This document shows, one piece after another, positions 1 through 64,000 of a stretch of 64,000 nucleotides of DNA; the first letter of the stretch is position 1, and the number at the start of each line of letters is the position of its first letter. The notes under the pieces were generated by a model that did not search any database, was not told the origin of the DNA, and saw nothing but the letters and a program-made list of their open reading frames with translations. The translations under genes were made by a program, and so were the position numbers. Source of the DNA: Marmoricola sp. (lineage in GTDB: Bacteria > Actinomycetota > Actinomycetes > Propionibacteriales > Nocardioidaceae); contig JAOPYE010000009.1 of NCBI GenBank assembly GCA_025964775.1, positions 1-64,000 of the forward strand. The letters are read 5' to 3'.

Positions 1-2
1 CG

Positions 3-137
3 AAGCCGACGCCGACACCCACACCCACGCCCACCCCGACGCCCACGCCCACGCCCACGCCGACGCCCACCCCGACGCCCACCCCGACGCCCACCCCGAC
101 GCCCACCCCGACCCCGACACCATCCCCGACCCCGACT
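3..137 (+). repeat. Tandem Pro-Thr codon repeat (hexameric DNA repeat)
   Basis: The DNA is a run of six-base units, CCCACG, CCGACG and CCCACC, read in frame as Pro-Thr dipeptides for about 45 codons. It belongs to the membrane protein that spans it. Such hexamer runs can change length by slippage without breaking the frame, so linker length may vary between strains. Confidence 0.85.
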
Positions 138-1589
138 CCTGCGCCGGTCGTGGTGCCGGCACCGGTGGCGCCCCCACCTGGTCCTGCCGCGTGGCGGCCG
201 ACCGACCACCCGAAGACGGTGCTCGCGATCGGTGCCGCGACGTTCACGATGCTGGCCATGGTCGGCCCGACCGGCTTGGCTGCCAGCAGCGCGACCGGGC
301 TCGGCGCTGCGGTCGTTGCCGCCGGTGCCGGCGCGGCCGCGGCAGCCGGGGCAGCCGGTTCCCGTGGCAGCAGCAGCGGTTCCCGCAAGGGTTCGGTCAA
401 GGGCGCGAGCACCAAGAGCCGCGCCTTCTCCGGCGAGGGATCCGGCGCCGGCGACCGGTCCTGGACCTGGCGCATGCCCGGGTGGCGATATCTGGACGCC
501 TGGAGCAAGAACGTCCCGGTCTGGCTCGCCCTCCGGTCGCCCCTGACGGCCCGGGTGCTGGCCGATGGCGGCTACGTGCGCGCAGTCTTCGGTTCCGCCT
601 GGGGCCTCGGCCTGGTCGCGGGGTTCGTCCTCGGTGTCGATGCCGCGCACCAGACCGGCGGTCTGCCGGTTCCGCCGTCCCTCGGGTTGACGATGGCGCT
701 TCTGGTGCTGGCCGTCTTCGACGCGAGCTGGGGCGGCGCTGGTGTGCTGGGGTTCGCGGTCGGCATGGTGCTGTGGCACTCGCACCACCTCGCGGCGATC
801 GACCAGATCCGCTCGTTCCTCGGCCTGGCGGCGCTCTGGTTCGCGATCCCGTTGATCGCGGCCGCCTCCCGACCTTTCCGCAGGCCCGTCCTCGAACCGA
901 ACAACCCCTACCGGTGGAACCGGCTCGGCGACGTGGTGATCTCGATGCTGTTCGCAGGCTGGGCGGTGCGCAGCACGGTCAGCGGCCTGCCCGGGCTCTC
1001 GGGCCTGGTGCTGCCGATCACGAGCCGCGCCGACACCCTCGCGCTCGTCACGATGGCCGCCGTCGTCGCACGGGTGCTGATCGAGGAGCTCACCGCCTGG
1101 CGCTACCCGTTGCGCCTGTCCGCCGTCGCCACCGGCAAGCTCCCGGGCGCTGCACACCGCCAGAAGCTCTTCGCGACCGCAGTCCGCACGGCGCTCTTCG
1201 TGTTCATCGCGATCGCGTTCATCACCAACTGCTGGCAGCTCTGGGTCGGAGCGGTGCTGTTCGCCGTACCTCAGGTGCTCTCGATCTACGAGGACAAGCT
1301 CCCGAACTCCGAGCGCCTCAACAGGCTGCTCCCGACCGGCGTGCTCAAGACCCTGGTGATGCTGGTGATCGGCGTGTTCTTCGGGCGGCTGGTGTTCTCC
1401 GTCCTGGACAACCCGGCGAGCATGCTGCGCAACGGCTTCATCCTGATGTCACTTCCCGGGCTCGCGCTGTCGCTGATCTCGCTCGTCGGTCGTGACGGCC
1501 CCGACCCGAGGTGGACGTGGCCGCGGCAGTTGCTCGGAGCAGCCATCGTGGCCGTCACCGTCACCCTCGTGATCACCGGCTGGTCCTGA
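3..1589 (+). CDS. Multi-pass membrane protein with Pro-Thr linker (5' end outside window)
   Basis: The reading frame is open from the window edge, so the N-terminus is missing. The first 45 or so codons give an uninterrupted Pro-Thr dipeptide run passing into a Pro/Ala-rich stretch, typical of an extended linker outside or along the membrane. The first hydrophobic helix follows (about 25 residues after the GTG at 150), then a Ser/Gly/Lys/Arg-rich basic loop that is probably cytoplasmic. About eight or nine further hydrophobic segments run to the C-terminus, which ends in a helix and the residues TGWS. An internal GTG at 150 is possible as a start but would cut the protein in its linker. No catalytic motif was recognised and the family is unknown to me. 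It ends 70 bases before nadA. Confidence 0.7.
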   Translation, partial: KPTPTPTPTPTPTPTPTPTPTPTPTPTPTPTPTPTPTPTPSPTPTPAPVVVPAPVAPPPGPAAWRPTDHPKTVLAIGAATFTMLAMVGPTGLAASSATGLGAAVVAAGAGAAAAAGAAGSRGSSSGSRKGSVKGASTKSRAFSGEGSGAGDRSWTWRMPGWRYLDAWSKNVPVWLALRSPLTARVLADGGYVRAVFGSAWGLGLVAGFVLGVDAAHQTGGLPVPPSLGLTMALLVLAVFDASWGGAGVLGFAVGMVLWHSHHLAAIDQIRSFLGLAALWFAIPLIAAASRPFRRPVLEPNNPYRWNRLGDVVISMLFAGWAVRSTVSGLPGLSGLVLPITSRADTLALVTMAAVVARVLIEELTAWRYPLRLSAVATGKLPGAAHRQKLFATAVRTALFVFIAIAFITNCWQLWVGAVLFAVPQVLSIYEDKLPNSERLNRLLPTGVLKTLVMLVIGVFFGRLVFSVLDNPASMLRNGFILMSLPGLALSLISLVGRDGPDPRWTWPRQLLGAAIVAVTVTLVITGWS

Positions 1590-1659
1590 CGCGGAATGCC
1601 CGTGCACGCGGGCGGGTTCCCCCTCCAGGAGCGTTCCGACCACGTGGAAGGATGGACCC

Positions 1660-2835
1660 ATGACCACGATCGACCTGCCGCTGCTGCCGCTGGGCCGCGG
1701 CAAGGACCTCGGCGCCGAGCGCGGAGTCGAGTGCCCGGGGGATCTGCCGGCGGCCTCGGACCCGGACCTGGTCGCGCGCGCCGTAGCTGCGAAGGCGGCC
1801 CTGGGTGATCGCGTCTTCGTCCTGGGCCACCACTACCAGCGCGACGAGGTTGTCCAGTTCGCCGATGTCATGGGCGACTCCTTCAAGCTGGCGAAGGACG
1901 CCGCAGCGCGGCCCGAGGCCGAGTTCATCGTCTTCTGCGGTGTGCACTTCATGGCCGAGTCAGCCGACATCCTGACCAGCGACAACCAGTCGGTGATCCT
2001 TCCCGACCTGGCCGCCGGCTGCTCGATGGCCGACATGGCCCGGCTGGCCCAGGTCGAGGACGCCTGGGACGCTCTGGCCGACGCCGGCGTGGTCGACCAG
2101 GTCGTGCCGATCACCTACATGAACTCCTCGGCCGACATCAAGGCGTTCTGCGGCAGGAACGGCGGCGCCGTCTGCACGTCGTCCAATGCCGATGTCGCGC
2201 TCGAGTGGGCCTTCGCCCAGAAGGGCGCCGACACCAAGGTCCTCTTCTTCCCCGACCAGCACCTCGGTCGCAACACTGCGGTCCTCAAGCTCGGCTACAC
2301 CCTCGAGGACTGCATCGTGTGGAACCCGCTGCTGCCCAACGGCGGCAACACGGTTGCTCAGCTGCAAGCGGCCAAGGTGATCCTCTGGAAGGGCCACTGC
2401 TCGGTGCACGGGAGGTTCTCGGCAGAGGTCGTCGACGAGCTGCGGGCGACCATTCCCGACGTACAGATCCTGGTGCACCCGGAGTGCGCGCACGAGGTCG
2501 TGCTCAAGGCCGACCTCGTCGGATCGACCGAGTTCATCATCAACACCATCGAGGCTGCGCCGGCGGGCTCGTCCTGGGCGATCGGGACCGAACTCAACCT
2601 GGTCAAGCGGCTCGCCGCCGCCCACCCGGACAAGACGATCGCATTCCTCGACAAGACGGTCTGCTACTGCTCGACGATGAACCGGATCGACCTCCCGCAC
2701 CTGGTCTGGGCGCTGGAATCCCTGGTCGACGGCGTCGTGGTCAACGAGATCCAGGTCGACGGCGAGACCGAGCGCTACGCGAAGATCGCCCTGCAGCGCA
2801 TGCTGGATCTGCCCGGCCGCAGCAGCGCGGACTGA
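1660..2835 (+). CDS. nadA: Quinolinate synthase NadA
   Basis: NadA condenses iminoaspartate with dihydroxyacetone phosphate to quinolinate, the first dedicated precursor of NAD, using an oxygen-sensitive 4Fe-4S cluster. At 391 residues it is the long actinobacterial form. Visible signatures are LGHHYQRDEV (residues 55-64), GCSMAD (120-125), GHCSVHGRF (245-253), HPECAHE (273-279) and CYCSTMNRI near residue 335. Cys121, Cys247 and Cys337 are the expected cluster ligands, from family knowledge. The ATG at 1660 follows a GGAAGGA ribosome site. The usual partners nadB and nadC are not in the window. The NAD synthetase gene lies 50 kb away at 53407-55452. Confidence 0.96.
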   Translation: MTTIDLPLLPLGRGKDLGAERGVECPGDLPAASDPDLVARAVAAKAALGDRVFVLGHHYQRDEVVQFADVMGDSFKLAKDAAARPEAEFIVFCGVHFMAESADILTSDNQSVILPDLAAGCSMADMARLAQVEDAWDALADAGVVDQVVPITYMNSSADIKAFCGRNGGAVCTSSNADVALEWAFAQKGADTKVLFFPDQHLGRNTAVLKLGYTLEDCIVWNPLLPNGGNTVAQLQAAKVILWKGHCSVHGRFSAEVVDELRATIPDVQILVHPECAHEVVLKADLVGSTEFIINTIEAAPAGSSWAIGTELNLVKRLAAAHPDKTIAFLDKTVCYCSTMNRIDLPHLVWALESLVDGVVVNEIQVDGETERYAKIALQRMLDLPGRSSAD

Positions 2836-2884
2836 TCCGGCAGGTAGTCTTCGGACGATCTGTTCCTTCCCCAGCTGACGAGGC

Positions 2885-3481
2885 ATGACGTTGTTCGGTC
2901 GTACGAATCAAGAATCCGCCCCTGCGCCCAGCGCCCCCGTTGCCAGTGGCAAGGGCCGGCCGACGCCGAGCCGCAAGGAAGCCGAGGCCGCTGCCAAGGA
3001 GCGCGCCCGCTCCGGGGCCGACAAGAAGGTTGCGACCAAGGTCCTGCGGGAGAAGCGCAGCGAGGCGAACCGCAAGATGCGCGAGGGCATGAAGGCCGGC
3101 GACGAACGCTACCTGCCCGCGCGCGACCAGGGGCCGGTCAAGGCGTTCGTCCGCAACTGGGTCGACTCGCGGATCACCTTCATCGAGCTGTTGCTGCCGC
3201 TGCTCCTGGTGATGCTCATCCTGGGTCAGGTCGGCACGTCCCACGACCCGAACCACCCGTCGCTCACCACCCGGATCAGCACCTTCTTGTGGACTGCCAG
3301 CATCGTGCTGCTGCTCCTGGACGTCATCATGACGCGGTTCCGCCTGCGCAAGGCGCTCAAGGCGCAGTTCCCCGACGAGGACCTGCGCGGTACGACGTTC
3401 TACGCCCTGGTCCGCTCGATGCAGACCCGTCCGCTGCGGATGCCGAAGGCGAAGGTCAAGATCGGCGGCAAGCCGAAGTAG
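2885..3481 (+). CDS. DUF3043 family membrane protein
   Basis: This 198-residue protein matches the actinobacterial DUF3043 pattern. The N-terminal half is charged and Lys/Arg/Glu-rich (KGRPTPSRKEAEAAAKERAR), followed by the conserved GDERYLPARDQGPVKAFVRN block at about residues 75-95. Two membrane helices follow, near 100-120 and 135-155, and the tail is short and basic. The function of the family is unknown. The basic N-terminus and C-terminus are probably cytoplasmic. It starts 49 bases after nadA and may be cotranscribed with it. Confidence 0.85.
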   Translation: MTLFGRTNQESAPAPSAPVASGKGRPTPSRKEAEAAAKERARSGADKKVATKVLREKRSEANRKMREGMKAGDERYLPARDQGPVKAFVRNWVDSRITFIELLLPLLLVMLILGQVGTSHDPNHPSLTTRISTFLWTASIVLLLLDVIMTRFRLRKALKAQFPDEDLRGTTFYALVRSMQTRPLRMPKAKVKIGGKPK

Positions 3482-3498
3482 TCGCCTGTTCCTCGGCC

Positions 3499-3747
3499 TC
3501 AGGTCGAGAGGAGCATCGGGCCGTACACCTCTCGGTCGCCCTCGAAGAGGGTGACCGAGGCGACGCCTTCGGCGGCGAGGTCGGTCCAGAACTCCCCCAC
3601 CCAGGACTCGGCGTCACTGCGCGTCGGGAACTCCTGGCGACCATCGGCCGGCTGGAGCACCCGGCCGTCGGCATCGAGGTGCTGCCACCACCACGGGATG
3701 ACGGCGGACGGAGTGGCGAAGGCACCCGGCTCGGGGGTGTTGGTCAT
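3499..3747 (-). CDS. Small conserved hypothetical protein downstream of gcvT
   Basis: This 82-residue soluble protein is tryptophan-rich near the N-terminus (IPWWWQHLDADGR) and contains SDAESWVGEFW and a final VTLFEGDREVYGPMLL strand-like segment. The pattern suggests a small single-domain fold with strand, helix and strand. The start lies only 3 bases after the gcvT stop, so the two are almost certainly one transcript and may be translationally coupled. I know no function for it. The link to gcvT suggests, but does not show, a role with the glycine cleavage system. Confidence 0.7.
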   Translation of the reverse strand: MTNTPEPGAFATPSAVIPWWWQHLDADGRVLQPADGRQEFPTRSDAESWVGEFWTDLAAEGVASVTLFEGDREVYGPMLLST

Positions 3748-3750
3748 GGC

Positions 3751-4860
3751 TCAGGCCTCTCGTACGTCGGGCTGGACGAAGGGTGGCTTGGTCACCACGA
3801 ACACCTCGGAGCGACCCCGGACGTCCACGCTGACCTCGGCACCCTCGGTGACCAAGGCGTCGATCAGGGCCAGCGCCACGCCCTTCTTCAGCGTCGGGGA
3901 GAACGTACCCGAGGTGATCTCGCCGACCGTCGCGTCGCCCTGGCGCACGCTCATGTGTGGCCTCGCGATGCCACGACCGTCCGCGACCAGGCCGCGCAGC
4001 ACGACCTTGGGACCTGCCTCTCGCTCGACCGAGAGCGGGTCCTTGCCCCAGAACGCGTCTTTGGCCCAGCCGATCGCCCAGCCGAGCCGCGCCTGGACCG
4101 GGGAGATGTCCAGGCTGATGTCCTGGCCGTGCAGCGGGTAGCCCATCTCGGTGCGCAACGTGTCGCGGGCACCCAGCCCGCACGCCTGGATCCCGTACGC
4201 CGCCCCGGCCGCGACCAGTGCGTCCCACAGGGCTCCGGCGACCTCGTTCGGGGCAATCAGCTCGTAGCCACGCTCACCGGTGTACCCGGTCCGGCACACG
4301 ACCACGTCCACGCCCTCGAACGGCGCCTCGACGAAGGACATGTAGTCAAATGACGCCGTGTCGTGACCGGTCGGCAGGCCGAGTGCGTCCAGCACCTCGT
4401 CCGACCTGGTGCCCTGGACCGCCAGGACCGCGTGGGTCTCGTGGTGGTCGGTCAGCGTCAGACCGTCCGGTGCGGCAGCCTGCAGCCGTCGGAGCACCTC
4501 GGCGGTGTTCGCCGCGTTCGGAACCAGCAGCAGGTGATCCTCGTCGTGCAGGTAGACGATCAGGTCGTCGACGACGCCACCGGTCTGGTCGTCACAGCAC
4601 AACGTGTACTGCGCCTTGCCGTTCTCGATGCGACCCAGGTCGTTGGTCAGGCACGCGTTGATGAAGTCGCGTGCACCGGCGCCGCGGACGATCACCTTGC
4701 CGAGGTGGCTGACGTCGAAGATGCCCACCGACGTCCGGACGGCGGTGTGCTCCTTGACCACCCCGACGTACTCCAGCGGCATCTCCCAACCACCGAACTC
4801 GGAGAACTTCGCCCCCAGGGCGACGTGTCGATCGTGCAGGACTGACTGCTTGAGGGCCAT
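3751..4860 (-). CDS. gcvT: Aminomethyltransferase, glycine cleavage T protein
   Basis: GcvT transfers the methylene group from aminomethyl-lipoyl H-protein to tetrahydrofolate, releasing ammonia, as part of glycine cleavage. The 369-residue length is normal. Family features include [20 protein letters not shown] at the start, the FDVSHLGKV strand, [13 protein letters not shown] and the C-terminal barrel with [20 protein letters not shown]. It lacks gcvH and gcvP neighbours, but the lipoamide dehydrogenase and lipoate synthesis genes lie within 13 kb on the other strand. The ATG at 4860 begins [12 protein letters not shown]. The small gene at 3499-3747 follows it directly. Confidence 0.95.
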
Positions 4861-4995
4861 GCCGGAAAGTTACCGCAGCAGATCGAGCGGGTTGGCGGAC
4901 GCCCTCCGATCTGGATCGTGATCCTCGCTCCCCTCGTCAACGAGTTCTCGGCCACTCGGCCTCGAGCAAGCTCGGGCACTCGATAGCCTCGACTC

Positions 4996-6486
4996 GTGAC
5001 GACCTACACCCTGCGCAAGGCATCGGCCGAGAAGGTCCGCACCGACGTGGTCGTCATCGGCATCACGGCCGGCAAGGCCGGAGCACTCGTCGCGGCCCCG
5101 GGAGGCGAGGCCGTCGCCGCCGCGTATGGCAGGACCTTCGCGCCGCTGCTGGCCTCGCTCGGCTTCTCCGGGACGTTCGGCGACATCGCCAAGGTGCCTA
5201 CCAACGGCCACGTGAAAGCAGCCCAGCTGCTCGTCGTCGGTCTCGGTGACACGGGCGCCGTGACCACCGAGAAGGTGCGACGTGCCGCCGGGATCGCGGC
5301 CCGCAACCTGGGCAACGCAGCCTCGGTCGCCCTCGCACTGCCGGCCGCGGAGGCGGTTGAGATCCGCGCCGTCGTGGAGGGATTCACCTCGGGCCTCTAC
5401 CGGTTCGAGGCCTTCAAGTCCGGCGAAGGGCGCGGGCGCGTGGCCGAGGTCGTCGTGATCAGCGATGGTGCCCGGCGCGCCGATGCGATCGCCGCGCTGG
5501 AGCTCGGCAGACTCCTCGCCGAGGTCACCGGCCAGGCCCGCGACTGGGTGAACACACCGCCGAACGCGCTCGTGCCGCTCCAGTTCGCCACCGAGATCCG
5601 CACCGCGGTCGAGAACAGCGCCGTCTCCTTCGAGCTGGTCACGGCGGCCCAGCTGAGGAAGCTCGGCGCCGGCGGCATACTCGGGGTCGGGATGGGATCG
5701 GAGAACCCGCCGTGTCTGGTCAAGCTGACCTGGCGTCCGGACGACGCCGTGGGTTCGGTCGCCCTGGTCGGCAAGGGCATCACCTATGACTCCGGCGGCC
5801 TGACCATCAAGCCGGGCGGCTCGATGGCCCACATGAAGTCCGACATGGCCGGCGCGGCTGCCGTGACTGCCGCGATCCGGGCGATCGCCGCGCTCGAGCT
5901 CCCCGTCGCCGTCACGGCGTACCTGCCGCTGGCCGAGAACATGATCAGCGGCACCGCCATGCGCCCCGGCGACGTGCTGACCAGCCTGTCGGGTCGCACG
6001 ATCGAGGTCTTCAACACCGACGCCGAAGGCAGGCTCGTGCTCGCCGATGCCCTGACGATGGCTGTGCGCGACGAGCCGGACGTCATCCTCAACGTCGCGA
6101 CCCTGACGGGTCCGTGCGTCGTCGCCCTCGGTGACCGGATCGCCGGCCTCTTCGGGGACGACACGACCGTGGCCGAGGTCGAGGCAGCGGCCGAACGCAC
6201 CGGCGAGCTGTTCTGGCACCTGCCGATCCCGCCCGAACAGCGCAGCACTGTCCGAACCGCGTCGAAGGTCGCCGATCTGCTCCAGCACGACTGGGTCCGC
6301 TGGGGCTCGGCGCTCTACGCTGCGGCCTTCCTCGAGGTCTTCGTCGAGGACGTTCCGTGGGCCCACTTCGACATCGCCGGCCCGGCCTGGAACGGGGGCG
6401 GACCGTGGGGGCACGTCCCGAGCGGTGCGACCGGCTTCTCGATCAGCACTCTGGTCGACCTGGTCAGCGCCCGCGCGCACTCCTGA
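4996..6486 (+). CDS. pepA: Leucyl aminopeptidase, M17 family (PepA)
   Basis: This cytosolic dinuclear-metal aminopeptidase removes N-terminal residues from peptides. It has 496 residues, normal for the family. The C-terminal catalytic domain carries GKGITYDSGGL (residues 260-270), with metal and catalytic lysine positions, and the diagnostic NTDAEGRL (340-347), followed by LADALTMA. The variable N-terminal domain covers about 1-165. The GTG start at 4996 is supported by the domain beginning at once. The gene is divergent from gcvT, with 135 bases between them. Some M17 enzymes also bind DNA, but nothing here tests that. Confidence 0.94.
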   Translation: MTTYTLRKASAEKVRTDVVVIGITAGKAGALVAAPGGEAVAAAYGRTFAPLLASLGFSGTFGDIAKVPTNGHVKAAQLLVVGLGDTGAVTTEKVRRAAGIAARNLGNAASVALALPAAEAVEIRAVVEGFTSGLYRFEAFKSGEGRGRVAEVVVISDGARRADAIAALELGRLLAEVTGQARDWVNTPPNALVPLQFATEIRTAVENSAVSFELVTAAQLRKLGAGGILGVGMGSENPPCLVKLTWRPDDAVGSVALVGKGITYDSGGLTIKPGGSMAHMKSDMAGAAAVTAAIRAIAALELPVAVTAYLPLAENMISGTAMRPGDVLTSLSGRTIEVFNTDAEGRLVLADALTMAVRDEPDVILNVATLTGPCVVALGDRIAGLFGDDTTVAEVEAAAERTGELFWHLPIPPEQRSTVRTASKVADLLQHDWVRWGSALYAAAFLEVFVEDVPWAHFDIAGPAWNGGGPWGHVPSGATGFSISTLVDLVSARAHS

Positions 6487-6511
6487 ACCGTGGGCTGGGC
6501 CCGACTTCGGC

Positions 6512-6895
6512 TCAGTCCTTCGACGGGGCCGGCGGGCTGAACGGATTCGGTGCCTTGCTGGCCTGCTTCTGGCGGGAGTTGTAGTCGCGCATCCGTTGCG
6601 GCACCCCGACGACGGCTGCGTCGTACGAGGGCACGCCGAGCCCATTGGCGAAGTCGTGTGCCCACGGCACCGACGGGACCCGTCGCCGGGTCCATTCACC
6701 GTCGTGGGCGACCAGGAGCAGGGTCACCTCGCTGACCGTCGTCCGCGGCTCGACGAAACCCTCGACGCCGCGACGCGACGCCACGAAGTCACGCAGGTGG
6801 TTGGCATCGTCGGTGTCGGAGGCGCGAACCGTGGAACCCGTTGGCCCGCCGCGACTCAGACGACCACGTCGGCGAAATCGGTCCAGGAGGCTCAT
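6512..6895 (-). CDS. Conserved actinobacterial protein of unknown function
   Basis: I chose the ATG at 6895 because the text upstream in the same frame is non-coding in character. The resulting 127-residue protein starts with a basic segment, MSLLDRFRRRGRLSRG. It then has a folded region with DANHLRDFVASRRGVEGFVE and TLLLVAHDGEWTRRRVPS, and ends in a polar tail (MRDYNSRQKQASKAPNPF). Homologues in actinobacteria are often labelled oxidoreductase, without a visible cofactor motif. It is convergent with pepA and divergent from the lpd gene at 7018. Function unknown. Confidence 0.7.
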   Translation of the reverse strand: MSLLDRFRRRGRLSRGGPTGSTVRASDTDDANHLRDFVASRRGVEGFVEPRTTVSEVTLLLVAHDGEWTRRRVPSVPWAHDFANGLGVPSYDAAVVGVPQRMRDYNSRQKQASKAPNPFSPPAPSKD

Positions 6896-7017
6896 GGCGC
6901 CAATTGTGCTGCATGGGCGGTCAACATGGCTCCTCGACCCGCGAGTCGGCCTGCTGGTGGACAGGTGGGACAGAAGTGCAAGGATGGCCCGAGTCATCGA
7001 GAGCAAGCGGAGGGACC

Positions 7018-8400
7018 GTGGCGGAGGCCAACCACTTCGACGTGGTGATCCTGGGAGCAGGGTCGGGCGGCTACGCATGCGCATTGCGTGCTGCACAGCT
7101 CGGACTGAGCGTCGCGCTGGTCGAGAAGGGCAACCTCGGGGGCACCTGCCTGCACGTCGGGTGCATCCCCACCAAGGCTCTGCTGCACGCTGCGGAGATC
7201 GCGGATTCCACCCGCGAAGCCGGCCAGTTCGGCGTACGGGCGAGTCTCGAGGGCATCGACATGGCCGGCGTCAACGCCTACAAGGACGGGGTCGTCCAGC
7301 GGCTGTTCAAGGGGCTGACCGGACTGATCACCGGCCGTGGCATCACCGTGGTCACCGGTACTGGCCGGCTGGTCGCCCGCGACACGGTCGAGGTGGACGG
7401 CACCGCGTACGTCGGCAAGCACGTCGTGCTGGCCAGTGGGTCCTACGCACGATCGCTGCCAGGCCTGGAGGTCGACGGCGAGAAGGTGATCACCTCCGAG
7501 CACGCGCTCACCCTGGACCGGGTCCCCGCGTCGGTGATCGTGCTCGGCGGCGGTGTGATCGGCTGCGAGTTCGCCAGCGTGTGGCGTTCCTTCGGTGCCG
7601 ACGTGACCATCGTCGAGGCCCTCCCCCGCCTGATGGCGGCCGAGGACGCAGACTCCTCCAAACAGCTCGAGCGCGCGTTCCGCAAGCGCAAGATCAAGGC
7701 CCTGACCGGCACCTCGTTCACCTCGGTCGAGACCACGGACACCGGCGTCAAGGTCACCGTCAGTGAGGGCTCGGTGCTCGAGGCCGAGCTCCTGCTGGTC
7801 GCCGTCGGTCGCGGCCCGGTCACCGACGGGCTCGGGTACGACGAGCAGGGCGTCGCGATGGACCGGGGCTTCGTCCTCGCCGATGAGCGTTGCCGCACCA
7901 ACGTTGCCGGCATCTTCGCCGTCGGCGACATCGTGCCCGGCCTCCAGCTGGCCCACCGCGGCTTCGCACAGGGCATCTTCGTGGCCGAGGAGATCGCCGG
8001 CCTCGCTCCGGTGCCGATCGAGGAAGCCGGGATCCCGAGGGTCACCTACAGCGACCCGGAGCTGGCCTCCGTCGGCCTGACCGAGGCCCAGGCTGTCGAG
8101 CAGCACGGCCAGGACGCGGTGACCACGCTCGTCTACGACCTCGGCGGCAACGGCAAGAGCCAGATCCTCAAGACCCAGGGAAGCGTCAAGCTGGTCCGGA
8201 AGGTCGACGGGCCGGTGATCGGCGTCCACCTCGTCGGTGCCCGGGTCGGCGAGCTCATCGGTGAGGCCCAGCTGATCTACAACTGGGAAGCGTTCCCGGC
8301 CGACGTCGCCCCGCTGGTCCACGCCCACCCGACTCAGAACGAAGCCCTCGGCGAGGCCCACCTGGCCCTCGCCGGCAAGCCACTCCATGCTCACTCCTGA
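7018..8400 (+). CDS. lpd: Dihydrolipoyl dehydrogenase (first copy, upstream of sucB)
   Basis: This FAD enzyme reoxidises dihydrolipoyl groups of 2-oxoacid dehydrogenases or the glycine cleavage H-protein, passing electrons to NAD. The GTG at 7018 sits after a GGAGGG ribosome site and gives 460 residues. An FAD-binding VVILGAGSGGYACALRA opens the protein. The redox pair is Cys44 and Cys49 in GGTCLHVGCIPTK, the second dinucleotide site is VIVLGGGVIGCEFA, and the C-terminal HAHPTQNEALGE carries the catalytic His-Glu pair. The spacing of 27 bases to sucB makes an operon very likely. It differs clearly from the second copy at 10980-12377. Confidence 0.94.
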   Translation: MAEANHFDVVILGAGSGGYACALRAAQLGLSVALVEKGNLGGTCLHVGCIPTKALLHAAEIADSTREAGQFGVRASLEGIDMAGVNAYKDGVVQRLFKGLTGLITGRGITVVTGTGRLVARDTVEVDGTAYVGKHVVLASGSYARSLPGLEVDGEKVITSEHALTLDRVPASVIVLGGGVIGCEFASVWRSFGADVTIVEALPRLMAAEDADSSKQLERAFRKRKIKALTGTSFTSVETTDTGVKVTVSEGSVLEAELLLVAVGRGPVTDGLGYDEQGVAMDRGFVLADERCRTNVAGIFAVGDIVPGLQLAHRGFAQGIFVAEEIAGLAPVPIEEAGIPRVTYSDPELASVGLTEAQAVEQHGQDAVTTLVYDLGGNGKSQILKTQGSVKLVRKVDGPVIGVHLVGARVGELIGEAQLIYNWEAFPADVAPLVHAHPTQNEALGEAHLALAGKPLHAHS

Positions 8401-8427
8401 GCGCCACTCCTGATTCGAAGGAAGCCC

Positions 8428-10179
8428 ATGTCGACTCCCGTCACCCTCCCCGCTCTCGGCGAATCCGTCACCGAGGGGACCGTCACGCGCTGGCTCAAGC
8501 AGGTCGGCGACACGGTGGCGGTCGACGAGCCTCTGCTCGAGGTCTCCACCGACAAGGTCGACACCGAGATCCCCTCACCGGTGGCCGGCGTGCTGCTGGA
8601 GATCAGTGCCGCCGAGGACGAGACCGTCGAGGTCGGCGCAGTGCTGTGCGTCGTCGGTGACGCCAGTGAAGGGTCTGGCTCCGCCCCTGCACCCGCCGCC
8701 GAGCCCGCTCCGGCCGCCGAGGCACCGGCCGCACCTGCGTCGGTCGAGCCCGCCGAGACGCCAGCACCTCCGGTCGTCGAGCCTGCCGAGACGCCCGCCC
8801 CCGCTCAGGAACCGACCCCCGCTGCCGCGCCAGCCGCAGCCGCTGACGCGACCGGCACCTCGATCACCCTGCCTGCCCTGGGCGAGTCGGTCACCGAAGG
8901 TACGGTCACGCGCTGGCTCAAGCAGGTCGGCGACGCCGTGGCGGTCGACGAGCCCCTGCTCGAGGTCTCCACCGACAAGGTCGACACCGAGATCCCCTCG
9001 CCGGTCGCCGGGACCCTGCTCGCAATCAGGGTCAACGAGGACGAGACCGTGGAGGTCGGCGCCGAGCTGGCGATCATCGGTGCCGCCGGCTCCGCACCCG
9101 CCGCTCCGGCCGCGGCCCCGCCTGCACCGGTCGCTGCCCCGCCTGCACCCGTCGCTGCCCCGCCTGCACCGGTCGCCGCGCCTCCCGTGGCAGCGCCACC
9201 GGCACCCGCTCCCGTGGTCGCAGCTGCTCCGCCGGCGCCGCCGGCACCAGTGGCCGCCACGTCCTCGGACAGCGGCAACTACGTGACGCCGTTGGTGCGC
9301 AAGATGGCCGCGGAGCACGGCGTCGACCTCGGCTCGATCAGCGGCAGCGGCGTCGGCGGCCGGATCCGCAAGCAGGACGTCCTGGCCGCGGCCGCGGCCA
9401 AGGCAACCCCGGCACCGGCTGTCGCAACGTCCGCGGCGCCGGCGCCTGCGGCAACGACACCCAGCCCGCTGCGCGGGACGACCGAGAAGCTGTCCCGGCT
9501 GCGTACCGTCATCGCCAGCCGGATGGTCGAGTCGCTGCACATCTCGGCCCAGCTCACCCAGGTCATGGAGGTCGACATGACCCGGGTCGCGCGTCTGCGC
9601 GAGAGTGCGAAGGCGGACTTCCTGGCTCGCGAGGGAGTCAAGCTCACCTTCCTGCCGTTCTTCGCGAAGGCGGCGATCGATGCCCTCAAGCAGCACCCGA
9701 AGCTGAACGCGAACATCGACACCGATGCGGGCGAAGTCACCTACTTCGACCGGGAGAACATCGCGTTCGCCGTCGACACCGAGCGCGGCCTGCTCACCCC
9801 CGTGGTCAAGGACGCCGGAGACCTGTCGATCGCGGGACTGGCCAAGAAGATCGCCGATCTTGCCCAGCGCACCCGGACCAACAAGATCACCCCGGACGAC
9901 CTGACGGGCGGCACGTTCACGATCACGAACCTGGGCACGTTCGGCGCCCTGTTCGACACCCCGATCATCAACCAGCCGCAGGTCGCCATCCTCGGACCCG
10001 GTGCGGTCGTCAAGCGCCCGGTCGTGATCGACGACCCCGACCTCGGTGAGACGATCGCGGTCCGCCACATGGTCAACCTGGCGCTGACCTACGACCACCG
10101 CCTGGTCGACGGCGCCGACGCCGGCCGCTTCCTCTCCGACGTCAAGGCCCGTCTCGAGGCTGCCCTGTTCGAGGTCTGA
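8428..10179 (+). CDS. sucB: Dihydrolipoamide acyltransferase (E2) with two lipoyl domains
   Basis: This is the core E2 of a 2-oxoacid dehydrogenase complex, most likely 2-oxoglutarate or pyruvate dehydrogenase. Two lipoyl domains (about 1-80 and 146-222) carry lipoyl lysines at 43 and 184 within [14 protein letters not shown]. They are joined by Ala/Pro/Glu linkers. The E1/E3-binding domain ([17 protein letters not shown], about 287-325) comes next. The catalytic domain ends with [14 protein letters not shown], His557 being the expected active-site histidine. It is 583 residues long. The two lipoyl domains are nearly identical even at the DNA level. In related actinobacteria this gene is usually annotated sucB, but substrate preference cannot be read here. 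Confidence 0.93.
8437..9012 (+). repeat. Near-identical duplicated lipoyl-domain DNA inside sucB
   Basis: Two blocks of about 150 bases, 8437-8586 and 8863-9012, encode almost the same protein. They share long exact DNA runs, including one of 44 bases across the lipoyl-lysine region, although codons could differ silently. This indicates recent duplication or gene conversion between the domains. Confidence 0.85.
8770..8793 (+). repeat. Copy of a dispersed GTCGAGC/TGCCGAGACG motif inside the sucB linker
   Basis: A 24-base segment here differs at one position from the intergenic copy at 16142-16165. A shorter, more diverged version sits just upstream at about 8741-8760. In frame they encode VEPAETP twice, in the linker between the two lipoyl domains. 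Confidence 0.6.
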
Positions 10180-10183
10180 GGTC

Positions 10184-10957
10184 ATGAGCACCCTCGCCGT
10201 CGGCGCCGATCGACTCTGGTACGACGACAGCGGCGGCGAGGGGGTCCCTCTGGTGTTGCTACACCCGGGGATCACCGACTTCCGGATCTGGGACCCGCTG
10301 CTGCCCCAGCTGGTGGGCAGGCGGCTGATCCGGTTCGACCGCCGGGGATTCGGACGCTCGCTGCGTGCCACCGAGCCGTACTCAGCACTCGGCGACCTGG
10401 TCGCCGTCCTCGACGCGCTCGAACTCGAGCGTGTCCACCTTGTCGGCAACAGCATGGGCGGCGAGACGTCCCTGGCGCTGGCCGTGACCGCACCGTCACG
10501 CGTCGCGTCGATGACTCTCCTGTGCCCGGGCATCGGTGGGTACCCGTGGCCGGACGGCGACGACGACCCTGGACTCGAGGCACGGTGGAACGCCGCCAAG
10601 GAAACCGGCGATCTCACTGCGCTGGCGGCCATCCAGGTCGCGTACTGGCTGGTCTCCGGCAGCGACGACTACCTCGACGCCCAGGTGCTCGCGTCGACAG
10701 ACCTGGACAACAGCCCGGCCGCCTCGTTCGAGCAGGACAACCCGGAGCAGTGGGCGTTGCTGGACCAGCTCGACGTGCCGACGACCGTGATCGCGGGCGA
10801 GTTCGATCCCCCCGGCTCCTTGCAGGCCTCGATCGACCTCGCCGCGAAGATCCCGGGCGCGGTGCTGGTACGCCTCCCGGTCGACCACGTCCCGCAGTAC
10901 CGCGAGCCCGGGGCGGTCGCCGAGGTCATCCTGGCGACGGCCGATCGCGCTAGGTGA
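10184..10957 (+). CDS. Alpha/beta hydrolase
   Basis: This is a 257-residue soluble hydrolase of the alpha/beta fold. The oxyanion region is VLLHPGITDFRIWDPLL, the strand-turn RFDRRGFGRS follows, and the nucleophile elbow is GNSMGGE with Ser as nucleophile. The acid is likely in VIAGEFDPPG and the histidine in PVDHVPQYREP near the C-terminus. The substrate is not predictable. It starts 4 bases after the sucB stop, so it is probably cotranscribed, but that does not prove a metabolic link to lipoate. It ends convergent with the second lpd. Confidence 0.85.
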   Translation: MSTLAVGADRLWYDDSGGEGVPLVLLHPGITDFRIWDPLLPQLVGRRLIRFDRRGFGRSLRATEPYSALGDLVAVLDALELERVHLVGNSMGGETSLALAVTAPSRVASMTLLCPGIGGYPWPDGDDDPGLEARWNAAKETGDLTALAAIQVAYWLVSGSDDYLDAQVLASTDLDNSPAASFEQDNPEQWALLDQLDVPTTVIAGEFDPPGSLQASIDLAAKIPGAVLVRLPVDHVPQYREPGAVAEVILATADRAR

Positions 10958-10979
10958 CCCCTACCCCGCGCTCTGCGCC

Positions 10980-12377
10980 CTAAAGGTTGATCATGTGCCC
11001 GGCGATGCCCTCGATCGCTTCCTTGACGGCCTCGGACAGGGTCGGGTGCGCGAAGACGTTGCGGGCGACCTCGTCGGCGGTCAGGTCCCACTTCTGCGCC
11101 AGGGTCAGCGCCGGCAGCAGCTCGGTGACGTCGGGTCCGATCAGGTGCGCGCCGAGGATCTCGTTGTACTTCGCGTCGGCCACGATCTTCACGAACCCGA
11201 CCGCGTCGCCCAGACCCATGGCCTTGCCGTTGGCCGAGAACGGGAACTTGGCCGTCTTGACGTCGTACCCCTTCTCCTTGGCCTGGTCCTCGGTGTAGCC
11301 GAAGGACGCGATCTGGGGCTGGCAGTACGTCGCCCGCGGGATCATGTCGAAGTCGATGGCCATCGTCTCGGCGCCGGCCATGGTCTCGGCCGCAACGATG
11401 CCCATGGCCTCCGCGGTGTGGGCCAGCATCAGCTTGCCGGTGACGTCACCGATCGCGTAGACGTCAGCGACGTTGGTCCGGCCGCGCTCGTCGACGGCGA
11501 TGGCGCCACGGTCGGTGGTCGCGACTCCGGTGTTCTCCAGGCCGTAGCCGGTCAACCGCGGCGCGAAGCCGAAGGCCGCGAGGAACTTGTCGGCCTCGAT
11601 GACCTGCTCGTCCCCACCACCTGCGGGAGCGATCGTGACCTTCACCCCGCTTCCGGTGTCCTCGACGCCCTTCACCGCAGTCGAGAGCAGCACGTTGATG
11701 CCGAGCTTCTTGTAGTGCCTGGCCAGCTCCTTGGACACCTCGGCATCCTCGGTCGGAACCATCCGGTCGAGGAACTCCACGATCGTCACGTCGACGCCGA
11801 AGTTCTTCATCACGTAGGCGAACTCGACGCCGATCGCGCCCGAGCCGCCGATGATGATCGAGCCCGGCAGGTTGCTGTCGAGGATCTGCTCCTCGTAGGT
11901 CACCACGTTCGGCGAGAGCTCGACGCCGGGAACGAAGCGGACGGTCGCGCCGGTCGCGATGATGATCTTGTCGGCGGTGACGACACGGGTCGAGCCGTCC
12001 TCCTGCGCGACCGAGATCTCCTTCGGGCCGGTGAAGGTGCCCCACCCGTTGATCTCGGTGATCTTGTTCTTCTTCATCAGGAAGTGGACGCCCTTGACGA
12101 TGCCGTCGGAGACCTGACGACTGCGGGCGTGCGTCGGGCCGTAGGCCATCGCGGCGTCACCGGTGATGCCGAACTTGTCCTTCTCGTGCGTGAGCACGTG
12201 CGCCAGCTCCGCGTTCTTCAGCAGCGCCTTGGAGGGGATGCAGCCGACGTTGAGGCACACCCCGCCCCAGTACTTCAGCTCGACGACCCCAGCCTTCAGG
12301 CCGAGCTGGGAGGCACGAATGGCGGCGACGTAGCCACCGGGGCCGGCACCGAGGACGAGGACATCGAAATCGCTCAC
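10980..12377 (-). CDS. lpdA: Dihydrolipoyl dehydrogenase (second copy, Mycobacterium LpdC type)
   Basis: This is a second FAD-linked lipoamide dehydrogenase of 465 residues, starting [20 protein letters not shown]. The redox disulfide is in [17 protein letters not shown], the second nucleotide site is [16 protein letters not shown], and the C-terminal [13 protein letters not shown] provides the catalytic histidine. It resembles the main mycobacterial enzyme (Rv0462) more than the copy at 7018 does, from memory of that family. It is monocistronic as far as can be seen and divergent from the epimerase gene at 12450. The mycobacterial enzyme serves both PDH and peroxide defence; whether this one does is unknown. 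Confidence 0.94.
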
Positions 12378-12449
12378 GCTGCAAGCCTACCGAGCGCCGG
12401 AGTCGTGCTCGTTGCGGAGTGGCTACAGGACGCGTGGCAGGGTGGAGGC

Positions 12450-13337
12450 ATGCGCATCCTCATCGCGGGAGCATCAGGTTTCCTGGGCAGCAGACTGCGT
12501 GATCACCTGGTCATCGCGGGTCACGACGTCACCGCTCTCGTGCGCCGTGCGGCAGGTGCGGGGCAGGCGACCTGGGACCCGTACGCCGGTCAGCTGGACC
12601 CGGACCTGGTCGAGAAGGCCGACGTCGTCATCAACCTGGCCGGCTCCCCGACCCTCGGCAACCCGCACTCAAAGGCCTGGGCCGAGTCCCTCCGCACCAG
12701 CAGGGTGACCACCACCCGGGTCCTCGCCGACGCGATCGCCTCGAGTCAACGCCGCCCGGCGTTCCTGGCCGGCAACGGCATCTCCTGGTACGGCGATCGC
12801 GGATCTGTGCCGTTGCCCGAGACGGCTGATTCTGCCGGCGATGCCTTCCTGACCGGCGTCACGCGCGACTGGCAGGCTGCCACCGAATCGGCGAGTGCGG
12901 CCGGCGCCCGGGTCTGCGTGCTCCGCACGGCCCCCGTCCTCGACCGGCACCATGCGCCGCTCAAGCAACAGCTGCTCCAGTTCAAGGCCGGCCTCGGCGG
13001 CAAGATGGCATCGGGACGGCAGTACTTCCCGGTCATCTCGACCCCGGACTGGATCGCTGCGGTCACCTTCCTCGCCGATCACGACGACACGTCCGGCCCG
13101 GTGAATCTCTGCTGCCCGGTGACCCCGACCAACGCGGAGTACACCCGCGAGCTCGCTGCTCTGGTGCACCGGCCCGCGTTCTTCCGGGTCCCGGGAAGCG
13201 TGCTGCGACCGGTCGCCGGGCGGATGGCGCCCGAAGTGCTCGGCTCGATCCGCGCAGTGCCCGAGGTGCTGCTCGAGGCGGGCTTCCGGTTCGCCGACCA
13301 GCAGGTCAGCGACGTCCTGCGGACGGCGACCGCGTAA
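12450..13337 (+). CDS. TIGR01777 family NAD(P)-dependent epimerase-like protein
   Basis: This 295-residue protein starts at the ATG at 12450, after a GGTGGAGG ribosome site. It opens with a Rossmann site, [20 protein letters not shown], and carries the family block [15 protein letters not shown] later [11 protein letters not shown] and a C-terminal domain ([20 protein letters not shown]) match the SulA / TIGR01777 group of the extended short-chain dehydrogenases. The biochemical role of the family is not established. The lipB start lies 10 bases beyond its stop, so it probably shares the lipB transcript. Confidence 0.88.
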
Positions 13338-13347
13338 TCTCGACGAC

Positions 13348-14073
13348 ATGATCGGCCTGCAGCACCGTCGCCTCGGCCTCGTGGACTACCGCGAGGCCTG
13401 GGACCTCCAGCGCCAGCAGCACGAGGACGTCGTCGCGGGTGGCGCCGACACCGTCCTGCTGCTGGAACACCCCCCGGTCTTCACCTGCGGGAAGCGGACG
13501 ACGGCCGACGAGCGCCCCGTTGATGCCGGCGGCGCCGAGGTGATCGACGTCGACCGCGGCGGCAAGATCACCTTCCACGGCCCCGGCCAGCTCGTCGGGT
13601 ACCCGATCGTGCGGCTGCCCGATCACGTCCTCGTCGTCGACTACGTCCGCCGCGTCGAGGAAGCCCTGATCGGCGCCTGCGCCGAGTTCGGCATCGTGAC
13701 CGCACGCGTCCCGGGACGCAGCGGCGTGTGGCTCCGCGCCGATCCTGCCACCGGTCGCGCCGAGCGCAAGATCGCGGCGCTGGGGATCCGGGTCAGTCGT
13801 GGCGTGACGATGCACGGCCTCGCCCTCAACTGCGACGTGGACCTGGGCTGGTACGACCGCTTCGTGCCCTGCGGGATCGCCGATGCCGGGGTGACCTCAC
13901 TGAGTGCCGAGCTCGGCCGCCAGGTCTCCACCAGCGAAGCGGTCGCGGTCGTCGAGGCGCACCTGGACCGGTTGCTCGCCTGGGCGCCGTACGAGGCGAC
14001 GCCGGACTACGAGCCTCGACCTGAACCCGGTCGCGATCACCTGCGTGTCCCGGTTCTCAATCCGCTGGCCTGA
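13348..14073 (+). CDS. lipB: Octanoyl-ACP:protein N-octanoyltransferase LipB
   Basis: LipB moves the octanoyl chain from acyl carrier protein to the lipoyl lysine of target domains, giving the substrate for LipA. At 241 residues it has the family signatures [31 protein letters not shown] and [20 protein letters not shown], and the Cys in PCGI (residue about 174) expected to form the acyl-enzyme. The gene is 10 bases after the epimerase-like gene and is followed by an ABC exporter before lipA. Its likely targets in the window are SucB and the partner H-protein of GcvT. Confidence 0.96.
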
Positions 14074-14087
14074 GCCGCGCCCGCGAG

Positions 14088-15170
14088 ATGCTGGATCCCT
14101 TGGACTCGGAGAGGGGCAGACAGAAGCAGATGAACGCCCTTCCTCAGGAGAGCCCGCAGCGCCCGGGTCGACCCGACCTGGTGGTCGAGACCCGAGGACT
14201 GCGCAAGGTGTACCGCGACCGGGGACGCAGGGTGTCCGCCGTCGACGGCCTCGATCTCGCCGTCGAGCGTGGTGGGGTCCACGGCTTCCTCGGTCCCAAC
14301 GGTGCGGGCAAGACCACGACCATCCGGATGCTGCTCGGACTGGCCCGCCCCGACGAGGGCGAGATCCACGTGCTCGGCGGGCAGTACCCGGCCGCGATCC
14401 CGTCCGTGCTCGCCCGGGTCGGCGCCCTGCTCGAGCGCGGCCAGTTCGCCCCGGACCTCTCGGGGCGCAAGAACCTCGAGCTCCTCGTCCGCGGTGCCGG
14501 CCTGCCGACGAGCCGGGTCGGCGAGGTCCTGGACCAGGTCGACCTCAGCGGCGTCGCGAAGCGGCGCTACCGGGGGTACTCCCTGGGCATGCAACGTCGG
14601 CTGGGACTCGCTGGCGCCCTGCTGAAGAGCCCGGAGCTGCTGATCCTCGACGAGCCGTCGAACGGACTTGACCCTGCCGGCATCCGGGACATGCGCGACA
14701 CCATCCCGAGGCTCGCGGCGTCGGGCGTCACGATCCTGCTCAGCTCGCACATCCTCGCGGAGGTGCAGCAGCTGTGCTCCTCGGTCTCGATCATCGGCAA
14801 CGGCGCACTGCTCAAGGCCGGCCGCGTCGACGACCTGCTCGGCGAGAACACCTCACGCACCCGGGTCGGCGTGGCCGAGCCGGACCGGGCAGCCGCGCTG
14901 CTCATCGACGCCGGCTACTCCGTGTCCCGGGATGGCACCTTCCTGCTCGTCGAAGGCCACGAACATCCGGACGCGATCGCCCGTCGGCTCGCCGAGAACG
15001 GCTTGTTCGTCCACGAGCTCACCGCGATCCGGCCGACGCTCGAGACCTTCTTCCTCGAGCTGACCGGCCACCGCCCGGCATCATCGGAGGATCCGGCCGA
15101 GCGCGCCTTCGACGAGACCGCCGAGCATCTCGTCGTACCGGGCCACCGGGGTGAAGAGGTGGGCGCATGA
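14088..15170 (+). CDS. ABC transporter ATP-binding protein
   Basis: This is a cytoplasmic ATPase of the CcmA / multidrug-export type, 360 residues from the ATG at 14088. A second ATG at 14130 is an equally possible start. Motifs in order are the Walker A GPNGAGKTT, the signature YSLGMQRRLG, the Walker B LLILDEPSNGLDPAG and the H-loop LLSSHI. The C-terminal 100 residues after the ATPase core form an extra domain common in these exporters. It overlaps the start of the permease gene by 4 bases (ATGA), so the two form one transporter. Substrate unknown. Confidence 0.9.
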   Translation: MLDPLDSERGRQKQMNALPQESPQRPGRPDLVVETRGLRKVYRDRGRRVSAVDGLDLAVERGGVHGFLGPNGAGKTTTIRMLLGLARPDEGEIHVLGGQYPAAIPSVLARVGALLERGQFAPDLSGRKNLELLVRGAGLPTSRVGEVLDQVDLSGVAKRRYRGYSLGMQRRLGLAGALLKSPELLILDEPSNGLDPAGIRDMRDTIPRLAASGVTILLSSHILAEVQQLCSSVSIIGNGALLKAGRVDDLLGENTSRTRVGVAEPDRAAALLIDAGYSVSRDGTFLLVEGHEHPDAIARRLAENGLFVHELTAIRPTLETFFLELTGHRPASSEDPAERAFDETAEHLVVPGHRGEEVGA

Positions 15171-16138
15171 TCGGCCTGGTCCGGACCGAATTGGCTCGCT
15201 ACCGATCCCGCCGCGTGATCACCCTGCTGCTGGTCCTCGCGGCCCTGCTCGCAGCGGTGGTGGCGTTCCAGTCGGCCTGGGAGACCCGGCCGCCCAGCAA
15301 GGCCGAGATCGCCACCGCACAGGCGCAGGCCGAGGTCGCCGCCGACCGTTCGGACATCCAGACGGACATCGACCGGTGCCTGGCCGACCCGGGCAGCTAC
15401 CTCGGTACCGGCGCGACCGCCCAGGAGTGCAGGAACGCACTGTCCGCTGCCCCGACGAGCTACCTGCCGCGCAGCCCGCTCGACCTGCGCGGGACCCTCA
15501 AGGGCAACGGGATCGGACTGGCACTCCTGATCATCGTGCTGCTGATCATCGCTGCAAGCACCTTCGCCGGCGCCGACTGGGACTCGGGCTCGATCCGGAA
15601 CCAGACGCTGTTCGAACCGCGACGTTCGCGCCTCTGGGCGGCCAAGGCCACCGCGGTGACCCTCGCGAGCGGTGTGGCGGCACTCGTCACGCTCGGTGGG
15701 TTCTGGCTGACGCTGTACCTCGTGGCAGCCAGCCGCGGCGTGGACCACTCCTCGGCGGTCGTGGGCGACGTGAGCTGGCACCTGCTTCGTGCCGTGATCC
15801 TGGCGATGGCTGCGGGACTGGGCGCGTTCTCGCTGACGATGCTGTTCCGGAACTCGGTGGCAACCCTCGCGCTGCTGTTCGCCTACAGCATCGGTGGCGA
15901 GATCCTGACCAGCCTGCTGCCGTTCGACGACACCGGCCGTTGGTCGCTGGGCAACAACGTGCTCGGCTGGCTGCAGACCCAGCTGGAGTACTTCGACCCG
16001 AACAGCCCGTGCTCGCGCCTTGGCACCTGCGCAGGCCCCGACCACCTCAGCCACGGCGTCACCGGCCTCTATCTCCTGGTCCTGGTCGTGCTGGCCGCCG
16101 CCTCCTCGTGGGCAACGTTCCGCCGTCGCGACCTCTAG
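15167..16138 (+). CDS. ABC transporter permease
   Basis: This 323-residue membrane partner of the ATPase just upstream starts MIGLVRTELARYRSRRVITL, a first helix entered from the cytoplasm. A large extracytoplasmic loop follows (about 45-110), then about five more helices, including LALLIIVLLIIAASTFAGAD and the terminal VLVVLAAASSWATFRR. The DWDSGSIRNQTLFEPRRSR segment is typical of ABC-2 type permeases. The pair splits lipB from lipA, but nothing connects it functionally to lipoate. Confidence 0.88.
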   Translation: MIGLVRTELARYRSRRVITLLLVLAALLAAVVAFQSAWETRPPSKAEIATAQAQAEVAADRSDIQTDIDRCLADPGSYLGTGATAQECRNALSAAPTSYLPRSPLDLRGTLKGNGIGLALLIIVLLIIAASTFAGADWDSGSIRNQTLFEPRRSRLWAAKATAVTLASGVAALVTLGGFWLTLYLVAASRGVDHSSAVVGDVSWHLLRAVILAMAAGLGAFSLTMLFRNSVATLALLFAYSIGGEILTSLLPFDDTGRWSLGNNVLGWLQTQLEYFDPNSPCSRLGTCAGPDHLSHGVTGLYLLVLVVLAAASSWATFRRRDL

Positions 16139-16141
16139 CCA

Positions 16142-16165
16142 CCGGTCGTCGAGCGTGCCGAGACG
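16142..16165. repeat. Dispersed repeat motif, GTCGAGC-TGCCGAGACG type
   Basis: This short intergenic element between the ABC permease and lipA differs by one base in 24 from a segment inside sucB at 8770-8793. A looser relative, GAGCCTATCGAGACG, lies at 19202-19216. Motifs of this form recur in genomes of Nocardioides type, as I recall. Confidence 0.55.
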
Positions 16166-16214
16166 TCGTGAGGCTGGCGCCAGAGTGTGACCTACCCCGG
16201 CGTAGGCTTGAGCA

Positions 16215-17174
16215 GTGACTGACCTGCACTCCGCGCCGACCGCCCCTGAGGGCCGCAAGTTGCTTCGCCTCGAGGTGCGCAACGCGGAGACCCCGATCGA
16301 GCGCAAGCCGCCGTGGATCAAGACCAGGGCGAGGATGGGGCCGCAGTACCGCGAGCTCCAGCAACTGGTGAAGTCCGAAGGCCTGCACACGGTCTGCCAG
16401 GAGGCGGCGTGTCCGAACATCTTCGAGTGCTGGGAGGACCGGGAGGCCACGTTCCTCATCGGTGGCGACCAGTGCACGCGTCGCTGCGACTTCTGCCAGA
16501 TCGACACGGGCAAGCCCGAGGCCCTCGACCGTGACGAGCCGCGTCGGGTCGCCGAGTCGGTCCGCACGATGAACCTGCGCTACGCCACGATCACCGGTGT
16601 CGCCCGCGATGACCTGCCCGACGGCGGAGCCTGGCTGTACGCCGAGACGGTCCGGGCCATCCACGAGCTCAACCCGGAGACCGGCGTCGAGAACCTGATC
16701 CCGGACTTCAACGGTGAACCCGACCTGCTGGCCGAGGTCTTCGAGTCCAGGCCCGAGGTCCTGGCCCACAACGTCGAGACCGTGCCCCGGATCTTCAAGC
16801 GGATCCGGCCCGCGTTCCGCTACGAGCGTTCGCTGGACGTCCTGACGCAGGCACGCGCGTTCGGGCTGGTGACCAAGTCCAACCTGATCCTGGGCATGGG
16901 CGAGACCCGCGAGGAGATCAGCCAGGCCCTCGTCGACCTGCACGCGGCCGGTTGCGAGCTGATCACGATCACCCAGTACCTGCGCCCCACCCTGCGCCAC
17001 CACCCCGTCGAGCGGTGGGTCAAGCCCGAGGAATTCGTCGAGCTCGCGACCGAGGCCGAGGAGATCGGCTTCGCCGGCGTCCTGTCGGGACCGTTGGTCC
17101 GCTCGTCGTACCGGGCGGGGCGGCTCTACCGCCAGGCGATCGAGGCCCGGACCGGGAGCGAAGCCTCCGCCTAG
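16215..17174 (+). CDS. lipA: Lipoyl synthase LipA
   Basis: LipA is a radical SAM enzyme that inserts two sulfurs into protein-bound octanoyl groups. The GTG at 16215 gives 319 residues. The auxiliary cluster cysteines are Cys61, Cys66 and Cys72 ([12 protein letters not shown]). The SAM cluster motif is CTRRCDFC with Cys87, Cys91 and Cys94. The C-terminal RSSYRAG supplies the serine known to bind the auxiliary cluster. With lipB at 13348 this completes octanoyl transfer and sulfur insertion. A DUF4191 gene follows 67 bases later, an arrangement common in actinobacteria. Confidence 0.97.
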
Positions 17175-17241
17175 GCCTCGACTAGGCTCGACACCTCACC
17201 CGCACGCACGAGTCATGACCCGCACAACGTAAGGCAGAAGC

Positions 17242-17937
17242 ATGGCGAAGAAGGACCCGAGCAAGCCTGGACGCATCTCGCAGATCGTCCAGAGCTACCA
17301 GATGACCCGGAAGACCGACCACAGGATCGGGCTGATCCTGCTCGGCACTTTCGTGCTCGCCGGTGGCGCGGGCTTCGGCCTGGGCGTGCTCGTGTTCCAC
17401 GCAGCGCTCACCTTCCCGATCATCCTGGGCGTCCTGTTCGGCATCCTGGGTGCGCTCATCGTGTTCGGCCGTCGCGCGCAGTCGGCTGCCCTGGCCTCGA
17501 TCGACGGCCAGCCCGGCGCTGCCGCCGCGGCGCTCGGGATGCTGCGCCGAGGGTGGCAGACCGACCCCGCGATCGCCTTCACCAAGCAGCAGGACGTCAT
17601 CCACCGCCTGGTGGGTCCTCCCGGCATCGTGCTGATCGGCGAGGGCAACCCGAACCGGCTCAAGCCGCTGATGTCCGCAGAGCGCCGCAAGCACGAGCGG
17701 GTCGCCGCCGAGACCCCGATCCACGAGGTCTACGTCGGCAACGGCCCCGACGAGGTCCCGCTGAAGAAGCTCGTACGCACGGTGACCAAGCTCGGACGCA
17801 ACCTCAAGCCGGCCGCGATGACCGACGTACTCGCGCGGCTGAAGGCGCTGGACGCCAACCGCTCGAACATCCCGCTGCCCAAGGGCCCGGTCCCGACCTC
17901 GATGAAGGGCGCCCGCTCGAACATGCGGGGCCGTTGA
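17242..17937 (+). CDS. DUF4191 family membrane protein
   Basis: This 231-residue protein has two adjacent membrane helices (about 30-50 and 55-77) after a basic N-terminus, MAKKDPSKPGRISQIVQSYQ. The cytoplasmic domain contains ALASIDGQPGAAAAALGMLR and VGPPGIVLIGEGNPNR. It matches the actinobacterial DUF4191 family regularly found beside lipA. Function unknown. It ends 7 bases from the convergent lipoprotein gene. Confidence 0.88.
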   Translation: MAKKDPSKPGRISQIVQSYQMTRKTDHRIGLILLGTFVLAGGAGFGLGVLVFHAALTFPIILGVLFGILGALIVFGRRAQSAALASIDGQPGAAAAALGMLRRGWQTDPAIAFTKQQDVIHRLVGPPGIVLIGEGNPNRLKPLMSAERRKHERVAAETPIHEVYVGNGPDEVPLKKLVRTVTKLGRNLKPAAMTDVLARLKALDANRSNIPLPKGPVPTSMKGARSNMRGR

Positions 17938-17944
17938 CCCAGCG

Positions 17945-18763
17945 TTACTTCTTGATGATCTGCGACGCCGGCGGCGCCGCGATCGACACCGACTTGCCCC
18001 AGTCGCTGACCTTCATGTCGATCTTCTGACCACCGACGGTCAAGTCCAGCTGGCGCAACAGCTTGCCCGAGTCGAGGTACATGTCGTAGGTGATGGTCGC
18101 CGGCTGACCCGAGCCCAAGGCGTTGGAGGCCGCGCCGAACGCAGCCGCCGCCTTGGCGGTGTCGACCGTGACCACGTAGTGGGTGACCTGCACGCCGTCG
18201 ATCGACTCGGTACCGACGTCGAGGATCTTCTTGATCCCGGACTTCATCGAGAGCAGGGAAGCGGTCGGGCCGACGTTCGAGAGCTGGGTCAGCAGGCTGC
18301 CCAGTGACGGGTCGTTCTTCCCGATCTTGAGGTACTTGCCCCCGGTCGTCTGCTGCAGGTACATCACTCCACCGGTCAGCACGATGTCGACCTTCTGCGA
18401 CCCCGTGGTCATCACCAGCCGCATCGCGGTGCCGTGCCGGTAGTCGACGTCGGCCTGGGCGCTCGCCGAGCTTCCGATGTCCATGACCATGTGCGCGGTG
18501 CCCTTGGCCTTCATCGCCGCGGTCACCTCGGTCACGAACTGGTTGATGTCGATACTCGTCCCGGTGGCCGCGGCACCGCCCTCGGTCGGAGTCGCTGTCG
18601 CTGTCGCTGTCGCTGTGGCTGTCGCTGTCGGGGACCCGGACACGGAGGCATTCGGCGAAGCCGCGGTGCCTTTCGCGTTGTCGGATCCGCAGCCCGCCAG
18701 CGGGGCGATCAGCAGCGCGCCGACGGCGATCGCGGCAAGACTGCGGGAACGGGTCTGGAACAT
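17945..18763 (-). CDS. Lipoprotein of LppX/LprG type
   Basis: This 272-residue exported lipoprotein has a signal peptide ending in the lipobox LAGC, with Cys25 lipidated. An Ala-Thr dipeptide linker (about residues 47-60) follows. The C-terminal domain of about 200 residues has the LppX_LprAFG features: AMKAKGTAHMVMDIG, KVDIVLTGGVMYLQ and GVQVTHYVVTVDTAKA. Relatives in mycobacteria carry lipids or triacylglycerol across the envelope in a hydrophobic cavity. No matching MFS exporter gene adjoins it here. Confidence 0.85.
   Translation of the reverse strand: MFQTRSRSLAAIAVGALLIAPLAGCGSDNAKGTAASPNASVSGSPTATATATATATATPTEGGAAATGTSIDINQFVTEVTAAMKAKGTAHMVMDIGSSASAQADVDYRHGTAMRLVMTTGSQKVDIVLTGGVMYLQQTTGGKYLKIGKNDPSLGSLLTQLSNVGPTASLLSMKSGIKKILDVGTESIDGVQVTHYVVTVDTAKAAAAFGAASNALGSGQPATITYDMYLDSGKLLRQLDLTVGGQKIDMKVSDWGKSVSIAAPPASQIIKK
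18590..18640 (-). repeat. Microsatellite-like Ala-Thr codon repeat
   Basis: Six-base units, GCTGTC on the plus strand, recur several times and encode the Ala-Thr linker of the lipoprotein. This in-frame hexamer run is prone to length variation. Confidence 0.8.
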
Positions 18764-18802
18764 GGATCCTCCGAAGGGGTTCAGCGGGAAGTCGGTCCCA
18801 GC

Positions 18803-19195
18803 CTAGGCGGTGGCCCTGTACGCCGCGGAGTTCGTGAGCAGGTCGTGCAGTCCGCGACCGTCGGCGCGGAAGACCAGCGGCGGAATGACCAGGCAGATGA
18901 GCAACTGGCGCTCGAGGGCCCGCAACAGGCTCAGCGGCCGCCCGTCGAGCTGCCGCACGCTGATCCGCAGCAGCTTCTGGCCGAAGGATGCCCCGGTCAG
19001 CGCGATGCCCACGGCGGACTCGAGCCAGAACAGGGCGAGGGGAAGCCACTGGTAGGCAGATCCGCCGAAGCCGCCCAGGATGAACGCGGCGACGAGCGAT
19101 GACGCGGCCCAGTCGAGGAACAGCGCCCCGACCCGGTAGGCCCAGGAGGCCGTGTCGGGTACGAGCGGGTGGCCGGCGGGCGTGTGGTCAGACAT
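18803..19195 (-). CDS. RDD family membrane protein
   Basis: The ATG at 19195 gives a 130-residue protein with the RDD family pattern: Arg in the first helix (WAYRVGALFLDWAASSLVAA), a second helix near WLPLALFWLESAVGIAL and the GASFGQKLLRISV strand. A third helix (LLICLVIPPLVF) precedes the Asp of GLHDLLTNS. RDD proteins are small integral membrane proteins, some linked to ion transport, with no general function known. It is divergent from glnA1 across 187 bases. Confidence 0.85.
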   Translation of the reverse strand: MSDHTPAGHPLVPDTASWAYRVGALFLDWAASSLVAAFILGGFGGSAYQWLPLALFWLESAVGIALTGASFGQKLLRISVRQLDGRPLSLLRALERQLLICLVIPPLVFRADGRGLHDLLTNSAAYRATA

Positions 19196-19244
19196 CCGGG
19201 CGAGCCTATCGAGACGCTCGGGCCGTCCCGGAAAGTGGTCCCTA

Positions 19245-19273
19245 TTACGCATCGGATTCAAACCAGATACGGT
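19245..19273 (+). promoter_or_regulatory. Candidate sigma-70-type promoter of glnA1
   Basis: A -35-like TTACGC (19245-19250) and a -10-like TACGGT (19268-19273) are separated by exactly 17 bases, about 110 bases before the glnA1 start. The -10 fits the TAnnnT form usual for actinobacteria, and the -35 is weak. No GlnR box was recognised with confidence. Confidence 0.35.
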
Positions 19274-19382
19274 CGTTCCGCGGATCAACGTACGGTCAGT
19301 TCCAGCGCTGTGGCTCACCGTCGCGCCGCGGTCACCACACCCATCTTGATGCAGGTCGCGGGTCTGCGACCAAGGAGGACGA

Positions 19383-20804
19383 ATGTTCAGCAACAGCGAA
19401 GAGCTACTCAAGTACCTCAAGGACGAGCGCGTCGAGATGGTCGACGTCCGCTTCTGCGACCTGCCCGGTGTGATGCAGCACTTCACTGTGCCGGTTTCGT
19501 CCTTCGACCAGTCGATCTTCGACGCCGGTCTCGGCTTCGACGGCTCCTCCATCCGCGGCTTCCAGGCCATCCACGAGTCCGACATGCAGCTGTTCCCGGA
19601 CCCGACGACCGCCTGGATCGACCCGTTCCGTACGGCGAAGACCCTGGTCGTGAACTTCTTCATCCACGACCCGATCACGGGCGAGGCCTACTCCCGCGAC
19701 CCGCGCAACATCGCGAAGAAGGCGATGGCGTACCTGGCCAGCACTGGCATCGGCGACCAGGCGTTCTTCGCCCCCGAGGCCGAGTTCTACGTGTTCGACT
19801 CGGTCCGTTTCGAGACCGGCGTGAACAAGGGCTTCTACCACATCGAGTCCGAGGCCGGCGCCTGGAACACCGGCCAGGACGTCGAGACGAACCGCGGTTA
19901 CAAGGTCCGTTACAAGGGCGGTTACTTCCCGGTCGCGCCGTACGACCACTTCGGTGAGCTCCGCGACGAGATGGTCATCGAGATGGAGAAGGCCAACCTC
20001 CACGTCGAGCGTGCGCACCACGAAGTCGGTACCGCCGGCCAGGCCGAGATCAACTACAAGTTCGACGAGCTGCTCAAGGCCGCCGACGACGTCATGAAGT
20101 TCAAGTACATCGTCAAGAACGTCGCCTGGCGCAACGGCAAGACGGCGACCTTCATGCCGAAGCCGATCTTCGGTGACAACGGTTCGGGCATGCACGTGCA
20201 CCAGTCGATCTGGAACGCCGGCTCGCCGCTGTTCTACGACGAGACCGGGTACGGCGGCTTGTCCGACATGGCCCGCTACTACATCGGCGGCATCCTGAAG
20301 CACGCCCCGTCGCTGCTGGCGTTCACCAACCCGACGGTGAACTCCTACCACCGCCTGGTGCCGGGCTTCGAGGCGCCGATCTCGCTCGTCTACAGCCAGC
20401 GCAACCGGTCTGCGTGTGTGCGTATCCCGATCACGGGTTCGAACCCGAAGGCCAAGCGCATCGAGTTCCGGTGCCCCGACCCGTCGGCGAACCCGTACCT
20501 GGCGTTCTCCGCGCTGCTGCTCGCCGGCATCGACGGCATCAAGAACAAGATCGAGCCTGCCGCGCCGGTCGACAAGGACATCTACGAGCTGCCGCCGGCA
20601 GAGATGGCCGAGATCGCCCAGGTCCCGACCTCACTCGGCGACGTGCTGAACAACCTGGAGTCCGACCACGACTTCCTGACCGTCGGCAACGTCTTCACGC
20701 CCGACCTGATCGAGACCTGGATCGACTACAAGCGAACTCAGGAGATCCTGCCGGTGCAGCTGCGGCCGCACCCGCACGAGTTCGAGCTGTACTACGACAT
20801 CTGA
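19383..20804 (+). CDS. glnA1: Glutamine synthetase type I, adenylylatable (GlnA1)
   Basis: This dodecameric cytosolic enzyme makes glutamine from glutamate, ammonia and ATP. The length of 473 residues is that of the GSI-beta form. Features include [18 protein letters not shown], the ATP-loop [35 protein letters not shown] and the [17 protein letters not shown] block. Tyr401 in DKDIYELPP is the family adenylylation site, the target of GlnE, which is encoded at 49012-52002. The ATG follows an AAGGAGG ribosome site by 5 bases. A second, non-adenylylatable synthetase lies at 52018-53355. Confidence 0.97.
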
Positions 20805-20806
20805 GT

Positions 20807-20824
20807 TCAACAACTAGGTGTTGA
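20807..20824 (+). terminator. Weak hairpin after glnA1
   Basis: TCAACA (20807-20812) and TGTTGA (20819-20824) pair around a 6-base loop just behind the glnA1 stop. There is no U-run, so termination strength is doubtful. The direct repeat GAGTTC flanks it on both sides. Confidence 0.3.
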
Positions 20825-20891
20825 GTTCGGTCAGCGGGCCGTCGATCTCCGGATCGGCGGCCCCTTCGCCTTCAAACAGAGGAGCACGTTG

Positions 20892-21293
20892 ATGGAACCC
20901 TCGGAGCAGGAAGCCCAGGCCTGGGCGGCCGTCGGGCGCGCTTCGTACGTCTCGTTCACCAGCTATCGCAAGAACGGCACGGCAGTCGCGACCCCCGTCT
21001 GGATCGCTCCCGACGGCGACGACCTCTACTTCTTCTCGGACACGGGTGCCTACAAGGTCAAGCGCGTCCGCAACAACCCTGCCGTGAGCCTGCAACCGTG
21101 CGACGTCCGCGGTCGCATCAAGGACGGTGCTCCGCTGGTCACCGGCCTGGCTGCGGTGCTGGACCACGCCGACACCCCGCGGGTGCGTCGCATCGTCAAC
21201 CGCAAGTACCGCGTCACCGGCACCATCGGCGGCCTGTTCAGCCGGCTCCGAGGCTCAGAGGCATCGATCGGGATCCGGATCCGGAAGGCGTAG
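20892..21293 (+). CDS. PPOX-class F420/FMN-dependent enzyme
   Basis: This 133-residue split-barrel flavin or F420 protein uses the ATG at 20892, preceded by GAGGAG. Features are ASYVSFTSYRKNGTAVATPV, WIAPDGDDLYFFSD and GAYKVKRVRNNPAVSLQPCD, matching the small PPOX-type family common in actinobacteria, whose members use F420 or bind FMN or haem. The substrate is unknown. It ends 4 bases before the convergent trmL-like gene. Confidence 0.85.
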   Translation: MEPSEQEAQAWAAVGRASYVSFTSYRKNGTAVATPVWIAPDGDDLYFFSDTGAYKVKRVRNNPAVSLQPCDVRGRIKDGAPLVTGLAAVLDHADTPRVRRIVNRKYRVTGTIGGLFSRLRGSEASIGIRIRKA

Positions 21294-21297
21294 ACGT

Positions 21298-21768
21298 CTA
21301 CTGCGCTCCCGGGAACCCCTGCTGGCGCCAGGCCTCGTAGGTCACCACGGCCGCAGAGTTCGCCAGGTTCAGCGACCTGCGGCCCTCGAGCATCGGGATC
21401 CGGATCCGATCGGTCACCCGGGGGTGACCCAGAACCTCCTCGGAGAGGCCGGTCGGCTCGGGCCCGAAGAGCAGGACGTCGCCCGCGTGGAACTCGACGT
21501 CGGAGTACCAGCGGGTCGCGTGGGCGGTGAAGGCGAAGACCCGGGACGACGCCAGTTCTTCGCTGGCGAGTGCCGTGTCAAGGTCCGGATGCACCACGAC
21601 GGACGCCAGGTCGTGGTAGTCCAGTCCCGCGCGCTTGAGCTTGGGCTCCGACAGGTCAAAACCGAGAGGTTCGACCAGGTGCAGTGAACTCCCCGTGTTG
21701 GCTGCCAGCCGGATCGCGTTCCCGGTGTTGGGAGGGATCCGGGGCTCGACGAACATCACATGGAACAC
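21298..21768 (-). CDS. trmL: tRNA (cytidine/uridine-34-2'-O)-methyltransferase TrmL
   Basis: This 156-residue SPOUT-fold enzyme is expected to methylate the wobble ribose of certain leucine tRNAs using SAM. The N-terminal FVEPRIPPNTGNAIRLAANT is the family signature. The SAM-binding knot has DVLLFGPEPTGLSEEVL and IRIPMLEGRRSLNLANSAAV. The length is that of TrmL rather than the longer SpoU enzymes. It is followed on the same strand by nothing obviously related; an aldo/keto reductase lies upstream. Confidence 0.92.
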   Translation of the reverse strand: MFHVMFVEPRIPPNTGNAIRLAANTGSSLHLVEPLGFDLSEPKLKRAGLDYHDLASVVVHPDLDTALASEELASSRVFAFTAHATRWYSDVEFHAGDVLLFGPEPTGLSEEVLGHPRVTDRIRIPMLEGRRSLNLANSAAVVTYEAWRQQGFPGAQ

Positions 21769-21802
21769 GCCTCACGGTATCCCGCACCAGACGGGGCACA
21801 GG

Positions 21803-22672
21803 TCAGCCGCCAAGCCTACTGAGCGTCTTCACCTCGTCGTCGCTGAGGTCGATGCCGGCAGCAGCCGTGTTGGACTCCAGGTGCGCAACCCTCGACGTAC
21901 CCGGGATCGGCAGCATCACCGGTGAGAGCTGGAGGAGCCACGCCAACGCGATCTGGGTGACCGTCGCGTCGTGTGCGTGGGCGATGTCGGCCAGCGGGCC
22001 GGCATCACCGTTGAGGTCGGCGACCGGGCGCCACGGGATGAAGCCGATCCCGTTCGCCTCGCTGTAGGCGAGCAGGTCGTCGGCGTCGCGGGTGCCGAGG
22101 CTGAACCGGTTCTGGACGGTGGCGATCGCAGCGATCTCCTGGGCGGCCTTCAGCTCCTCGACGGTGACCTCCGAGAGCCCGATGTGCCGGATCTTGCCCT
22201 CGTCACGAAGGTCACGGAGCTCACCGATCTGGTCCTCGAGCGGCACGGCTGGATCGATGCGGTGCAGCTGGAACAGGTCGATCGTCTCGAGGTTCAGGCG
22301 GCGGAGGCTCAGCTCGGCCTGCTGTCGCAGGTACGCCGGCACGCCCACCGGGGTCCAGAGGCCCGGTCCCTGGCGGGTGAGACCGGCCTTGGTGGCGATC
22401 ACCACACCATCCCGGTACGGGTGCAGCGCCTCGGCCAGCAGCTCCTCGGCGACGCCCGGACCGTAGGCGTCCGCAGTGTCGAAGAAGGTGATGCCGAGCT
22501 CAACCGCGCGACGCAGGACGGCAATCGCCTCGGCATGGTCCTTCGGCGGGCCCCACACCCCGTCTCCGGTCAACTGCATGGTGCCGTAACCGAGGCGGAC
22601 GACGGGCAGGTCGCCGCCGATCGAGAAGGACCCGGACGGAGCGGCAAGGTTCTCAGAGAGTGAAGACGTCAT
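21803..22672 (-). CDS. Aldo/keto reductase
   Basis: The ATG at 22672 gives 289 residues of a TIM-barrel NADPH-dependent carbonyl reductase. Visible elements are the VRLGYGTMQLTG opening strand and the catalytic FFDTADAYGPGVAEELLAEAL with Asp and Tyr of the tetrad. The lysine is in VVIATKAGL and the histidine in LFQLHRIDP. The C-terminal QIALAWLLQLSPVMLPIPGT binds the cofactor. In-frame codons upstream of 22672 run into the antisense of the exonuclease gene, which supports the shorter start. Substrate unknown. Confidence 0.9.
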   Translation of the reverse strand: MTSSLSENLAAPSGSFSIGGDLPVVRLGYGTMQLTGDGVWGPPKDHAEAIAVLRRAVELGITFFDTADAYGPGVAEELLAEALHPYRDGVVIATKAGLTRQGPGLWTPVGVPAYLRQQAELSLRRLNLETIDLFQLHRIDPAVPLEDQIGELRDLRDEGKIRHIGLSEVTVEELKAAQEIAAIATVQNRFSLGTRDADDLLAYSEANGIGFIPWRPVADLNGDAGPLADIAHAHDATVTQIALAWLLQLSPVMLPIPGTSRVAHLESNTAAAGIDLSDDEVKTLSRLGG

Positions 22673-22693
22673 GTCTGCGACAACGCCTCTACG

Positions 22694-23722
22694 ATGACCG
22701 GGATTCCCATGACCGCCCCTGAAGATCGTCCCCGCAAGCTGTTGCTGGTCGTGGATGCGCCGTCGCTGCTGCACCGCAACCACCACGCCCGGGCGCACAC
22801 CCGGATCATCGACCGATCGGGTCGACCGGCGTGGGCCCTGCACGGCATGCTGCGTCAGATCCTCGAGGCGATCGAGGCGTTCGCCCCCGATGCCGTGATC
22901 TTCGGCCTCGACGACCGGACCGCATCCATGCGCTCGGCGTACTACCCCGACTACAAGGCGGGCAGGGCCGAGAAGGACGCCGACCTGGTCGACCAGCTGG
23001 AGCGGGCCGGCGCGTTGCTCGATGCCCTCGGCCTCGCCACCCTCACTCCCCCGGGCCTCGAAGCCGACGACGTCAATGCCTCCGGCGCGACCTGGGCCCG
23101 AGCCAACGACTGGAACTGCGTGATCATCACCTCCGACCGGGACGCGTTCGCCCACATCAGCGACCACACCCAGGTCCTGCGCCTGATCAGCGGCGGCATC
23201 AACGGATCACCGCTGCTCAACCCGAAGCGCCTGTTCGCGATGTACGGCGTTGCCGCCGAGCACTACCTCGAGTACGCCGCCCTGCGCGGGGACGCGAGCG
23301 ACAACCTGCCCGGAGTCACCGGCATCGGCGAGAAGACTGCCGCCGCCCTGCTCGCCCAGACGGGTTCGATGAGAGTCGTCTGGGCAGACATCGATCACAA
23401 CGCCGGCCAGGTCGTCGAAGCCACCATGGACGCGTGGGCCGCAGAGACCGGTGCGCGCCGCATCGGGGCCACCGTCGTACGGCGGCTCGCGGCTCCGGGT
23501 GCACGCGAGCGCTTCGACTTCAATGTGCGGATCATGTCGGGGCGTGATGACCTCGATCTCGGTCTCACCCCCGAGATCCCTGGATCCCCCGGGCTCCTGC
23601 CGCTGGATCCCGACCGGGTGAGCCGGGTCGTGGGCTTTCTGAACGTCGAAGCCACGACGTCGTTGGCGATCCGGGTCCTGAGCACGGACCCGGCGTCAAC
23701 GACCAGCCCGGACGCCCGGTAA
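22694..23722 (+). CDS. Stand-alone 5'-3' exonuclease (Pol I N-domain type)
   Basis: This 342-residue protein resembles the flap endonuclease domain of DNA polymerase I without the polymerase. The acidic metal-binding residues are in LLLVVDAPSLLHRNH, FGLDDRTASMRSAYYPDYKA, GLEADDVNAS and IITSDRDAFAHI. The helix-hairpin-helix region is GDASDNLPGVTGIGEKTAAA. It may process RNA primers or flaps. The last 60 residues are an extra tail. An alternative ATG 15 bases downstream would remove MTGIP. It is followed 10 bases later by prfC, but no shared role is evident. Confidence 0.88.
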   Translation: MTGIPMTAPEDRPRKLLLVVDAPSLLHRNHHARAHTRIIDRSGRPAWALHGMLRQILEAIEAFAPDAVIFGLDDRTASMRSAYYPDYKAGRAEKDADLVDQLERAGALLDALGLATLTPPGLEADDVNASGATWARANDWNCVIITSDRDAFAHISDHTQVLRLISGGINGSPLLNPKRLFAMYGVAAEHYLEYAALRGDASDNLPGVTGIGEKTAAALLAQTGSMRVVWADIDHNAGQVVEATMDAWAAETGARRIGATVVRRLAAPGARERFDFNVRIMSGRDDLDLGLTPEIPGSPGLLPLDPDRVSRVVGFLNVEATTSLAIRVLSTDPASTTSPDAR

Positions 23723-23732
23723 ATTCGGCCGA

Positions 23733-25298
23733 ATGTCTGACAACCGGCCCCGCCGCACCTTCGCCGTCATCAGCCACCCTGACGCCGGCAAGTCGACGCT
23801 GACCGAGGCTCTCGCGCTGCATGCCCGGGTGATCACCGAGGCCGGCGCGGTGCACGGCAAGGGAGACCGCCGCGCCACCGTCTCGGACTGGATGGCGATG
23901 GAGAAGGCCCGCGGGATCTCGATCACCTCGGCTGCGCTGCAGTTCGTCTACCGCGACCACGTGGTCAACCTGGTCGACACCCCCGGGCACAGCGACTTCT
24001 CCGAGGACACCTACCGGGTGCTCTCGGCGGTCGACTCGGCCGTGATGCTCGTCGATGCCGGAAAGGGCCTGGAACCCCAGACGCTCAAGCTCTTCCGGGT
24101 GTGCGCCCTGCGCGGGATCCCGGTGATCACCGTGATCAACAAGTGGGACCGCCCCGGCATGTCGGCGTTGGCCCTGATGGACGAGATCGAGCAGCAGATC
24201 AAGTTGCGGCCGACTCCGTTGACCTGGCCGGTCGGCGAGGCAGGTGACTTCCGGGGCGTCCTTGACCGTCGTACGGGCGAGTTCGTGAAGTACACCCGGA
24301 CCGCGGGCGGCGCGACCCGGGCACCCGAACGCCGGATGGCGGCCTCGGAGGTCGAGGAGGCCGACGCAGCTGTCTGGGCCGATGCCGTCGACGAGCACGA
24401 GCTGCTCGCCCTCGACGACGCCGATCACGACCAGGAGGGCTTCCTCGCGGGTGCCACGACGCCGGTCATGTTCGCCTCGGCACTGCAGAACTTCGGGGTG
24501 GCCCAGCTGCTCGACCTCCTCCTCGAGCTTGCGCCCGGACCGAGCGCGACCACGGGAACGGACGGCTCGGTGCGTCAGGTCGACGACGACTTCAGCGCCT
24601 TCGTCTTCAAGGTGCAGTCCGGCATGAACAGCTCGCACCGCGACCGGTTGGCCTACGCCCGGGTGGTCTCGGGAACGTTCGAACGCGGCATGATCGTCAC
24701 GCACGCGTCCACCGGTCGACCGTTCGCCACGAAGTTCGCGCAGTCCATGTTCGGCCGCGAGACGACCTCGGTCGAGCAAGCCTCGCCGGGCGACATCATC
24801 GGGCTGGTGAACGCCCAGGCGCTCCGCGTCGGAGACACGATCTACGAGGGCGACCGGATCGACTACCCTCCGGTCCCGAGCTTCGCACCCGAGCACTTCG
24901 TGAGCGCGACTGCCGGCGACATCAGCCGCTACAAGCAGTTTCGCAAGGGTATCGACCAGCTCGACCAGGAGGGCGTCGTCCAGGTCCTGCGATCCGACCT
25001 GCGCGGTGACCAGAGTCCGGTCCTGGCGGCTGTCGGGCCGTTGCAGTTCGAAGTCGTCGAGGAACGGATGAGGAACGAGTTCAACTCGCCGATCCGCCTG
25101 TCCAGGCTCGACTACTCGGTGGCGCGTCGCACCGACGCTCCCGGTGCGCAGGTCTTGAGCGGAGTCCGTGGCGCCGAGGTGCTGCAGCGCACGGACGGCA
25201 CCTACCTGGCCCTGTTCATCGACAAGTGGCGGGCGAACAACGCCGGACGCGAGAACCCTGAGGTGCTTCTCGAGGAGCTGCCTGCCGGCGGCAGCTGA
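23733..25298 (+). CDS. prfC: Peptide chain release factor 3
   Basis: RF3 is a translational GTPase that recycles RF1 and RF2 from the ribosome after termination. It has 521 residues, normal for RF3. The G1 motif is ISHPDAGKST, the switch I region is GDRRATVSDWMAMEKARGIS, G3 is DTPGHSDFSEDT and G4 is NKWDRPG. The C-terminal domain carries QFEVVEERMRNEFNSPIRLS. Elongation factor G has a different domain order after domain II and is longer, so prfC is preferred. Confidence 0.96.
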   Translation: MSDNRPRRTFAVISHPDAGKSTLTEALALHARVITEAGAVHGKGDRRATVSDWMAMEKARGISITSAALQFVYRDHVVNLVDTPGHSDFSEDTYRVLSAVDSAVMLVDAGKGLEPQTLKLFRVCALRGIPVITVINKWDRPGMSALALMDEIEQQIKLRPTPLTWPVGEAGDFRGVLDRRTGEFVKYTRTAGGATRAPERRMAASEVEEADAAVWADAVDEHELLALDDADHDQEGFLAGATTPVMFASALQNFGVAQLLDLLLELAPGPSATTGTDGSVRQVDDDFSAFVFKVQSGMNSSHRDRLAYARVVSGTFERGMIVTHASTGRPFATKFAQSMFGRETTSVEQASPGDIIGLVNAQALRVGDTIYEGDRIDYPPVPSFAPEHFVSATAGDISRYKQFRKGIDQLDQEGVVQVLRSDLRGDQSPVLAAVGPLQFEVVEERMRNEFNSPIRLSRLDYSVARRTDAPGAQVLSGVRGAEVLQRTDGTYLALFIDKWRANNAGRENPEVLLEELPAGGS

Positions 25299-25376
25299 GT
25301 CCGAGCTTGGCCCGCGTCGGCCGACTGGTTCCTACCCCGGGAGGACGCCTGCGTTGCTCCCGGACGGCAAGATGGG

Positions 25377-26708
25377 GTGATGACGAACCGGACGACGCCC
25401 AGGCCCGGGCGCAACGTGCTCAAGCAGCAGGTGCGCTGGGGACTCGACCACGCCCTCCCCCGGGCGGTGATGTCGTACGCCGCACGGAAGGGTGATCTGC
25501 CCGGCCGCCTGATCGTCGAGTCCGGCATTGCCGAGACCGCGGACCTCGTGCCGCTCTTCGACGCTGCCCGTGCGTCCGGTCCGATCCACCAGGGAAGCTT
25601 CTCGTTCACCACCGCGACCCAGTCCACCGTCAAGGAGATCCTGACCAGTCCGGACTTCCGCACCGGGATCGTCCGAACCGGTGGACCGCTGACCGGACTA
25701 CGGGCCTGGGCCAACGTCGACATGCTCGGTCCGCTCGCGCCACCCTCGCTCCTGGTGACCGAACCGCCGGACCACACCCGCTATCGCAAGCTCGTGACGC
25801 GGGTCTTCACGGTGCGGGCGGTCGAACAGCTTCGCGGCCGTACCGAACAGATCGCGAACGAGCTCCTCGACCAGCTCGACCCGTCAGCACCGGTCGATCT
25901 CGTCGAGGCCTACTGCGCACGCCTTCCGCTGACCGTCATCACCGAGATCCTCGGGGTCGAACCTGCGGACCAGGACCGGGTCCTGGCGTTCGGGACCGCG
26001 GCTGCTCCGAGTCTTGACCTCGGTCTGTCGTGGCGATCCTTCAAGGCGGTCGAGGCGGCACTGAACGACTTCGATTCCTGGCTGACCAGCCACCTCGAGC
26101 ACCTGCGCGATCACCCCGGCGACAACCTGATGAGCAAGCTGGTCGCAGCGACCGAGGACGGCGTCGGGCTCACCGACGCCGAGCTCAAGGCCACCGCGGG
26201 CCTGGTGCTCGCGGCAGGGTTCGAGACCACGGTCAACCTGCTCGGGAACGCGATCGCCTTGTTCGACAAGCATCCCGACCAGCTGGCCCGACTGCGTGAG
26301 ACACCCGACCTCTGGCCGAACGCGGTCGACGAGGTCCTGCGGATCGACCCGCCCGTGCTGCTCACCGGACGGATGGCACTGCGCGACACGATCGTCGGCG
26401 GCGTCCACGTCCCCGAAGGCGCCCTCGTCTCGACGCTGCTGGCCGGGGCGAACCGGGATCCGGAGATCTTCACCGACCCGAACACCTTCGACGTCGAGCG
26501 GCCCAACGCGGCCGAGCACATGGCGTTCTCTGCCGGACGCCACTACTGCCTCGGTGCCTCACTGGCCCGGATGGAAGGTGAGGTCGGACTGCGGGTGCTC
26601 TACGACCGGTTCCCGGACCTTGCGCTGGCACCCGGCGCCCAGCGACGGCCGACACGCATCCTGCGCGGGTACGACGCGTTGCCGGCACGCCTAGTGCCCG
26701 CTGGGTAA
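25377..26708 (+). CDS. Cytochrome P450
   Basis: This 443-residue soluble class I P450 monooxygenase needs a ferredoxin and reductase, and neither is encoded nearby. The haem loop is FSAGRHYCLGASLARME, with the axial Cys. The I-helix is AAGFETTVN, with an acidic-Thr-like ET pair, and the K-helix is NAVDEVLRIDPPV with ExxR. Substrate recognition cannot be inferred. The N-terminal 60 residues lack a membrane anchor. It is convergent with the small-protein cluster that ends at 26743. An orphan P450 beside a sigma-factor cluster could be accessory metabolism. Confidence 0.92.
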   Translation: MMTNRTTPRPGRNVLKQQVRWGLDHALPRAVMSYAARKGDLPGRLIVESGIAETADLVPLFDAARASGPIHQGSFSFTTATQSTVKEILTSPDFRTGIVRTGGPLTGLRAWANVDMLGPLAPPSLLVTEPPDHTRYRKLVTRVFTVRAVEQLRGRTEQIANELLDQLDPSAPVDLVEAYCARLPLTVITEILGVEPADQDRVLAFGTAAAPSLDLGLSWRSFKAVEAALNDFDSWLTSHLEHLRDHPGDNLMSKLVAATEDGVGLTDAELKATAGLVLAAGFETTVNLLGNAIALFDKHPDQLARLRETPDLWPNAVDEVLRIDPPVLLTGRMALRDTIVGGVHVPEGALVSTLLAGANRDPEIFTDPNTFDVERPNAAEHMAFSAGRHYCLGASLARMEGEVGLRVLYDRFPDLALAPGAQRRPTRILRGYDALPARLVPAG

Positions 26709-26742
26709 CGAACTGCTTCGGGAGCTCGGGCACCGGCGACGG

Positions 26743-27069
26743 TCAGGTCACCGCGGCCAGCAAGGTCTGGGAGGCCGTGAGCCCGGCACGAGCTGCGCTG
26801 GTGGGCCGGCCCCGGCTCCCCCATCGCGGTGTCACGATGTAGGTGCGCCCCGCGATGATCAGGGCTACCGCGCGGGCGCCCGGAATCGGGATCGGCCTGG
26901 CGGTCGTGGCACTGACGTGCGCAGAATCGATCAGGTCGCCCTTGGTGCCGAGCAGCGTGATCGAGCCGTTGCGCCGGATGATCACCCATCCGTGCCTTGT
27001 CAGAGGACGGACGCCGCGGGTGATCTGACATTCGTCGAAGACCACGTCGGTCTGAAAGCTGTGTCCCAC
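26743..27069 (-). CDS. Small protein, last gene of the sigma-fusion cluster
   Basis: This is a 108-residue protein from the GTG at 27069, only 3 bases after the previous stop codon. It has two Gly-rich strand-turn repeats (HGWVIIRRNGSITLLGTKGD and ALIIAGRTYIVTPRWG), suggesting a small all-beta fold. I see no signal peptide or membrane helix. I recognise no family. Its place at the end of a tight minus-strand gene row implies coexpression with the sigma-fusion gene, but function is unknown. Confidence 0.6.
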   Translation of the reverse strand: MGHSFQTDVVFDECQITRGVRPLTRHGWVIIRRNGSITLLGTKGDLIDSAHVSATTARPIPIPGARAVALIIAGRTYIVTPRWGSRGRPTSAARAGLTASQTLLAAVT

Positions 27070-27072
27070 GGG

Positions 27073-27393
27073 CTACCGGGCCGCGTCACCCGCGTGGATC
27101 GGGCACAGGTGGTACCCGATCGGCGGAAACACCGGCTCGACCGAGAACCGCAAGCGGGACTCCGACCCGGACTCGATGGCTGCCTCGTAGCGCGCCGCCG
27201 CCGAGGCAGCATCGCGTGACGGATACGGTCCGGAGTACGACGAACTGCCTGAGGCAGTGTCGATGCACGCGACGAGGTGCGGCAGCGCCGCCTCCCGATC
27301 GAGGTCTTCCCGCTCGGCCAGCGCGGCCATCGCTGCCATCACTTCGACACGTTCGCGCCCGCCCATGCCCCGCCTGCCTTTCGCCGTGGTCAT
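27073..27393 (-). CDS. Small GPY-motif protein in the sigma-fusion cluster
   Basis: This 106-residue protein starts at the ATG at 27393 (MTTAKGRRGMGGRER); a later ATG in the same segment is possible. A helix MAAMAALAEREDLDREAALP precedes LPHLVACIDTASGSSSYSGP, followed by a helix rich in Ala. The pattern LP-x-[IL]V ... SG ... [ST]GPY ... A is shared with the 79-residue protein at 28833-29072, so they look like paralogues. The segment ending FPPIGYHLCPIH adds Cys and His. Function unknown. It begins 29 bases after the sigma-fusion stop. Confidence 0.6.
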   Translation of the reverse strand: MTTAKGRRGMGGRERVEVMAAMAALAEREDLDREAALPHLVACIDTASGSSSYSGPYPSRDAASAAARYEAAIESGSESRLRFSVEPVFPPIGYHLCPIHAGDAAR

Positions 27394-27421
27394 CGGGTTG
27401 ACGGATCGGTCCACCGATGGA

Positions 27422-28840
27422 TTACGACCCGGTCGCCACAGGCGCGGGAACCCCGACACCGACAGTTGCGGAGCCTTGTGAATCCACCGCGTAGATCCGG
27501 CCACCCATGGGTCGTCGGAGGTCGGCCACCGACACGTCGAAGGAGAACACCGGACTGCTGCCGCCGAGGCACTCCTCTGCGACGGTGCCGGGCGCGGTCG
27601 GCAGGGTTCGACACGTCCAGGCGCTGGCCGTCCTCAATCGGAACCTGCTGGCATTGGAGATCCGGGCGGTGAGCCTGACCTGTCTGGTCGTGCGGTTGAG
27701 GACGGTCGTGATGCGGGAGTCCACGGTCTGTGACGTGCGCACCGTGACCACGTCGGGTCCGACGAGCCTGAGCGGCGGCAAGAGACGAGGCAGCGCCGGC
27801 GGCCGGACCGAGGGGAGGACCGGACGAGCCGTCAAGGCGGTTGGACCAGGTATCAGCGACGGCCCCGGGGTCGGACGCGGAGTGGGCCGCAACGGCGGCG
27901 CGGACAGGGTCGGAGTCGGAGCCGGAGCGACCGGAGCAGTCCTCGCGGCGGACGGACGTTCGGACGCGGTGTGGTGCACCCAGGACGCGACCGCAGTCGT
28001 CGCCACGGCGACCGCGATCACTGCCGCTGTGGCTTTCACCAGCAAACCGTGCAGCGCGGACTGCACCACGCCCGTGCCGGCGTGGGCGCCGGGTACCAGT
28101 CCCAGCAGCGCGACCGGGGCCAGGAGCGCGCCCAGGTTGCTGTTGATGCTCTCGAGATCGATGACCGCGCCAGGACAGAACTCGCAGACGGCGAGGTGCT
28201 CTTCGAGCTCCGCGGTCCGCGCCGGCGTGAGCTCGTTGCGGACGTAGCGCGGTATCTGGGGAGCAAATTTCAGGCACGCCGGGTCGGTCGACACCGCGAG
28301 GTGCTCGGCGAGGTAGGCCTGCCGGAACCCTTCCCGCGCCCGCCAGCTCAACACACCCACCGCGTTGGCCTTGACGCCGAACCGGGCGGCGACGGTCTCC
28401 AGCGATTCGTCGAGCACCTCGGTGTACCAGAGGACCTCGCGCCACCGGTCCGGCAGGGACGCGAACGCGCGGTTGACCACCGTGGACTCGGCCTGGTCGG
28501 CCGCGTGGTCCCGGACGAATTCGTTTCCGGTGCCGTAGGTGGAGACGTCATCGACCAGCTCTTCACGACGGTGCCGCCGCAGGTCGTCGATCATCACGTT
28601 GCGGATCGAGGTCAGGAGGTAGGAGTTGAAGTTCGAGTCCGGACCTCGCCCGTCGTCGAGCAGCGCCATGATCTTGATGAACGCTTCGTTGACCAGATCG
28701 CCCGCACGGGCGGGGTCACCGGTCAACGTGGTCGCGAACCGGAGTCCCGAGGCGCTGTAGCGCTCGTACAGCACGGCGTACGCATCGCGATCACCGGCAC
28801 GACTGCGCGCGATGAGTTCCTGGTCGGAATCCTCAGGCAT
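27422..28840 (-). CDS. ECF sigma factor fused to ZAS-like, transmembrane and exported domains
   Basis: The ATG at 28840 gives 472 residues. Sigma region 2 covers about 20-92 (DPARAGDLVNEAFIKI, NSYLLTSIRNVMIDDLRRHR) and region 4 about 120-180 (SLPDRWREVLWYTEVLDESL). Next comes an anti-sigma-like zinc finger with His215, Cys219 and Cys222 in the H-x3-C-x2-C order. A membrane helix lies near 266-288, then a Pro/Thr-rich linker (300-345) and a beta-rich tail to the end, predicted outside the cell. So sigma factor and anti-sigma elements share one chain, and release would need proteolysis or a conformational switch. Comparable fusions are described among actinobacterial ECF groups such as ECF52, from memory. 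The start overlaps the preceding 79-residue gene by 8 bases. Confidence 0.88.
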   Translation of the reverse strand: MPEDSDQELIARSRAGDRDAYAVLYERYSASGLRFATTLTGDPARAGDLVNEAFIKIMALLDDGRGPDSNFNSYLLTSIRNVMIDDLRRHRREELVDDVSTYGTGNEFVRDHAADQAESTVVNRAFASLPDRWREVLWYTEVLDESLETVAARFGVKANAVGVLSWRAREGFRQAYLAEHLAVSTDPACLKFAPQIPRYVRNELTPARTAELEEHLAVCEFCPGAVIDLESINSNLGALLAPVALLGLVPGAHAGTGVVQSALHGLLVKATAAVIAVAVATTAVASWVHHTASERPSAARTAPVAPAPTPTLSAPPLRPTPRPTPGPSLIPGPTALTARPVLPSVRPPALPRLLPPLRLVGPDVVTVRTSQTVDSRITTVLNRTTRQVRLTARISNASRFRLRTASAWTCRTLPTAPGTVAEECLGGSSPVFSFDVSVADLRRPMGGRIYAVDSQGSATVGVGVPAPVATGS

Positions 28841-29072
28841 CGTTCTCCCCCGGCGGGTGCAGCCTGGCCAGGGACGCGTCCGGGTGACGGCCTCCGGCAT
28901 CGAGCGCGTCCAGGGCGCTCAGTGCCGCGACCTCGGTCTCGTAGGGTCCCGTGTGCGACAACCGCCCCGACCTGCCATCGGCATGGACGACGATGTAGGG
29001 CAGATCCCAGTCCTGCCGGAGCAGGGAGTCGCGGACGCGCCGTACCTCGGAGTCCGGGATGACCCTCACCAC
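28833..29072 (-). CDS. Small GPY-motif protein translationally coupled to the sigma-fusion gene
   Basis: This 79-residue protein from the GTG at 29072 begins MVRVIPDSEVRRVRDSLL, then WDLPYIVVHADGRSGRLSHT and GPYETEVAALSALDAL. It shares the LP-x-[IL]V and [ST]GPY-x5-A spacing with the 106-residue protein at 27073-27393. Its start overlaps the end of the upstream surface-protein gene (GTGGTGA), and its stop lies 8 bases inside the sigma-fusion start. Both overlaps favour coupled translation and near-fixed stoichiometry. Candidate roles are a cytoplasmic partner or inhibitor of the sigma domain; nothing in the sequence proves this. Confidence 0.65.
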   Translation of the reverse strand: MVRVIPDSEVRRVRDSLLRQDWDLPYIVVHADGRSGRLSHTGPYETEVAALSALDALDAGGRHPDASLARLHPPGENDA

Positions 29073-30061
29073 GACCGGCGCCCGGTCGGTGGTCGAGCTG
29101 CTGTCGCCCCTCGGTGCGGCGCCCCCAGCCGCACCGCGGGTGCGCCCACGACCAGACCGAGGGCGACGTCAGCCCTGGTGATCCGGTACGGCGCAGAAGG
29201 CTTGCACCCCATCGACCGGCCCGGCTCGAGGGTGCGCGCAGGACAGCTCACGGCGATCCCGCTCCGGGTCAGGAGCCCGTCGTCGACCGTGACACCGGTC
29301 AGCGCCACGTCGCCGGTGTTGACGACCACGAACTCGTAGAAGATCTCGTCGTTGGCGTCGAGGTACCCGTCGCGGTTGACGTCGACCGTCCTGCTGACGC
29401 GCTTGTCGAACCTGAGCGACGGATGGGTCACGACCGGGGTCACCGTGACGTCGGCGTGCGCGTCGTTGTTGGTCGCCGTCGTGGTGGTGTCGGTGCCCGG
29501 AGCCGGAATCACGAGCGGGTTCGTCTCTGCGGCGTCGCCCGGCGCAGGACTCATCCATGCCTCGGTGCGCAGCAATCCGGACGTGCCTGCATCGATCGTG
29601 GCGACGACCCCGATCGGCGCGCCGTCAGTGCCGGCCACCAGACCCGCGGCAGCGACACAGGTGATCTCGGCTGCGGCACGGATTCCCGACCCGGTCCTTG
29701 GCGAGAGCTCGCCGCAGCCGTACCCGGTGCCGGCCGCCGAGCGCACGGTCATCCCCTGGGGCACCTCTTCGGTGACCGACCAGCCCGCGGCGGCGTCGCC
29801 CGGACCTTCGTTGTGCGGGACGAGGGTGAAGGCGACCGCCTGTCCCGGATGCACCGGACCGACCGTGAGCAACGTCGTGGTCAGGCTGAGATCGATCATC
29901 GGTGTCGCCGAATCCTCTGCCCCAGCCGGGGCGGCCACACCCAGCCCGTAGCCCACACCTGCGGCGACCGCCATCACGCCGAGCAGCACCCTGGCAAGGT
30001 CCGCGGCCCGGGAAGCTGGCGGTTGGAGGACCACCTTCCCGGACCGGGAGTCCTGGCGCAT
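29066..30061 (-). CDS. Secreted DUF11-type surface protein
   Basis: This 331-residue protein starts at the ATG at 30061, which overlaps the stop of the small membrane gene (TGATG). A signal or membrane segment (LARVLLGVMAVAAGVGYGLG) ends in PAGAED. Two DUF11-like beta domains follow (about 55-160 and 235-310). The second opens with a calcium-loop-like DVNRDGYLDANDE and has FVVVNTGDVALTGVTVDDG. The last 25 residues are Arg/Pro-rich without LPxTG or a membrane anchor, so surface attachment is uncertain. The tail runs into the start of the next gene. Confidence 0.75.
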   Translation of the reverse strand: MRQDSRSGKVVLQPPASRAADLARVLLGVMAVAAGVGYGLGVAAPAGAEDSATPMIDLSLTTTLLTVGPVHPGQAVAFTLVPHNEGPGDAAAGWSVTEEVPQGMTVRSAAGTGYGCGELSPRTGSGIRAAAEITCVAAAGLVAGTDGAPIGVVATIDAGTSGLLRTEAWMSPAPGDAAETNPLVIPAPGTDTTTTATNNDAHADVTVTPVVTHPSLRFDKRVSRTVDVNRDGYLDANDEIFYEFVVVNTGDVALTGVTVDDGLLTRSGIAVSCPARTLEPGRSMGCKPSAPYRITRADVALGLVVGAPAVRLGAPHRGATAARPPTGRRSW

Positions 30062-30216
30062 CACGCAATCCTGAAGAGTGCGAACGTGACGACGATCAAA
30101 CCGACCGCGGCGACGGCCACCCCGACGCGCATGCTGCGCGCACCCAGGTCGACCGGACCTCGGTGCCTGGGGATGACCTTGGGCACCGGCTGCTCGGTGC
30201 GTAGTAAGCGGACCAC
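30061..30216 (-). CDS. 51-residue membrane peptide, first gene of the sigma-fusion cluster
   Basis: From the GTG at 30216 this short frame reads MVRLLRTEQPVPKVIPRHRG, then a polar stretch, then one hydrophobic helix (VGVAVAAVGLIVVTFALF) and the end RIA. Its TGA stop shares its final base with the A of the next gene's ATG (TGATG). The spacing, overlap and clear polarity (basic outside the helix on the N side) support a real gene too small for routine detection. It is predicted to be a single-span membrane protein with the N-terminus in the cytoplasm. Function unknown. Confidence 0.6.
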   Translation of the reverse strand: MVRLLRTEQPVPKVIPRHRGPVDLGARSMRVGVAVAAVGLIVVTFALFRIA

Positions 30217-30258
30217 GCCACACTGACGAAACTGAGGTCAACTTGATTACGCGGCGAA

Positions 30259-31182
30259 TCAGCCAGGCGCCCCCAACGGCAGCGAACGCAGGCTGGTGAA
30301 GTGACGAGCCTCACCTGTGACGGGGTCGCTGAAGTCCACCTCGCTGGCCAGGAGTTGGAGAGGTCGGGCGAAGTCATCGACCGCGACGTCCAGGACCTCG
30401 GGGTACAGCGGGTCGTTCACGATCGGGATGCCCAGACCGGCGAGGTGCACCCGGAGCTGATGGGTCCGGCCGGTCCGCGGCGAGAGCCGGTAGACAGCCA
30501 GGTCCTGGGACCTCGACTCGACCTCGATGAGCGTTTCGGCATTGACCGCGGCGCCCGCCACCCTCTCGGCCCGGTGCACACCGCGTTCCTTGCGCAGGTG
30601 GTCGCGCACCGTGATCGGGAAACTCAGGTCGGGTCGCCACGGCGCGAGCGCGCGATAGGTCTTGCGCACCTCGCCACGTTCGAAGAGTGACTGGTAGGCA
30701 CCGCGCCAACGGCGCTCGGTGGCCAGCATGAGTACGCCGGACGTGACCCGGTCCAGCCGGTGCAACGGCGAGAGCTCAGGCAGCCCGAGGTCCTGACGCA
30801 GCCGGACCACCACACTCTGCGTGACGTGCCGGCCGCGTGGAATCGTGGCGAGGAACGGCGGCTTGTCCACCACTACCAGGCGGTCGTCCTGGAAGAGGAC
30901 CGGAATCCCGCCGGGGACGACCGGCTCATCGCGGCGGTCGCGGTGGAACCAGACGAACGTGTGCGGCGTGTAGGGGTCGCCCTCGACCACGGGCGACAGG
31001 TCGTCGTACACGAAGCGCCCGGCGGACAGCATCCCGGCGACATCGACGTGCTCGGGGAGTCGGTGCCGCAGCCAGGCACCCATCGTCGGCCAGGGCTGGA
31101 GATCGAGACGATCACGATCCGGCGTCCGGAGCCACGCGGCGCCCAGGCCGTGACGCGGCGGCAACGGCGAACGCGGGGACAC
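30259..31182 (-). CDS. RluA-family RNA pseudouridine synthase
   Basis: This 307-residue enzyme converts uridine to pseudouridine in rRNA or tRNA. The catalytic motif is LHRLDRVTSGVLMLA, with Asp as nucleophile. Further family blocks are FQDDRLVVVDKPPFLATIPRG, YRLSPRTGRTHQLRVHLAGL and PIVNDPLYPE. An N-terminal segment of about 70 residues resembles the S4-like or short extension of the RluA/RluD group. The target site cannot be deduced. It lies upstream of the sigma-fusion cluster on the same strand with 42 bases between, so readthrough into that cluster is possible. Confidence 0.92.
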   Translation of the reverse strand: MSPRSPLPPRHGLGAAWLRTPDRDRLDLQPWPTMGAWLRHRLPEHVDVAGMLSAGRFVYDDLSPVVEGDPYTPHTFVWFHRDRRDEPVVPGGIPVLFQDDRLVVVDKPPFLATIPRGRHVTQSVVVRLRQDLGLPELSPLHRLDRVTSGVLMLATERRWRGAYQSLFERGEVRKTYRALAPWRPDLSFPITVRDHLRKERGVHRAERVAGAAVNAETLIEVESRSQDLAVYRLSPRTGRTHQLRVHLAGLGIPIVNDPLYPEVLDVAVDDFARPLQLLASEVDFSDPVTGEARHFTSLRSLPLGAPG

Positions 31183-31215
31183 GAACTTGATCGTAGAGCC
31201 ATGTCCGAGGTGTCG

Positions 31216-31227
31216 GGTTTCGAAACC
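31216..31227. promoter_or_regulatory. Palindrome in the divergent region before the large surface protein
   Basis: GGTTTCGAAACC is a perfect 12-base palindrome, placed 34 bases upstream of the pseudouridine synthase start and 132 bases before the surface-protein start. A consensus-like TTGACA lies at 31247-31252 but no -10 fits behind it. It could be an operator; no regulator is assigned. Confidence 0.3.
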
Positions 31228-31358
31228 TTTCGAGGCAAAGATCCTCTTGACAAGCGTCGTACTTTTTTTCCAGAGGATTGCGACGCCCCCTTGTCCCGCT
31301 GCCCTCGTCCGTTTGTCGGGAATCGGATTGCTGCCTGCACGGCAGCGAGGGGTGCGCC

Positions 31359-34300
31359 ATGTTCACCACGTCTCTTCGTCGCGGCGCGATCGCCATCGCC
31401 GCATCCAGCGCCTTGGCCGTGGTGACGCTCGCCGCTCCGGCGCAAGCGACCACGAACGACCAGGGATCGGCAGCGTCGATCATCGTGGCCGGTCCTTCCG
31501 GCGGCCTCGCTGCCGCATTCGCAGGATCACCGACCTCGTTGCTCCAGGGCCTGCTCTGTCCGATCGTGACAGCCCTGAGCAACACCACGACCAACATCCC
31601 GGTCGTCGGGCCGGTGGTGGACCAGCTGCCGAACGTCGTCTGCGCGCTCAGCGTGCTCGGGTACGTCTACAAGACCACGTACCTGCCACCGACCGGGCCA
31701 CCGATCGTGCGCTACACCAGGGCACTCGCCGGCGTTCCGACCCTGCTCGACGTCGACGGCAACGGGTTCACCGACTTCCTCGGAACGCTGACCCTCAGCC
31801 TGAGCCTGAACGGCATCACCCTCAACGTCAGCCGGACCGGATTCCCGGTGACCGGGCGGGTCAGCATCGAGGCGATCGCGATCGACCCTGCGACAGCGAA
31901 CACCTACGTCGGCTTCGGCGAGGACGGTACGGCAGTCGGTACGGCGCAGAACTGGTCCACCACGGTGAGCGTGCTCGGATTCTCGGGAAGCACGGCAGAC
32001 ATCGGACTGAGCCTGAAGACCAGCCAACCGCAGAGTTCCCTGGCCGCCATCGGGGAGCTGTTCTCAGGCGCGAACGCCGATGCCCCCGACCACGTCTACC
32101 GCGGAAATGCGTCCTTCGCCCCTGTACCCGCCGCCTTCACGACCGAGATCCGGGCCTCGCAGGGACGCCAGGAAGCGATCGTCACGAGTCCCCCCACGAC
32201 GCTCACGGCCAAGGTCGACGTGCTCTCGCCAGGACGCGCCCAGAACATCGGCCTGACCGCCAACCAGCTGCCCTCGAGCATCGACGTCGTGCACACGACC
32301 AGCGGTACGAGCGACACGACCACCTACGACGCCTCCGGCTCGATCGCCCAGCTCAACGGCACCTACCGCGACACCGTCAGTGGCAACATCGCCACGGACG
32401 CTGCCCTGGATGCCTGGGGGGTGCCAGCGCACATCCGGTTCGACCAGACCGGTGCCACCACGAGTGTCGGCGCGACCAGCGGACAGTTCGACCGGGTCCA
32501 GGCCCGGTTCGCCCAGGGAACGGCTGCCGATCCGCTCGACCCCGCAACGACTCCGTTCGCGCGGTACCACCGCACGTCGAGCACGGCGTTCACCGCCGGC
32601 GTGCAGCTCTCGAACCTGAAATCGGTGTCGATCAACCAGTCCGCGCCCTACGGAGGTGAACTCGTCTTCGGCACTGCACCGGCGCTCTTCCCGTTCACTG
32701 CCCAGGACGACACCAGCGGCCTGCACCTCGACGGCTCACTGTCCAACCTGCCGGCCGACACGACCGTCGGCGTCGACCTCACCAACGGCCTGGTGACCTT
32801 CAACGGCCACGGCACCGGGATCGACGAGATCAAGATCCACGCCACCCGTCCGGCTCCGTTCTTCGCACGGGCCACCCGACTCGACGCGACCCTGGACAAC
32901 CTGCCCGCCTCCGAGACCGTCAACGTGGCGCAGTCCAACGGCGGCGTCACCGCCAGTGCCAGCGCTCCCCTGGGTGCCCTGAGCCTGTTGGCCAGTGACG
33001 GGAGCGACGCCCCCGCCATCTCCGGGTCGGCGGCATCGTACGAGGACACCTCCAGCCTGTACCGGGCGTTCGTCCGGATCAGCGGCCTCGAAGGACTGAG
33101 CTTCCAGGCCAACCCGGTGATCGCCTCGATGCAGACCGCGACTCCGCAGGTGCTCACGGTCCACGGCAACCTGAGCGGCCTGACCTTCGACGGCACGATC
33201 GACAAGCTGCCGGCGAACCTGACGTTCTCGATGCAGCCCGGAGCCGGCGGGTCCAACGTCGTCGACTACAACAGCCACGGTTCGGTCATCGACAAGATCA
33301 CTGCCAGCGGAAGCGGACTGCCGGCACCCACCGGGATGCCGAACTTCGAGGCCGAGATCGACCAGCTGCCGAGCCACCTGACGGTGACGTTGCCGGCGAC
33401 CACCGGCAACGTCGTCTTCGACGCTCACGGCGACCACATCGGACGTGTCTACGCACAGGCTTGGGGTGGCACCAAAGCGAGCCTCGCGGCCAACCAGCAG
33501 ACGGTCGAGTACGTCGATGGCCAGCACATCGCGGCGAACCTGCTGCAGGTCGGCAGCGCGCAAGTGAGTACCACCGCGTCGCCGTTCCACCTCCAGTACG
33601 ACATCAGTTCGTCGCCCCTGGACTTCGAGTACGTGGCGGCTGATGCCAAGTTCCTGAGGGGCACGATCTCCAATCCCACGCCCGCAACGGTCGACTTCAA
33701 CACCTCGAACAAGACCAGCGTGCACTACCGCGCCACCACCAACACGCAGATCAACTCGATCACCCTGAAGACCGATCTGGCCGGCGGCTACATCGACGCC
33801 GACCTGCAGAACATCGCGCCGGACGTCCAGGTCTGCTTCTCGAGCACGAACAAGGCCTGCAAGCCCGGCTTCGTTCCCGCGAACACCCTGACCACCACCG
33901 GCGGCGACACCTACACCATGCCGGCGGCACTCTTCGACTTCTCGCTGACGCCGACGGATCTCAGCGGCGCCCAGTGGCCCAACCGGTTCAGGTTGGACGG
34001 CACCTACTGCTTCAACGAGTCGGACCCGACCACCTGTCTCAACGGGTCCAACCACAAGCAGCGGATCACGATGGACGACCTCGAGTTCGGCAAGGTGGCC
34101 GTGGGCGCCGGCTTCCAGAGCGACGGCTGCACCGCCTGTACGGCGGGCCGGGCGTACGCCTACTTCGACACGAACAACACGCTGATCAGCGGGGACGTGA
34201 AGTACTTCAACGAGGGTGACAGCGACGCGTTCGTGCATTACCACACCGACAGCAACAGCAGCGGGATCGAGGCGCAGAACAAGTTGCTGTTCGTGCAGTA

Positions 34301-34445
34301 CTGCATCGTCTGCCTGAACGAAACCAACCTCACGACGGTGAGTGGAGGCTCGTTCTCCTGCGTCGCGGATCCACACCTCGACATCTCCATCCCGGTCTTC
34401 GACGACATCGATGTGCTGAGCGGTAGCTTCATCCACTTCTGTTGA
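31359..34445 (+). CDS. Large secreted beta-rich repeat protein
   Basis: This 1028-residue protein has a classical signal peptide cleaved after AQA (about residue 30). The body repeats a pattern of a DNLPA- or DKLPA-type turn, then a strand ending in F-x(2)-HG, then I-x(2)-I, several times in the region 460-720. Earlier a calcium-loop-like VDGNGFTDFLG occurs. The last 200 residues are cysteine-rich (CFSSTNKACKPGF, CFNESDPTTC, DGCTACTAG, CIVC, SFIHFC), suggesting disulfides. No LPxTG, membrane anchor or known domain was seen. Likely an exported structural or binding protein. It is divergent from the pseudouridine synthase and monocistronic as far as seen. Confidence 0.8.
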   Translation: MFTTSLRRGAIAIAASSALAVVTLAAPAQATTNDQGSAASIIVAGPSGGLAAAFAGSPTSLLQGLLCPIVTALSNTTTNIPVVGPVVDQLPNVVCALSVLGYVYKTTYLPPTGPPIVRYTRALAGVPTLLDVDGNGFTDFLGTLTLSLSLNGITLNVSRTGFPVTGRVSIEAIAIDPATANTYVGFGEDGTAVGTAQNWSTTVSVLGFSGSTADIGLSLKTSQPQSSLAAIGELFSGANADAPDHVYRGNASFAPVPAAFTTEIRASQGRQEAIVTSPPTTLTAKVDVLSPGRAQNIGLTANQLPSSIDVVHTTSGTSDTTTYDASGSIAQLNGTYRDTVSGNIATDAALDAWGVPAHIRFDQTGATTSVGATSGQFDRVQARFAQGTAADPLDPATTPFARYHRTSSTAFTAGVQLSNLKSVSINQSAPYGGELVFGTAPALFPFTAQDDTSGLHLDGSLSNLPADTTVGVDLTNGLVTFNGHGTGIDEIKIHATRPAPFFARATRLDATLDNLPASETVNVAQSNGGVTASASAPLGALSLLASDGSDAPAISGSAASYEDTSSLYRAFVRISGLEGLSFQANPVIASMQTATPQVLTVHGNLSGLTFDGTIDKLPANLTFSMQPGAGGSNVVDYNSHGSVIDKITASGSGLPAPTGMPNFEAEIDQLPSHLTVTLPATTGNVVFDAHGDHIGRVYAQAWGGTKASLAANQQTVEYVDGQHIAANLLQVGSAQVSTTASPFHLQYDISSSPLDFEYVAADAKFLRGTISNPTPATVDFNTSNKTSVHYRATTNTQINSITLKTDLAGGYIDADLQNIAPDVQVCFSSTNKACKPGFVPANTLTTTGGDTYTMPAALFDFSLTPTDLSGAQWPNRFRLDGTYCFNESDPTTCLNGSNHKQRITMDDLEFGKVAVGAGFQSDGCTACTAGRAYAYFDTNNTLISGDVKYFNEGDSDAFVHYHTDSNSSGIEAQNKLLFVQYCIVCLNETNLTTVSGGSFSCVADPHLDISIPVFDDIDVLSGSFIHFC

Positions 34446-34515
34446 CCCCGACAACGACTGGATCGGCGTACTGGAGGGCGAGCGTAGGGCCGCACCTTCG
34501 TGATACCCCTGTGCG

Positions 34516-35430
34516 GTGACCAATCGTGTGCAGGACCTCCTCGGCATCCAGATCCCGATCGTCCAGGCGCCGATGACCTTCATCGCCAACGCCGCTCTCG
34601 CCGTGGCGGTCTCGGAGGCGGGCGGGATGGGTGTCATCGAAACGCTCTCGCCCCAGGGGCGCGAGGACCTTGCGCGGGTCCGGGAGCTGACCAGCGCGCC
34701 GGTGGGTGCCAACCTGATGATCCAGGGCTGGAAGAAGGATCCCTCGATCGTCGAGGTGATCGCCGAGGCAGGCATCACCTACGTCGCCACGTCCGCGGGC
34801 GACCCGGCGCTGTTCACCGACCGTCTCCACGACGCCGGCATGACGGTGTTCCACGTGGTCGGCTCCTTGCGGGCGGCGCAGAAGGCCGTCGACGCGGGCG
34901 TCGACGGGCTGGTCGTCGAAGGCGTCGAAGGCGGTGGCTTCAAGGGAGCCCTCGGCGCGTCGACCATGGTGCTGCTTCCGCTGATCGCCGGACAGATCGA
35001 CCTGCCGATCATCGCAGCCGGCGGGATCTGCGACGCGACCTCGATGGCAGCGGCGTTCGTCCTCGGCGCTGAGGGAGTCCAGATGGGCACCCGGATGCTC
35101 GCGACCACCGAGGCCGTCGTCCACCAGCACTTCAAGGACGCGATCACGGCGGCCGACGACTCCGGCACGGTGCTGCTCAGCGTGCCCGGCAACCCGACGA
35201 TGCGGGTCCTGCGCAACCAGCTCACCGAGACGGTGGACGCCGCGGCCGGCGTCAATCTCCTGGAGCGGATCACCGACCTCTACTTCGGCGGCGAGATGGA
35301 CGCCAGCGTCGCCAACACCGGACAGGTGTCGGCCCGGATCGACGAGGTCCTGCCCGTCGCGGCGGTGATAGAAGCGATGTGGGCCGGCTGCACCGCCGCG
35401 CTCGACGCCGGACGGGCGCGACTCGGCTGA
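34516..35430 (+). CDS. Nitronate monooxygenase-like FMN protein
   Basis: This 304-residue TIM-barrel flavoprotein of the 2-nitropropane dioxygenase family starts at the GTG at 34516. Characteristic pieces are QIPIVQAPMTFIANAALAVA, GGMGVIETLSP, VEGVEGGGFKGALGASTMVL and IIAAGGICDATSMAAAFVLG, the last binding FMN phosphate. The HxxD catalytic pattern of well-studied class I enzymes is not obvious to me, so it may act on other substrates or be an enoyl-reductase-like relative. The gene is separated by 70 bases from the surface-protein gene and is convergent with the dehalogenase. Confidence 0.85.
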   Translation: MTNRVQDLLGIQIPIVQAPMTFIANAALAVAVSEAGGMGVIETLSPQGREDLARVRELTSAPVGANLMIQGWKKDPSIVEVIAEAGITYVATSAGDPALFTDRLHDAGMTVFHVVGSLRAAQKAVDAGVDGLVVEGVEGGGFKGALGASTMVLLPLIAGQIDLPIIAAGGICDATSMAAAFVLGAEGVQMGTRMLATTEAVVHQHFKDAITAADDSGTVLLSVPGNPTMRVLRNQLTETVDAAAGVNLLERITDLYFGGEMDASVANTGQVSARIDEVLPVAAVIEAMWAGCTAALDAGRARLG

Positions 35431-35449
35431 CCACGCCGTACGAGGTGGA

Positions 35450-36424
35450 TCAGGTTGTCGCCATCACGTGCGCGATGACCTGGCCCAGGCGCGGTCCGGC
35501 GTCCTCCTGAAGGAAGTGTCCGGCTCCGCCGATGGTCACGTGCTCCTGTCCCTGCGCACCCGGGACCCGCTCGCGGAACACCGTCTCCCAGCCGCGGGTG
35601 GCCGGATCGCCGTCGGAGTAGGCCGTGACGAACGGGCGCTCGAAGGCCTCGAGCGCGCGCATCGTTCGCCTCCCGATCCGCGCCCCTACGTCGTTGCGGG
35701 TCAAGGGCAGCAGCGCGGTCATCTGACGCAGTCCCGCTGTGCAGGACGCATCCGGGAACGGCGCGTCGTACGCCGCGAGCACCGCGGGCGTGAGCGGACC
35801 CGTCGTGGCCGCCCCGACGAAATCGCTGGCCCGCAGCTCGGGGGCTCGCTGGGTGTAGAGCAGGTAGTCCACGAACGCCTCCTCGAGGACCACCCGCGAC
35901 TCTCCTTCGCCGTGCAGTGCCCAGGTGAGGCGATCGGCCAACGCCGGATCGGCGGTGTGCAGGATCGTGTTCGCGGCCACGACCCGGGCGAAGCGGTCCG
36001 GGTCGCCCGCCAGGACGCTGAAGCCGATCGGCCCTCCCCAGTCCTGGGCGACCAGGGTGATCTCGCGCAGATCGAGCCCCACGACCAGGCTTCGCATCCA
36101 ATCGATGTGGCGGGCAAAGGTGTAGTCGGTCGGGTTGGTCGGCTTGTCGGAGCGGCCGAAGCCGATGTTGTCAGGTGCGATCACGCGGATTCCGTGGTCG
36201 ACCAGGACCGGCACCACCGTGCGGTACAGGTAGGACCACGTCGGCTGGCCGTGCAGCAGCAGGGCCACCGGTCCGTCGGCCGGACCTTCGTCGAGGTAGT
36301 GCATCCGGACCGGGCCGGTCCCCGCCGCCTCGACCTCGACGTAGTGCGGATCAAATCCGTAGCCAGGCAGAGCCGCAAAGCAGGCGTCAGGGGTCCGCAC
36401 GACGGGAAGGGTCACTCGCGACAT
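35450..36424 (-). CDS. Haloalkane dehalogenase (HLD-I type)
   Basis: This 324-residue alpha/beta hydrolase is expected to replace halide by hydroxyl on haloalkanes without cofactors. The oxyanion segment is HGQPTWSYLYR. The nucleophile is Asp128 in AQDWGGP, followed by the halide-binding Trp129, and the histidine is His303 in GGAGHFLQED. An aspartate in place of serine at the elbow separates it from ordinary esterases. Its closest relatives by pattern are DhlA/DhmA-like proteins of actinobacteria. Activity on a natural halogenated compound is inferred. A frameshifted relative lies 240 bases away on the other side of a MITE-like element. Confidence 0.88.
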   Translation of the reverse strand: MSRVTLPVVRTPDACFAALPGYGFDPHYVEVEAAGTGPVRMHYLDEGPADGPVALLLHGQPTWSYLYRTVVPVLVDHGIRVIAPDNIGFGRSDKPTNPTDYTFARHIDWMRSLVVGLDLREITLVAQDWGGPIGFSVLAGDPDRFARVVAANTILHTADPALADRLTWALHGEGESRVVLEEAFVDYLLYTQRAPELRASDFVGAATTGPLTPAVLAAYDAPFPDASCTAGLRQMTALLPLTRNDVGARIGRRTMRALEAFERPFVTAYSDGDPATRGWETVFRERVPGAQGQEHVTIGGAGHFLQEDAGPRLGQVIAHVMATT

Positions 36425-36448
36425 TGTGGCAAGGAGTGCCGCAGGGTC

Positions 36449-36614
36449 CTAGGGTGTGTCTCCCTGTCCTCGGCCGTCGCGAGCGGTGTCTGGCTGAGTG
36501 CCTCGCAAGGCCGAGGAGGAAGGCGGCCCGGGTTTGGCCGTCGACGACGAGAACGCGGCGAGGTGCCAGTCAGGCGCCGCGTAGCAGGCCACGGGATAGG
36601 GAGACACGCCCTAG
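36449..36614. mobile_element. MITE-like element with terminal inverted repeats
   Basis: The left end (36449-36468) and the right end (36595-36614) are inverted repeats of 20 bases with 18 matches. Each end carries CTAG, which could be a four-base target duplication of the type made by IS5-group elements. There is no open frame for a transposase in the 166 bases. The centre (36497-36567) holds a palindromic module like the one at 45365-45434. A non-autonomous element moved by an IS elsewhere in the genome is the simplest reading. Confidence 0.6.
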
Positions 36615-36665
36615 CCGACCTGGGCGCCGAGACCGTAGCCTCGGCGTCGTGAGCGACGGATCACG

Positions 36666-37536
36666 ATGAGTACGTCCCGCGAGTCCTGGCTCGCCGGCGG
36701 AGCCCGGGTACGCCCGAGCGGCGTCGGGCACGAGATCTTCGTCCGCACCGACGGGCCTCCCGCCGGACCACCGGTGACCCTGCTGCACGGGTTCCCGACG
36801 TCGGTCGCACGACTGGGCACCGGTCCTCGGATTCCTCACCGACGCCGGTTTCCGGGTCACCATGCTCGACTTCCTCGGCTTCGGCGACAGCGACAAACCA
36901 CACCCCCACGACTACCGCCTGGTCGACCAGGCGGACATCGTCGAGGCGGTCTGGAGCGACCTCGGCATCACTCGCACGGCGTTGGTCGCGCACGACTACG
37001 GCGTCTCGGTCGCCCAGGAACTCCTGGCCCGCGACCCCGGGCGGATCTCGTCGATGACCTGGCTCAACGGCGGGCTGTTTCACGATCTGCATCGCCCGAC
37101 GCGCGGTCAGAAACTCCTGCACGGACGGCTCGGCCCGCTCGCGGCGCGTGCCATGAACGAGTCGCGTTTCGGTACGTCGCTGCGGGAAGTGCTGGGCCGC
37201 CAGGTCAGCGACACCGAGCTCCACGAGATGTGGCTCGCGCTGTCCGCGCGCGACGGCGTCAAGGTGGCGCCCCGGCTGCTGCGTTACATCGACGAACGCC
37301 GCGTCCATGCCGGGAGATGGCTCGCGTCGGTGCGTACCTACGGCGGGCCGCAGCAGTTCATCTGGGGGCCGGCCGACCCGGTGAGCGGAGCGCACGTGCT
37401 GACGCGGATCCGCGAGGTGGCGCCCGGTGCCGCGGTGACCGTCCTGGACGGTCCGGATCCGGTCGGGCACTACCCGCAGGTGGAGGCGCCCGAACTCGTC
37501 GGACCGCTGCTGGTCGACGCGCTCACCTCGACCTGA
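36666..37536 (+). pseudogene. Alpha/beta hydrolase interrupted by a one-base frameshift
   Basis: The first frame, from the ATG at 36666, reads MSTSRESWLAGGARVRPSGV and reaches VTLLHGFPTS. One extra base near 36804 then shifts the true protein to another frame, which continues with SHDWAPVLGFLTDAGFRVTM and LDFLGFGDSDKP. The nucleophile elbow is VAHDYGVS (Asp) and the terminal histidine lies in GPDPVGHYPQVEAPE. Joined, the protein would be about 290 residues, similar in type to the neighbouring dehalogenase. The extra base may be a real mutation or a sequencing error. The 3' end overlaps the convergent apbE gene by 67 bases. Confidence 0.75.
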
Positions 37537-38312
37537 CCGAAGATCTCGGTCGAACCGTCACTGCGCACGAGTAGGCCGGTCCGCCCGGGTCGGCCGGCCA
37601 ACCAGGTCGTGGCCTGCGAGCCGAGGACGAAGGCGGTCGTGGCGTCGATGTCGGCCCACGTCAGGTCGGGTCCGATCACCGTCGCCGAAGCCAGGTCGGT
37701 CGGCACCTGCGCCGTCCGCGGATCGATGATGTGGGCACCGCGACGGGCCAGCCCGGAGGTTGCCACGGCGCCGTCCCTGATCGGCACGACGGCGAGGATC
37801 TGGCTCGGGTCGAACGGGTTCTCGATCCCGATGCGCCACCCGGGCGAGTCCGGCATCCGGGTACGGCAGACCATGTCGCCGCCGGCGGACAGGCAGACGT
37901 CGGTCTGTTCGAGCGAGTCGAAGGCACGAGCCGCACGTTCGACGGCCCATCCCTTGACCACGCCACTCGGATCGAGGCAGGGGACGCCGTCGACGCCCGG
38001 GCGGGTGATGTCGAAGGCCCCGCCGGACTCGACGCGTGCCTGCTCCCCCAGCGCGAGAACCTCCCGGACGACGTCCGGGCAGTCGTCGATGCCGACCTCG
38101 CCCCGCTGGAGCCGGCAGATCGCCGAATCCTCGCGGTAGGTGCTGAAGATCCGATCGGTCTCGCGCAAGCTGACCAGTGCCTCCTGCCACGCCACGTCGG
38201 CGTCGTAGTCCTCAGCGTGGCGACCGCGCAGTGCCAGGCTGATCGGCATCCCCATCACGTGTTCGACGCGGCGAGCGATGCGCTCACCAGCCGGGGCGCC
38301 CGAGGAGGTCAC
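37470..38312 (-). CDS. apbE: FAD:protein FMN transferase ApbE
   Basis: ApbE attaches FMN covalently to a threonine of exported flavoproteins. This 280-residue copy has VEHVMGMPISLALRG, RIFSTYREDSAICRLQRGEV, SGGAFDITRP, GVVKGWAVERAARAF, CLSAGGDMVC and HIIDPRTAQVPTDLASATVI, the Mg-FAD binding regions of the family. No signal peptide is evident, so it may act at the inner face. It overlaps the FMN-binding protein gene by 4 bases; that protein carries the expected target threonine. The last 20 or so residues are Ser/Thr-rich and run over the convergent pseudogene, so the true end may once have been shorter. Confidence 0.93.
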   Translation of the reverse strand: MTSSGAPAGERIARRVEHVMGMPISLALRGRHAEDYDADVAWQEALVSLRETDRIFSTYREDSAICRLQRGEVGIDDCPDVVREVLALGEQARVESGGAFDITRPGVDGVPCLDPSGVVKGWAVERAARAFDSLEQTDVCLSAGGDMVCRTRMPDSPGWRIGIENPFDPSQILAVVPIRDGAVATSGLARRGAHIIDPRTAQVPTDLASATVIGPDLTWADIDATTAFVLGSQATTWLAGRPGRTGLLVRSDGSTEIFGQVEVSASTSSGPTSSGASTCG

Positions 38313-38842
38313 AGCTTCGCCTGGTCGAGCGCGCTCTGCAGGGACTCCAGGTAGCCGCCGCTCGTCACGGTCGCACCGCTGACCATGTCGATGCTCGCGC
38401 TCTGAGCCTGCACGGTCTCCTGGATCAGGATCGGGAGCGCGTAACTGTTGATCTGGTCGTCACGGCCGTTGCCGCTCGGGTACTGCAGGACGCTCACGTT
38501 GGTGATCGACCCGGACGCCACGGTCAGCTGGACCTGGACCGGACCCCACTGGGTCTGGGCAACTGCGCCGGTGACGGTCCGGGAGGCCGACGCCGAGGCC
38601 GAGGGCTTCGCGGTCGCGGTCGGGCTCGTGCCGGTCCCCCCGCCCGAGCTGGCCGCCGCCGGCTGCGAACCGGACTTCCGGGCCGCGGCCGAGGGCGTGG
38701 TCACGGAACCGGTGATGGCAGCGCCCGTGCGCAGCGATGCCGCCGTCCCCGCGGTCTGCGGACCCGAGGTCGAGGTGCTGTAGCTGAACAGGAGGGCAAC
38801 GGCAGCGACGGTGCTCAGGACCCAATAGGTGATGCGTCTCAT
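38309..38842 (-). CDS. Exported FMN-binding domain protein (ApbE substrate)
   Basis: This 177-residue protein has an N-terminal membrane segment (ITYWVLSTVAAVALLFSYS), then a Ser/Ala/Thr-rich linker (about 25-85), then the FMN_bind domain. The flavinylation motif is SGATVTSGGYLESLQSAL, with Thr158 as the covalent site expected from the family. It lies between apbE and the ferric-reductase-like gene, with a 4-base overlap to apbE. Extracytoplasmic electron carriage is inferred from this association. The ATG at 38842 is only 4 bases after the upstream stop. Confidence 0.92.
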   Translation of the reverse strand: MRRITYWVLSTVAAVALLFSYSTSTSGPQTAGTAASLRTGAAITGSVTTPSAAARKSGSQPAAASSGGGTGTSPTATAKPSASASASRTVTGAVAQTQWGPVQVQLTVASGSITNVSVLQYPSGNGRDDQINSYALPILIQETVQAQSASIDMVSGATVTSGGYLESLQSALDQAKL

Positions 38843-38846
38843 CAGG

Positions 38847-40256
38847 TCACCATGCAAACGCTTCGAGATGGAATTGGTCATCAGGCAGCCCGAGGGCCTC
38901 GAGCGATCGGCGCACCGAATCTGCCCACGGCGTGGGGCCGCACACGAACACGTCACGATCGGCGATGTCCGGGATCCAGTGGCGCAGGGCATCGACGTCG
39001 TCGACCATCCCGATCCCGTCTCCCAGCCACGATTCCGGACCGCGCCGATGGCCGGGGAGTCGCAGCACCCCGAGGCCGCGCCGGGCGGCGAGGTGGTCGA
39101 TCTCGCTGGCGAAGAGCGGCCGATCACGGAAGCGCTCGACGTACACCGCCTCACCGCTCGCGTAGTCGAGTCCCTCGGCCAGGGCACGCAGGGGGGTCAC
39201 GCCGACGCCGGCTCCGATGAAGGCGACCTTGCGCCGGGTGCGGGGCCGGGAGCTGAGGCGGCCGAACGGCCCCTCGACCAGCACCCGCGTTCCGGGTCGG
39301 AGATGCCTGGTCGCTGCACTGCCGTCGCCCACACCCTGGATGGTGATCCTCAGCGACCGCGCATCCGGCGCTGCCGACAGGGAGTACGGGTTGGCGCGCG
39401 ACCAGCCGGGTCCGGACAGGAAGCGCCAGGTGAAGAATTGGCCGGCCTCGTGACCGAGACGATCGAGCCGCCGCCCGGAGAGGTGGACCGACCAGATCCC
39501 GTGGCCCTCCTCGACCACCTCGCTCACCTTCAGCTGGTGACGCAGGTTGACGGCGACCGGTCGTCCGATGCGCCAGACGAGCACCGCACCGGCCGCGGCT
39601 GCCCAGGTCGTCCACCAGAACGCCGTCTTCGCCGGAGAGCTGATGAACTGCTGCCCGGTCCAGAGCTGGTGCGGGAGCGCAAGCCCTACCCCCAGGTACG
39701 CGTAGAGGTGCAGGAGGTGCCACGACTCGTAGCGCAGCTTGCGACGCGCCGCCTTCACGCTGGTGACCACCACCATGACCAGGCAGGCCGTGCCGGCCAC
39801 GGCCAGCAACATGCCCGGCGAGTGCAGCGTCAGGTCCCAGAGCGTGGCGATGCTGGCGCCCAGCGATCCGCCGGCGTAGCCCCAGGTGATCGTCACGATG
39901 TGCACCAGCATCAGGTTGAACGACGTGAACCCGATGAGGCGGTGCAGGCGGGCGAGCCGGTCCTGCCCGAAGGCTCGCTCCAGCACCGGGACCCGCGCCA
40001 TCGCGATGACCTGGGCAAGGAGCAGCACCGAGGCGACCAGCCCTGTCAGCCGTCCGACGGAGATCAGACCTGACGCCCAGGCGCCCAGGTCCTGGATCCC
40101 CCGGTCACCGACCCACCAGCACGTGACCAGGAGAAGGCTGAGCCAGAGAACGGCTTCAGTGGCAATGCGCACGCTCGTGTCGAGCCTCGCCCGGCGTCCG
40201 TGGTCGAGGTGGTGCGCACGTTGCCCCACCGCGGCGCGTGAAACCGTCGTCGCCAT
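38847..40256 (-). CDS. Ferric-reductase-like flavocytochrome with FAD/NAD(P) domain
   Basis: This 469-residue membrane protein has about six helices in the first 230 residues, carrying paired histidines suitable for haem (LHRLIGFTSFNLMLVHIVTI, WHLLHLYAYLG, LALPHQLW). The cytoplasmic ferredoxin-reductase domain has the FAD motif RANPYSLSAAP, the NAD(P) pyrophosphate-binding GAGVGVTPLRAL and the C-terminal VFVCGPTPWADSV. It should carry electrons from NAD(P)H across the membrane to the FMN-binding partner encoded next. It is the first gene of the three-gene row. The start ATG at 40256 leaves a gap of 156 bases to the GntR gene. Confidence 0.92.
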   Translation of the reverse strand: MATTVSRAAVGQRAHHLDHGRRARLDTSVRIATEAVLWLSLLLVTCWWVGDRGIQDLGAWASGLISVGRLTGLVASVLLLAQVIAMARVPVLERAFGQDRLARLHRLIGFTSFNLMLVHIVTITWGYAGGSLGASIATLWDLTLHSPGMLLAVAGTACLVMVVVTSVKAARRKLRYESWHLLHLYAYLGVGLALPHQLWTGQQFISSPAKTAFWWTTWAAAAGAVLVWRIGRPVAVNLRHQLKVSEVVEEGHGIWSVHLSGRRLDRLGHEAGQFFTWRFLSGPGWSRANPYSLSAAPDARSLRITIQGVGDGSAATRHLRPGTRVLVEGPFGRLSSRPRTRRKVAFIGAGVGVTPLRALAEGLDYASGEAVYVERFRDRPLFASEIDHLAARRGLGVLRLPGHRRGPESWLGDGIGMVDDVDALRHWIPDIADRDVFVCGPTPWADSVRRSLEALGLPDDQFHLEAFAW

Positions 40257-40412
40257 CGTTCCCGCACCGTGCCCTTCTGCTCTCGTGGGTGTCCGGTCCC
40301 GTGACCGTCGACCTTCAGGGTCCCGTGTCGATCTCTCAGGTCACTAGCACCTTGCTGTGAATCTGCTCAGGACACGTCCTGAACCACCTCTCGGTTCAGG
40401 TGCCAGGCGCGT

Positions 40413-40772
40413 TCAGGAACGGGCCGGGTTCTCCAGGAGCCGACGCACCAGCGCCATCGAGTCGGCAGCGCTGAGGCCGAGCGATCGGACCTGGCTCACG
40501 TACGCGAGCGCCGCGGCCTTCGCCTCACGTTCGACCAGATCACCGGTCACGAAGCTGCCCGCCCTCCCCCGGGTCTCGATGACTCCGGCCTGCTCGAGCT
40601 CGCGAAAGGCGCGGGCCACGGTGTTGGCGGCCAGGCCGAGCTCCCGGGCGAGCGCGCGCACGGTCGGCAACCGGTCGCCGGGTCGGAGCTCCTCGCGCTC
40701 GACCTGGGCAGCGATCTGGCTGCGCACCTGCTCGTACGGCGGGACGTCGATCGACGGGTCGATCCGGATCAC
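40413..40772 (-). CDS. GntR-family regulator, YtrA-like short form
   Basis: This 119-residue transcription factor has an N-terminal winged helix (about 10-75: PPYEQVRSQIAAQVEREELR, PGDRLPTVRALARELGLAAN, TVARAFRELEQAGVIETRGR). A short C-terminal helical segment replaces a ligand domain, as in the YtrA subfamily. Such regulators often control an ABC transporter in their own operon, but none follows here: the next gene on the strand starts at 40256. The GTG start overlaps the stop of a 15-codon leader frame by 4 bases, and a candidate operator lies at 40819-40834. Confidence 0.88.
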   Translation of the reverse strand: MIRIDPSIDVPPYEQVRSQIAAQVEREELRPGDRLPTVRALARELGLAANTVARAFRELEQAGVIETRGRAGSFVTGDLVEREAKAAALAYVSQVRSLGLSAADSMALVRRLLENPARS

Positions 40773-40816
40773 GGTGCGCCCACCGGGAGGCGCGGGTCGG
40801 GTCGGAGGAATCCCAT
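40769..40816 (-). CDS. Putative 15-residue leader peptide before gntR
   Basis: The frame ATG to TGA encodes MGFLRPDPRLPVGAP and its TGA overlaps the GTG of the GntR gene (GTGA). A TACTTT hexamer ends 7 bases before this ATG, which would suit a leaderless transcript. There is no Shine-Dalgarno site. It could be a coupling leader or chance. Confidence 0.3.
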   Translation of the reverse strand: MGFLRPDPRLPVGAP

Positions 40817-40818
40817 GA

Positions 40819-40834
40819 TGGTCAAAGTAGACCA
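40819..40834. promoter_or_regulatory. Candidate GntR operator
   Basis: TGGTC and GACCA are perfect inverted arms around a 6-base spacer. The site overlaps a TACTTT -10-like sequence on the minus strand just before the gntR leader. This fits autorepression by the adjacent regulator, but is a prediction. Confidence 0.4.
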
Positions 40835-40989
40835 GTTCGGGCTGCTGCCGAGCGGGTCAGGTTCACGCGCCGTTCGGACAGCGTGGCCCCCTTGTTCACA
40901 GCTCGCTGATCTGCTGAGATGCCAACCTCGGGCCCGCACCCCTCCAGCAACCCCTCCCGCAACTCCTCCCCGCATCCAGGAGCACTCAC

Positions 40990-42693
40990 ATGTTCGAAAA
41001 CATGACTCGCCGCGACGTCATGAAGCTGCTTGCGACGGCGGGTGGCGCAGCCACCCTGAACTCGATGGCGGGCCCGATCATCGATCGGGCGTTCGCGACA
41101 GACCCGTGCGGCACAGGGTCGCTCGCCGACATCGAGCACTTCGTGTTCCTGATGCAGGAGAACCGTTCGTTCGACCACTACTACGGCACCATGTCCGGCG
41201 CCCGCGGATTCAACGACCCCTCGGCCCTGCCCGGTGTGTTCAAGCAGAAGGGCTACAACATCGCGGCGAAGGCGGCCGACGACTCGTCGTACGTGATGCC
41301 GTTCCGTCTCGACACCACCCGCGGCGCCACGCTGGACGGCGAGGCGATCAACGACCCGACGCACAACTGGGGGCCGCAGCACCAGGCCTGGAACAACGGC
41401 GCAATGGACCAGTGGGTGAAGGTGCACGTCGCGAACGACGGCGTCGCCAACGGCCCGGCGACCATGGGTTACTACACCCGGCAGGACATCCCGGTGCACT
41501 TCGCGCTCGCTGATGCGTTCACGATGTGCGACGCGTACTTCTGCTCGGTGCTGGGACCGACCGACCCGAACAGGTTGTACTGGATCAGCGGCACGATCGA
41601 CCCGGACGGCACCCACGGCGGGCCGCTGCTGGACACCCCGACCCTGTCGCCGCAGAACCAGTACTCGTGGCGGACCTTCCCGGAGAACCTCCAGGAGGCC
41701 GGTGTCTCCTGGAAGGTCTACACCAGCCAGCAGGCACCCGTCGTCTCGGGCGCGGTGCTGTCCGGGATGCTCGGTGCGTTCAAGAACTTCCAGAATCCGT
41801 TCAGCCCGCTGTACCAGCGCGGTCTGGCGCCGATCTACCCGCTCAACTTCGCCCTGGACGTTGCCTGCAACAACCTCCCGAAGGTCTCCTGGGTCATTCC
41901 CGACCTTCTCGCCTGCGAGCACCCGGCGCTGCCGCCCGCCTTCGGGGCGGTCGGCATCATGAAGGTGCTGGAGATCCTCACGTCCAACCCGGCGGTGTGG
42001 GAGAAGACCGCGCTGATCATCAGCTACGACGAGAACGGCGGGTTCTTCGACCACGTCGCCCCGCCGACCCCTCCGCCGGGCACGCCGGGCGAGTACCTGA
42101 CCGTTCCCCTGTCCGGGTTGTCGACGGCCTCGGGGATCGCCGGGCCCATCGGTCTCGGCTTCCGGGTACCCGGCCACATCATCTCGCCGTACTCGCGTGG
42201 TGGCCTGGTCTCCAGCGACGTCTTCGACCACACCTCGCAGATGCGCCTGATCGAGACCCGGTACGGCGTCGAGGTGCCGAACCTGACACCGTGGCGCCGC
42301 AGCGTCACCGGCGACATGACCTCGGCGTTCAACTTCGCCGCACCCAAGGACGCCTCGAAGCCGAGCATCACGGTCCAGGAGCTCGACTTCACCCAGGTGC
42401 TGATCGAGACCCACGCCGGCCTGGACGTGCTCGCCGGAACATTCTTCGCCGCCGAGGGACTGACCCCCTACCCGGTGCCGCCGAACTCGATGCCGGTCGT
42501 CGAGACGACCCCGACGCGCGGCAGGCCGAGCGCGGCGTGCGCGCCGTCCACCGCAGCCGGCGAGACCACCAACTCGGTGCCTGGCCTGACCGACATCACG
42601 CCGGATGCATCGCCGACCCGGATCGCACTGGCGGGCGAGGAGATCAGGGCCAGCACGAAGAATGCCGGGAAGTCGCCGGCGAGCACGCTTTGA
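40990..42693 (+). CDS. plc: Tat-exported phospholipase C / phosphoesterase family protein
   Basis: This 567-residue protein carries a Tat-like signal with the twin-arginine segment MTRRDVMKLLATAGGAATLN. The mature part begins around DPCGTGSLADIEHFVFLMQE, and ENRSFDHYYGTMSGARGF is the diagnostic block of the phosphoesterase family that includes mycobacterial PlcA-D. Later blocks are CDAYFCSVLGPTDPNRLYW, IISYDENGGFFDHVAPP and GFRVPGHIISPYSRGG. It is secreted or membrane-associated and probably cleaves phospholipid head groups; phosphatase activity is the other option. The C-terminal 90 residues lack clear homology. The gene is divergent from gntR. Confidence 0.9.
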   Translation: MFENMTRRDVMKLLATAGGAATLNSMAGPIIDRAFATDPCGTGSLADIEHFVFLMQENRSFDHYYGTMSGARGFNDPSALPGVFKQKGYNIAAKAADDSSYVMPFRLDTTRGATLDGEAINDPTHNWGPQHQAWNNGAMDQWVKVHVANDGVANGPATMGYYTRQDIPVHFALADAFTMCDAYFCSVLGPTDPNRLYWISGTIDPDGTHGGPLLDTPTLSPQNQYSWRTFPENLQEAGVSWKVYTSQQAPVVSGAVLSGMLGAFKNFQNPFSPLYQRGLAPIYPLNFALDVACNNLPKVSWVIPDLLACEHPALPPAFGAVGIMKVLEILTSNPAVWEKTALIISYDENGGFFDHVAPPTPPPGTPGEYLTVPLSGLSTASGIAGPIGLGFRVPGHIISPYSRGGLVSSDVFDHTSQMRLIETRYGVEVPNLTPWRRSVTGDMTSAFNFAAPKDASKPSITVQELDFTQVLIETHAGLDVLAGTFFAAEGLTPYPVPPNSMPVVETTPTRGRPSAACAPSTAAGETTNSVPGLTDITPDASPTRIALAGEEIRASTKNAGKSPASTL

Positions 42694-42815
42694 GGCTTCC
42701 GCCGGGACATGCCGGACTTCTTGTGACATGCGAGACCCGAGAGGTTCGCTAGGTTCCGCGACCAAATGTCCCGAATTCCTTGTGCACTACAGGTGCCACC
42801 CGTCACAGTAGGCGC

Positions 42816-43328
42816 ATGTCACGTCGCCTGTGGGGGTCGGCGCTCATCGGTTGCGTCCTGATCGGTATGAGTGCATTGCCCGCTTCCGCCCTGTCCTCAG
42901 CTCCGTCGTCGGGTGCCGCAGTCGCGGCTCCGACCATCACCCCGGCGCAGTTCGAGTCGCGCGTCCTCACGAGGATCAACGAGCGCCGCGCCCGGATCGG
43001 CTGTGGTGCGTTACGGAGCAACACGGCGTTGAAGCTGGCAGCCCGCCGCCACGACGCCGCCATGATCCGGGCCAACGACCTGTCCCACCAGCTCCCGGGC
43101 GAACGGGGCCTGGTCTCCCGCATCGTCGTCGCGGGCTACAAGCCGTGGCGTGAGCTGGCCGAGAACCTCGCCTGGGGCGGACAGACCCCCGGTGAGACCT
43201 TCTGGATGTGGATGCACAGCGCACCGCACCGCCGCAACCTGGAGGACTGCACGTTGCACGATGCCGGCGTGGGTGTCGGCTACTCGCACAACCGCCCGTG
43301 GGTCACGATCGACTTCGGCAGGCACTGA
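42816..43328 (+). CDS. Secreted CAP-domain (SCP-like) protein
   Basis: This 170-residue protein has a signal peptide (SRRLWGSALIGCVLIGMSAL, cleavage near ASA). The CAP domain has RVLTRINERRARIGCGALRS, RRHDAAMIRANDLSHQLPGE, ENLAWGGQTPGETFWMWMHS and HRRNLEDCTLHDAGVGVGYS. Bacterial CAP proteins of this kind are exported and of mostly unknown function. The histidines and acidic residues of the usual metal cleft are partly present. The ATG at 42816 is the first one after a stretch of non-coding character. The next gene, an esterase, starts 50 bases later. Confidence 0.88.
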   Translation: MSRRLWGSALIGCVLIGMSALPASALSSAPSSGAAVAAPTITPAQFESRVLTRINERRARIGCGALRSNTALKLAARRHDAAMIRANDLSHQLPGERGLVSRIVVAGYKPWRELAENLAWGGQTPGETFWMWMHSAPHRRNLEDCTLHDAGVGVGYSHNRPWVTIDFGRH

Positions 43329-43377
43329 CCCGGTTCGCCGGAGCCGAGGCGTTGCGCGGGCATGAAACGCTGCCGGT

Positions 43378-44418
43378 GTGACCACCTTCGTACGCCGCGT
43401 CCTGGCACTGATCGGTGTCGTCGCGAGCACCTACGCAGTCCGCGTCATCGCCCGGCTCAGACCGCAGCGGTGGCTGACACCCGCGATCAGCCTGCGCCTG
43501 TTCCGGATGTCCTGGGGACCCTCGTTGGCGATCGTCGCGGCTGAGGTGCGCCAGCACCTGCCTGCCAGCGGCTGGTCCACCCGGACCGACCTCCAGTACG
43601 CCGCCGGCGCCGGACGCGACGGTCGTTTCGACCTGGTCCTGCCAGCCGGGCCCGGCCCGCATCCGCTGGTCGTGTGGGTGCACGGCGGTGGCTGGCACTT
43701 CGGTGACAAGTCCGATGCGCTCCCCTACGTCGAGCTGCTCGCCACCCGCGGGTTCGCCGGCGCGGTGCTCAACTACCCGCGCGCACCACGGGCGCGTTAC
43801 CCAGCGGCACCGCGTCAGGTCAACGAAGCGCTGCGCCACCTGACGGCCCATGCCGCCGAGTACGACATCGACCCGGAGCGCATCGTCCTGGCCGGCGAGT
43901 CCGCGGGCGCCCAGATCGCAGCCGAGATCGCGGCGCTGGTCACCAACCCGGCGTACGCGGGCACGACGACGCTGGTCCCGGCACTCGAGCCCCACCAGCT
44001 CCGCGGCGCCCTGCTCTTCTGCGGGATCTTCGACCCCGCCGGACTGGTGGAGTCCGACCGGATCTTCGAGGCAGCGCTGGAGTCGGCGATGTGGTCCCTG
44101 GCGCGATCGCGGACGTGGCTCGAGAGCGAGACCAACCGCCTGATGCGCGTCGTCGACCACCTGACGCCGTCCTACCCGCCGACCTTCCTCGCCGCCGGCA
44201 ACGCGGACCCGCTGACGCGTCGGCAGACTCCCCCGATGGCAGCCCGGCTGCACGAGCTGGGAGTGTCGCTCGACGAGTACTACCCCGGTGACGCGGCGAA
44301 CCCGATCAACCACGAGTTCCAGCAGGCGCTCGACACCGCCGAGGGCCAGGAGGCCTTCGAGCGCGCCGTGGCCTTCCTGGAACGCGTCACCGCCGAGAGA
44401 CCTTCCATTTCTCATTGA
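43378..44418 (+). CDS. Alpha/beta hydrolase, hormone-sensitive-lipase type
   Basis: This 346-residue protein starts at the GTG at 43378 with a hydrophobic segment, TTFVRRVLALIGVVASTYAV, which may anchor it. The HSL signature HGGGWHFG provides the oxyanion hole. GESAGAQIAAEIAAL is the nucleophile elbow with Ser, and LAAGNADPLTRRQTPPMAAR and NPINHEFQ supply acid and histidine. It probably hydrolyses short-chain or lipid esters. It lies between a CAP protein and an F420-type oxidoreductase, without an evident pathway link. Confidence 0.87.
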   Translation: MTTFVRRVLALIGVVASTYAVRVIARLRPQRWLTPAISLRLFRMSWGPSLAIVAAEVRQHLPASGWSTRTDLQYAAGAGRDGRFDLVLPAGPGPHPLVVWVHGGGWHFGDKSDALPYVELLATRGFAGAVLNYPRAPRARYPAAPRQVNEALRHLTAHAAEYDIDPERIVLAGESAGAQIAAEIAALVTNPAYAGTTTLVPALEPHQLRGALLFCGIFDPAGLVESDRIFEAALESAMWSLARSRTWLESETNRLMRVVDHLTPSYPPTFLAAGNADPLTRRQTPPMAARLHELGVSLDEYYPGDAANPINHEFQQALDTAEGQEAFERAVAFLERVTAERPSISH

Positions 44419-44430
44419 GTCCTCTATGAT
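44402..44430 (+). promoter_or_regulatory. Candidate promoter of the LLM oxidoreductase gene
   Basis: TATGAT at 44425-44430 is a good -10 match, 54 bases before the ATG at 44484. The -35 position at 44402-44407 (CTTCCA) is poor at 17-base spacing, so an activator or a leading -10-driven promoter is possible. Confidence 0.35.
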
Positions 44431-44483
44431 TCTGGATCGAGACCCAGCCAGAACCGGCGGCTAGAACCCAGGGAGACGACTTC

Positions 44484-45350
44484 ATGCGCCACGGCATCGT
44501 GCTGTTCACCAGCGACCGCGGGATCACCCCGGCCCAGGCAGCCAAGGCTGCCGAGGACGCGGGCTTCGACACGATCTACGTGCCCGAGCACACCCACATC
44601 CCGGTCAAGCGCGACGCCGCCCACCCCGGCACCGGCGACGAGACCCTTCCTGACGACCGCTACATGCGCACCCTGGACCCGTGGGTCTCGCTCGCGACAG
44701 CGGCTGCGGTGACCTCAACGATCCGGCTGTCCACCGCGGTCGCCCTGCCGGTCGAGTCCGACCCGATCACCCTGGCCAAGACGATCGCCACGCTCGACCA
44801 CCTCTCCGGCGGCCGGGTCACGATCGGAGCCGGGTTCGGCTGGAACACCGACGAGCTCACCGATCACCACGTGCCGGCGGCCAAGCGCCGTACGGTGCTG
44901 CGCGAGTACCTCGAAGCGATGCGCGCCCTCTGGACCCAGGACGAGGCGGCCTACGACGGCGAGTTCGTGAAGTTCGGCGCGTCCTGGGCCTGGCCCAAGC
45001 CGGTTCAGTCGCACGTGCCGGTGATCATCGGCGCGGGTGCCGGTCCGAAGACGTTCGCCTGGATCGCCGCGAACGCCGACGGCTGGATGACCACGCCGAT
45101 CGAGTCCGACGTCCCGGAGAAGGCGGCGGCGCTCAGGCAGGCCTGGGCCGAGGCCGGTCGCTGCGGCGAACCGGAGATCCGCGTCCTGATCGCGATGAAG
45201 CCCTCGCCCGAGGACCTGGCCGCCTGGGCCGGGTGCGGTGTGACCGAGCTGATCTGGGGCTTGCCGGACAAGGACGCCGACGAGGTCGTCGCGTTCATCG
45301 GACGCCACGGCGCGCGCCTGGGCTTGTCGGCTGGGGCGGTGTCGTCTTGA
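44484..45350 (+). CDS. LLM class F420-dependent oxidoreductase
   Basis: This 288-residue TIM-barrel enzyme of the luciferase-like group has GIVLFTSDRGITPAQAAKAA, YVPEHTHIPV and LDHLSGGRVTIGAGFGWNTD. The last is the usual F420- or FMN-contact region. PVIIGAGAGPKTFAWIAANA and GWMTTPIES follow. Mycobacterial relatives use F420 with lipid-like or steroid substrates. Downstream, after a palindromic repeat, are a TetR regulator, a KstD-like flavoprotein and a Ddn-like F420 protein, so it may belong to the same pathway. A ribosome site GGGAGA precedes the ATG. Confidence 0.9.
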   Translation: MRHGIVLFTSDRGITPAQAAKAAEDAGFDTIYVPEHTHIPVKRDAAHPGTGDETLPDDRYMRTLDPWVSLATAAAVTSTIRLSTAVALPVESDPITLAKTIATLDHLSGGRVTIGAGFGWNTDELTDHHVPAAKRRTVLREYLEAMRALWTQDEAAYDGEFVKFGASWAWPKPVQSHVPVIIGAGAGPKTFAWIAANADGWMTTPIESDVPEKAAALRQAWAEAGRCGEPEIRVLIAMKPSPEDLAAWAGCGVTELIWGLPDKDADEVVAFIGRHGARLGLSAGAVSS

Positions 45351-45364
45351 GCGTGGTCAGGCGT

Positions 45365-45434
45365 GGTGCCTGGCAAGGCGGAGGAGGGAGCCGTGGCGGA
45401 GCCACGGCGACTGACGACAACGCGGCCAGGTGCC
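45365..45434. repeat. Palindromic intergenic module related to the MITE core
   Basis: The outer arms GGTGCCTGGC (45365-45374) and GCCAGGTGCC (45425-45434) are imperfect inverted repeats. A central GCCGTGG-CGGAG-CCACGGC stem-loop is perfect over 7 base pairs. The module shares CAAGGC-GAGGAGG and ACGCGGC-AGGTGCC with 36497-36567. It lies between the LLM gene and the TetR gene and could fold as a hairpin in the transcript. Confidence 0.6.
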
Positions 45435-45495
45435 GCGGATGGCTGCGCTCAACTGGCTCCGTCCCAGTCGCCAAGCCCTGTGGCCTGAGCTGACC

Positions 45496-46125
45496 GTGCC
45501 CGCCCTCAGCGCCAAGGGAACGCGTCTGAACAGGCGCGGACTCGAGACCCGCAACGAGCTGCTCCAGGTCACCCTGCGATGCCTGGCCGACGGCGGACCT
45601 GAGGCCGTCAGCGCCAGCCTGATCGCGCGTAAGGCTGGAGTGACCTGGGGCACCGTGCAGCACCAATTCGGCGACGTCGACGGGCTCTGGGCCGCCTTCC
45701 TCGGGTACGTGCTCGGCGACGGCTCGGCCACGGCCCTGCCGGTTCCTGCGACGACGGACGTGGGCGAACGCATCGAAGCGGTCGTCGGACTGCTGTGGTC
45801 GGCGATGGACCTGCCGGCGTTCCGGGCGATCCACCAGCTCCGGCTCGCGCTCCCCCGCGATCGCGACGAGCTCGAAGCCGCGTACCCGCTCACGGCAGCG
45901 GCCATCGGCCGCTGGGACGCAGCCTGGACCGCCACGATGGAGCACGCGTTCGCCGGTCTCGATCTCGACCCGGTCCGGCTGACCCGGGTGCGCAGCATGC
46001 TGCCGGGAGCGATGCGCGGCCTGTACAACGAGCAGTACCTCAGCCCCTACACCGACTCCGACGAGGCCCGCCGTGGCCTGGTCGACGCGATCACCGCCTA
46101 CTTTCTCGAAAGGCGCCCTGCATGA
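45496..46125 (+). CDS. TetR-family regulator
   Basis: I prefer the GTG at 45496 (209 residues); an in-frame ATG at 45439 lies at the edge of the repeat module and is less likely. The DNA-binding helices are LLQVTLRCLADGGPEAVSAS, LIARKAGVTWGTVQHQFGDV and DGLWAAFLGYVLG. The ligand-binding C-terminal domain has an unusual FRAIHQLRLALPRDRDELE segment. Its stop overlaps the start of the flavoprotein gene by 4 bases (ATGA), so it is probably cotranscribed and autoregulated. The effector is unknown; a lipid or steroid is a guess from the neighbours. Confidence 0.85.
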   Translation: MPALSAKGTRLNRRGLETRNELLQVTLRCLADGGPEAVSASLIARKAGVTWGTVQHQFGDVDGLWAAFLGYVLGDGSATALPVPATTDVGERIEAVVGLLWSAMDLPAFRAIHQLRLALPRDRDELEAAYPLTAAAIGRWDAAWTATMEHAFAGLDLDPVRLTRVRSMLPGAMRGLYNEQYLSPYTDSDEARRGLVDAITAYFLERRPA

Positions 46126-47627
46126 CTGACTCCTACGACGTCGTCGTCGTCGGTTCCGGCGGCGGCGCCCTGACCGCGGCCTACCTGGCCCAGAAGCACG
46201 GGCTGCGCACGGTCGTGCTGGAGAAGACCCGGTACGTCGGCGGGACCTCGGCGTACTCCGGCGGCGCCTGCTGGCTGCCCGGCTCGGAGGTCCAGCAGCG
46301 CGCGAGCATCGCCGACTCCACCGCATCGGCGCGGACCTACCTCGACGCGATCCTGGAGAACCCGGATGCCGCCAAGATCGAAGCCTTCCTGGCCGAGGCG
46401 CCGCGACTGGTCGCCGAGCTCGAGGCAGACGACGCCTTCACCTTCGAGTGGCTGCCGTTCCCGGAGTACTACGACGCTCCGGGCCGGGTGAGCTCGGGCC
46501 GCTCGATCCAGCCGACCAACATCAAGCGCGCCGACCTGCCGGCCGACGTCGCCGCGCTGGTCCGCCCGCCGGTCGAGCTCGACCGCGCCGGCCTGCCAGG
46601 TCGCAACACGCTCTCGGGCGGCCAGTCGCTGATCGCCCGGTTGCTGCTCGCCTTCACCCGCGACGGCGGTACGGTTCTGACCGGGCACAGCGTCGAGGAA
46701 CTGGTCACCGACGAGGGTCGGGTCACCGGCGTCGTTGCCCACGTCGAGGCGGGCGAGACCACCATCTACGGCACCCGGGGCGTGGTCATCGCCTCAGGCG
46801 GCTTCGAGCACAACCCCGAGTGGCGCACCCGGTACGGCGTACCGGGCGACGCGACCTGGTCGATGGCCCCCGAGGGGACCAACATGGGCGAGCCGATCGC
46901 CGCAGCCGTGGCCGTCGGCGCCGCCACCGACCTCCTCGATCAGGGCTGGTTCTGCCCCGGGCTGGAGCACCCGGACGGTCATGGTTCCTTCACCCTCGGG
47001 TTCCGCAGCGGTGTGATCGTGAACGCCTCCGGGCAGCGCTACGCCAACGAGTGCCTGCCCTACGACCGGTTCGGCCGCGAGATGGCGAAGTCGGCCGACC
47101 GGATCCCCTCGTGGTTCGTCTTCGACTCCCGCGAGGGCGGCCGACTGCCCGCCATCGCCATGCCCGAAGGCGATCCCGAAGCCCATCTGGCCGCCGGCAC
47201 CTGGGTCCGGGCCGACAGCCTCGCCGAGCTGGCTGCCACGCTATCCCTGCCCCGGCTCGAGGAGACCGTGGAACGGTTCAACGGGTTCTGCGAGACCGGG
47301 CTCGATGAGGACTTCGGCCGGGGCACCGACGAGTACGACACCTTCTTCGCGGGCGGGGACGGCCCGAACAAGGCGCTGGTCGGCGTCACCCACGCGCCGT
47401 TCTTCGCAGCGCGCTTCGTGCTCTCGGACCTCGGTACCAAGGGCGGGCTGGTCACCGACGTCGCCGGGCGGGTCCAGCGGACCGGCGGTGGGTCGATCGA
47501 CGGCCTGTACGCGACCAGCAACGCCGCGGCTTCGGTCGTCGGTGCCATCTATCCGGGTCCGGGCGCACCGCTCGGCACCGCGATGGTCTTCGGTTCCCTG
47601 GCGGTTCAGGACATGCTGTCGGAGTGA
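46122..47627 (+). CDS. KstD-like FAD-dependent dehydrogenase
   Basis: This 501-residue flavoprotein of the 3-ketosteroid-delta1-dehydrogenase / fumarate reductase group begins YDVVVVGSGGGALTAAYLAQ for FAD. GGTSAYSGGACWLPG follows, and near the end comes AAASVVGAIYPGPGAPLGTA, in which the Tyr and Gly match catalytic positions of KstD. The N-terminal Tyr (EYYDAPGR region) is also plausible. A steroid or similar cyclic ketone is the family-based substrate guess, not proven. It overlaps tetR at the start and the Ddn-like gene at the end (GTGA), giving a compact three-gene row. Confidence 0.87.
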   Translation: MTDSYDVVVVGSGGGALTAAYLAQKHGLRTVVLEKTRYVGGTSAYSGGACWLPGSEVQQRASIADSTASARTYLDAILENPDAAKIEAFLAEAPRLVAELEADDAFTFEWLPFPEYYDAPGRVSSGRSIQPTNIKRADLPADVAALVRPPVELDRAGLPGRNTLSGGQSLIARLLLAFTRDGGTVLTGHSVEELVTDEGRVTGVVAHVEAGETTIYGTRGVVIASGGFEHNPEWRTRYGVPGDATWSMAPEGTNMGEPIAAAVAVGAATDLLDQGWFCPGLEHPDGHGSFTLGFRSGVIVNASGQRYANECLPYDRFGREMAKSADRIPSWFVFDSREGGRLPAIAMPEGDPEAHLAAGTWVRADSLAELAATLSLPRLEETVERFNGFCETGLDEDFGRGTDEYDTFFAGGDGPNKALVGVTHAPFFAARFVLSDLGTKGGLVTDVAGRVQRTGGGSIDGLYATSNAAASVVGAIYPGPGAPLGTAMVFGSLAVQDMLSE

Positions 47628-48058
47628 AACTGAGTACCCAGGCCTTCATCACCGTCCTCAAGGTCCACCAGGGCCTCTACGAGCACAGCCGGGGACTGAT
47701 CGGGCACCGGCTGCTGCTGATGCCGACGCTGCTGCTGCGCACCACCGGCCGCAAGTCGGGGCTGACCCGCACCAACGCGCTCGTCTACGGACGCGACGGG
47801 GAGTCGTACCTCGTCTGCGGCTCCAACGGCGGCCACGACCTGCCGCCCGCATGGGCGCTGAACATGGAGGCCGATCCCGACGTCGAGCTCCAGGTCGGCG
47901 TACGGCGGATGGCAGCCACCGCGAGGGTCCTGCGGCCCGGAGACGCCGACTACGACCGGCTGTTCGCGATCTGCAACAAGGCCAACCGCGGGCAGTTCGC
48001 GGCGTACCAGAAGAAGACCGGGCGCCCGTTGCCGGTCTTCGCGATGACCCCGCGCTAG
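47624..48058 (+). CDS. Deazaflavin-dependent nitroreductase (Ddn-like)
   Basis: This 144-residue split beta-barrel protein of the F420-binding DUF385 family has LMPTLLLRTTGRKSGLTRTN, YVLVCGSNGG-like (SYLVCGSNGGHDLPPAWALN) and VELQVGVRRMAATARVLRPG segments. The final AYQKKTGRPLPVFAMTPR is typical of the family. The start GTG at 47624 overlaps the stop of the KstD-like gene. Mycobacterial Ddn reduces quinones and activates nitroimidazoles with F420H2; the true substrate here is unknown. It ends before an inverted repeat that separates it from a minus-strand gene. Confidence 0.87.
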   Translation: MKLSTQAFITVLKVHQGLYEHSRGLIGHRLLLMPTLLLRTTGRKSGLTRTNALVYGRDGESYLVCGSNGGHDLPPAWALNMEADPDVELQVGVRRMAATARVLRPGDADYDRLFAICNKANRGQFAAYQKKTGRPLPVFAMTPR

Positions 48059-48064
48059 CTCGGG

Positions 48065-48120
48065 CTTTGAAACACCTCGGTCGGCAGCCGGACGTTTCCA
48101 CGACCGAGGCGTTGCAACCA
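48065..48120. terminator. Inverted repeat between convergent genes, possible bidirectional terminator
   Basis: CCTCGGTCG (48075-48083) and CGACCGAGG (48101-48109) form a perfect 9-base inverted repeat, extendable with one mismatch to AACACCTCGGTCG / CGACCGAGGCGTT. The loop is 17 bases. It lies just after the Ddn-like gene and ahead of the convergent small gene, a natural place for a terminator. There is no U-run on either strand. Confidence 0.45.
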
Positions 48121-48160
48121 CCGGGGTGCGGTCCGCTGCCGATCGCACCACGGGCAAGCG

Positions 48161-48508
48161 TCAGTCGGATTCGTTGCTGACGCGCTCGTCGCCGCTGTCG
48201 AAGTAGGTGTCGAGGTAGTCATCCGGATCCAGGTCGCTGTCGCGCATGAGCGAGAAGATCTCGGCGCCGTCCTCCGGGGTGTCGAACAGGTGGAAGCACT
48301 GGGCCAGCCCCAGGTAGGTCACCGGCACCTCCTCGATCGACGCGGCATACGCGATCGCCTCCTCCTCGGCCCGCTCGATCGCCTCGTCGGCGCTGACGGC
48401 CTGCCAGAGCGTGATCCGCTCCTCGTAGGTCGTCTCGTCCTCGGCGTCGCCCTCGGACCCGAAGACGCACCGCACCGTGTACCAGCCCAGAGGTTCCAGA
48501 TCACTCAT
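48161..48508 (-). CDS. Small acidic protein of unknown function
   Basis: The ATG at 48508 gives a 115-residue, strongly acidic cytosolic protein with the opening MSDLEPLGWYTVRCVFGSEG. ITLWQAVSADEAIERAEEEA and FHLFDTPEDGAEIFSLMRDS follow, and the tail is Asp-rich (DLDPDDYLDTYFDSGDERVS). No signal or membrane segment is seen. The upstream in-frame extension is not coding in character and belongs to arfB and glnE. It probably has a ferredoxin-like fold, but I recognise no family. It lies 26 bases after arfB on the same strand. Confidence 0.75.
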   Translation of the reverse strand: MSDLEPLGWYTVRCVFGSEGDAEDETTYEERITLWQAVSADEAIERAEEEAIAYAASIEEVPVTYLGLAQCFHLFDTPEDGAEIFSLMRDSDLDPDDYLDTYFDSGDERVSNESD

Positions 48509-48534
48509 GGAGACATGTTCCCATCCCGACCCGC

Positions 48535-48990
48535 TCACTCGTCGGTGACGCGGCCCCGCAGGCTCTTGGTCTGGCCGCGCTGCTTCTTCTCCTCCACCCG
48601 GCGCCGCTGCGAGGCGCGACTCGGTTTCGTCGCACGCCGCGGCGGTGGAGGTGGAGCGACCGCTTCGCGCAGGATCGCGACGAGCCGTTCCCGGGCGGCG
48701 GCACGATTGCGCAGCTGGGAGCGGTGTTCGGACGCCGTCACGGAGATCGGGCCGGGCGCGATCGCAGCGAGGATCCGGCGTTGCTGCGGCTCGGTGAAGG
48801 CCGTCGAGGTGCTCGGGTCGAAGAGCAGCTCGACCCGCGTGTCGCTGGTGTTCACCGATTGACCACCCGGTCCGGGCGATCGCGAGAAGCGCTCGGTGAA
48901 CTCGCCGGCCGGGATCGTCGTACCGCCGGGCAGGCCGGGTCCCGCTGGCACCTCCAGGTCGCGCCCGGGCTCGTTCGACACGAACGCCAT
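48535..48990 (-). CDS. arfB: Alternative ribosome-rescue factor ArfB
   Basis: This 151-residue peptidyl-tRNA hydrolase frees stalled ribosomes without a stop codon. The GGQ loop is in RSPGPGGQSVNTSDTRVELL, and the domain continues with ITVTASEHRSQLRNRAAARE-like text (PISVTASEHRSQLRNRAAAR). The C-terminal Lys/Arg-rich tail (RATKPSRASQRRRVEEKKQR) enters the mRNA channel in the family. It is clearly shorter than RF1 or RF2 and lacks their recognition domain. It sits 21 bases after glnE. Confidence 0.94.
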   Translation of the reverse strand: MAFVSNEPGRDLEVPAGPGLPGGTTIPAGEFTERFSRSPGPGGQSVNTSDTRVELLFDPSTSTAFTEPQQRRILAAIAPGPISVTASEHRSQLRNRAAARERLVAILREAVAPPPPPRRATKPSRASQRRRVEEKKQRGQTKSLRGRVTDE

Positions 48991-49011
48991 CGTAGGTCCG
49001 AACCAGCCGAC

Positions 49012-52002
49012 TCAGCTCCCCCAGAACACCCGATCGACGACGCCGAGTGCCAGCCGGGTCGTGCGCTGGTAGTCGTTGACCATCGCCGTGGTCTGTCCCG
49101 GCCCGTACCCGAGCACCTGCGCCACAGCGGCGCGCTCGCGCGGGTCGGTCGGGAGCTGGTCGGCCGCGCGTCCGCGGACCAGGACGGTGGCGTTGCGCGC
49201 CCTGCTGGCGAGCAACCACGCCGCGCGCAGGATCCCGGCATCCTCTGCCGTCAGCAGCTCGTGGGCGACGGCAGCATCCAGGGCATCCAGCGTCTTGGTC
49301 GTCTGGAGCTCGGGTACGCCGCCGGCGTACTGCAGCTGCAGGACCTGGACGGTCCACTCGACGTCCGCCAGGCCACCACGCCCGAGCTTGAAATGGGTCG
49401 CGGGGTCCGCACCGCGGGGCAGCCGCTCGTCCTCGACACGCGCCTTGATGCGGCGGATCTCGAGAAGGTCGTCGGCGCTGAGTCCGGTGGCCGGGAAGCG
49501 CAAGGGATCGATCAGTGCCCGGAAGCGCGCCTGCAGGTCCTTGTCTCCCGCGACGGGTTCGGCACGGAGCAGCGCCTGGGCCTCCCAGACTGCCGACCAT
49601 TTCGCGTAGTAGGCGGCGTACGCATCGAGGGTGCGCACGAGCGCCCCCTGCTTGCCCTCGGGCCGCAGGTCGGCATCGACCTCCAGGGCGGGATCGGTAC
49701 CTGGGGTGGCGAGCAACCGGCGCAGTTCGTTGGCCACGGCCTGCGCCATGTTCGACGCGAGCTCCGGATCGGCTCCGGGAAGGGGGTCGTGCACGAACAT
49801 GACGTCGGCGTCGCTGCCGTAGCCCATCTCGTAGCCGCCGTACCGACCCATCGCGATGATCGCCATCCGTGACCCGAACTCGATGCCGCGGTCGGCCTGG
49901 ACGGCTCCGATCGAGACCGCAAGGGCGGATTCGAGGGTGGCATCCGTCAGGTCGCTGAGCGCGTAGCCCACCGCGGCGACCCCGAACGGGACGCACAGAT
50001 CGGCGGCACTGATCCGCAGGAGCTCGCGACGGCGGATCGCCCGGATGCTGCGGACCGCCTCGATCGCGTCGCCGCGTCGCGAGGCGTTCGCGAGCATCTC
50101 GGTCTGGACCGTCTCGCGGGAGAGCGGTTTCAGGTCGCTGCCGGCGCTGAGGATCTTGACGCCCTCGGGCTCGCGTTCGAGCAGGTCGGTCGCGAAGCGG
50201 CTCGTCGCCAGCACCTGGGCAAGCCGCTGGGCGGTCTCGCCCTCGTCGCGCAGCAGCGTGAGGTACCACGGGGTGGAGCCGAGCGCGTCGGAGATCCGGC
50301 GGAAACCGAACAGGCCCGCATCGGGATCGGGGGCGTCCGCGAACCACTCGAGCAGGGCCGGCAGCAGTGCCCGCTGGATCGCCGCGGTCCGCGACACCCC
50401 GCTGGTCAGCGCCTCGAGGTGACGCAGCGCGGCCACCGGGTCGACGTACCCGAGCGCGGCCAGACGCTCGCGCGCCGCGTCGGGGGTCAACCGGGCGCCG
50501 TCGCCGGGGATCCGCGCGACCGCGGCCAGCAGGGGCCGGAAGAAGAGTTTCTCGTGCAGCCGGCGTGCCTCGCGCCGGTGGTGGCGCCACTCCTTGTCGA
50601 GCTCCTCGACGGGATTGCGCAGGTGGCCCAGCGACCGGCCGAGGCGGCGCAACGACGCCTCCTCCTCCGGCACCACGTGGGTACGGCGGAGCTGGTAGAG
50701 CTGGATGCGGTGCTCGAAGGTACGCAGGAACGAATACGCCTCGTGCATCGAACGGCCGTCCTCGCGCCCGATGTAGCCGAACGCCGTCAACTTCGACAGC
50801 GCACTCAGCGTCGTCGGCGGACGCACGTTCGGATCGGTCCGCCCGTGCACCAGCTGGAGGAGCTGGACCGCGAACTCGACGTCACGCAGACCACCCGAAC
50901 CGAGCTTGAGCTGGCGCTTGGCCTCGTTCGCCGGGATGTGCTCCAGCACCCGGCGGCGCATCGACTGCACGTCCTCGACGAAGCCCTCACGCGATGCGGC
51001 TCCCCAGACCATCGGCCCGATCGTTTCGACGTACGCGCGGCCCAGAGCGAGGTCACCGGCAACGGCACGGGCCTTGAGCAGCGCCTGGAACTCCCAGGTC
51101 TTGGCCCACCGCTCGTAGTACCCGCGATGGCTGGCCAGGGTCCGGACCAGCGGGCCGGACTTGCCCTCGGGCCGCAGGTTCGCGTCCACCGGCCAGATCG
51201 TGCCCTCGCCGGTGTGGTCGCCGCAGACCTGGATCAGGGTGGACGCGAGCTGGGTCGCCACCCGCAGCGCGTCGGTCTCGTCGGCCTCGTCGACCGGCTC
51301 GGCCACGAAGATCACGTCGACGTCGCTGACGTAGTTCAGCTCGTGACCGCCGCACTTGCCCATCGCGATGACCGCCAGCCGACACGTCGCGGCATCGGGC
51401 CCGACCTTGGCCCGGGCAACCGCGAGGGCAGCGTCCAGAGTCCCGGCGGCGAGGTCGGACAGCTCGGCGGCGATGTCGTCCATCGCCACGTGATGGGCAA
51501 GATCCCGGCTGGCCAGGCGCAGCAGCACCCGGCGGTACTCGACCCGAAGCGCATCGACCGCGGCGGCATGCGCCAGGGTCGCGACGGGCTCGGGCGCCGA
51601 AGCATCCGCTCCGACCGCTTCGAGCAGCCCGGTCCGCACCACGTACGCCGGGGGCCTGGTGGATCCCAGCGTCGGGTCGGTCAGCTCACGCCAGTGCCCC
51701 GGGTGCCGCACCAGGTGATCACCAAGGGCGGCGCTCATGCCCATCACCGAGAGCAACCGCATGGCCGTGCCCTCGTCGTCCTCCAGCGCCGCCATCAGCG
51801 CGTCCGGGTCCGAAGCGCTGCCGTGCAGGCGGGTCAGGGTCTCCAGGGCCAGGTCCGGGTCGGCCGAACGGCCGAGGATGGCCACCACCGGCGACGCCGG
51901 CGGCCCGAGGTCGTTGAGTCGCGCAGCAGCGACCGCGGTGTCCTGGAACCCGAGTCGGGCCAGGTTGCCCGCAGACAGGTAGTGAGAGACCTGACGAGGC
52001 AC
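49012..52002 (-). CDS. glnE: Glutamine synthetase adenylyltransferase/deadenylylase GlnE
   Basis: GlnE adds AMP to, and removes it from, the adenylylation tyrosine of GlnA1. The 996-residue protein has two nucleotidyltransferase halves. The first has CGGHELNYVSDVDVIFVAEP, the second GGYEMGYGSDADVMFVHDP, each with the SDxD metal motif. Each is followed by a helical segment with the YERWAKTWEFQALLKARAVA or YYAKWSAVWEAQALLRAEPV repeat. It is followed by arfB and preceded by glnA2 with 15 bases between, so the three probably share a transcript. The likely substrate GlnA1 is encoded at 19383. Confidence 0.96.
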   Translation of the reverse strand: MPRQVSHYLSAGNLARLGFQDTAVAAARLNDLGPPASPVVAILGRSADPDLALETLTRLHGSASDPDALMAALEDDEGTAMRLLSVMGMSAALGDHLVRHPGHWRELTDPTLGSTRPPAYVVRTGLLEAVGADASAPEPVATLAHAAAVDALRVEYRRVLLRLASRDLAHHVAMDDIAAELSDLAAGTLDAALAVARAKVGPDAATCRLAVIAMGKCGGHELNYVSDVDVIFVAEPVDEADETDALRVATQLASTLIQVCGDHTGEGTIWPVDANLRPEGKSGPLVRTLASHRGYYERWAKTWEFQALLKARAVAGDLALGRAYVETIGPMVWGAASREGFVEDVQSMRRRVLEHIPANEAKRQLKLGSGGLRDVEFAVQLLQLVHGRTDPNVRPPTTLSALSKLTAFGYIGREDGRSMHEAYSFLRTFEHRIQLYQLRRTHVVPEEEASLRRLGRSLGHLRNPVEELDKEWRHHRREARRLHEKLFFRPLLAAVARIPGDGARLTPDAARERLAALGYVDPVAALRHLEALTSGVSRTAAIQRALLPALLEWFADAPDPDAGLFGFRRISDALGSTPWYLTLLRDEGETAQRLAQVLATSRFATDLLEREPEGVKILSAGSDLKPLSRETVQTEMLANASRRGDAIEAVRSIRAIRRRELLRISAADLCVPFGVAAVGYALSDLTDATLESALAVSIGAVQADRGIEFGSRMAIIAMGRYGGYEMGYGSDADVMFVHDPLPGADPELASNMAQAVANELRRLLATPGTDPALEVDADLRPEGKQGALVRTLDAYAAYYAKWSAVWEAQALLRAEPVAGDKDLQARFRALIDPLRFPATGLSADDLLEIRRIKARVEDERLPRGADPATHFKLGRGGLADVEWTVQVLQLQYAGGVPELQTTKTLDALDAAVAHELLTAEDAGILRAAWLLASRARNATVLVRGRAADQLPTDPRERAAVAQVLGYGPGQTTAMVNDYQRTTRLALGVVDRVFWGS

Positions 52003-52017
52003 GGGGGTCCTGGCCTC

Positions 52018-53355
52018 CTAGATGACCGGAAGCATTCTGTCCCGCTCGAACGCGGAGACCTGGCCGCGGTACTCCTCCCACTCCTGGCGCTTGTTGCGCA
52101 GGAAGAAGTCGTACACGTGCTCGCCCAGGGTGTCGGCCAGGAGCTCGGACCGCTCGGCGATCGCGATGGCGTCGTACAGGCTCTTGGGCAGCTGTTCGAG
52201 CCCGAGCGCCTGCCGCTCGCGGTCGGTCAGCGACCAGACGTCGTCCTCGGCCTCACGCGGGAGCTCGTACTCGCCCTGCAGGCCCTTCATGCCGGCCGCG
52301 AGCACGACGGCGAACGCGAGGTACGGGTTGCAGGCCGCGTCGATCGTGCGCAGCTCGATCCGGGTGGACTGGCCCTTGTTGGGCTTGTACATCGGGACCC
52401 GCACCATCGCGGAACGGTTGTTGTGGCCCCACGAGATGTACGACGGAGCCTCGCCACCACCGATCAGGCGCTTGTAGGAGTTGACCCACTGGTTGGTCAC
52501 GGCGGTGATCTCGGCTGCGTGGTGCAGGATGCCGGCGATGAAGTGCCGCCCGGTCTTGGAGAGCTGGTACTCGGCGCCGCCTTCGAAGAACGCGTTGCGA
52601 TCGCCCTCGAACAGCGAGACGTGGGTGTGCATGCCCGAGCCGGGGTGCTCGGTGAACGGCTTGGGCATGAAGCTGGCCCACACACCCTGACCGAGTGCGA
52701 CCTCACGCACGACGGTGCGGAAGGTCATGATGTTGTCGGCCGTCGAGAGCGCGTCGGCGTAGCGCAGATCGATCTCCTGCTGACCCGGACCGCCCTCGTG
52801 GTGGCTGAACTCGACCGAGATGCCCATCGCCTCGAGCATCGTGATCGCCTCGCGGCGGAAGTCCGAGCCTGCGCTGGTCGCGGTGTGGTCGAAGTAGCCG
52901 CTGTGGTCGACCGGGACCGGCGGCCTGCCGGGCTCGAGGGCGTCCTTGAACAGGTAGAACTCGATCTCGGGGTGGGTGTAGAAGGTGAAGCCCTGCTCCG
53001 CAGCGCCCTGCAGGGTGCGCTTGAGGACGTAGCGCGGGTCGGCGTACGACGCGGAGCCGTCGGGCATGGTGATGTCGCAGAACATCCGGGCCGTCGCCGG
53101 GCCGTCGCCGCGCCACGGCAGGATCTGGAACGTGGACGGATCGGGCCGGGCAAGCATGTCCGCCTCGGTCACCCGCGCGAAGCCCTCGATCGCCGAACCG
53201 TCGAACCCGATGCCCTCGCTGAACGCGCCTTCGAGCTCGGCCGGCGCGATCGCGACCGACTTGAGGTACCCCAGCACATCGGTGAACCACAGGCGCACGA
53301 ACCGCACGTCCCGCTCTTCGAGTGCCCGGAGTACGAAGTCTTCCTGCTTGCCCAT
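52018..53355 (-). CDS. glnA2: Glutamine synthetase GlnA2-type (GSI-alpha, not adenylylatable)
   Basis: This 445-residue glutamine synthetase has GFDGSAIEGFARVTEADMLA, HHEGGPGQQEIDLRYADALS, KPFTEHPGSGMHTHVSLFEG and RIELRTIDAACNPYLAFAVV, so catalysis is likely intact. The segment equivalent to the adenylylation loop reads EDDVWSLTDRERQALG, with Trp where the tyrosine would be, and the protein is shorter than GlnA1 by 28 residues. It therefore should escape GlnE control although the glnE gene is its neighbour. Some actinobacterial GlnA2-4 paralogues use polyamines as substrates, and this cannot be excluded. Confidence 0.92.
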   Translation of the reverse strand: MGKQEDFVLRALEERDVRFVRLWFTDVLGYLKSVAIAPAELEGAFSEGIGFDGSAIEGFARVTEADMLARPDPSTFQILPWRGDGPATARMFCDITMPDGSASYADPRYVLKRTLQGAAEQGFTFYTHPEIEFYLFKDALEPGRPPVPVDHSGYFDHTATSAGSDFRREAITMLEAMGISVEFSHHEGGPGQQEIDLRYADALSTADNIMTFRTVVREVALGQGVWASFMPKPFTEHPGSGMHTHVSLFEGDRNAFFEGGAEYQLSKTGRHFIAGILHHAAEITAVTNQWVNSYKRLIGGGEAPSYISWGHNNRSAMVRVPMYKPNKGQSTRIELRTIDAACNPYLAFAVVLAAGMKGLQGEYELPREAEDDVWSLTDRERQALGLEQLPKSLYDAIAIAERSELLADTLGEHVYDFFLRNKRQEWEEYRGQVSAFERDRMLPVI

Positions 53356-53406
53356 GGGGGCAACGATAGGGGCTACTCGTTTCGTGCGGGTGACAGGTCC
53401 GCGGGA

Positions 53407-55452
53407 CTAGTTCGAGGGCACCTTGTCCAGGTCGGCCAGCCAGACCCGGGCGTTCGCGTCCGAGGGCATCCGCCAGTCACCGCGCGGTGAGAGCGAACCG
53501 CCTGCGACCACCTTGGGGCCGTTCGGCATCGCCGAGCGCTTGAACTGGCTGAACCCGAAGAACCGGTTCACGAACACCGTCATCCACTTCTTGATCGTGG
53601 CCAGGTCGTAGTCGGTGCGGCCCGCCTCGGGGTAGCCCGGTGGCCAGACGCCGGTACCGGCATCCGACCAGGCGTGCTGGGCGAGGAACGCGATCCTGCT
53701 CGGCCGGAAGCCGTGCCGGAGCACGTAGTACAGCGTGAAGTCGGCCAACGCGTACGGCCCGATGGTGGCCTCGGTGCTCTGTGGTTGTTCGCCGGGCTTC
53801 GTGGGGATCAGCTCGGGAGTGATCTCCTGGCCGACGATCTCGAGAAGGATCTGGTCGACCTCAGCATCGAACTGCGCGGTCGAGACGACCCAGCGGATCA
53901 GGTGCTGGATCAGCGTCTTCGGGACGCCCGAGTTCACGTTGTAGTGCGACATCTGGTCGCCGACGCCGTAGGTGGACCAGCCCAGCGCGAGCTCGGACAG
54001 GTCTCCGGTCCCGAGCACGATGCCGCCGCGGTGGTTCGCGATCCGGAAGAGGTAGTCGGTCCGCAGGCCGGCCTGGACGTTCTCGAACGTGATGTCGTAC
54101 TGCTCCTCGCCGCGGGCGAACGGGTGGCCGAGGTCCTCGAGCATCTGCCGTGCCGCCGGCCTGATGTCGAGCTCCTCGAAGCCGACCCCCAGTGCCTTGG
54201 CCAGCCGGGTGGCGTTGCTCCGGGTGGTCTCCGTGGTCGCGAAGCCGGGCAGGGTGAAGGCGAGGATGTCGCTGCGCGGCCGGTCGAGTCGATCCATCGC
54301 CTTGGCCGCCACGATCAGCGCGTGCGTCGAGTCGAGGCCCCCGGAAATGCCGATGACGACCTTCGGGTTGTTGATCGCCCGTAGCCGCTGCTCGAGCCCC
54401 GAGACCTGGATGTTGTAGGCCTCGTAACAATCCTGGGCTAGTCGCTCGGTGTCGTTGGGGACGAACGGAAATCGGGCGACCTGCCGGAGAAGACCGATGT
54501 CACCGGTCGGCGGGTTGAGGGTGAACTCGATCGTCGTGAAGTCAGCGACGTGCAGTCCCTCGGCGTGCACGTTGTCGTCGAAAGTGCCCTGACGAAGCCG
54601 TTCCAACCGGATCAGGTCGAGGTCAACATCGACCACGGTGCTCCGCGGCCCGTCCGGGAACCGCTCGCTCTCGCCCAGCAGGACTCCCGCCTCGTAGACC
54701 ATCGTCTGGCCGTCCCAGGAGAGGTCGGTGCTCGACTCGCCTTCACCCGCTGCGGCGTACAGGTAGGCACCGAGGTAGCGCGTACTTGCGCTCTGGACCA
54801 GCAGCCGACGCTGCTCGGATCGGGCGACCGTGATCGGGCTGCCCGACAGGTTGGCGAGCACGGTTGCTCCAGCGAGCGCCGCGTTGGCGCTCGGTGGGAC
54901 CGGCACCCACATGTCCTCACAGATCTCGACGTGCAGGGCGAGTCCGCGGACGTCGTTGGACGCGAAGATCAGGTCGTGTCCGAACGGGACGTCGACTCCG
55001 TTCACCTCGATGATGGTGCCGCCGCACTGGTCGCGACCGGACGCGAACCAACGCGCCTCGTAGAACTCCCGGTACGTAGGCAGGTGCACCTTCGGAACGA
55101 CGCCGAGGAGGCGGCCGCGGTGGATGACCACCGCGCAGTTGTAGATCCGGTGCAGGCTCCGCAGCGGAGCGCCCACCACGATGACCGACAGCACGTCCTT
55201 GCTCGCCTCGACGATGTCCTGGATCGCCGCCAGCGTCGCGTCGAGCACGACGTCCTGCAGGAAAAGGTCGTCGATCGAGTACCCGGTCAGGCAGAGCTCC
55301 GGGAAGACCGCGACAGCGACACCCTGGTCGTGGCACCCGCGGACCTCTGCGAGCACGCTCGCAGCGTTCGTCGCGGGGTCGGCGATGGCCACCGGGATGG
55401 TGCAGGCAGCCACGCGCGCGAACCCGTGCGCGTAACAGGAGTCGAAGTCCAC
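53407..55452 (-). CDS. nadE: Glutamine-hydrolysing NAD synthetase NadE
   Basis: This makes NAD from deamido-NAD, ATP and glutamine. The GTG at 55452 ([20 protein letters not shown]) matches the start of long bacterial NadE and gives 681 residues. The N-terminal nitrilase domain has Glu in [13 protein letters not shown], Lys in [15 protein letters not shown] and Cys in [14 protein letters not shown]. The C-terminal ligase domain has the P-loop [20 protein letters not shown] and [20 protein letters not shown]. Frame upstream of 55452 is non-coding. It lies downstream of glnA2 in orientation only by proximity, 50 bases apart. Confidence 0.96.
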
Positions 55453-55521
55453 CTCACCAGTCTCCCGGATAACAGGAGAAAAGGTCGAGTCGTTGTTGCG
55501 CGGACCCGGCAGGATGGGCCC

Positions 55522-55812
55522 ATGAGCGCGTACTGGGTGAGCTACTACCACGAGGTCCTCGACGACGAGAAGATGGCGGCTTACGCCAAGGCGGCCGGCC
55601 CGGCGCTGCTGGACGCGGGCGGGACTTTCGTCACCCGAGGCACCTCGGAGCACCACTACGAGCACGGCGGCCCAGGGCGCGTGGTGATCATCCGCTTCGA
55701 CTCGATGGAGGCCGCGGTGGCCGCCCACGACAGTCCGGCGTACCAGGAAGCGCTCGCGATCCTCGACGGCGGAGCGGTCCGCGAGATCCGCTTCGTGCCG
55801 GGTATCGACTGA
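55522..55812 (+). CDS. DUF1330 family protein
   Basis: This 96-residue protein starts at the ATG at 55522 after GCAGGATGG. It has the ferredoxin-like pattern of DUF1330: MSAYWVSYYHEVLDDEKMAA, AGPALLDAGGTFVTRGTSEH, GPGRVVIIRFDSMEAAVAAH and SPAYQEALAILDGGAVREIR. These small proteins are dimers with unknown substrates. The next gene begins 4 bases later. It is divergent from nadE. Confidence 0.88.
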   Translation: MSAYWVSYYHEVLDDEKMAAYAKAAGPALLDAGGTFVTRGTSEHHYEHGGPGRVVIIRFDSMEAAVAAHDSPAYQEALAILDGGAVREIRFVPGID

Positions 55813-55816
55813 GCCG

Positions 55817-56140
55817 GTGGGCGCGATCGCCGATCTCCCCGAGCCGCCGTACACGGCCGTGATCTTCAGCAGCATCCGCACTGACGGCGACCACGGGTAC
55901 GCCGTGATGGGGGCCCGGATGCAGGAGCTCGCGAAGGAGCAGCCGGGTTACCTCGGCTACGAGTCCGCCCGCGAGGACGGCCTGGGCATCACCGTGTCGT
56001 ACTGGGTCGACGACGCTGCAGCGCGGGCCTGGAAGCAGGTCAGCGAGCATGCGATCGCCCAGCAGCGCGGCAGCAAGGTCTGGTACGCCGACTACCAGGT
56101 CCGGGTCGCGACCGTGAGCCGCGCGTACGGTCCGGCCTGA
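55817..56140 (+). CDS. Antibiotic-biosynthesis-monooxygenase-like protein
   Basis: This 107-residue protein of the ABM / dimeric ferredoxin-like group has YTAVIFSSIRTDGDHGYAVM, LAKEQPGYLGYESAREDGLG and TVSYWVDDAAARAWKQVSEH. Family members may act on quinones or haem, or have no enzymatic role. Its gene is 4 bases from the DUF1330 gene and overlaps the acetyltransferase start by one base (TGATG), so the three are probably one operon. Substrate not predictable. Confidence 0.82.
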   Translation: MGAIADLPEPPYTAVIFSSIRTDGDHGYAVMGARMQELAKEQPGYLGYESAREDGLGITVSYWVDDAAARAWKQVSEHAIAQQRGSKVWYADYQVRVATVSRAYGPA

Positions 56141-56712
56141 TGCACGAATTGCGGACCTCGCGGCTGCTGCTGCGGCAGTGGCGCGAGGACGACCTCGAGC
56201 CCTATCTCGCGATCAACGCCGACCCGCAGGTGATGGAGTTCTTCCCGAGGCCGTTCACGCCCGAGGAGACCCGCGCGCAGGTCGAACGCTTCAGCACCGC
56301 GCTCGCCGCCGACCAGCCCGGGATCTTCGCGGCCGAACGGCGCTCCGACGCCACGTTCATCGGCTTCATCGGACTGGCAGTCCCCCAGTTCGAGGCCGCG
56401 TTCACCCCGTGCGTCGAGATCGGCTGGCGGCTGGCGACCCACGCCTGGGGCAAGGGACTCGCGACCGAGGGGGCGCGGGCGGTCCGGGAACACGCCTTCG
56501 GCGTCCTGGGCCTCGAGGAGATCGTCTCGTTCACCTCACGCCTCAACGTGCGTTCGCAGGCGGTGATGCGCAAGATCGGGATGAGCCACGACCCCGCTGA
56601 GGATTTCGATCACCCTCGTCTCCAAGCGGGAGACCCGCTGCGTCCCCATGTGCTCTACCGGTTGTCGACCGGTGACGAGCACCACAGGCCAAACCAGCCC
56701 GAACAGGACTAG
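56140..56712 (+). CDS. GNAT-family N-acetyltransferase (RimJ/RimL type)
   Basis: This 190-residue acetyl-CoA-dependent enzyme opens MHELRTSRLLLRQWREDDLE, with AINADPQVMEFFPRPFTPEE. The later GIGW-type region is CVEIGWRLATHAWGKGLATE, followed by GARAVREHAFGVLGLEEIVS and SQAVMRKIGMSHDPAEDFDH. The pattern is that of ribosomal-protein or antibiotic acetyltransferases. The ATG shares its first base with the preceding stop. The last 20 residues are polar and may be disordered. Substrate unknown. Confidence 0.88.
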   Translation: MHELRTSRLLLRQWREDDLEPYLAINADPQVMEFFPRPFTPEETRAQVERFSTALAADQPGIFAAERRSDATFIGFIGLAVPQFEAAFTPCVEIGWRLATHAWGKGLATEGARAVREHAFGVLGLEEIVSFTSRLNVRSQAVMRKIGMSHDPAEDFDHPRLQAGDPLRPHVLYRLSTGDEHHRPNQPEQD

Positions 56713-56770
56713 CGTTGAGCCTGGTCCGTGGACTCCGTGAGGGAGCCGCGAGAGCACATGAAGGAGCTCA

Positions 56771-57613
56771 ATGATGAGCGAACCAGAAGAGACTGCGCCG
56801 TACGGCGGTGGCACTCCGCGCAAGCGGATCCGCACCCACCACCTGCGGGAGATGAAGGAGCGGGGCGAGAAGTTCGCCATGCTCACCTCCTACGACATGT
56901 ACACGGCTGCGGCGTTCGACGACGCCGGCATCGAGATCCTGCTTGTCGGCGACAGCGCGTCGAACAACGTCCTGGGCAACGAGACCTCCATCCCGATCAC
57001 GGTCGACGAGCTGCTGCCGCTGACTCGGGCGGTCGCCCGCGCCGCGCACCACTCGCTGGTCGTCGGCGACCTGCCCTTCGGCTCCTACCAGCGTTCCCCC
57101 GAGCAGGCCTATGACACGGCGGTCCGCTTCATGAAGGAGGGCGGCGCGCACTGCGTGAAGCTCGAAGGCGGTCGCGAGATGACCGGCCAGATCGAGTTGC
57201 TCACCCGTGGTGGCATTCCGGTGATGGCCCACATCGGGTTCACGCCGCAGAGCGAGCACGCCCTGGGCGGGTACCGGGTCCAGGGCCGTGGCGAGACCGC
57301 GCAGCGCATCCTGGCCGACGCGAAGGCGATCGAGGCCGCCGGTGCGTTCGCCGTGGTCATGGAGATGGTGCCCGGCGACGTGGCGGCCGAGGTCACCAAG
57401 GAGCTGAGCATCCCGACGATCGGCATCGGCGCCGGCAGCGGTTGCGACGGCCAGGTCCTGGTGTGGCAGGACGCCTTCGGGCTCCGGACCGGCAAGATGG
57501 CCCGCTTCGTCAAGCAGTACGCCGACGTGCACGCAGTCCTGAGCCAGGCTGCGCAGGCCTACTCCGCCGACGTGAAGGCCGGGACCTTTCCCGGCCCCGA
57601 ACACACCTTCTGA
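56771..57613 (+). CDS. panB: 3-methyl-2-oxobutanoate hydroxymethyltransferase PanB
   Basis: PanB makes ketopantoate from alpha-ketoisovalerate and methylene-THF, the first step to pantothenate and CoA. The 280-residue protein has [60 protein letters not shown] and [20 protein letters not shown], as expected, with metal-binding Asp residues in the first two. A second ATG directly after the first, at 56774, is also possible. AAGGAGC is the ribosome site. panC and panD are not in the window. The gene is followed by a secreted dehydrogenase. Confidence 0.97.
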
Positions 57614-57642
57614 GAGATTGTGGGCGAGGTAGCCTCGAGGAC

Positions 57643-58788
57643 ATGCGACGTACCGGATTCGTTGCGCTCCTCCTGGCGGCCGTAGCTGCTCTGGTGGTCC
57701 CGAGCGCACCGGTGGTCGACGCCGCAGGTACCCGGTCCGCTGCGATCCCGACCCTGCGGGTCACCCGGCAGATCACCGGCCTGACGATCCCGTGGGACGT
57801 CCAGGTGCTGCCCGGCGGTCGCCTCCTGGTCGACGAACGCAGTGGAAGGCTGATCGTCTGGCGCCGCGGGGTCAAGCACGTGATTGCGTTCCCGACATCG
57901 ACGGTGTGGGCTGCCGTCGAGACCGGCCTGATGGGCCTGGCCGTGGATCCGTCGTTCACCAGCAACCGGCGGATCTACACGTGCCAGGGCGCCTTCACGG
58001 CGGGTGGCGGTCACGACATCCGGGTCATTGCGTGGCGGATGAACGCGTCCTTCACCGGGGTCAGACGACTACGCACGCTGATCAGCGGATTCCCCACCAC
58101 GACCGGTCGCCACGGTGGTTGTCGGCTGCTGATCACCAGGGCGGGCGCCCTGATCGTCGGCACCGGTGACGCTGCCACCGGCACCAACCCGCAGAACCTG
58201 CGATCGCTCGGTGGCAAGACCCTGCGACTGAACCGACTGACCGGCGCACCGTGGCCGAGCAATCGCTGGATCCATGCCGCCTCGAAGAACCGGCGCTACA
58301 TCCACACTTACGGCCACCGCAACGTGCAGGGTCTCGCCCAGCGCGCCGACGGATCGCTGTGGTCGATCGAGCAAGGCACCGATCGCGATGACGAGGTCAA
58401 CCTGCTCAGCAACGGCGGCAACTACGGCTGGAACCCGGTGCCCGGGTACGACGAGTCGACGCCGATGACCGACTACTCGCTGCCCGGTCCGCAGATCGGA
58501 GCACGGTGGAGCTCCGGCTTCCCGACGCTGGCCACCTCGGGCGGCACGTTCGTGCGCGGCAAGCAGTGGGGCGCGCTCGACGGCACACTCGCGGTGGCGG
58601 CGCTGAAGGCCAGCGAGGTCGTCTTCATGAAGTTCGGCTCGCACGGCAGGTTGCTCTGGACCCGGGCACCGGCAGCTCTCCAGGCTTTCGGTCGTCTCCG
58701 GTCGATCACCGACGCACCGAACGGCGACCTGTTGATCACGACCTCGAACGGCAGCAACGACGCCGTCCTGCGGGTGCACCCGCAGTAG
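57643..58788 (+). CDS. Secreted PQQ-type sugar dehydrogenase-like beta-propeller
   Basis: The ATG at 57643 gives 381 residues with a signal peptide (RRTGFVALLLAAVAALVVPS, cleavage near VDAAG). The fold is that of the soluble glucose / sorbosone dehydrogenase family: LTIPWDVQVLPGGRLLVDER, TGLMGLAVDPSF, GRHGGCRLLI, GDAATGTNPQN, GHRNVQGLAQRADGSLWSIE and DDEVNLLSNGGNYGWNPVPG. His, Arg, and Asp residues that would touch PQQ and Ca are in these blocks. PQQ biosynthesis genes are absent here. Whether it binds PQQ or acts as a lectin-like propeller is open. It ends directly against the convergent gene. Confidence 0.88.
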   Translation: MRRTGFVALLLAAVAALVVPSAPVVDAAGTRSAAIPTLRVTRQITGLTIPWDVQVLPGGRLLVDERSGRLIVWRRGVKHVIAFPTSTVWAAVETGLMGLAVDPSFTSNRRIYTCQGAFTAGGGHDIRVIAWRMNASFTGVRRLRTLISGFPTTTGRHGGCRLLITRAGALIVGTGDAATGTNPQNLRSLGGKTLRLNRLTGAPWPSNRWIHAASKNRRYIHTYGHRNVQGLAQRADGSLWSIEQGTDRDDEVNLLSNGGNYGWNPVPGYDESTPMTDYSLPGPQIGARWSSGFPTLATSGGTFVRGKQWGALDGTLAVAALKASEVVFMKFGSHGRLLWTRAPAALQAFGRLRSITDAPNGDLLITTSNGSNDAVLRVHPQ

Positions 58789-59055
58789 TCAGCTCGCGAT
58801 CAGGACGACACCCAGCCAACACAACATCGAGAGGATCGCCGCCGCGACGACCCATCGCGGGTGCGTCATGAACCAGCGCGTGCCGAGGCCGAGCAGGACC
58901 AGCCACATCACGAACAGCCCGATCGCGGCGAACCAGCCGTACACCCTGAGCGCGCCGAAGATCAGGAACGGCGTACAGGCCATGATCGCCATGCCGATGA
59001 ACGAGTCGCGATAGACCCGGATGTCCTTGATACGTCCCGGCGGCTGTTCTTGCAC
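58789..59055 (-). CDS. Small three-helix membrane protein
   Basis: This 88-residue protein begins [20 protein letters not shown] and then has three hydrophobic segments, [40 protein letters not shown] and [20 protein letters not shown]. The N-terminus is polar. I recognise no family. Its stop abuts the stop of the sugar dehydrogenase gene without a base between them. It is divergent from map across 53 bases. Confidence 0.7.
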
Positions 59056-59108
59056 TCCGGCGACACCTCCTTTCGGTTTCTCGCTGCGCTCGAAACTACA
59101 CTCGCCGC

Positions 59109-59957
59109 GTGACTCTCGTCGAAGCCGGCACGATTTCCCCGCGCCGCCCCGTGCCCGCGCACATCCCCCGTCCCGAGTACGTCGACCAGCCGCTGCCGGC
59201 CCGCTTCACCGGTTCCGAGGTCAAGGACGCGGAAACCATCGAGAAGATGCGGATCGCCGGTCGCATCGCCGCGCAGGCACTGGCCGAGGTCGGGCGGAAC
59301 GTGGCACCCGGGGTGACCCACGACGAGCTCGACCGGATCGGTCACGAGTTCCTGCTCGACCACGACGCCTACCCCTCGACGCTGGGCTACCGGGGCTTCC
59401 CGAAATCGCTGTGCACCAGTGCCAATGAAGTCATCTGCCACGGCATCCCGGACAGCCGCGTCGTCGAGGACGGCGACATCGTCAATATCGACATCACGGC
59501 CTTCATCGGGGGCGTCCACGGCGACACCAACGCGACCTTCCTGACCCCCGGGGTCGCACCCGACGTGCGCGACCTGGTCGAACGGACCGGGGAGGCGTTG
59601 CGTCGGGCGATCGCGGCCGTCAGGCCCGGGCGCCAGTTCAACGTGATCGGCCGGGTCATCGAGTCCTACGCGAAGCGCTTCAACTACGGAGTCGTCCGCG
59701 AATTCACCGGCCACGGCATCGGTAGGTCGTTCCACTCGGGCCTGATCGTGCCGCACTTCGACGACCCGGCGTACGACACGGTGATCGAGACGGGCATGAC
59801 GTTCACGATCGAGCCGATGCTCAACCTCGGCACCCACGAGTGGGAGATGTGGGACGACGACTGGACGGTGGTCACGCGCGACCGCCGCACGTCGGCCCAG
59901 TTCGAGCACACCCTGCTGGTCACCGACACGGGCGCGGAGATCCTGACGCTGCCGTGA
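59109..59957 (+). CDS. map: Methionine aminopeptidase type I
   Basis: This cytosolic dimetal enzyme removes the initiator methionine. The 282-residue long form has an N-terminal extension (about 1-45, [20 protein letters not shown]) that is typical of actinobacterial MapB with a proline-rich lead. The metal ligands appear in [31 protein letters not shown] and [40 protein letters not shown] is the substrate segment. The GTG start at 59109 follows immediately after a weak site. It ends 18 bases before a dispersed hairpin repeat. Confidence 0.95.
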
Positions 59958-59975
59958 GGCCGCCTGCGCGTCGCT

Positions 59976-60009
59976 GGTTGAGGAGGTTGCGCAGCAACCG
60001 TCTCGAAAC
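59976..60009. repeat. Dispersed hairpin repeat between map and the TPR gene
   Basis: GGTTGAG, then a perfect GGTTGC-GCA-GCAACC stem-loop (59985-59999), then CGTCTCGAAAC form a compact element between two convergent genes. The shape and wording match repeats known to me from Nocardioides-type chromosomes. It may terminate transcription from both sides. Confidence 0.6.
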
Positions 60010-60438
60010 TCAGATCAGGCCGGCGAGCCGCTCGACGCGCAGGACCGCGAGCTCGTGCTCGGGGTCTGCGGACATGGCCGCAGCCAGGCGCAGGTGCGGG
60101 AGCGCCTCGACGTACCTGGACTGCCGCTCCAGGGCCCTGCCGAGCGCGAACCGGACCCAGTCGTCATCGGGTCGCTCCTCGACCAGCGAACGCAGCTCGT
60201 CCTCGGCGCGGACGAGCTGGACCCGGATCAGGTAGGCCCACGCCCGCAGGGTGCGCAGTCCGGTACTCGTCGGATCCTCGGCCAGCGCCGGCTCCAGGAC
60301 CTCGAGCGCCTGGTCCGGTGCACGGCGCACGAGCAGGTCGTAGGCAACCCGGTACGCCGACGTCGGGTCCTGCTGGCCCGGGCCATGTTGTTCGAGGCTG
60401 GTCAACGCGGGCGCGGTCAGGTCGAAGCTCTCCTCCAC
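60010..60438 (-). CDS. TPR-type small protein
   Basis: This 142-residue protein has two to three helical tetratricopeptide-like repeats: YRVAYDLLVRRAPDQALEVL, PTSTGLRTLRAWAYLIRVQL and WVRFALGRALERQSRYVEAL. A final helix reads HELAVLRVERLAGLI. The N-terminus is polar, MEESFDLTAPALTSLEQHGP. It probably mediates protein contacts. The ATG at 60438 begins the first full repeat. Its relation to neighbours is not clear. Confidence 0.8.
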   Translation of the reverse strand: MEESFDLTAPALTSLEQHGPGQQDPTSAYRVAYDLLVRRAPDQALEVLEPALAEDPTSTGLRTLRAWAYLIRVQLVRAEDELRSLVEERPDDDWVRFALGRALERQSRYVEALPHLRLAAAMSADPEHELAVLRVERLAGLI

Positions 60439-60488
60439 GCGTCCAAACCTACGTCGGGTGCCGTCGATTACAGAGTCCGGAAACCCGT

Positions 60489-60914
60489 TCAGTCCTCAGA
60501 GTTCCCGAAAACCATGTCCTCGATGCGCCAGTACCCACGCAAGTTCGTGATCAGGTGGTCCTCGTTCAGCCGGTAGCAGAAGATCCCGCGGATCTTGCTG
60601 GTCAGACCGCCCTCGAAGGCGCTGTGCAGCGTGAGGATGTGGGCCACCTCGAGGTCCGAGCTCGACGGGAACGTCTCCTCGCACTCGACACGCAGGTTGT
60701 TGGTCGCGATGTTCTTGTCGAAGAACTCCTCGACCGCTGCCTTGCCTCGAACGCCCTTGCCGTCCTCGTTGGTGATCGCGACACCGATCGGGTCCTCGAT
60801 GACGATGTCGTCGGCCATCAGTGCGAGCCAACCGGCCTTGTCCCGGGCCTGCACGCAGCGCCAGGACGCCTGCGAGGCAGCGAGGGCGGGGCTGATGGTG
60901 GTCTGCTCGGACAC
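60489..60914 (-). CDS. Ketosteroid-isomerase-like protein (Rv0760c-like)
   Basis: This 141-residue SnoaL/NTF2-fold protein starts at the GTG at 60914, which has a perfect GAGGAG ribosome site. The sequence SPALAASQASWRCVQARDKA, GWLALMADDIVIEDPIGVA and EETFPSSSDLEVAHILTLHS closely resembles, in my recollection, M. tuberculosis Rv0760c, a small protein that binds steroids and has weak ketosteroid isomerase activity. The Tyr/Asp catalytic set of KSI is not certain here. With the KstD-like gene at 46122 it hints at steroid or related ring chemistry, though the genes are not adjacent. Confidence 0.85.
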   Translation of the reverse strand: MSEQTTISPALAASQASWRCVQARDKAGWLALMADDIVIEDPIGVAITNEDGKGVRGKAAVEEFFDKNIATNNLRVECEETFPSSSDLEVAHILTLHSAFEGGLTSKIRGIFCYRLNEDHLITNLRGYWRIEDMVFGNSED

Positions 60915-61010
60915 GGGATCTCCTCGGTGGGGTGAAAACCCGAGAATTCCAGACACCGCGACGCAGGTCAACGATTTACATAGAAGGGTTGATGAAAGTT
61001 TGCGCGGAGG

Positions 61011-61280
61011 CTACTGCTCGACCGGCCGGACCTGGATCAGGGTCTCGTTGTGGACCTTCGCGCCACCCGAGCTGCATCGCCGTACGAGGTCGTCGCGAAG
61101 TGCCGGGTAGGCCTGCCCGTTGAGCGGGTTCGGAGCGTCCTCCTCCATCCGTTTCACGACGGAGAGCTGCCCCTTGCCCGTCATCGACAGGAAATCGCCA
61201 CACGTCGTCTTGCCGCCGTGGTTGCAGGCGGTGAGCGTGAACAGCAGGCCGATGACGACCAGGACCCGAAGAGAACGCAC
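61011..61280 (-). CDS. Small HdeA-like lipoprotein
   Basis: The GTG at 61280 gives an 89-residue lipoprotein: VRSLRVLVVIGLLFTLTAC is the signal with lipobox LTAC. The mature protein CNHGGKTTCGDFLSMTGKGQ has two cysteines and the end LVRRCSSGGAKVHNETLIQV. A Cys-x-DFL start and a late Arg-Cys pair recall the acid-stress chaperone HdeA fold with one disulfide. Short length and export are clear; the chaperone role is only a resemblance. It is 96 bases from the KSI-like gene on the same strand. Confidence 0.65.
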   Translation of the reverse strand: MRSLRVLVVIGLLFTLTACNHGGKTTCGDFLSMTGKGQLSVVKRMEEDAPNPLNGQAYPALRDDLVRRCSSGGAKVHNETLIQVRPVEQ

Positions 61281-61344
61281 CGGATCACCGTAACGCCAGG
61301 CTCGGAGGCGTGCCCTCAGGGGCGGTTGACACCTGGCAGTGGCC

Positions 61345-61509
61345 TCAGTTGGTCCCCTGACGGCGCCGGGCACCGAGCCGGCGAAGCCGCAGCGACAGCT
61401 TCGAGCTCTGGATGAGCGCTGCGCGCCGGAAGGCAAGGTCAACCTTCACCGGGTCCGGTGGGGTGACGTCCGGCTGCTCCAGCCTGGCGCTCGATTGCGC
61501 TCGCGGCAT
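61345..61509 (-). CDS. Basic 54-residue protein
   Basis: The ATG at 61509 is preceded by a strong GAGGAGG ribosome site 6 bases upstream, which is why I list it despite its size. The protein starts MPRAQSSARLEQPDVTPPDP and ends in the basic stretch LSLRLRRLGARRRQGTN. A helix (VDLAFRRAALIQSSKLSLRL) is plausible. It may be a nucleic-acid-binding or unstructured peptide. A perfect palindrome lies 74 bases upstream at 61583-61600. I do not recognise it. Confidence 0.45.
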   Translation of the reverse strand: MPRAQSSARLEQPDVTPPDPVKVDLAFRRAALIQSSKLSLRLRRLGARRRQGTN

Positions 61510-61582
61510 GTGATCCCTCCTCGACGACAAGTCCCCGTGTGAAGGGATAGACGCCGGAGACGGCGCATCGGTTGCACATCCA

Positions 61583-61600
61583 CCGCACAAATTTGTGCGG
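61583..61600. promoter_or_regulatory. Perfect 18-base palindrome
   Basis: CCGCACAAATTTGTGCGG is its own reverse complement. It lies 10 bases after the stop of the secreted protein gene and before the 54-residue gene, both on the minus strand. It could be a terminator hairpin or an operator; a second small hairpin, GGGC-TCC-GCCC, follows at 61599-61609. Confidence 0.45.
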
Positions 61601-61610
61601 GCTCCGCCCG

Positions 61611-62348
61611 TCAGGCCCAGTGGACCGTCAGCAAGGGGCTCGTCGCACGGCGGATGGTGACCATCCAGACCTTGGTGCGGTGGCCCGCCTTGGAGGCCTT
61701 GATGGTCAGCGTTGTCCGCGGGCGCAGTGCGGCGCCGCGGAGCGCCACACCCAGGTGCGCAGTCCCGCTGACCGTCCGTGAGTACGGCTTGAACGACGGG
61801 CAGCCGCGCCCGCGGCAGACCAGCGTCACGTGGACGCGCCGCTGGAGGTCGGTCAGCAGGAGCTGACGTACGTAGGTCCGATGACCCTGAACCAGGAACT
61901 GGTCGTGAAGCTGACCAGAGACGTAGGCAGGCCGCACCACCGGCGGAGGATCGAGGACGACCGTGCTGACGTTGAAGTGGTTGGTCTGCGAGGCCGCACC
62001 AGCCTGCACGGTGATCGTGTGAGACCCGGCGGAGACGTGACTGTAGGAGACCGGTGAGACGCACCCGGTCGGGGTCGCGCTGTCCAGCGAGCACATCGGC
62101 GTTGCGCCGGTCGCGGTGAAGTGCACCACGAGCGGGTCGGCAGCAACCGACGGCGAGGACGACTGCGCCGCCAGCTCGACCGTCGAACCATCGGCCGGTG
62201 AGCTGATCGCGACGCTGTCAGGGACCGCAAACGCCGCAGCCGGAAGGATCACCGCGACCGCAGCGACGATCGAGGCAGCAGCGGCAGCCACCACTGCGCC
62301 AGTCAGGCTCAGCCGCCACTTTTCCCTGCTCCGAGACGAGCGTTGCAT
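61611..62348 (-). CDS. Secreted protein with Ig-like domain
   Basis: The ATG at 62348, after a GGAGGG site, gives 245 residues. The signal segment is LSLTGAVVAAAAASIVAAVA with a long hydrophobic core, cleavage probably near AFAVP. The mature part contains SVAISSPADGSTVELAAQSS, then a Ser-rich segment and an Ig-like or Big-type strand pattern (ATPTGCVSPVSYSHVSAGSH, TITVQAGAASQTNHFNVSTV). A C-terminal beta domain begins VRQLLLTDLQRRVHVTLVCR. Two cysteine pairs are likely. Function unknown; export is clear. It is upstream of the palindrome at 61583. Confidence 0.78.
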   Translation of the reverse strand: MQRSSRSREKWRLSLTGAVVAAAAASIVAAVAVILPAAAFAVPDSVAISSPADGSTVELAAQSSSPSVAADPLVVHFTATGATPMCSLDSATPTGCVSPVSYSHVSAGSHTITVQAGAASQTNHFNVSTVVLDPPPVVRPAYVSGQLHDQFLVQGHRTYVRQLLLTDLQRRVHVTLVCRGRGCPSFKPYSRTVSGTAHLGVALRGAALRPRTTLTIKASKAGHRTKVWMVTIRRATSPLLTVHWA

Positions 62349-62471
62349 CCCTCTGCCCTCCTGGCCGAATCGATCGGTCGACGGCATCAGTATCGGGTAC
62401 CCGATCCGATTCCCCGAGTAGCCGGGGTTGAAACGAGACCAACAATCGAGGACAGCTCCAGCCACGACAAC

Positions 62472-62489
62472 CCTGAGGATCATCAGGGA
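62472..62489 (-). terminator. Hairpin behind rnpB
   Basis: CCCTGA (62472-62477) and TCAGGG (62484-62489) pair around a six-base loop, about 10 bases beyond the RNase P RNA 3' end. On the minus strand TT follows, so it is only a weak intrinsic terminator. Confidence 0.45.
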
Positions 62490-62499
62490 GAGGGGTGCG

Positions 62500-62877
62500 G
62501 ACGGGCTGGCTCATAGGCCGGGTTCTGTTCGCCCCGGCGCCTCACGACGCCGGAGTTGGCGACCATCCATCTAGAGGTTCCGTTGCCGGAACCTTCGTGC
62601 GATCTACCCGTGAACTCGGGCGGGCCGCCCTCGAACGTTCACTGTCTGATCTTGCTCCAGGTGGGGTTTGCCTAGCCGCGACGGTCACCCGCCGCGCTGG
62701 TGGTCTCTTGCACCACCGTTTCACCCTTACCGCCGACCGGAGTCGGAGGCGGTCTGTTTTCTGTGGCACTTTCCCGCGAGTCACCCCGGGTGGCCATTAG
62801 CCACCACCCTGCCCTGTGGAGCCCGGACCTTCCTCGGTGGAGTTGCCCCCAACGCGGTCGCCCGGCCAGCCCATCCG
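62500..62877 (-). ncRNA. rnpB: RNase P RNA (class A)
   Basis: On the minus strand the region carries the conserved core of bacterial type A RNase P RNA: GAGGAAGGTCCGGGCTCCAC, the ACAGGGCAGGGTGGTGGCTA segment, GGTAAGGGTGAAACGGTGG, CCACAGAAAACAGACCGC and, near the 3' end, CAGAACCCGGCCTAT. The outer P1 helix is formed by GGGCTGGC (62872-62865) with GCCAGCCC (62511-62504). Length of about 375 bases is normal. It cleaves the 5' leader of pre-tRNAs with RnpA protein. The 5' end is estimated within about 5 bases. No promoter was assigned. Confidence 0.95.
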
Positions 62878-62959
62878 CGGAGCAAGGGTACCGCCGGTGA
62901 ACACCAGTAGCCTCACAACCGAAACAACTCCGAAACGGACGGTCTCTACTCTGCCCAAG

Positions 62960-64000
62960 ATGACTCACCTCTTCGAGTCGTACGACGCTCTCGGGCCGCC
63001 GTACGACGAAATGTTTGCGGGCTCCGTACCGCGTGAGTCCTACGCGCGCCTGCACGACACCCTGGGCACCCTGTCCGCACGGGACCTGGCGGCCAGGGTC
63101 GAGGGCCTGGCGAGCAGCTACCTGGACCAGGGCGTCACGTTCGACATCGGCGGCGAGGAGCGCGCCTTCCCGATCGACATCGTGCCCCGGCTCATCGACC
63201 AGGACCAGTGGGCGATGATCGAGGGCGGGGTGCAGCAGCGGGTCCATGCCCTTGAGCTGTTCCTCGCCGACATCTACGGTCCGGGCGAGGCGTTCCGCGA
63301 CGGTGTCATCCCCCGTCACGTCGTCACCACCTCGAGCCACTTCACGCGCGAGTCGCACGGCATCGAGCCGCCGAACGGCGTACGGATCCAGGTCTCCGGC
63401 ATCGACCTGATCCGGGACGACGAGGGCGAGTTCCGGGTTCTCGAGGACAACGTCCGGGTGCCGTCCGGGGTCTCCTACGTGATGACCAACCGCCGGGCGA
63501 TCTCGACCGCGCTGCCCGAGGCGTTCGCCGAGCACCGGATCCGCCCGGTCACCGCCTACCCGCAGCGGCTGCTCACCGCGTTGCGCGCCGCCGCTCCGGC
63601 GGGGGTCGACGACCCCACGGTCGTCGTCCTGACTCCCGGTGCCTTCAACGGTGCGTACTTCGAGCACGCCCTGCTGGCCCGGACGATGGGTGTCGAGCTC
63701 GTCGAGGGCCGCGACCTGGAGTGCCGCCGCGGGCGGGTGCTGATGCGCACCACCAACGGCCTGCAGCAGGTGCACGTGATCTACCGCCGCGTCGACGACG
63801 AGTTCCTGGACCCGGTGCACTTCCGCGCCGACTCGCTGCTCGGCTGCCCCGGTCTGGTCAACGCCGCTCGCTCCGGGAACGTGACCATCGCGAACGCCAT
63901 CGGCAACGGGGTGGCCGACGACAAGCTCGTGTACACCTACATGCCTGACCTGATCCGCTACTACCTGAACGAGGAGCCCGCGCTCGCCAATGTCGACACC
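62960..64000 (+). CDS. Circularly permuted ATP-grasp protein (3' end outside window)
   Basis: The ATG at 62960 opens a frame that stays open to the window edge, giving at least 347 residues. The text matches the circularly permuted ATP-grasp type 2 family (DUF404/DUF407): TFDIGGEERAFPIDIVPRLI, GGVQQRVHALELFLADIYGP, VVTTSSHFTRESHG, VSGIDLIRDDEGEFRVLEDN, VRVPSGVSYVMTNRRAI and GVELVEGRDLECRRGRVLMR. Actinobacterial relatives such as Rv2411c come before an alpha-E protein and a transglutaminase gene, which may follow outside this window. The family probably forms amide bonds with small peptides or amino acids, substrate unknown. It is divergent from rnpB. Confidence 0.92.
   Translation, partial: MTHLFESYDALGPPYDEMFAGSVPRESYARLHDTLGTLSARDLAARVEGLASSYLDQGVTFDIGGEERAFPIDIVPRLIDQDQWAMIEGGVQQRVHALELFLADIYGPGEAFRDGVIPRHVVTTSSHFTRESHGIEPPNGVRIQVSGIDLIRDDEGEFRVLEDNVRVPSGVSYVMTNRRAISTALPEAFAEHRIRPVTAYPQRLLTALRAAAPAGVDDPTVVVLTPGAFNGAYFEHALLARTMGVELVEGRDLECRRGRVLMRTTNGLQQVHVIYRRVDDEFLDPVHFRADSLLGCPGLVNAARSGNVTIANAIGNGVADDKLVYTYMPDLIRYYLNEEPALANVDT

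Follow-up and report, generated by a model that had tools for sequence, protein, structure and literature searches.

A membrane-tethered ECF sigma-factor fusion beside a stalk-type exported protein and GPY small proteins in Marmoricola sp.: a candidate adhesion module

Extended ECF sigma factors and the fusion of the window

The classification of ECF sigma factors is reportedly that of Casas-Pastor et al. in 2021. ECF fusions anchored in the membrane are generally regarded as sensors complete within one protein, and regulated proteolysis has been proposed for ECF52, as far as the accessible portion of the source goes. The closest described systems are the actinobacterial ECF52, ECF48 and ECF53 (e.g., SCO4117 of Streptomyces coelicolor), in which, according to the accessible portions of two sources, an ECF sigma factor is joined to a zinc finger, a transmembrane helix, a Pro-rich linker and an exported domain (PMC5826349, PMC8999054). 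The accessible portion of the latter also describes ECF42, a C-terminally extended ECF with a regular small YCII-type neighbour thought to be regulatory, and CfrX, a small soluble putative anti-sigma factor of the envelope-tied SigX (ECF102) (PMC8999054). DUF11 and DUF7507, or CLIPPER and CLIPPER_2, are reported from the stalks of fibrillar adhesins in the accessible portion of a further source (PMC12617251).

The window analysed here is a stretch of 64,000 nucleotides of Marmoricola sp. (contig JAOPYE010000009.1, positions 1 to 64,000). A minus-strand gene at 27422..28840 encodes a sigma fusion of 472 residues, with its sigma domain at residues 1-180 and its ZAS segment at 185-230, in which Pfam recognises Sigma70_r2 (E-value 4e-13) and zf-HC2 (2e-6; 28.2 bits with a cut-off of 22.2), both above cut-off. 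The protein also matches TIGR02937 above cut-off, and regions 2 and 4 are its only sigma regions, as in group 4, with Sigma70_r4_2 scoring 17.9 bits, under the cut-off of 25.7. Among 19 aligned fusions, region 4 is recognised in 18 (E<=0.01), and zf-HC2 (ZAS) follows it, again in 18. The zinc-finger motif HxxxCxxC is read directly as HLAVCEFC, the hydropathy peaks at 2.09 over 19 residues, and the alignment fits a transmembrane helix, a Pro-rich linker and an exported domain. Domains, hydropathy and alignment thus bear out an earlier note on this DNA, which had seen sigma factor, zinc finger, helix and exported domain in a single polypeptide; that ECF fusions with C-terminal extensions are already known, as it also said, agrees with the accessible portions of PMC8999054 and PMC5826349.

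Judged by architecture, the window sigma is of a known kind, ECF48/52/53-like. Unlike ECF52 proper (SCO4117), it shows no carbohydrate-binding module, none being found in the window sigma (Pfam E<=1) or in the 19 fusions (E<=0.01), and the exported domain of the 19 fusions matches no Pfam family (E<=0.01). Another difference is that neither adhesin neighbours nor the small proteins termed GPY below are mentioned for ECF52, ECF48 and ECF53 in the accessible portions of PMC5826349 and PMC8999054. In a quick tree, the sigmas of the window, of the relative genome G004 and of loci L172 and L173 cluster together with that of L038 (SH-aLRT 100). The last, a sister of the window sigma, is found without GPY, and its downstream gene encodes an M4-peptidase and no adhesin.

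The six-gene cluster and its conservation

The fusion gene is the fourth of six minus-strand genes at 26743-30216, all recovered by a purpose-written codon-usage gene caller that was trained via a codon-position filter. The first encodes a single-helix membrane peptide of 51 residues with a GTG start (30061..30216) and overlaps by 1 base (30061) the gene for an exported protein of 331 residues (29066..30061), whose Pfam domains are one DUF11 and one DUF7507. The latter overlaps by 7 bases (29066-29072) the gene for GPY79, the upstream GPY small protein of 79 residues (28833..29072), which in turn overlaps the sigma gene by 8 bases (28833-28840). Downstream of the fusion lie the gene for GPY97, the second GPY small protein, of 97 residues (27073..27366), and, after a gap of 3 bases (27070-27072), the gene for a 108-residue protein of an unnamed family (26743..27069), for which the gene caller chose a shorter, 80-residue start. 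Both GPY frames are also recognised by the family profile. Given these overlaps, the genes may be co-translated.

All six genes are found in G004 in identical order and with identical overlaps, the sigmas being 93% identical. Between the two genomes, dS ranges from 0.10 to 0.28 (nine genes), indicating that they are not near-copies, and dN/dS is 0.07 for the 51-residue peptide (5 synonymous vs 1 non-synonymous difference), 0.43 for the DUF11 protein, 0.15 for GPY79, 0.26 for the sigma fusion, 0.43 for GPY97 and 0.10 for the 108-residue protein, next to 0.06-0.12 for three flanking genes. Given the conservation in G004, the overlapping frames cannot be put down to chance in a GC-rich sequence, and the six-gene cluster is confirmed as real. 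One start had to be corrected: G004 has one extra base between 27393, the earlier start of a 106-residue GPY, and the next in-frame ATG at 27366, so that only the 97-residue form is in frame in both genomes and the start is placed at 27366. The gap between sigma and the downstream GPY is 55 bases from this start and 28 from 27393. The six frames of the earlier note therefore stand, while its start of the second GPY gene and its 29-base gap do not. By eye, no convincing ECF promoter is seen in the 42-base gap before the 51-residue gene.

The outer genes of the cluster have distributions of their own. The 51-residue peptide is present in two of 24 genomes of the genus; the 108-residue protein, which matches neither Pfam nor NCBIfam, is likewise present in two of these 24, and in nine of 197 genomes of the family, in four genera. 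At five other loci of this protein in other genera (five of the seven other places, the two weakest of nine being left out), no sigma or GPY gene lies within about 6 kb. The gene order of the small proteins is thus kept in G004 and is not kept where relatives of the 108-residue protein occur without sigma or GPY nearby, and the six genes do not make up one conserved set, as had been supposed. Both the 51-residue peptide and the 108-residue protein appear to be passengers, and the latter, for which membership of a module is rejected for now, is probably a neighbour.

Could the whole cluster be a chance neighbourhood at a variable site? The site does vary: in G021, the orthologues of the P450, rluA-like and 34516-35430 genes are adjacent, with no six-gene cluster between them, and the 108-residue family has different neighbours elsewhere. 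Against this, the frames are under purifying selection, G004 keeps their order and L172 and L173 keep part of it, and in 19 of 29 GPY clusters at 50% identity some member lies no more than 1 kb from a sigma gene, a count that depends on the threshold (3 clusters at 40% identity, 1 at 35%). Binomial figures on these clusters assume cluster independence, which fails. We regard chance neighbourhood as very improbable, and for the four core genes it is already disfavoured.

The GPY family and its genomic context

The GPY small-protein family is what is new here. GPY79 and GPY97 are 31% identical and detect each other weakly with phmmer (E-values of about 0.002-0.003), and a single profile detects both, in agreement with the proposal that they are paralogues. 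Besides its G004 counterpart, GPY79 has its best phmmer relatives in L172 (2e-8) and, in a near tie, in the solo GPY of L082 (2.6e-8); when 14 sigma-linked GPYs are compared by alignment distance, that of L163 is closest to it, followed by that of L172, which has a DUF7507 locus on one side and a fusion sigma on the other. The AlphaFold2 model of GPY97 has the order alpha-beta-beta-alpha-beta (mean pLDDT 76, pTM 0.57), with the GP(Y/F) motif preceding the second helix. Both window GPYs are hydrophilic (19-residue peaks of 0.68 and 0.28) and therefore probably cytoplasmic.

Scans of Pfam (no match above cut-off for eight GPYs, two of the window and six relatives), PHROGs (none among 24 members) and NCBIfam (one weak match among the 24, none for the two window GPYs) leave GPY without a usable library match, and on these scans we reject the reading of GPY as an already known family. 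A profile search of solved structures gave nothing credible (best E-value 0.15). Whereas ECF42 has a YCII-type neighbour, no YCII match was found by Pfam in the two window GPYs (E<=1) or in six relatives, and GPY has its own secondary-structure order with the GP(Y/F) motif; in this comparison, 'DGPF' and 'SGPF' may be alike. GPY also differs from zinc anti-sigma factors of the ZAS/RskA type: RskA_N is found only at an E-value of 0.79 for GPY79, no HxxxCxxC occurs in the GPYs of eight loci, and GPY79 is cysteine-free by reading. By the description of CfrX in the accessible portion of PMC8999054, GPY would be alike in kind, with no homology claimed. No known anti-sigma signature is found in GPY, an observation that speaks against a brake. 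Among the matches listed, GPY is restricted to one bacterial family, which we infer to be Nocardioidaceae-like. No published description of a GPY-like sigma partner or of a link between sigma and DUF11 was found in the accessible sources, subscription literature lying mostly outside the search.

Among the matches listed, an ECF sigma gene lies within 1 kb of 31 of 62 GPY genes, against a background of about 2.8%, as estimated by hand on the basis of 204 sigma-region-2 matches across five genomes. The first GPY seeds were picked near sigmas, which partly biases the counts for the window genus; in position-blind whole-genome searches of two other genera, 19 of 36 GPY places (among the matches listed) are within 1 kb of an ECF sigma gene. 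The overlap of GPY and sigma genes amounts to 4 bases at L156, L159, L171, L185 and L186, and to 8 both in the window and in G004. Their order varies: GPY is upstream by 65 bases or less in the window, L041, L159, L162, L163 and L172 (overlapping in the window and L159), divergent at L080, L086, L170 and L174, and downstream at other loci. The proposed refutation, homologous fusions without these neighbours and small frames not conserved as proteins, did not materialise, as GPY recurs beside fusions and adhesin-type genes. Strict dedication of the small partners to the fusion does not survive, GPYs being found also by plain ECF sigmas, by adhesins with no near sigma and solo; of the proposed one-polypeptide envelope-sensing system with dedicated partners, it is the fusion architecture that holds. 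Genome G016 has two GPYs with no sigma in the region inspected and a further one in divergent orientation to a plain ECF gene. At L158, its orthologue L166, L174, L086 and L080, ECF sigmas stand next to GPY with no HxxxCxxC in the genes called within four genes; at L158, what comes after the ECF gene is an AraC-type regulator, in place of pilin genes, which speaks against an adhesion module.

Several observations speak against a module: the variable order, the other 31 of the 62 GPY genes, which have no sigma gene inside 1 kb, and the lack of GPY in two sigma groups that are conserved in these genomes and at L038 and L039. Over 14 pairs, GPY and sigma co-diverge (Mantel r of 0.33; 93 of 5000 permutations), a point in favour of the module, although the weakness of this signal counts against it. 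GPY might instead be a lineage-specific protein with an unrelated job, captured repeatedly for the convenience of an autoregulated ECF promoter, and hence a regulon member and not a regulator. The solo copies, a subgroup at an oligoribonuclease-type locus (mostly with N-terminal extensions) and the weak mirror-tree signal fit such a capture, for which the 108-residue gene is a precedent of unrelated small genes joining the site. A passive downstream rider would need neither the upstream placement within 65 bases nor the divergent one, and we consider capture unlikely. We favour GPY as a putative cytoplasmic partner of the sigma factor, probably acting as its brake.

The stalk-type protein and a candidate adhesin switch

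The exported protein of the window has a signal-type N-terminus by direct reading, followed by DUF7507 (E-value 2.5e-15) and DUF11 (1e-7), both above the Pfam cut-offs, which is the make-up of a CLIPPER-type stalk. Fibrillar adhesins as described in the accessible portion of PMC12617251 share these two kinds of domain, but the window protein has only one of each, with no match to an adhesion domain or LPXTG sorting signal (Pfam E<=1) and, by reading, no hydrophobic anchor at its C-terminus; it may be a short or secreted adhesin form. Adhesin, pilin or sortase genes frequently adjoin GPY loci, the neighbours being hand-picked by eye with no random control. The order stalk protein, GPY and fusion sigma of the window and G004 is also found at L172 and L173 of another genus, with one extra small lipoprotein-like gene within it, the L173 stalk fragment and GPY having been found by reading the locus.

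These neighbours raise the possibility that GPY belongs to the adhesin side, contributing to the production, folding, export or dosage of the surface protein, with its proximity to sigma reflecting a common locus. At three loci with no sigma within 1 kb, a stalk-type gene is either the direct neighbour of GPY or separated from it by one gene: L157 (with 14 DUF7507 stretches, and a plain sigma at a distance of about 4 kb), L160 and L177 (DUF7507 and sortase). The direct 4-base overlaps, however, involve the sigma gene, no large surface protein is recognised near L041, L052, L159, L163 and L185 (neighbours by reading, no Pfam scan), and the window GPYs are hydrophilic. An adhesin-side role thus appears rather improbable to us.

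Because the arrangement of stalk, GPY and fusion recurs in related bacteria, the two small proteins would seem to be partners of a switch. We propose, with confidence somewhat short of even, that the stalk protein, GPY79, the sigma fusion and GPY97 are a member of a recurring, fast-evolving module that regulates cell-surface adhesion in Nocardioidaceae-like actinobacteria. The exported domain of the fusion would sense the cell surface while the intracellular zinc-finger segment holds the sigma domain inactive; a signal would free the sigma domain, probably via regulated proteolysis as proposed for ECF52, and the freed sigma would drive transcription of the adhesin-stalk gene as well as of its own locus. 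The GPYs would be small soluble cytoplasmic partners produced in step with sigma. Since GPY genes also adjoin ECF sigmas lacking a zinc-finger anti-sigma segment, the most economical role for GPY would be that of a second, dissociable brake, binding and inhibiting the sigma domain. It is possible, if more doubtful, that GPY represents a new class of dissociable ECF regulator (anti-sigma or co-regulator, with the alpha-beta-beta-alpha-beta order) acting whether or not a zinc-finger brake is present, and that it makes up, with the ECF-ZAS-TM fusions, a switch for adhesins and pili in Nocardioidaceae that is portable and diversifies rapidly. If true, the fused zinc finger would not be the sole control, and GPY would give studies of the activation of this sigma group a partner to test. 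Sigmas tied to isopeptide-stabilised adhesins and pilins would offer a concrete regulon for testing. As to a common promoter motif, what the regions upstream of the adhesin and sigma genes have in common at six orthologous loci is a GC-rich inverted repeat, which is not recognisable as an ECF promoter.

The six-gene cluster and its genomic site

The six minus-strand frames at 26743-30216 form a real cluster: all are present, and a codon-usage gene caller recovers six of six, although it gives the gene of the 108-residue protein a start that leaves 80 residues. The 1-, 7- and 8-base overlaps and the 3-base gap described in an earlier note are exact. Its second small GPY protein, however, has 97 residues (GPY97), not 106, with the ATG at 27366 as the start, because the relative G004, which carries the same cluster, has one extra base between the two candidate starts and only 27366 keeps the reading frame in each genome; with this start, the gap between the sigma gene and GPY97 widens from the reported 29 to 55 bases. 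Conservation of gene order, proposed as a check, is found in G004, which keeps the order and overlaps of all six genes. Between the window and G004, dN/dS is 0.07 for the 51-residue membrane peptide, 0.43 for the exported DUF11 protein, 0.15 for the 79-residue GPY79, 0.26 for the sigma fusion, 0.43 for GPY97 and 0.10 for the 108-residue protein, alongside 0.12, 0.07 and 0.06 for the flanking rluA-like, P450 and prfC genes. This makes it very probable that the small frames encode real proteins, although for the 51-residue frame the reading rests on six differences only.

Four of the six genes are members of a recurrent module. The 51-residue peptide is present in two of 24 genomes of the window's genus, as is the 108-residue protein (26743-27069), which occurs in nine of 197 genomes of the family, across four genera. 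Since five loci with its relatives outside the home genome and G004 (L199-L203) have no nearby sigma or GPY gene, the 108-residue protein probably lies outside the module; this narrows the module and leaves the link between GPY and sigma untouched. It and its relatives make up an unnamed family, whose conserved core is of the QIGKGLKPLAQHG...TPGWG type.

The home genome is 3.9 Mb. In another genome, G021, orthologues of the P450 gene, the rluA-like gene and 34516-35430 adjoin each other without the cluster, which makes this a variable site. The window also encodes, in divergent orientation to the rluA-like gene, a 1028-residue exported-type protein (31359-34445, plus strand) without a Pfam match. 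In G021 (L194) the neighbouring orthologues have neither this protein nor the cluster between them, and the two flanks of the rluA-like gene may therefore have been gained together. Just 42 bases (30217-30258), two of which differ in G004, separate the cluster from the same-strand rluA-like gene, whose promoter may drive cluster transcription.

The GPY family and its association with ECF sigma genes

GPY79 and GPY97 share 31% identity, and each picks up the other weakly in a single-sequence search (E about 0.002-0.003); relatives were found from both. Whole-genome profile search finds GPY in eight of 24 genomes of the window's genus. Searches that scored part of the candidates per genome give lower bounds: at least 14 of 197 genomes in at least three of 26 genera of the family, at least four of 394 genomes of the class, all of the window's family, and at least 23 of 215 genomes of genus g6; profile search also finds it in one of 49 of genus g26. 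No Pfam model exceeded its cut-off among eight GPYs scanned, and 24 GPYs gave no PHROGs match and one weak NCBIfam match; none of the libraries searched catalogues this putative partner family. Its consensus is PHIVxCRDxxTGxxxYxGP(F/Y), followed by a helix and FxVAPL. An AlphaFold2 model from a six-sequence input predicts an alpha-beta-beta-alpha-beta fold (mean pLDDT 76, pTM 0.57, 34 of 97 residues at pLDDT of at least 90).

Gene surroundings were read for 62 GPY genes (25 from the window's genus, 37 from g6 and g26; 59 called and three further frames at locus L173), with only 1.5 kb of flank at L112 and L122. An ECF sigma gene lies within 1 kb of 31 of the 62 (11/25 and 20/37, respectively; 19/36 of the whole-genome-search places in g6 and g26 when one L173 frame found only by locus reading is left out), and 31 have none at that distance. 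By hand estimate from the sigma density in five genomes, where region-2 matches number 30, 44, 31, 50 and 49 (about 8.6 per Mb), chance would account for about 2.8%. When GPYs are clustered at 50% identity, 19 of 29 clusters include at least one GPY within 1 kb of a sigma gene. The two genes overlap by four bases at L156, L159, L171, L185 and L186, and GPY lies upstream, downstream, on both sides or divergent. Against the association stand the 31 genes with no sigma gene at that distance, the loci L079, L081-L085 and L091, where no sigma was found in the stretches read, and the oligoribonuclease-locus subgroup described below.

A tandem pair of one plain ECF sigma and one fusion sigma, with GPY between the two or just ahead of them, occurs at L156, L162 and L165 and could represent a cascade or a decoy. 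L173 (genome G613), a region of 60-68% GC in which the gene caller fails, holds three GPY frames, a fusion sigma and, by reading, a DUF7507-type LPXTG fragment, and may be a foreign island. A GPY subgroup at L087-L090, L092, L112 and L122, mostly with N-terminal extensions, occupies a conserved locus adjoining an oligoribonuclease-like gene (named from reading) and is perhaps a vertically inherited copy.

The sigma fusion and a possible mechanism

The fusion of ECF sigma, zinc finger, helix and exported domain is of a known kind. It matches Sigma70_r2, zf-HC2 and TIGR02937, with Sigma70_r4_2 below the cut-off, and continues into a hydrophobic helix, a Pro-rich linker and an exported domain. 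Among 19 aligned fusions, zf-HC2 is found in 18 and no exported domain is recognised at E<=0.01. Sigma relatives are multi-copy within the order, with some match in 56 of 58 genomes, many being plain sigmas. A quick tree built from 40 sigma domains, 39 of them different, joins the window and G004 sigmas with those of L172 and L173, from another genus, and L038 (SH-aLRT 100; several rows including L173 are long-branched). The GPY label requires five changes on the sigma tree versus a shuffled mean of 13.1, to which near-copies contribute. In two sigma groups whose neighbourhoods are conserved, one close to aroA and one close to a ferredoxin oxidoreductase gene (both named from reading), no GPY occurs within two genes of the sigma.

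Passages of PMC8999054 present release by proteolysis as expected for ECF48/52/53 fusions; for SCO4117, passages there and in PMC5826349 state that the sigma part by itself can modulate development and that a truncated form activates its own expression. By analogy with ECF48/52/53, the exported domain would sense and the zinc-finger segment would restrain the sigma. GPY is hydrophilic and encoded beside the sigma, and in the simplest reading it would act on the sigma domain itself, because GPY genes also occur next to sigmas lacking a zinc finger; we infer this step, its sign and the regulon. At L158 and its orthologue L166, L174, L086 and L080, GPY stands beside an ECF sigma with HxxxCxxC in no called gene within four genes, and the L080 fusion (4467-5828, plus strand) has lost the zinc finger and kept the helix and exported domain. 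L080 also has a GPY gene on either side of the fusion, plus another ECF sigma, a plain one, downstream. The nearest working analogy, as far as passages of PMC8999054 describe it, is ECF42 with its YCII-type neighbour; GPY, tested against YCII, was found not to belong to it.

Surface-protein genes beside GPY and sigma

All eight large exported neighbours at seven GPY loci, picked by eye and with no random control, carry adhesin, pilin or other surface-protein domains: SdrD_B and Sortase; GEVED/DUF6923; TED and TQ; DUF7507/SpaA_3/DUF11; and SpaA/pilin. GEVED is known from surface proteins. Five further neighbours comprise DUF7507 with a sortase (L177), one rhamnosidase, one LPXTG below the cut-off and two blanks; at L158, an AraC-type regulator replaces the pilin genes of its orthologue L166.

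The DUF11 protein of the cluster combines DUF11 and DUF7507, which passages of PMC12617251 describe as fibrillar-adhesin stalk domains of the isopeptide-linked CLIPPER kind. At L172 and, by reading, at L173 the order is stalk protein, lipoprotein-like gene, GPY and fusion sigma, which mirrors the window's stalk protein, GPY79 and sigma except for the extra lipoprotein-like gene. The best phmmer relative of GPY79 outside G004 is the L172 GPY (2e-8), nearly tied with a solo GPY (2.6e-8), so the GPY comparison alone is no proof of the triad's common descent. At L161, L168, L175, L181, L183 and L184, a GC-rich inverted repeat of the type GTCACCC-N4-GGGTGTCA precedes the TED-adhesin gene, and a related form precedes the gene of the fusion sigma; the repeat is a candidate terminator or operator.
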